Position numbers and translations under genes: made by a program. Under the pieces are notes generated by a model. The model had not been told where the DNA came from. It made no database searches and saw only the letters and a list, made by a program, of their open reading frames with translations. A stretch of 15,637 nucleotides of DNA from positions 1 to 15,637 of the forward strand of contig JAILJL010000059.1 of NCBI GenBank assembly GCA_024694785.1. The letters are read 5' to 3'. This DNA is from Lachnospiraceae bacterium (GTDB taxonomy: Bacteria; Bacillota; Clostridia; Lachnospirales; Lachnospiraceae). How positions within the stretch are numbered: position 1 is the first letter of the stretch; the number at the start of each line of letters is the position of its first letter. Of the stretch, positions 1 to 15,637 are shown piece after piece.

Positions 1-2
1 TG

Positions 3-236
3 TTCGTCTATCTTGGTTGTAATGTTAAGAAAGTTAATATTAAGGGCAATAATCTATATGAGGATGATGTTATCAAAAGAGTCATTCTTGATGATGAATA
101 TTCCTTTAATACCTTATATGTCTATCTTAAGTATAAGTTTAAGAAACCTGAATCGCTTCCTTTTATCGACAGTATGGAAGTTACGATGGATGGTTTGAAT
201 GAGCTTACAATCAAGGTATATGAGAAGAAAATAATC
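3..236 (+). pseudogene. ftsQ: Inverted fragment of divIB/ftsQ (POTRA domain), cell division protein
   Basis: In the frame starting at base 3 the plus strand reads without a stop as a DivIB/FtsQ-like POTRA domain. It begins with what looks like the end of a membrane helix (FVYLGC), then strand VKKVNIKGN, helix YEDDVIKRVI, a SFNTLYVYLKYKF segment, PFIDSMEVTMDG and IKVYEKKII. In the family this domain sits outside the membrane after the single helix and contacts FtsL/FtsB-type proteins in the divisome. The domain similarity stops around base 230-245. Beyond that the frame only reads antisense through the 3' end of ftsW to a stop at 366-368. The orientation is opposite to the rest of the dcw operon, although divIB is expected on the minus strand right after ftsW. 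The 5' end is outside the window. Recognition is from sequence pattern only. It is called pseudogene because the frame is broken by the rearrangement, which could be an assembly artefact. Confidence 0.72.
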
Positions 237-286
237 AGTATTCTGAGCAGCAAGCTGCCTTTTTCGTCCTGCGCCTCTTCCGGCAT
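237..286 (-). pseudogene. ftsQ: N-terminal stub of divIB/ftsQ on the minus strand
   Basis: An ATG at 286 lies 4 bp after the ftsW stop and follows a well-placed GAAGAAGGA about 7 bp upstream. The first codons read MPEEAQDEKGSLLLRILII: an acidic cytoplasmic tail running into the start of a hydrophobic segment. That is the layout expected for a DivIB N-terminus. Around base 240 the sequence changes to the complement of the inverted POTRA fragment, so the open frame continuing to about 122 is antisense and not real protein. A TTG at 304 and a GTG at 289 are in the same frame, but the ATG has the best spacing. Together with the plus-strand fragment this marks a rearrangement inside one gene. Confidence 0.6.
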
Positions 287-290
287 CACA

Positions 291-1448
291 TTATCCTTCT
301 TCAATATCGGACTCCTCTATCCTGATACATTTCGATACATTCAACACAATGCCGATTTCCGCAAGTAAGAATATAACCGAAGTTCCTCCGTAACTTATAA
401 ACGGGAGAGAGATACCGGTATTCGGAATCGTATTGGTTACAACCGCAATATTAAGAACAACCTGGGTCGCAATATGTCCAAGTACACCGACAACCACAAG
501 TGCTCCGAAAGTATCATTGGAATAATTTATGATTACCGCAAATCTATATATCATAAGTGCAAAAAGCACTATAACCGAAATTGCTCCGAAAAGTCCCAAT
601 TCCTCACAGATAATCGAGAATATCATATCATTCTGCGCTTCCTGTACATGTCCCAGCTTCTGTATACTTTGTCCAAGTCCCTTACCCATAATTCCGCCTG
701 AACCTATAGCATAAAGTCCCTGCAATGTCTGTGCGCCATTCTTTGCAGTCTCCGGATTAAGCCATGCGTCGATACGATCTGCTCTATAGCCAACCTTCAT
801 GATATATACCGCACCGACAAAAGCAAGGCATAAGCCGGTAAGTACAAATTGCAGATATCTTCTGCTCGATATAAAGACAATTATAAGGACTATCGCCATA
901 ACTATAATTGCATTCGAAAGGTTTGTTATTGCTATTCCCACAAACGCCGGTGCTGCCAGCGCAAAGGTTTTCGCGACAGTCTTGATATCATCGATTCTAC
1001 TGCCTATACTCGACAGGAAAGCCGCTATAAATATAATCATGGCAAGCTTTGCAAGTTCGGACGGCTGAAACGATATTCCCTTAATAACAATCCATCTCTT
1101 TGAACCGTTAATCTCTTTACCTATAACAAGCACAAGAAATACCAAAACAAGTGACACAAGATATATCCACGGAGCGAATCTTTTATATATTTTATAATCC
1201 AGATTCGAGGCGATAATCATCGCCACAAGGCCCAATATGGTATTACGAAGCTGCTTAACGAAATAATAGTTCGCTCTTCCGAACTTAAGCTCCGCAACAT
1301 AAGACGATGTCGAATAGACCATCAGGAGGCCGAAAGCGAGCAAAAACAGAGTAATGAATAAAAGCGTATAATCAAAGAAGAAGACAGATGTCTCTCTCTT
1401 CTTCTCTTTACGTCTTCTTTTGATCTCCGCTGTTGCTCTTTCCGCCAT
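291..1448 (-). CDS. ftsW: FtsW, SEDS-family septal peptidoglycan glycosyltransferase
   Basis: This 385-residue protein of about ten membrane segments polymerises lipid II at the division septum together with a class B PBP. SEDS hallmarks are visible: GSKRWI (115-120) with FQPSELAK (127-134), GKGLGQSIQKLGHV (255-268), then QNDMIFSIICEELG (272-285) whose Asp274 matches the catalytic aspartate position, and GISLPFISYGGTS (345-357). The first 20 residues are a basic cytoplasmic tail (KRRRKEKKR). The usual PDLGT-like motif in the middle of SEDS proteins reads NLSNA here (176-180). The ATG at 1448 has AAGGAG 9 bp upstream. It begins 3 bp after the murD stop and is followed 4 bp later by the divIB start, so it is clearly in the operon. 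FtsW is preferred over RodA because of the dcw context. Confidence 0.96.
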   Translation of the reverse strand: MAERATAEIKRRRKEKKRETSVFFFDYTLLFITLFLLAFGLLMVYSTSSYVAELKFGRANYYFVKQLRNTILGLVAMIIASNLDYKIYKRFAPWIYLVSLVLVFLVLVIGKEINGSKRWIVIKGISFQPSELAKLAMIIFIAAFLSSIGSRIDDIKTVAKTFALAAPAFVGIAITNLSNAIIVMAIVLIIVFISSRRYLQFVLTGLCLAFVGAVYIMKVGYRADRIDAWLNPETAKNGAQTLQGLYAIGSGGIMGKGLGQSIQKLGHVQEAQNDMIFSIICEELGLFGAISVIVLFALMIYRFAVIINYSNDTFGALVVVGVLGHIATQVVLNIAVVTNTIPNTGISLPFISYGGTSVIFLLAEIGIVLNVSKCIRIEESDIEEG

Positions 1449-1451
1449 TAA

Positions 1452-2870
1452 TTAATTCTCCTTAATGCCGTTAACTATATCCTTAAATATACGCCCACGC
1501 TGCTCGTAATTATCGAACATTCCCCAGCTTGCACATGCCGGTGACAATAATACAGCATCTCCCGTTTCAGCGTTTTTGATACATATATCCATACATTCTT
1601 CAAAGGTATCGGCCATTACGATATTGGTAACGCCGTACTTTCTTGCACATTCCGCAATCTTGTCTCTTGTGACTCCAATAAGCACAAGAAGCTTAACCTT
1701 ATTATCAAAAGCCTTGATCCAATCGTCGTACTCACTGCCCTTGTCATATCCGCCTCCGATAAGAATGGTAGGCTTAGTCATTGCCTTAATTCCCTGAATA
1801 GCAGCATCAGGGTTGGTTCCCTTAGAATCGTTATAATAATCCACACCGCGCTTTGTTGCAACGAACTCTATTCTGTGCTCTACCGCTTTGAATTTCCTTA
1901 TAACATCAAGAGTAATATCAAGCGGTACATTCATTGCCTCGGCAATCGCAAGTGCAGCCATAACATTCTCTATATTGCACATTCCGACAAGATTCATGTC
2001 GGTAACATTCATGATTCTCTTGGCTTCGTTCGGATTATCATTATATGACACAGGCGTTCCCACACAATAGCCCTTATAATCTCTTACACCGGCTCTATAG
2101 ATAGCTCCATCCTCATAATAGAATCCGTTATCGAGCTTATTCTGTGAAGAGAATGCAACTACCGTTGCAGGACATCTATCCATAAAAGCTCTGGTATCAG
2201 GGCTGTCATAATTAAGCACGCACACATCGTCCTTCGTCTGATTAAGCGTTATATCTTCTTTTGCCTTAATATAAGCTTCCATCGTATGATGACGATTAAG
2301 ATGATCGGGCGTAATATTAAGAATAGCCGTAACTACCGGATGGAACTTGATTACCGTCTCAAGCTGGAAAGAACTTATCTCGGCAACTGTAATCTCATCT
2401 TCAACCTGCTCCGCAGCCTTCTCGGTATATGGAATACCGATATTGCCGACAACATCAACATGCTTATAGTAAGCCTTCATAATCTCACCCGTAAGAGTTG
2501 TTGTCGTAGTCTTGCCGTTGGTTCCGGTTATTCCGATAACATCACCTTTTCCGCATATATATCCAAGCTCAATCTCACCGATTATCATGACGCCTCTGTC
2601 ACGCATTTCATTAATCCACGGAAGATCCGTCGGAACTCCCGGGCTTAATATAAGACAATCAATATCATTTTTTACACTGTCGCTCAATTCACCCGTAACA
2701 ATCTGCACATCAGACAAAACAGGGTTGGCGCTTTTAAGCTTATCTGTATCAAGCTTATCATTAGAATCGGCAAGAATTGCGCTTATTCCTTTTTTCTTTA
2801 AAAGTGTAATGGCCGCAACTCCACTCTTGCCGGAGCCTACAACCAGTATTTTCTTACCATCGAGTATCAT
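1452..2870 (-). CDS. murD: MurD, UDP-N-acetylmuramoyl-L-alanine--D-glutamate ligase
   Basis: MurD adds D-glutamate to UDP-MurNAc-L-Ala in the cytoplasm, using ATP. The 472 residues match the usual length. The sequence shows an N-terminal Rossmann-type nucleotide-sugar site (VVGSGKSGVAA, 10-20), the ATP-binding loop GTNGKTTTT (116-124), SSFQLE (166-171), NITPDHLNRH (185-194), a lysine-containing YIKAKED segment near 200-206 fitting the carbamylated lysine, and a C-terminal ligase domain with NDSKGTNPDA and LLSPACASWGMFDNYEQRG. Its ATG overlaps the mraY TGA by 4 bp (ATGA), and a GGAGGT site sits about 7 bp upstream inside the mraY 3' end, which fits translational coupling. ftsW follows after 3 bp. 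Confidence 0.97.
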   Translation of the reverse strand: MILDGKKILVVGSGKSGVAAITLLKKKGISAILADSNDKLDTDKLKSANPVLSDVQIVTGELSDSVKNDIDCLILSPGVPTDLPWINEMRDRGVMIIGEIELGYICGKGDVIGITGTNGKTTTTTLTGEIMKAYYKHVDVVGNIGIPYTEKAAEQVEDEITVAEISSFQLETVIKFHPVVTAILNITPDHLNRHHTMEAYIKAKEDITLNQTKDDVCVLNYDSPDTRAFMDRCPATVVAFSSQNKLDNGFYYEDGAIYRAGVRDYKGYCVGTPVSYNDNPNEAKRIMNVTDMNLVGMCNIENVMAALAIAEAMNVPLDITLDVIRKFKAVEHRIEFVATKRGVDYYNDSKGTNPDAAIQGIKAMTKPTILIGGGYDKGSEYDDWIKAFDNKVKLLVLIGVTRDKIAECARKYGVTNIVMADTFEECMDICIKNAETGDAVLLSPACASWGMFDNYEQRGRIFKDIVNGIKEN

Positions 2871-3868
2871 AATTTACCTCCGAAAATTCCCGCAAGACCA
2901 ACCAGGCACAATAATGCGGTGGTTATTGCAAAAAACGCAACGACCTTAGTCTCTGAATAACCCTTAAGCTCATAATGATGATGTATAGGAGTCATACGGA
3001 ATATTCTTCTTCCCTCACCGTACTTCTTCTTGGTGTATTTGAAATAAGATACCTGAATCATTACGGACAGAACTTCAACAAAATATATAAATCCGACTAT
3101 CGGAAGAAAAAGCGGAATTCTGAGAATATACGCCATTCCCGCTATAAATCCGCCAAGTGCAAGAGAACCCGTATCACCCATGAAAATCTTCGCCGGATAA
3201 GCATTGAACATAAGAAATCCGAGAAGTCCACCAAGAACCGCCGCCGGCAATAACGCCACCTGCTCCATCTTGTAATACGATACGATTATGAAAAACAAAG
3301 ATACCGGAATCGTAACGGTTGACAATAAACCATCAAGACCATCGGTGAAATTAACACCGTTGGCCGTTCCTATAACTGCAAAGAACATTAAAGGAATTGT
3401 TACAATACCTGCATTTAGATAATAACCACCCGGCACAAAGTACTGTGAAAAAGGAATAAGAAGTGTCAGGTCATTATCCGAATAAAGAACCATATATGCA
3501 GCAAAGATACCTGTTACAACTATCTGCAAAAGCATCTTCTGATAACTCAAAAGACCATCGGAACGCTTAAGAACGACTTTAAGATAATCATCAAGAAATC
3601 CGATTATCGCATATCCCCATGTAAGGAAAAGCACCGGCAACACATCAGGATAATTGTTGGCGAAAATAAGCGTCGCAACGGTAAGACCAAGCAAAAAGAG
3701 AATACCGCCCATTGTAGGCGTTCCGTTCTTAACCTGATGAGACTTAAGCTCTTCTCTTTCCGTATTACCTACTTTAAGTTTTTTAAGCCACGGAATAAGT
3801 ATCGGTCCCAAAGCGATCGTTATGGTAAAAGCAATTAGAATCGGAAGAATACACTCCGTAAGATACAT
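2867..3868 (-). CDS. mraY: MraY, phospho-N-acetylmuramoyl-pentapeptide-transferase
   Basis: This integral membrane enzyme transfers phospho-MurNAc-pentapeptide from UDP to undecaprenyl phosphate, making lipid I. It has 333 residues and about ten membrane segments. Family motifs are intact: HQVKNGTPTMGG (44-55), FLDDYLK with Asp93/Asp94, NFTDGLDGL (173-181), FMGDTGSLALGG (229-240, Asp232) and the triple histidine TPIHHHYELKG (293-303, His296-298). The ATG at 3868 has GAGGTGAT about 8 bp upstream. The gene overlaps murD by 4 bp. The 79-bp gap to the preceding PBP gene is the widest in the operon and holds a strong predicted promoter. Confidence 0.97.
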   Translation of the reverse strand: MYLTECILPILIAFTITIALGPILIPWLKKLKVGNTEREELKSHQVKNGTPTMGGILFLLGLTVATLIFANNYPDVLPVLFLTWGYAIIGFLDDYLKVVLKRSDGLLSYQKMLLQIVVTGIFAAYMVLYSDNDLTLLIPFSQYFVPGGYYLNAGIVTIPLMFFAVIGTANGVNFTDGLDGLLSTVTIPVSLFFIIVSYYKMEQVALLPAAVLGGLLGFLMFNAYPAKIFMGDTGSLALGGFIAGMAYILRIPLFLPIVGFIYFVEVLSVMIQVSYFKYTKKKYGEGRRIFRMTPIHHHYELKGYSETKVVAFFAITTALLCLVGLAGIFGGKL

Positions 3869-3897
3869 AAAAATATCACCTCAAAAATCATTTTTAA

Positions 3898-3933
3898 CCT
3901 ATAAATTATATTCCTCTTGAATCACGTTGGCAA
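3898..3933 (-). promoter_or_regulatory. Predicted internal sigma-A promoter ahead of mraY
   Basis: On the minus strand, -35 TTGCCA (3933-3928, 5/6 to consensus), a 17-bp spacer and -10 TATAAT (3910-3905, 6/6) lie entirely within the 79-bp gap between the PBP gene and mraY. A start of transcription near 3898 would leave a leader of about 30 nt with the mraY ribosome binding site. It would give mraY-murD-ftsW-divIB a supply of transcript independent of the MraZ-controlled promoter. Prediction from hexamers and spacing only. Confidence 0.6.
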
Positions 3934-3947
3934 CATATTAAAGATAA

Positions 3948-5840
3948 TTAATTGCCGAAAATATCCTCTTCGTAATCCTCTTCGGGAGGTGTTAAAGTAG
4001 GCACGGAACCTTCTTTATCTTCATCGGGATATATGTTGAAATACGGCAAAATCTCGCTCATGATTTCTTTAGCCAATCCGGTTGCAAGAGAACTTTGCGC
4101 CTGATTCTCGAGATTAGGCTCATCAATAATGACATATATCAAAAGCTTTGGATTATTGGCAGGTGCAAAACCGATAAAAGAAACGAGATACTTCTTATTG
4201 CCTCTCGGTAATTTCTCGGCAGTACCGGTCTTACCACCCATTGTATATCCGTCAACTTTTGCGGAATGACCCGTACCGACCTGTACCGTCGTATACAGAT
4301 ACTTACGCAGATATCTTGAGGTTTCCTCGGATATGGTCTGTCTTATAAGATAAGAATCAAGCTGCTCTTCGACGCGTCCTTCGGCAGTCCAACATTCCTT
4401 CATAACATGCGGTCTGTAATAATTGCCGCCGTTAATAAGTGAAGAAAATGCCGCTGCAAGCTGAACCATCGTGCAGTTAAAATTCTGTCCGAAGGCATTC
4501 GTAGCAAGAGAAGCTGCATTCATATTGTCTATAGTATATATAAGAGAATCGGTTCTTGCTTCACCCGGAAGATCGATATTGGTCTTCTTGCCGAATCCGA
4601 ATATTGCCTGATATCTGGTAAAGGCATCAACACCTATAACTCTGCTCATCTGCATCAAGGCATCATTACAGGAATTATTAATTGCCTGTTCTATGGTCTC
4701 AACCCCGTGACCGCTATGGTTAACGCACTTTATCTTATGACCGCCGACCATTTCATAACCGTCACAGTAATAAGTTTCATTCCCCGTAAGCTTGCCCATA
4801 TCAAGACCTGTCGCGACCGTAAACGGCTTTGCTGTAGATCCCGGTTCATATGTGCTTGTTACGCAGAAGTTATTCCAGAGATCGTTAAGAATATTAAGCT
4901 TTTCTTCGTCTTCCATCTCATCAAGCTGTTCCTCGCTGTAATAAGCAGACAAATCTCTCGGAGCATTAAGGTCAAAAGTCGGATAGCTTGCCATAGCATA
5001 TATTTCGCCGCTGTTCGGATCCATAACCATTACCGCGGTATTCTTGCTTCCAAGTCCGTACTCGCCGTCTTTAAGGCCGTCATTAAACTCCTTAATCTTC
5101 TGTTCCACAATCATCTGAACATTAATATCAAGTGTAGTGCATAAAGTATGACCATCGGTAGGATTGATTATATTCTTCTGATAATCGTTATCCGAATCAA
5201 GGTATCCGTACTGTCTTCCGTTAATACCGTTTAAGGTATCGTTATAATACTTCTCAAGTCCGGTAACACCCTCATTACCTGAAGTTATAAAACCTATGAC
5301 GTTAGCTGCAAGACTTCCGTACGGGTAGGTTCTTATGTATTCCTTCTCAAACCAGACACCTGTTACATAGGACTTCTTGGTATCGACACTCTCTTTATAT
5401 TCGTCAAATTCCCTGACTTTATCAAAAGAAACTTTCTTCAAAAGTACTAGATACTGACTCGTCTTATTCTCACTAAGCTTATTTCTTAACTCGTGTTCAT
5501 CCAATTCAAAGACTTCTGCGAGAGCATTCATTGTTACATCAATGCAATCCGATTTCGCATTAAGAACCTTGCAATCAAGAATTACGTTATATACATCGGC
5601 ACTGGTTGCAAGTATAGAACCATTTCTGTCAACAATATCCCCTCGTTTATAAGGAATTGTAATGGAAGAATACTCTTGCTGATTAAGTACGATTCGCTTA
5701 TATCGCTCGCCTTTTACCATCTGTATATATATAATTCTTCCCACTAAAAACAGTAGTGCTGCGAATATAATCACAAGCACTACCATTAGTTTCGTATTAA
5801 TTGTTCTTTTGAACATTCTGTTCTTAGACTTAGGGCTCAA
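3948..5840 (-). CDS. Class B penicillin-binding protein, FtsI/PBP2B/SpoVD type (peptidoglycan transpeptidase)
   Basis: This 630-residue septal transpeptidase has a short basic tail, one membrane anchor (about 17-40), an N-terminal pedestal domain starting IPYKRGDIVDRNGSILA (62-78), and a C-terminal penicillin-binding domain. Active-site motifs are S335-T-A-K338, S390-C-N392 and K537-T-G539. It presumably pairs with the FtsW encoded downstream. No PASTA domain follows the catalytic domain, unlike SpoVD or B. subtilis PBP2B; the protein ends in an acidic, proline-containing tail (about 605-630). The chosen start is a TTG at 5840 because AAGGA sits 7 bp upstream; an ATG eight codons later has no comparable site. 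Genes of this type are named ftsI, pbpB or spoVD; I cannot choose between vegetative and sporulation roles, but position in the dcw operon favours vegetative division. Confidence 0.93.
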   Translation of the reverse strand: MSPKSKNRMFKRTINTKLMVVLVIIFAALLFLVGRIIYIQMVKGERYKRIVLNQQEYSSITIPYKRGDIVDRNGSILATSADVYNVILDCKVLNAKSDCIDVTMNALAEVFELDEHELRNKLSENKTSQYLVLLKKVSFDKVREFDEYKESVDTKKSYVTGVWFEKEYIRTYPYGSLAANVIGFITSGNEGVTGLEKYYNDTLNGINGRQYGYLDSDNDYQKNIINPTDGHTLCTTLDINVQMIVEQKIKEFNDGLKDGEYGLGSKNTAVMVMDPNSGEIYAMASYPTFDLNAPRDLSAYYSEEQLDEMEDEEKLNILNDLWNNFCVTSTYEPGSTAKPFTVATGLDMGKLTGNETYYCDGYEMVGGHKIKCVNHSGHGVETIEQAINNSCNDALMQMSRVIGVDAFTRYQAIFGFGKKTNIDLPGEARTDSLIYTIDNMNAASLATNAFGQNFNCTMVQLAAAFSSLINGGNYYRPHVMKECWTAEGRVEEQLDSYLIRQTISEETSRYLRKYLYTTVQVGTGHSAKVDGYTMGGKTGTAEKLPRGNKKYLVSFIGFAPANNPKLLIYVIIDEPNLENQAQSSLATGLAKEIMSEILPYFNIYPDEDKEGSVPTLTPPEEDYEEDIFGN

Positions 5841-5861
5841 TTTTCTATCCTTAACCGTGTA

Positions 5862-6398
5862 TTACTTGCCGGTAAAAATCATTCCGAATACGGTGTTATC
5901 CTTTCCGTTTGGGATATCTCTATATTGCTCCATATAATCGGTATTGTCAATATGATAATAACGGATCTGACCTTCTGCAGGATATACCATATTAAGCTCG
6001 TTAACAGCCTTATCTCGAATCTCTTCAAGATTAACCGAAGCCTCTATTCTTTTCTCATAGATGTTGTTGGTCTCTGTAAGATTGACAAGCTGAGCTTTTA
6101 AAGAAGTGACATGATTAAGTCTCTTATTGTACTCTGCTCTCAAGTTAATATAAGATACACAAAGAATCATAACAATAGCAGTTGCTCCTATCATTGCAAC
6201 CATATTGATACGACTTCTTCTCTTCTGACACGCAAGAACGTGAACCTTATGAAGGCGACGAGCCTCTTCCTCCTCGAGACGTCTTCTTTCGTTCTCCTCC
6301 GCGATTGCCTGTCTTCTTGCAGCTTCCTTGCCAAAGTCAATCGACGGTGCTGCAGTTCCTGCAACATATTCTTCATTCATCCATGAAACGTTTGCCAT
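5862..6398 (-). CDS. ftsL: FtsL-like divisome protein with long cytoplasmic N-terminus
   Basis: This 178-residue bitopic protein sits between rsmH and the PBP gene, where ftsL is found in dcw clusters. It has a cytoplasmic region of about 65 residues with a highly charged helix (ARRQAIAEENERRRLEEEEA, 27-46), one membrane segment (about 66-84), an outside coiled coil (about 85-120, with NLRAEYNKRLNHVTSLKAQL) and then LNMVYPAEGQIRYY (135-148), a typical FtsL/DivIC ending. FtsL links FtsQ/DivIB and DivIC and helps activate the FtsW-PBP pair. It is longer than B. subtilis FtsL (about 117 residues) at both ends. The ATG at 6398 has AGGAG 8 bp upstream; the PBP gene starts 21 bp later. Sequence identity in this family is low, so the call rests on topology, coiled coil and position. 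Confidence 0.85.
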   Translation of the reverse strand: MANVSWMNEEYVAGTAAPSIDFGKEAARRQAIAEENERRRLEEEEARRLHKVHVLACQKRRSRINMVAMIGATAIVMILCVSYINLRAEYNKRLNHVTSLKAQLVNLTETNNIYEKRIEASVNLEEIRDKAVNELNMVYPAEGQIRYYHIDNTDYMEQYRDIPNGKDNTVFGMIFTGK

Positions 6399-6412
6399 AA
6401 GTGTTACTCCTT

Positions 6413-7357
6413 TTATTCAGCAATTCGTTCAAATACGCGTAACTTTGCGCTGTGAGATCTGCTGTTTCTTTCAAGTTCTTCTGCTGATGGCGTTATAGGC
6501 TTTTTCGTAACTACATGTCCTTTGCTTTTCTTACCGCACACACATACCGGGAAATCCTTCGGACACGTGCACGGATTCTCATTCCTTCTGAATGCCTCTT
6601 TAACTATTCGGTCTTCCAAAGAATGGAATGTTATTATTGCTATTCTTCCCCCCGGAGCTAAGAAATCTATCATACCGTCAATGGATTCCGTCAAGACTTC
6701 AAGCTCTTTATTACATTCAATTCTTAATGCCTGAAAAGTTCGCATTGCAGGATTCGGCCCTTCTATCCAGAACTTCTTCGGTATCGCATGTCTTACAATC
6801 TCTGCCAACTGGCCTGTTGTCGTTATCCTGCCTTTGCTTCGCTCATTGACTATGTGCTTTGCTATGTTCTTCGCGAACTTATCTTCTCCATAGTCTCTGA
6901 TTATTTTAAATATTTCACTTTCATCGTATTCGTTAACTATGATCTCGGCCGTCAGCGGATTCCTGTTATCCATCCTCATATCAAGAGGTGCGTCTTTTTC
7001 CATGTAGGAAAAGCCCCTCTCTTTGGTATCAAGCTGAAATGAAGAAACTCCTATGTCAAGAAGTATTCCGTCGACCTTATCTATCCCGAGTTCTTTAACC
7101 CTTGTTACCAGATTCCTGTAATTGTCTCTTATTATCATTGTCCGCTCATTGTACTGCATGAGCTTAAGCGTTGCAGCATTAATAGCGTCCTCATCCTGAT
7201 CTATTCCTATAAGCCTTCCGTTTCCCGTAAGCCTCTTTGCTATCTCATACGAATGTCCGGCACCACCCAGCGTACCGTCAACATATATTCCGTCAGGCTT
7301 AATGTTCAGCGATCCAATTGTTTCATTAAGTAAAACAGATACATGGTTGAATTCCAT
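6413..7357 (-). CDS. rsmH: RsmH (MraW), 16S rRNA (cytosine-1402-N4)-methyltransferase
   Basis: RsmH uses S-adenosylmethionine to methylate N4 of C1402 in the decoding centre of 16S rRNA. The 314 residues are the normal length. Visible motifs are HVSVLLNE near the start, the AdoMet loop [33 protein letters not shown] followed by [32 protein letters not shown] and [16 protein letters not shown] cysteine-rich stretch [15 protein letters not shown] near the C-terminus is often seen in the family. The start ATG at 7357 follows AGAGGT about 8 bp upstream; mraZ ends 11 bp before it. Confidence 0.97.
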
Positions 7358-7368
7358 TATAATTACCT

Positions 7369-7797
7369 CTATATGCTAAGTCCAAGTTCCGCCATATGCT
7401 CCGCAATCTCGTCCATATCATCATAGGTATTGTCCTGCCATCTTGCCTTATCCCAGATTTCAATTCTCGACAAGGTACCTGCAGTAACTATATCCTTATC
7501 AAGTCCTGCATATTCCCGGAGCACCGTCGGTATAAGTACTCGTCCCTGCTTATCAATCTCACATGCTGCTGCACCGGAGAAGAAGAATCTTAAGAACTTT
7601 CTTGCATCCTTCGAAGTTAAGTTAACGGTCTTAAACTTCTCTTCGATGTTCTTCCATTCTTCCGTCGTGTATCCGTAGAGACATCCGTCAAAGCCCTTGG
7701 TTATAACGCATTCGTCGCCGAACTCTTCACGAAACTTGGAAGGCACTATCATTCTGCCCTTGGCATCTATCGAATGATTATACTCGCCCATGAACAT
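7369..7797 (-). CDS. mraZ: MraZ, transcriptional regulator of the dcw operon
   Basis: MraZ is a 142-residue DNA-binding protein with two AbrB-like SpoVT/MraZ repeats, each containing the DxxxR signature: [16 protein letters not shown] near the N-terminus and [17 protein letters not shown] in the second half. In E. coli and mycoplasmas MraZ binds short direct repeats in front of its own operon. Here matching repeats occur upstream, so autoregulation is likely. A strong AGGAGG lies 10 bp before the ATG at 7797. rsmH follows after 11 bp. It is the first gene of the cluster, transcribed from the promoter at about 7914-7942. Confidence 0.97.
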
Positions 7798-7842
7798 AAT
7801 GATGAGTCCTCCTTTCCACGATTCTTCGCGCTTTTCCTGCGT

Positions 7843-7870
7843 TTATCCACTAACTTATCAACTTATCCAC
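7843..7870. promoter_or_regulatory. Possible DnaA-box cluster in the mraZ leader
   Basis: TTATCCAC occurs at 7843-7850 and again at 7863-7870, exactly 20 bp apart, with TTATCAAC at 7855-7862 between them. The first two match 8 of 9 positions of the DnaA box TTATCCACA. They lie in the mraZ leader, next to the MraZ array. They could allow DnaA to affect division gene transcription, or the shared CCAC core could simply be extra MraZ half-sites. Sequence match only; chance similarity cannot be excluded. Confidence 0.35.
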
Positions 7871-7905
7871 CACTTCGTGGTACTTTGCACCACTTCGCTC
7901 CACTT
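7870..7905 (-). promoter_or_regulatory. Predicted MraZ operator: four 10-bp-phased AAGTGG boxes
   Basis: On the plus strand CCACTT occurs at 7870, 7890 and 7900, with a degenerate copy GTACTT at 7880, giving four units at exactly 10-bp spacing (one helical turn). On the coding strand these are AAGTGG boxes, close to the GTGG-containing 10-bp repeats described for Mycoplasma MraZ. The array begins just after the predicted start of transcription and ends about 70 bp before the mraZ ATG. Binding here would repress the operon. Further GTGG units at 7867-7870 and 7847-7850 may extend the site. Confidence 0.72.
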
Positions 7906-7913
7906 CTACTCAT

Positions 7914-7942
7914 ATACTACTACAATCAGCATATAAAATCAA
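7914..7942 (-). promoter_or_regulatory. Predicted promoter of mraZ / dcw operon
   Basis: On the minus strand, -35 TTGATT (7942-7937, 4/6) is separated by 17 bp from -10 TAGTAT (7919-7914, 4/6). A transcript would begin near 7907, directly at the AAGTGG array, with a leader of about 110 nt to the mraZ ATG. The lgt terminator lies just upstream, so the operon appears to start here. Confidence 0.5.
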
Positions 7943-8000
7943 GTATTTTCTTAGATTTTATGCGTGTTTCACGGTTTTTAATAAAACCACAAAATAAAGA

Positions 8001-8046
8001 AAGCCCCGGGAATCCGACCACTAAATAAGTCATTTTCCCGGAGCTT
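8001..8046. terminator. Hairpin terminator between lgt and the dcw operon
   Basis: AAGCCCCGGGAA (8001-8012) pairs with TTCCCGGAGCTT (8035-8046) at 11 of 12 positions across a 22-nt loop. On the minus strand it is followed by a T-rich CTTTCTTTATTTT run, fitting termination of the thrS-lgt transcript. The plus strand also has a T run after the right arm. No gene is visible between it and the mraZ promoter. Confidence 0.7.
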
Positions 8047-8081
8047 TTTCTCCGTAAATCCAAATCTTAAATTGTGAAACT

Positions 8082-8960
8082 TTAATGTCCTTGCATACTC
8101 TTGATTACGTTCTTCCTTCTTACTCTTACAACAATATCTATTATTATCGCTGCCGCAAAAAGCACAATTCCAAGAACCTGCGATACCGCAATCTCGGTAT
8201 TCCAAAAGCGAAGCTGATCCGTACGCAAGCCTTCAATCCAGAATCTTCCTATTCCGTATCCGCCAAGATACATAAGGAACACCTCTCCGTCAAATGCTTT
8301 ATTCTTCTTATAGAGATTCATAAGTATAAAAACGCCCAAATTCCAGAGTCCTTCATAAAGGAAGGTCGGATGTACCTGAACGAACTTAATTCCCTCTATA
8401 ACGACGGAATTTGCTTCCATAATATCCGTTATCTCATCGCCTCTTATAGCCGACACCGGAAGCTGCATCGCGAATAGATTATTGGTATAATCTCCGAAGG
8501 CTTCTCTATTAAAGAAATTACCCCATCTTCCGATAATCTGGCCAAGCACAAGGCCGAGCCCCGCAGTATCAACCATAAGCGGAAAAGATATCTTCTTGAT
8601 TCTTGAATAGGCAAAGGCCGTAATTACTGCTGCTATAACAGCACCATATATGGCAAGTCCGCCATTCCTCAGATTGAAAAGTTCACCGAGGTGCTGCGAG
8701 TAATAATCCCATTTGAATATAACATAGTATATTCTCGCACCGATAACTGAGAATATAACCTCATATATTGCAAGATCCATATAGGTCTCGGATTCCTGTC
8801 CCGTGCGCTTTGCTTCATAGCAGGCCATTGCTATTCCGCATAATACAGCTATGGCTATACATATACCATAATAAGCTATATCAAGCTTACCTATGTGAAT
8901 AAGCTTGCCCACATTATTAAGATGTATTCCGAGATTCGGAAAGTTAATCATTGTATCCAT
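8082..8960 (-). CDS. lgt: Lgt, prolipoprotein diacylglyceryl transferase
   Basis: Lgt moves diacylglycerol from phosphatidylglycerol to the lipobox cysteine of prolipoproteins, the first step of lipoprotein maturation at the membrane. The 292-residue polytopic protein shows NGGLAIYG (99-106), the family signature GRWGNFFNREAFG (144-156), VHPTFLYE near 200 and GRFWIEGLRTD in the C-terminal third; its end is basic (RVRRK). The ATG at 8960 has AAGGGG upstream; a second ATG three codons later is possible. It starts 11 bp after the thrS stop with no terminator between, so it is probably transcribed from the thrS T-box promoter. A hairpin terminator lies about 40 bp downstream. Confidence 0.96.
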   Translation of the reverse strand: MDTMINFPNLGIHLNNVGKLIHIGKLDIAYYGICIAIAVLCGIAMACYEAKRTGQESETYMDLAIYEVIFSVIGARIYYVIFKWDYYSQHLGELFNLRNGGLAIYGAVIAAVITAFAYSRIKKISFPLMVDTAGLGLVLGQIIGRWGNFFNREAFGDYTNNLFAMQLPVSAIRGDEITDIMEANSVVIEGIKFVQVHPTFLYEGLWNLGVFILMNLYKKNKAFDGEVFLMYLGGYGIGRFWIEGLRTDQLRFWNTEIAVSQVLGIVLFAAAIIIDIVVRVRRKNVIKSMQGH

Positions 8961-8971
8961 ATAATCGCCCC

Positions 8972-10936
8972 TTACTTGTTATCCGGCTGTATCGTAACCT
9001 CTCTTATCGTCTTGGTACGAATCTCTTCGCAGATCTTATCTGTAAATTCTTTAATGGACATCTTGCCTTCATCTCCTGCGAATCTTGAACCTACAGCAAC
9101 TTCCTCAGCTGCTTCCTCCTGTTCGCCGACAACAAGACGATACGGAATTCTGTCAAGACGAGCTTCACGAATCTTAAATCCGATCTTCTCCGAACGCGAA
9201 TCAACCGTTGCGTCAACATCATTCTTCTTTAAGTAATCACATACCTTATTGGCATAATCGATATACTTATCCGATATAGGAAGGATTCTTACCTGCTCAG
9301 GGCATAACCATGTCGGGAAATTACCTGCATAATGCTCGATAAGCCAAGCAAGAGTTCTTTCATAGCATCCGAGTGATGTTCTGTGAATGATGTAAGGACG
9401 TACCTTGTCACCATTCTGATCTATATAGTACATATCGAACTTTTCTGCAGAAGCGCAGTCAAGCTGAACCGTAATCATTGTATCTTCCTTACCATATACA
9501 TTCTTAGCCTGAATATCAATCTTAGGTCCGTAGAAAGCAGCTTCACCGTCAGCTTCCGTAAACGGAACACCTTTTTCAATAAGGACTTCACGTAAAGCAC
9601 CCTGCGTTCTGTTCCAATAATCCTCATCACCAATATACTTGGCGGTATTATTAGGATCCCACTTTGAAAGTCTGTATGTTACATCGTCCTGCAATCCAAG
9701 TGTTGAAAGAATATGATAAGCAAGATCGATACAATTCTTAAGCTCCTGCTCTGCCTGGTCCGGACGGATAATATTATGTCCTTCGGAAATCGTAAACTGA
9801 CGAACTCTTGTAAGACCATGCATTTCTCCGGAATCCTCATTTCTAAAGAGCGTAGAAGTCTCGCCCATTCTATACGGAAGGTCTCTGTATGAACGCTGCT
9901 CGTTCTTATATACATAATACTGGAACGGACATGTCATAGGGCGAAGGGCCATACACTCCTTGTCTTCAGGATCGCCAAGAACGAACATTCCGTCAAGATA
10001 ATGATCCCAATGGCCGGATATCTTATAAAGGTCTGATTTTGCCATTAACGGTGTTCTTGTACGTACATATCCCCACTCTTTCTCTTCAATGTCTTCTACC
10101 CATCTCTGGAGCTTCATAATCATCTTTGTTCCCTTATGGGTAAAGAGCGGAAGTCCCTGTCCTATACAATCAACCGTCGTAAATAATCCCATCTCGCGTC
10201 CAAGTTTATTATGATCGCGACGCTTGGCATCTTCAAGCTGCTCGAGGTAAGCCTCAAGTTCTTCCTTATTATCGAATGCAGTACCATAGATTCTCTGCAA
10301 TCTCTCTCTCTTCTCGTCGCCTCTCCAATAAGCCATTGAAGAAGATATAAGCTTAAAAGCTTTAACTCCCTTGGTATTCATAAGATGAGGGCCGGCGCAA
10401 AGATCCGTGAAGCCTTCTCCCTGACTGTAGAAGGAGATGATTGCATCTTCGGGAAGGTCTTTTATAAGCTCTACTTTATAAGGCTCTTTTAACTCTTCCA
10501 TCTTCTTGATTGCTTCTTCTCTCGGAAGCTCGAAGTATGTAAGGCGCTCACCTTTCTTTATTATCTTCTTCATTTCCTTTTCGATCTCGTCAAGATCCTC
10601 TCTCGAGAAAGGCTCAGTATCGAAATCATAATAGAATCCCGTATCGATGGCAGGACCTATTGCAACCTTAACTCCGGGACGTACAACCTTAACAGCTTCA
10701 GCAAGTATATGAGATGCCGTATGGCGTAATACTCTTAAACCTTCCGGATCCTTAGCTGTAAAGATTCTTAAAGTACAATCCTTATCTATAATTGTTCGAA
10801 GATCGCAAACCTTACCATCAATCTCTGCCGCACAAGCTGCACGACCAAGACCTTCGGAAATATCCATTGCGATATCGAAAGCCATTTTCTTCTCGCTGTA
10901 CTCTCTTACCGAGCCGTCAACCAAAGTAATCTTCAT
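8972..10936 (-). CDS. thrS: ThrS, threonyl-tRNA synthetase
   Basis: This is a class II aminoacyl-tRNA synthetase charging tRNA-Thr. From the ATG at 10936 it has 654 residues: an N-terminal TGS domain (about 1-62), the editing domain with HTASH (72-76) and a later CAGPHL, a catalytic core with MTCPFQYYVY (zinc-ligand cysteine), motif 2 FRNEDSGEMHGLTRVRQFT and motif 3 region SLGCYERTLAWLIEHY, then the anticodon-binding domain beginning near PEQVRILPIS. The frame is open a further 29 codons upstream to 11023, but those codons are the T-box and terminator. The ATG at 10936 is chosen because AAGGAGG lies 7 bp upstream and MKITLVDGS is a typical TGS start. Expression is controlled by the T-box leader. 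Confidence 0.97.
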   Translation of the reverse strand: MKITLVDGSVREYSEKKMAFDIAMDISEGLGRAACAAEIDGKVCDLRTIIDKDCTLRIFTAKDPEGLRVLRHTASHILAEAVKVVRPGVKVAIGPAIDTGFYYDFDTEPFSREDLDEIEKEMKKIIKKGERLTYFELPREEAIKKMEELKEPYKVELIKDLPEDAIISFYSQGEGFTDLCAGPHLMNTKGVKAFKLISSSMAYWRGDEKRERLQRIYGTAFDNKEELEAYLEQLEDAKRRDHNKLGREMGLFTTVDCIGQGLPLFTHKGTKMIMKLQRWVEDIEEKEWGYVRTRTPLMAKSDLYKISGHWDHYLDGMFVLGDPEDKECMALRPMTCPFQYYVYKNEQRSYRDLPYRMGETSTLFRNEDSGEMHGLTRVRQFTISEGHNIIRPDQAEQELKNCIDLAYHILSTLGLQDDVTYRLSKWDPNNTAKYIGDEDYWNRTQGALREVLIEKGVPFTEADGEAAFYGPKIDIQAKNVYGKEDTMITVQLDCASAEKFDMYYIDQNGDKVRPYIIHRTSLGCYERTLAWLIEHYAGNFPTWLCPEQVRILPISDKYIDYANKVCDYLKKNDVDATVDSRSEKIGFKIREARLDRIPYRLVVGEQEEAAEEVAVGSRFAGDEGKMSIKEFTDKICEEIRTKTIREVTIQPDNK

Positions 10937-10958
10937 GTCAATTCCTCCTTTAAATAAA

Positions 10959-11170
10959 CAAAAAGTCCCTTGCAAATGCAAGGGACGTAATATACGCGGT
11001 TCCACCCAAGTTACCATTCTCATGGTCTCTCATTATGACTGTAACGGAGTCACCGGACCCTATTAAGGCCGCTCAGAGGTGGTCTTCGGACGAATGTCTA
11101 TTAAACTGCTCTCAGCAACTGCAGCTCTCTCTGTCATATACTTAGACGTCTTACTCTTCTCGTCAACGCG
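10959..11170 (-). promoter_or_regulatory. T-box riboswitch leader of thrS (threonine)
   Basis: On the minus strand the conserved T-box core GGGTGGAACCGCG is at 11007-10995. It is followed by a terminator stem-loop and the thrS ribosome binding site. Upstream is a stem I-like region with AGAGAG and AGTA elements, GTCTA pairing with TAGAC, and GACG with CGTC. These close a specifier loop containing GAAGACCACC. Threonine ACC codons are present there at 11083-11081 and 11080-11078; the first, nearer GAA, is my preferred specifier. Uncharged tRNA-Thr would bind the specifier and the T-box and so prevent termination. The exact 5' end is estimated. Confidence 0.93.
10960..10986 (-). terminator. T-box attenuator terminator
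   Basis: TGCAAGGGAC-type arms (10977-10986 and 10965-10974) form a perfect 10-bp dyad with a 2-nt centre. It is followed on the minus strand by TTTTTGTTT. It lies between the T-box core and the thrS start and is the conditional terminator of the leader; the alternative antiterminator would use the T-box sequence at 10995-11007. Confidence 0.9.
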
Positions 11171-11191
11171 TTGGATTTATAAATTATATGA

Positions 11192-11220
11192 ATAATAACG
11201 CATTCACTTATTATTGTCAA
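11192..11220 (-). promoter_or_regulatory. Predicted sigma-A promoter of thrS-lgt
   Basis: On the minus strand, -35 TTGACA (11220-11215, 6/6), a 17-bp spacer and -10 TATTAT (11197-11192, 5/6). Transcription would begin near 11185, just before the T-box stem I. This is the best promoter match in the window. Confidence 0.8.
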
Positions 11221-11267
11221 GTATGCTTTTTAACAGAATTGAAAAGTATATAATATAAGCATAATTC

Positions 11268-11304
11268 GCGGTGACTCCGCTGCTAAATTCGCACTTCACG
11301 TGCG
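11268..11304 (-). terminator. Possible weak tandem hairpins after the SEC-C gene
   Basis: Two short dyads follow the SEC-C gene: GCGG/CCGC (11268-11271, 11277-11280) and CGCAC/GTGCG (11290-11294, 11300-11304), each with a 5-nt loop and followed on the minus strand by AATT-rich sequence. There is no strong T run, so termination is uncertain; they may only insulate the thrS promoter. Confidence 0.3.
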
Positions 11305-11333
11305 TTAATAATTTCATCAACCCAAGGTATAAA

Positions 11334-11840
11334 TTATGCGTTCTTACCGCAACACTGTTTATACTTACGGCCAGAACCACAAGGGCATGGATCGTTACGT
11401 CCGATTTTCTTGCCCACACGAATTGTTGTAGATTCCTTCTGCTCCTTATAAAGCGCTTTTCTTTCTTCTTCCGTGAAGATCTTCTCCCACTGCGGAAGCT
11501 CATATAACCAGTCTGCCTTGGCACGAACCATATTCTTGTATAATTTTGCCTTGTCAAACTTTAATGAAACAACAGTATTCTCCTCCATCGTATCGATAGG
11601 ATTCGGTGTAACAAGTGAATCATCTATTCCATCAAGGAAACCGACCATTGCCATAAGCTCGATACCGAACTTATCTGCAAGTTCCTTAACCGTTCCCTTT
11701 ACTTCCTCATCAGGATTCTCAAGAAGCTTTTCATATACCGAAGTTTCCTTTTCGAAATATCTTCTCCAGAAGTTCTGTAATTCTCCTCTATCTGCCTGCT
11801 CATTATATGCAGCAGTTCTCCACTGTTCAAGTAATGCCAT
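11334..11840 (-). CDS. SEC-C metal-binding motif protein of unknown function
   Basis: This 168-residue soluble protein has an acidic, mostly helical body and a C-terminal SEC-C motif, [20 protein letters not shown] (147-166), with Cys152, Cys154, Cys163 and Cys164. In SecA this motif binds zinc and helps contact SecB; stand-alone SEC-C proteins are common and mostly uncharacterised. Nothing in the body points to an enzyme. The ATG at 11840 follows GAGGTG at a short spacing (about 4 bp). It appears to be a single-gene unit with its own promoter, placed between the permease terminator and the thrS promoter. Family confident, function unknown. Confidence 0.88.
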
Positions 11841-11863
11841 AATGCACCTCGTAAAATCATTCT

Positions 11864-11878
11864 ATGGGATAATCCCAT
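11864..11878. promoter_or_regulatory. 15-bp inverted repeat at the SEC-C gene transcription start (possible operator)
   Basis: ATGGGAT-A-ATCCCAT is a perfect 7-bp inverted repeat with a 1-nt centre. It starts about 8 bp after the predicted -10 box of the SEC-C gene, so it would cover roughly +2 to +16. That is a typical place for a repressor. A protein-binding dyad is more likely than an RNA hairpin because a 1-nt loop cannot form at full stem length. No candidate regulator is identified. Confidence 0.45.
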
Positions 11879-11886
11879 GCCTACTT

Positions 11887-11915
11887 ATTATACTTTAAAC
11901 AAATTAAAACTACAA
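11887..11915 (-). promoter_or_regulatory. Predicted promoter of the SEC-C gene
   Basis: On the minus strand, TTGTAG (11915-11910, 3/6), a 17-bp spacer and TATAAT (11892-11887, 6/6). It abuts the T run of the permease terminator, leaving no spare sequence between the two units. Confidence 0.5.
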
Positions 11916-11943
11916 GAAAAAGCGCCCGAATAATCGGGCGCTT
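11915..11943 (-). terminator. Rho-independent terminator of the NCS2 permease gene
   Basis: A perfect 10-bp stem, AAGCGCCCGA/TCGGGCGCTT (11920-11929 with 11934-11943), has a 4-nt loop and is GC-rich. On the minus strand it runs into TTTTTC. It lies about 40 bp after the permease stop codon. Confidence 0.88.
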
Positions 11944-11981
11944 CATAACTTTTTCAACCTAAACTTCTTAAACTTATATTA

Positions 11982-13397
11982 TTACATTGGAATAAAGAAC
12001 TTAACAAGGAAAAGAACCGAAAGAATATATGTGAGCCAATGTACTTCCTTTGCCTTGCCTGTAAGCACCTTAATTACTGTATAAGTAATAAGACCGATAC
12101 CGATTGCATGTCCGATTGAAGATGAAATCGGCATTGCGATGAGCATTAAAGCTACAGGAGCTGCCTGTGAAAGATCTTCAAAGTCAACCTTCTTAAGTCC
12201 TGAAAGCATTAAGATTCCTACATAGATAAGAGCTGAAGATGTAGCTGCAGAAGGAATAATAGCTGCTATAGGAGAAATGAACATACATGCAAGGAATACG
12301 ATACCTGTTGTTAAAGCTGTAAGACCTGTGCGTCCGCCTGCTTCAACACCTGATGCTGACTCGATGAATGTAGTAACTGTAGAAGTACCTGTACAAGCAC
12401 CTGCTACTGTACCAACAGCATCTGCAAGAAGAGCTTCCTTCATATTAGGCATGTTACCCTTCTCATCAACCATACCTGCACGTGATGCTGTACCTACTAA
12501 AGTTCCGATTGTATCGAACATATCGATGATACAGAATGTGATGATAAGAGTAATAACTGTTGCCCAGCCGATCTGTGCAAATCCTGTAAAGTTAAACTTG
12601 AAAAGCGTAGTTGCTGCCATATCCTTGAAAGGAGGTAACCAGCTTGCTGTCTTTAATGATTCAAATGGATTGTTGTGGAAAATCGCAATATTGCAAACCC
12701 AATTGATTATGGATGCAACGAGCATACCAAGAATAACGGAAGCTTTAACCTTCTTATGGTTAAGGTAGATAATTACAAATAAACCAATGAACATTGTTGC
12801 TACGGAAAGAACCATAGGTCCGAATCCGGTTCCCATCGTCTCCTTAGCATATCCTGCAGTAAGTGAACCAAAGAAATCTCTCATAGCGAAGAAAGGTCCA
12901 CCCTTGTCAGAAAAAATCTGGCAGTTAGAACCAAGACCGATATTAAGTAACATAATACCAATTGCAGGTGCTATACCGAAACGTACTCCGAGAGGAATAG
13001 CTTCAACTATCTTCTCACGGATACCAAAGAGTGAAAGGATGATGAAAATCACACCTTCAACAAGAATGATAACAAGTGCTGCCTGGAATGATTCAAGATA
13101 TGTCATTCCGGTAAGTCCGACAATCTGTCCTACAACTACTGCAAAGAAGCTGTTAAGACCCATTCCCGGTGCCATTGCAAACGGCTTGTTTGCGCAGAAT
13201 GCCATAACAAACATACCGACTGCAGATGCGATACAGGTTGCTAAGAATACGCCGTTCCAGAGCTGCTGGCCCTCAGCGCCAAAGCCTGTAAGTAAATTAG
13301 GGTTCAATGCAATGATGTAAGCCATTGTCATGAAGGTGGTCAAGCCGGCAAGTATCTCGGTCTTGACTGTTGTCTTGTTTTGCTCAAGCTTAAACAT
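11982..13397 (-). CDS. NCS2-family (AzgA/PbuG-like) purine permease
   Basis: This 471-residue protein with about 12-14 membrane segments imports purine bases, probably guanine, hypoxanthine or adenine, driven by cation symport. It resembles the AzgA/PbuG branch of NCS2: an N-terminal TEILAGLTTFMTMAYIIALNP, AMAPGMGLNSFFA, a central DMFDTIGTLVGTASRAGM and TFIESASGVEAGGRTGLTA. Length is usual for the branch (430-490). The ATG at 13397 follows AGGAGGT about 9 bp upstream. It is monocistronic, with a strong terminator after it. No purine riboswitch is visible upstream. Substrate choice cannot be settled from sequence alone. Confidence 0.93.
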   Translation of the reverse strand: MFKLEQNKTTVKTEILAGLTTFMTMAYIIALNPNLLTGFGAEGQQLWNGVFLATCIASAVGMFVMAFCANKPFAMAPGMGLNSFFAVVVGQIVGLTGMTYLESFQAALVIILVEGVIFIILSLFGIREKIVEAIPLGVRFGIAPAIGIMLLNIGLGSNCQIFSDKGGPFFAMRDFFGSLTAGYAKETMGTGFGPMVLSVATMFIGLFVIIYLNHKKVKASVILGMLVASIINWVCNIAIFHNNPFESLKTASWLPPFKDMAATTLFKFNFTGFAQIGWATVITLIITFCIIDMFDTIGTLVGTASRAGMVDEKGNMPNMKEALLADAVGTVAGACTGTSTVTTFIESASGVEAGGRTGLTALTTGIVFLACMFISPIAAIIPSAATSSALIYVGILMLSGLKKVDFEDLSQAAPVALMLIAMPISSSIGHAIGIGLITYTVIKVLTGKAKEVHWLTYILSVLFLVKFFIPM

Positions 13398-13435
13398 AAG
13401 TAAGAGACCTCCTGTAAATTTTTCTTACATAAATT

Positions 13436-13464
13436 ATTATAAATAATACATCACACTTTTTCCA
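13436..13464 (-). promoter_or_regulatory. Predicted promoter of the NCS2 permease gene
   Basis: On the minus strand, TGGAAA (13464-13459, 4/6), a 17-bp spacer and TATAAT (13441-13436, 6/6), in very AT-rich DNA. The leader would be about 35 nt, too short for a riboswitch. AT-richness makes chance matches easy. Confidence 0.4.
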
Positions 13465-13481
13465 TACTTTTTTGACTTTTA

Positions 13482-13491
13482 TTGTATACAA
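13482..13491. promoter_or_regulatory. 10-bp palindrome upstream of the permease promoter (possible operator)
   Basis: TTGTATACAA is a perfect palindrome in the 140-bp region between the secreted-protein terminator and the permease gene. It has the form recognised by some GntR-family (HutC-like) regulators, GTATAC with flanking T/A. It sits roughly 18 bp upstream of the predicted -35. In DNA this AT-rich, a chance origin is possible. Confidence 0.3.
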
Positions 13492-13533
13492 ATTATTAAT
13501 ATTAAAGTAATTATTCTACAAAACTTTTATAAA

Positions 13534-13566
13534 TAAAAAAAGAGCAGACACAACTGTCTGCTCTTT
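13534..13566 (-). terminator. Rho-independent terminator of the secreted-protein gene
   Basis: A perfect 12-bp stem (13539-13550 with 13555-13566; AAAGAGCAGACA and its complement) has the 4-nt loop caac. On the minus strand a run of seven T follows. It starts about 10 bp after the stop codon. Confidence 0.9.
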
Positions 13567-13575
13567 GCAAATTCA

Positions 13576-14349
13576 TTATAAAACTCTGAGTCTGTATCCC
13601 GAATTGGAATAGTCAATCTCTGTAATCTTAAGACATCTTACAAGATCGCCTGCTGCATTATATACAAGCATATATACATTAACTCCCTCAAGACGAGGTG
13701 TATACATTATCTGATATGAGAAATCAGCTCTCGGTACAAGCTCTACTATCTTGTCTTCTGCCAACGTGATATCGCCGTTAAGTCCGGAATATGTCATGGT
13801 CAGGAATACCTCCGACGTGGTATCCTTATACTTTGATTCCTTGCAAAATACAACCGAAATCTTGTCATTGTCAAGGATTGCCACATCTTCGCCCTTCTCG
13901 TATGCAGACACATCATCATCTGTAAATACATACTTCGAAGACTTCTTGGAATACGGCAGCTTACTGTCTACACGATGTTCATCCCAGATTCCGTCGCCAT
14001 ACGTAGCTCTTACCACATACTTTCCGTAATACTTAACGGTTATAATCTTGGTAACCGCCAGAATGGAATCCGTAGTATTGGTAATCGTGTCGGTAATCTT
14101 CTGCAGCTTCATTCCCTGCTGAGTACCGTTGTTCTTAATATCCGGATAAATGGTATAGGTAATCGTCGTGTCTGCCGGTATATAAAACTTTACATATAAC
14201 TTACCGTTGTACTTATTCTCGACCGTATCGATTAAAGTCGGGTCATTATTTGTGTAATCAGCTTTCGCCGATTCAGGATGCGCCATTGTACTGAACACAA
14301 CACTAAGTACGCATAAGATAGCCAGCGCCTTTTTGGTTAATGAATTCAA
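13576..14349 (-). CDS. Secreted protein of unknown function
   Basis: I do not recognise a family. From a TTG at 14349 the product has 257 residues. It begins with a clear Sec signal peptide: basic NSLTKK, hydrophobic ALAILCVLSVVFSTMA, and a likely signal peptidase site after SAKA. There is no lipobox, sortase motif or further membrane segment, so it should be released or loosely wall-bound. The mature part is rich in alternating beta-type segments (KLYVKFYIPADTTITYTIY, TKIITVKYYGKYVVRATY, YQIMYTPRLEGVNVYMLVY), suggesting one or more beta-sandwich domains. The TTG is chosen because GAGGAG lies 7 bp upstream; the frame is open to an ATG at 14412, but that stretch has no ribosome binding site and precedes the signal peptide. 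It is flanked by its own promoter region and a strong terminator. Confidence 0.8.
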   Translation of the reverse strand: MNSLTKKALAILCVLSVVFSTMAHPESAKADYTNNDPTLIDTVENKYNGKLYVKFYIPADTTITYTIYPDIKNNGTQQGMKLQKITDTITNTTDSILAVTKIITVKYYGKYVVRATYGDGIWDEHRVDSKLPYSKKSSKYVFTDDDVSAYEKGEDVAILDNDKISVVFCKESKYKDTTSEVFLTMTYSGLNGDITLAEDKIVELVPRADFSYQIMYTPRLEGVNVYMLVYNAAGDLVRCLKITEIDYSNSGYRLRVL

Positions 14350-14368
14350 TGTGTATCTCCTCCTCACT

Positions 14369-14398
14369 AATATACTACTACACATATTGTCATTGTAA
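14369..14398 (-). promoter_or_regulatory. Possible promoter of the secreted-protein gene
   Basis: On the minus strand, TTACAA (14398-14393, 3/6), an 18-bp spacer and TATATT (14374-14369, 5/6). The region contains a 13-bp sequence identical to one covering the -10 of the mraZ promoter. Hexamer match is modest. Confidence 0.35.
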
Positions 14399-14434
14399 TA
14401 TATTTGTAACAAAAATGCAAGTTAAATAAATTAC

Positions 14435-14464
14435 TTGACCTTTTAATACAATTTCTGCTACACT
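14435..14464 (+). promoter_or_regulatory. Predicted promoter of the small membrane protein gene
   Basis: On the plus strand, -35 TTGACC (14435-14440, 5/6), an 18-bp spacer and -10 TACACT (14459-14464, 4/6). It is divergent from the secreted-protein promoter, within the 155-bp intergenic region. Confidence 0.5.
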
Positions 14465-14504
14465 TCTAACCGAACACCAACATACCAAAAGGCAGGTAAT
14501 CAAT

Positions 14505-14726
14505 ATGAAACAGACTCGAAGAATCCTTGCCGTTATAGGCATTATATTACTTGTTGCATTATACATGGCAACGATATTTGCCGCATTAACGGCATCGGAG
14601 AATTCAATGGGATTATTTATGGCTTCTATTGCCGCAACAATCATTATCCCCGTATTAATCTGGTTATTCGGTTTATTCTACAAACTTATGCATAATAAGG
14701 ATGACGACGAATCTAAGCTTTCATAA
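14505..14726 (+). CDS. Small two-helix membrane protein, unknown function
   Basis: This is the only intact plus-strand gene here. The 73-residue product has a basic start (MKQTRR), a membrane segment at about 8-28, a short loop (TASENSMG), a second segment at about 36-60, and a charged cytoplasmic tail (HNKDDDESK). No domain is recognisable; the compact two-helix layout resembles conserved small hypothetical proteins of Clostridia. It has a predicted promoter, a modest ribosome binding site (GCAGGT about 8-10 bp before the ATG) and a hairpin terminator just after the stop, so it is very likely real. Its last 14 bp overlap the 3' end of the convergent thioesterase gene. Confidence 0.78.
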   Translation: MKQTRRILAVIGIILLVALYMATIFAALTASENSMGLFMASIAATIIIPVLIWLFGLFYKLMHNKDDDESKLS

Positions 14727-15132
14727 CAAAAAACGTGAACGACGCCTTACTGATAAGGCGTTTTTCTTCGTCATAAATCTCGGTTTCCATAACCTGTATC
14801 GTCTTACCCGCTTTAATTCTCTTGCCGTAAGCTGTAACCGTCTTGGTTCTTTCAAGCAATGCCGGTGCAAGGAAAGAAATCTGCGAATCAAGCGTAGTCA
14901 CCTTAACTCCGCCTGCGGTTGCCGCAGTTCCCGCTACAATATCCGCCAATGAGAAAAGCACTCCCCCGTGAAGCGATCCCAGGGGATTCACCTGCCAGGG
15001 CTGAATAGTCAATACCGCAGTCGCTTCACCATCACTTATATCAGTGAACATCATTGCCATCTTCTCCGAATACTCGTCAAGACATTTCGGATTATTAATT
15101 ATTTCCTCAAAATCAAATTCTTCTACTTTCAC
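14713..15132 (-). CDS. PaaI-like hotdog-fold thioesterase
   Basis: This 139-residue single-domain hotdog protein probably hydrolyses an acyl-CoA thioester. The catalytic loop is clear: NPLGSLHGGVLFSLADIVAG (49-68), with the HGG at 55-57 and Asp64, as in PaaI/YdiI-type enzymes. A central VTTLDSQISFLAPA strand and a late AYGKRIKAGKTIQVMETEIYD strand complete the fold. The start is GTG at 15132 with AGGG about 8 bp upstream, 9 bp after the degV stop, so the two are cotranscribed. The substrate is unknown. The 3' end is unusual because it overlaps the convergent gene and contains that gene's terminator. Confidence 0.9.
   Translation of the reverse strand: MKVEEFDFEEIINNPKCLDEYSEKMAMMFTDISDGEATAVLTIQPWQVNPLGSLHGGVLFSLADIVAGTAATAGGVKVTTLDSQISFLAPALLERTKTVTAYGKRIKAGKTIQVMETEIYDEEKRLISKASFTFFVMKA
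14742..14766 (+). terminator. Terminator of the small membrane protein gene, inside the thioesterase coding region
   Basis: ACGCCTTA (14742-14749), a 4-nt loop CTGA and TAAGGCGT (14754-14761) form a perfect 8-bp stem followed on the plus strand by a T run (14761-14765). It begins 15 bp after the plus-strand stop codon. On the minus strand the same bases encode RLISKA of the thioesterase. Confidence 0.8.
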
Positions 15133-15141
15133 GAATTTTCC

Positions 15142-15637
15142 CTATCCTATCTTCTTAGAACATGCAAGTGCAAGCGAACCCGGTCCTATATGACATGATA
15201 CGCTTAAAGAAAGAGGCTGTACCACTATCTCATTATTAGGGAAAGCTTCTTTAACTTCCGTAAGAAATTCTTTCGCAATGTCAAAATCCTTGGTATATGC
15301 TATCTCAAGATGCATATTCTTACCATCCGGCGAACCGAATTTCTCCGCAAAGTCCTTCTTCATCTGCTCTATCATCATGGACTTGGCGCTTTTTAACGTC
15401 CTTGCAGTTCCGAAAAGATCAAGTTTCTCGCCATTAATTGATAAAACCGGTTTGATCTTAAGAAGTGTGGCAATAGATGCCGCAGCAGGAGTAACTCTTC
15501 CGCCTTTCTTAAGATAATACATGGTATCAACCATAATATATATACTGCTGTCCGCTTTGACCTTCTCAAGATAATCCTTAATCTCTCCCGCAGACATTCC
15601 CTTATCTCTAAGCTCTAAGGCATCAAGAACAGATTGT
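15142..15637 (-). CDS. DegV-family fatty-acid-binding protein (5' end outside window)
   Basis: The C-terminal ~165 residues of a DegV-domain protein are present. The frame stays open to the right edge, reading QSVLDALELRDKGMSAGEI before the first internal Met, so the gene begins beyond the window. Family features are VDTMYYLKKGGRV, LLKIKPVLSINGEKL, GTARTLKSA and the C-terminal HIGPGSLALA. DegV proteins (FakB in staphylococci) bind a fatty acid and present it to the kinase FakA for phosphorylation. No fakA is visible here. A thioesterase gene follows 9 bp downstream, which would fit a lipid-related unit, but this is inference. Confidence 0.9.
   Translation of the reverse strand, partial: QSVLDALELRDKGMSAGEIKDYLEKVKADSSIYIMVDTMYYLKKGGRVTPAAASIATLLKIKPVLSINGEKLDLFGTARTLKSAKSMMIEQMKKDFAEKFGSPDGKNMHLEIAYTKDFDIAKEFLTEVKEAFPNNEIVVQPLSLSVSCHIGPGSLALACSKKIG

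Follow-up and report, generated by a model that had tools for sequence, protein, structure and literature searches.

The cell-division gene divIB (ftsQ) occurs in the window, which is the entire 15,637-bp contig C82 of an uncultured Lachnospiraceae draft genome, as two pieces on opposite strands just after ftsW, and this inverted arrangement is most likely not a real feature of the gene. We put at roughly 0.84 the probability that the first ~236 bases are a fold-back or template-switch chimera at the contig end. An artefact is favoured because the join lies at a contig end, shows ~6 nt of apparent inverted microhomology and spans ~273 nt, and because the gene order is intact in relatives and no inverted repeat of at least 12 nt is found on the side of the segment that the contig shows. 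The earlier note, which held an artefact to be at least as likely as a real micro-inversion, is borne out in part. The draft genome comprises 1,432,005 bases in 214 contigs (completeness 69.03%, contamination 0.71%), and the junction is located 236 nt from the end of C82, at the very start of the contig. The features discussed below are as follows.

1..236, plus strand: part of the divIB interior in inverted orientation (last part of the membrane helix and FtsQ-type POTRA domain, ending ..IKVYEKKII), identified by POTRA_1 and by blastn to locus L002
231..236: junction, with an apparent ~6-nt inverted microhomology, ATAATC (plus) / GATTAT (minus), that fits both parent pieces; placed by codon reading of both strands
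231..304, minus strand: 5' end of divIB (cytoplasmic tail and first membrane-helix residues), similar to the start of protein P0003
247..258: dyad GCAGC-AA-GCTGC within the divIB 5' codons KGSLLLR, judged incidental
291..1448, minus strand: ftsW, intact, the upstream neighbour of divIB (FTSW_RODA_SPOVE, 307.7 bits; 85% to relative genome G003)

Two pieces of divIB beside an intact ftsW

The plus strand matches the FtsQ-type Pfam domain POTRA_1 at 3-239 (25.6 bits, cut-off 23). The POTRA piece shares 82% of 79 aligned residues with the intact DivIB of L002, a locus of the Lachnospiraceae metagenome-assembled genome (MAG) Tb.RUG.265 (G003) and the closest named relative, and 88% of 78 with the nearest DivIB protein, P0003, which also gives a weak match over window 194-304. 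The plus-strand POTRA domain described in the earlier note is therefore genuine. The minus strand from 304 to 233 translates as (L/M)KKDNVMPEEAQDEKGSLLLRILI and shares 83% of 24 residues with the beginning of P0003. The signature of FtsQ/DivIB, namely a POTRA_1 domain that follows an N-terminal membrane helix beside ftsW, is represented here by pieces only, while its intact order is visible in relatives. The POTRA_1 match and the alignment to L002 establish that the break is real in the sequence, but the two pieces do not stand head to head, as had been proposed; instead, their cut ends converge.

Since P0003 begins MKKD..., divIB probably starts at TTG 304 and not at ATG 286, the start chosen in the earlier note and the alternative here. 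The motif AGAGGAG, read from the sequence, is located 7 nt before TTG 304. With this start, the first 14 nt of divIB would lie within the end of ftsW (window 291-304); the ftsW and divIB open reading frames of L002, as listed, overlap by 35 nt. An overlap of this kind suggests coupled translation of the two genes.

The junction and the neighbouring dyad

Codon reading of both strands places the junction at 231-236, a few bases from the position near 240 given previously. The plus strand reads well as DivIB up to ..YEKKII (codon ATC, 234-236), and its next codon, AGT at 237, specifies serine where relatives have glycine: among 84 DivIB homologues scanned, residue 7 of the YEK+4 pattern is glycine in 75 of the 79 matching sequences, and one of the four other matches, YEKGGTL, represents the N-terminal tail of P0005, that is, a different part of the protein. 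The minus strand reads well as DivIB through RILI (ATT, 235-233) and possibly for one or two residues more. The length of the microhomology, ~6 nt, is inferred from codons and relatives and not from the parent DNA of this strain. In the coordinates of L002, the join connects two points ~273 nt apart, ~4165-4168 and 4441.

The dyad GCAGC-AA-GCTGC is present at 247-258, as reported, and such dyads are rare in shuffled sequence (mean 0.01; found in 2 of 200 shuffles). It was rejected as a breakpoint or as the promoter of the event, a role that the earlier note had allowed it: it sits 11 nt from the junction, within the codons for KGSLLLR, is not found at the same place in L002, and lies in a region (window 200-310) that folds no better than shuffled sequence (z 0.19). 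The only inverted repeat of at least 12 nt in window 1-1600 is at 1376-1405.

divIB and its neighbours in related genomes

In L002, ftsW, a 259-aa divIB (4085-4864) and ftsZ (from 4966; named from sequence) are contiguous. When window 1-700 was used as a blastn query, with locus L036, which is the window itself, excluded, window 296-698 matched L002 4096-3694 (E 1e-120, 83% identity) and window 1-236 matched L002 4206-4441 on the opposite strand (E 7e-60, 81% identity). These opposite-strand matches are far beyond chance. The alignment to the nearest relatives' ftsW-divIB that the earlier note had recommended shows the relative to be contiguous and the pieces of the window to match it on opposite strands. 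Five of the six other genomes of the same genus that were examined carry a full-length divIB immediately after ftsW, and no DivIB match was found in the sixth, which is 62% complete. The inverted piece differs from L002 at 45 of 234 bases, distributed 6/8/31 by codon position, with dN of 0.084 (NG86) or 0.100 (YN00) and dS of 1.72 or 0.86, respectively; as coding sequence, it is under normal purifying selection.

The end of C82 corresponds to L002 4206, and an inverted segment would be expected to continue for another ~37 nt. Contig C49, which carries the ftsZ region, begins at a point corresponding to L002 ~4950, 86 nt beyond the divIB stop. Gene order is therefore conserved across the gap between C82 and C49, and the last ~0.42 kb of divIB, assembled on neither contig, falls within this gap of ~0.5 kb. 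Searches of the recovered genome with P0003 and POTRA_1 for a second divIB, or for the C-terminal part, matched C82 only, with a single POTRA_1 match and the C-terminal part missing from C82 itself; seven fetched contigs shorter than 3 kb are masked throughout (all N), and a short contig could carry a divIB copy unseen.

Two FtsW proteins, P0087 and P0088, are 98% identical to the FtsW of the window. P0087 differs at 6 of 385 residues and is listed with 22 contigs, the longest of 421,792 bp; P0088 is on a contig of 198,447 bp. None of 84 DivIB proteins, from a collection clustered at 90%, is nearer to the POTRA piece than 88%, and the DivIB of the nearest lineage may lie inside the P0003 cluster, which holds five sequences.

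Joins of this kind elsewhere

In the protein collection, the chimeric open reading frame that spans the junction (3-368) is complete only in the window's own protein, P0085. The search returned seven candidates, of which two passed: P0085 and P0086, the latter over 39% of the frame. P0086 (102 aa, from a 768-bp ENA contig) resembles the DivIB N-terminus of P0003 as far as ..YVYLKYKFK and then continues with 17 unrelated residues; it is a further divIB end that is broken on a short contig. Neither divIB antisense nor the loci compared matched this tail convincingly, and P0086 was rejected on this ground as a second case of inversion. A 27-nt pattern across the junction gave no matches in viral contigs, which is a weak test.

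Comparison of 60 contigs of the draft genome (G000; 53 readable) with G003 revealed only one adjacent inverted pair, that of the window itself. The compared portion of G003 amounted to 1,302,576 bases, about two thirds of ~1.9 Mb, and the test misses pieces below 60 bits and pairs split by a stretch boundary. Matches to G003 were found for 42 of the 60 contigs and covered 245,672 of 444,474 bases (a total that includes 18,468 masked bases); 116 contig ends were examined, of which 102 were readable and 45 matched within 60 bp of the end. Fold-backs are infrequent in the contigs examined. With only one inverted junction, extensive MDA chimerism of the genome is disfavoured, and the event would be a one-off. 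End overlaps of at least 41 nt among the 102 readable ends were limited to one pair (C41 and C50), with none of 127 nt; C82 does not belong to this pair, and such overlaps were set aside as a clue to a branch in the assembly graph. Another locus of the draft, L169 on C43, contains two pieces (1-171 and 281-1823) that match L088 of G003 at 9161-8991 and 11644-10101. The strand is the same for both, but their order is not that of G003, and the first piece lies at the contig end; a join error or a real rearrangement is possible there.

Origin of the inverted join

In the favoured reading, the divIB of the organism most likely runs unbroken on the minus strand directly after ftsW, with ftsZ (on C49) behind it. 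While the DNA was amplified or made into a library, a 3' end that reached the end of the POTRA region of divIB (..AAAATAATC) would mis-anneal to ..GATTAT.., which lies ~270 nt away towards the 5' end of the gene and offers ~6 complementary bases, and would be extended backwards, or an equivalent switch would occur in the opposite sense. Coverage would then run out in divIB, and the assembler would take the chimeric fragment as the contig end. An origin of the join in vitro or during assembly is inferred, as is low coverage at this point. Observations that agree with such an origin include (i) the joining in opposite orientation of nearby segments, ~273 nt apart in L002, and (ii) the short stretch of complementary bases, ~6 nt, at the junction (231-236). 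Two results weigh mildly against it: the examined contigs contain only one inverted junction, such that the like junctions expected elsewhere in the assembly after amplification-wide chimerism were not seen in the 53 readable contigs, and no intact DivIB from the nearest lineage, that of the 98% identical FtsW, is separately listed.

The second of these results would suit a real, fixed micro-inversion in which ~6-nt inverted repeats bounded a ~273-bp segment and divIB was broken in this strain, and the local sequence is as expected at one breakpoint of such an event. The strain would then divide without a normal DivIB or by means of an unassembled second copy. We regard this as unlikely: the inverted piece shows no decay, divIB is intact in all five same-genus genomes where it was found, no second divIB was found in the recovered genome, and the second breakpoint would lie beyond the contig, which stops ~37 nt short of it. 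The absence of decay would be expected if the ~273-bp POTRA segment flipped back, as in a reversible inverton within the gene that uses very short repeats to turn DivIB on and off, and intragenic invertons have been reported in bacteria (Chanin et al. 2024, as cited in PMC11868660). This phase-variable divisome, raised in the earlier note, found no positive support and is very improbable. The repeats are of ~6 nt only at the visible end, with no inverted repeat of at least 12 nt, and flanking inverted repeats of the kind that define invertons were not observed at the one flank that lies within the contig. No recombinase gene was recognised next to the segment, and the draft, 69% complete, has no match to PF00239 (serine recombinase) and one to PF00589 (tyrosine recombinase), elsewhere, on C200. 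None of the papers searched dealt with phase variation together with DivIB and FtsQ. The least probable of the explanations is that the piece is a true inverted duplicate, or that sequences of two strains were joined in a mixed bin, with an intact divIB elsewhere in the cell. The incompleteness of the draft and the seven masked short contigs leave room for a hidden copy, but the contamination estimate is only 0.71%, POTRA_1 matches once, and the two pieces are about equally near to P0003 (83% and 88%).

The chimera, as the favoured explanation, implies that a fold-back at a contig end can make a core cell-division gene look as if it carried an internal inversion, and calls for caution: such joins should be checked against reads before gene loss or phase variation is concluded from them. 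If the lineage with the 98% identical FtsW also lacked a full-length DivIB, a real inversion would become likely, and, if the inversion were true, a switchable DivIB would represent a striking new kind of division control.

Comparison with known systems

The pieces resemble the FtsQ/DivIB proteins of Lachnospiraceae (POTRA_1 family) in that they comprise an N-terminus and a POTRA domain beside ftsW, but differ from them in lying on opposite strands, with the C-terminal part missing from the contig. As in the intragenic invertons attributed to Chanin et al. (2024) in PMC11868660, a segment within a gene is inverted; unlike them, the window has no long repeat at the visible end and no recognised adjacent recombinase, and one orientation was seen.

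Parallels are also found among artefacts of DNA handling. According to the MicroSEC report (PMC8674242), end repair during library preparation can generate hairpin chimeras through nearby microhomology. That work concerned FFPE human samples, whereas here the chimera would be built into a contig, but both involve neighbouring sequences that snap back on each other through short inverted complementarity. For multiple displacement amplification (MDA), Lasken and Stockwell (2007; PMC1855051) state that 406 of 475 chimeras were inverted, that 337 of the inverted ones joined segments less than 10 kb apart, and that more than 70% of junctions occurred at 2-21 complementary nucleotides; the inverted join of close segments is given there as the commonest form. 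The present case differs in that the contigs examined show only one such junction. The join itself is like the template-switch chimeras described there: nearby segments, inverted, with a few complementary bases at the point of joining.
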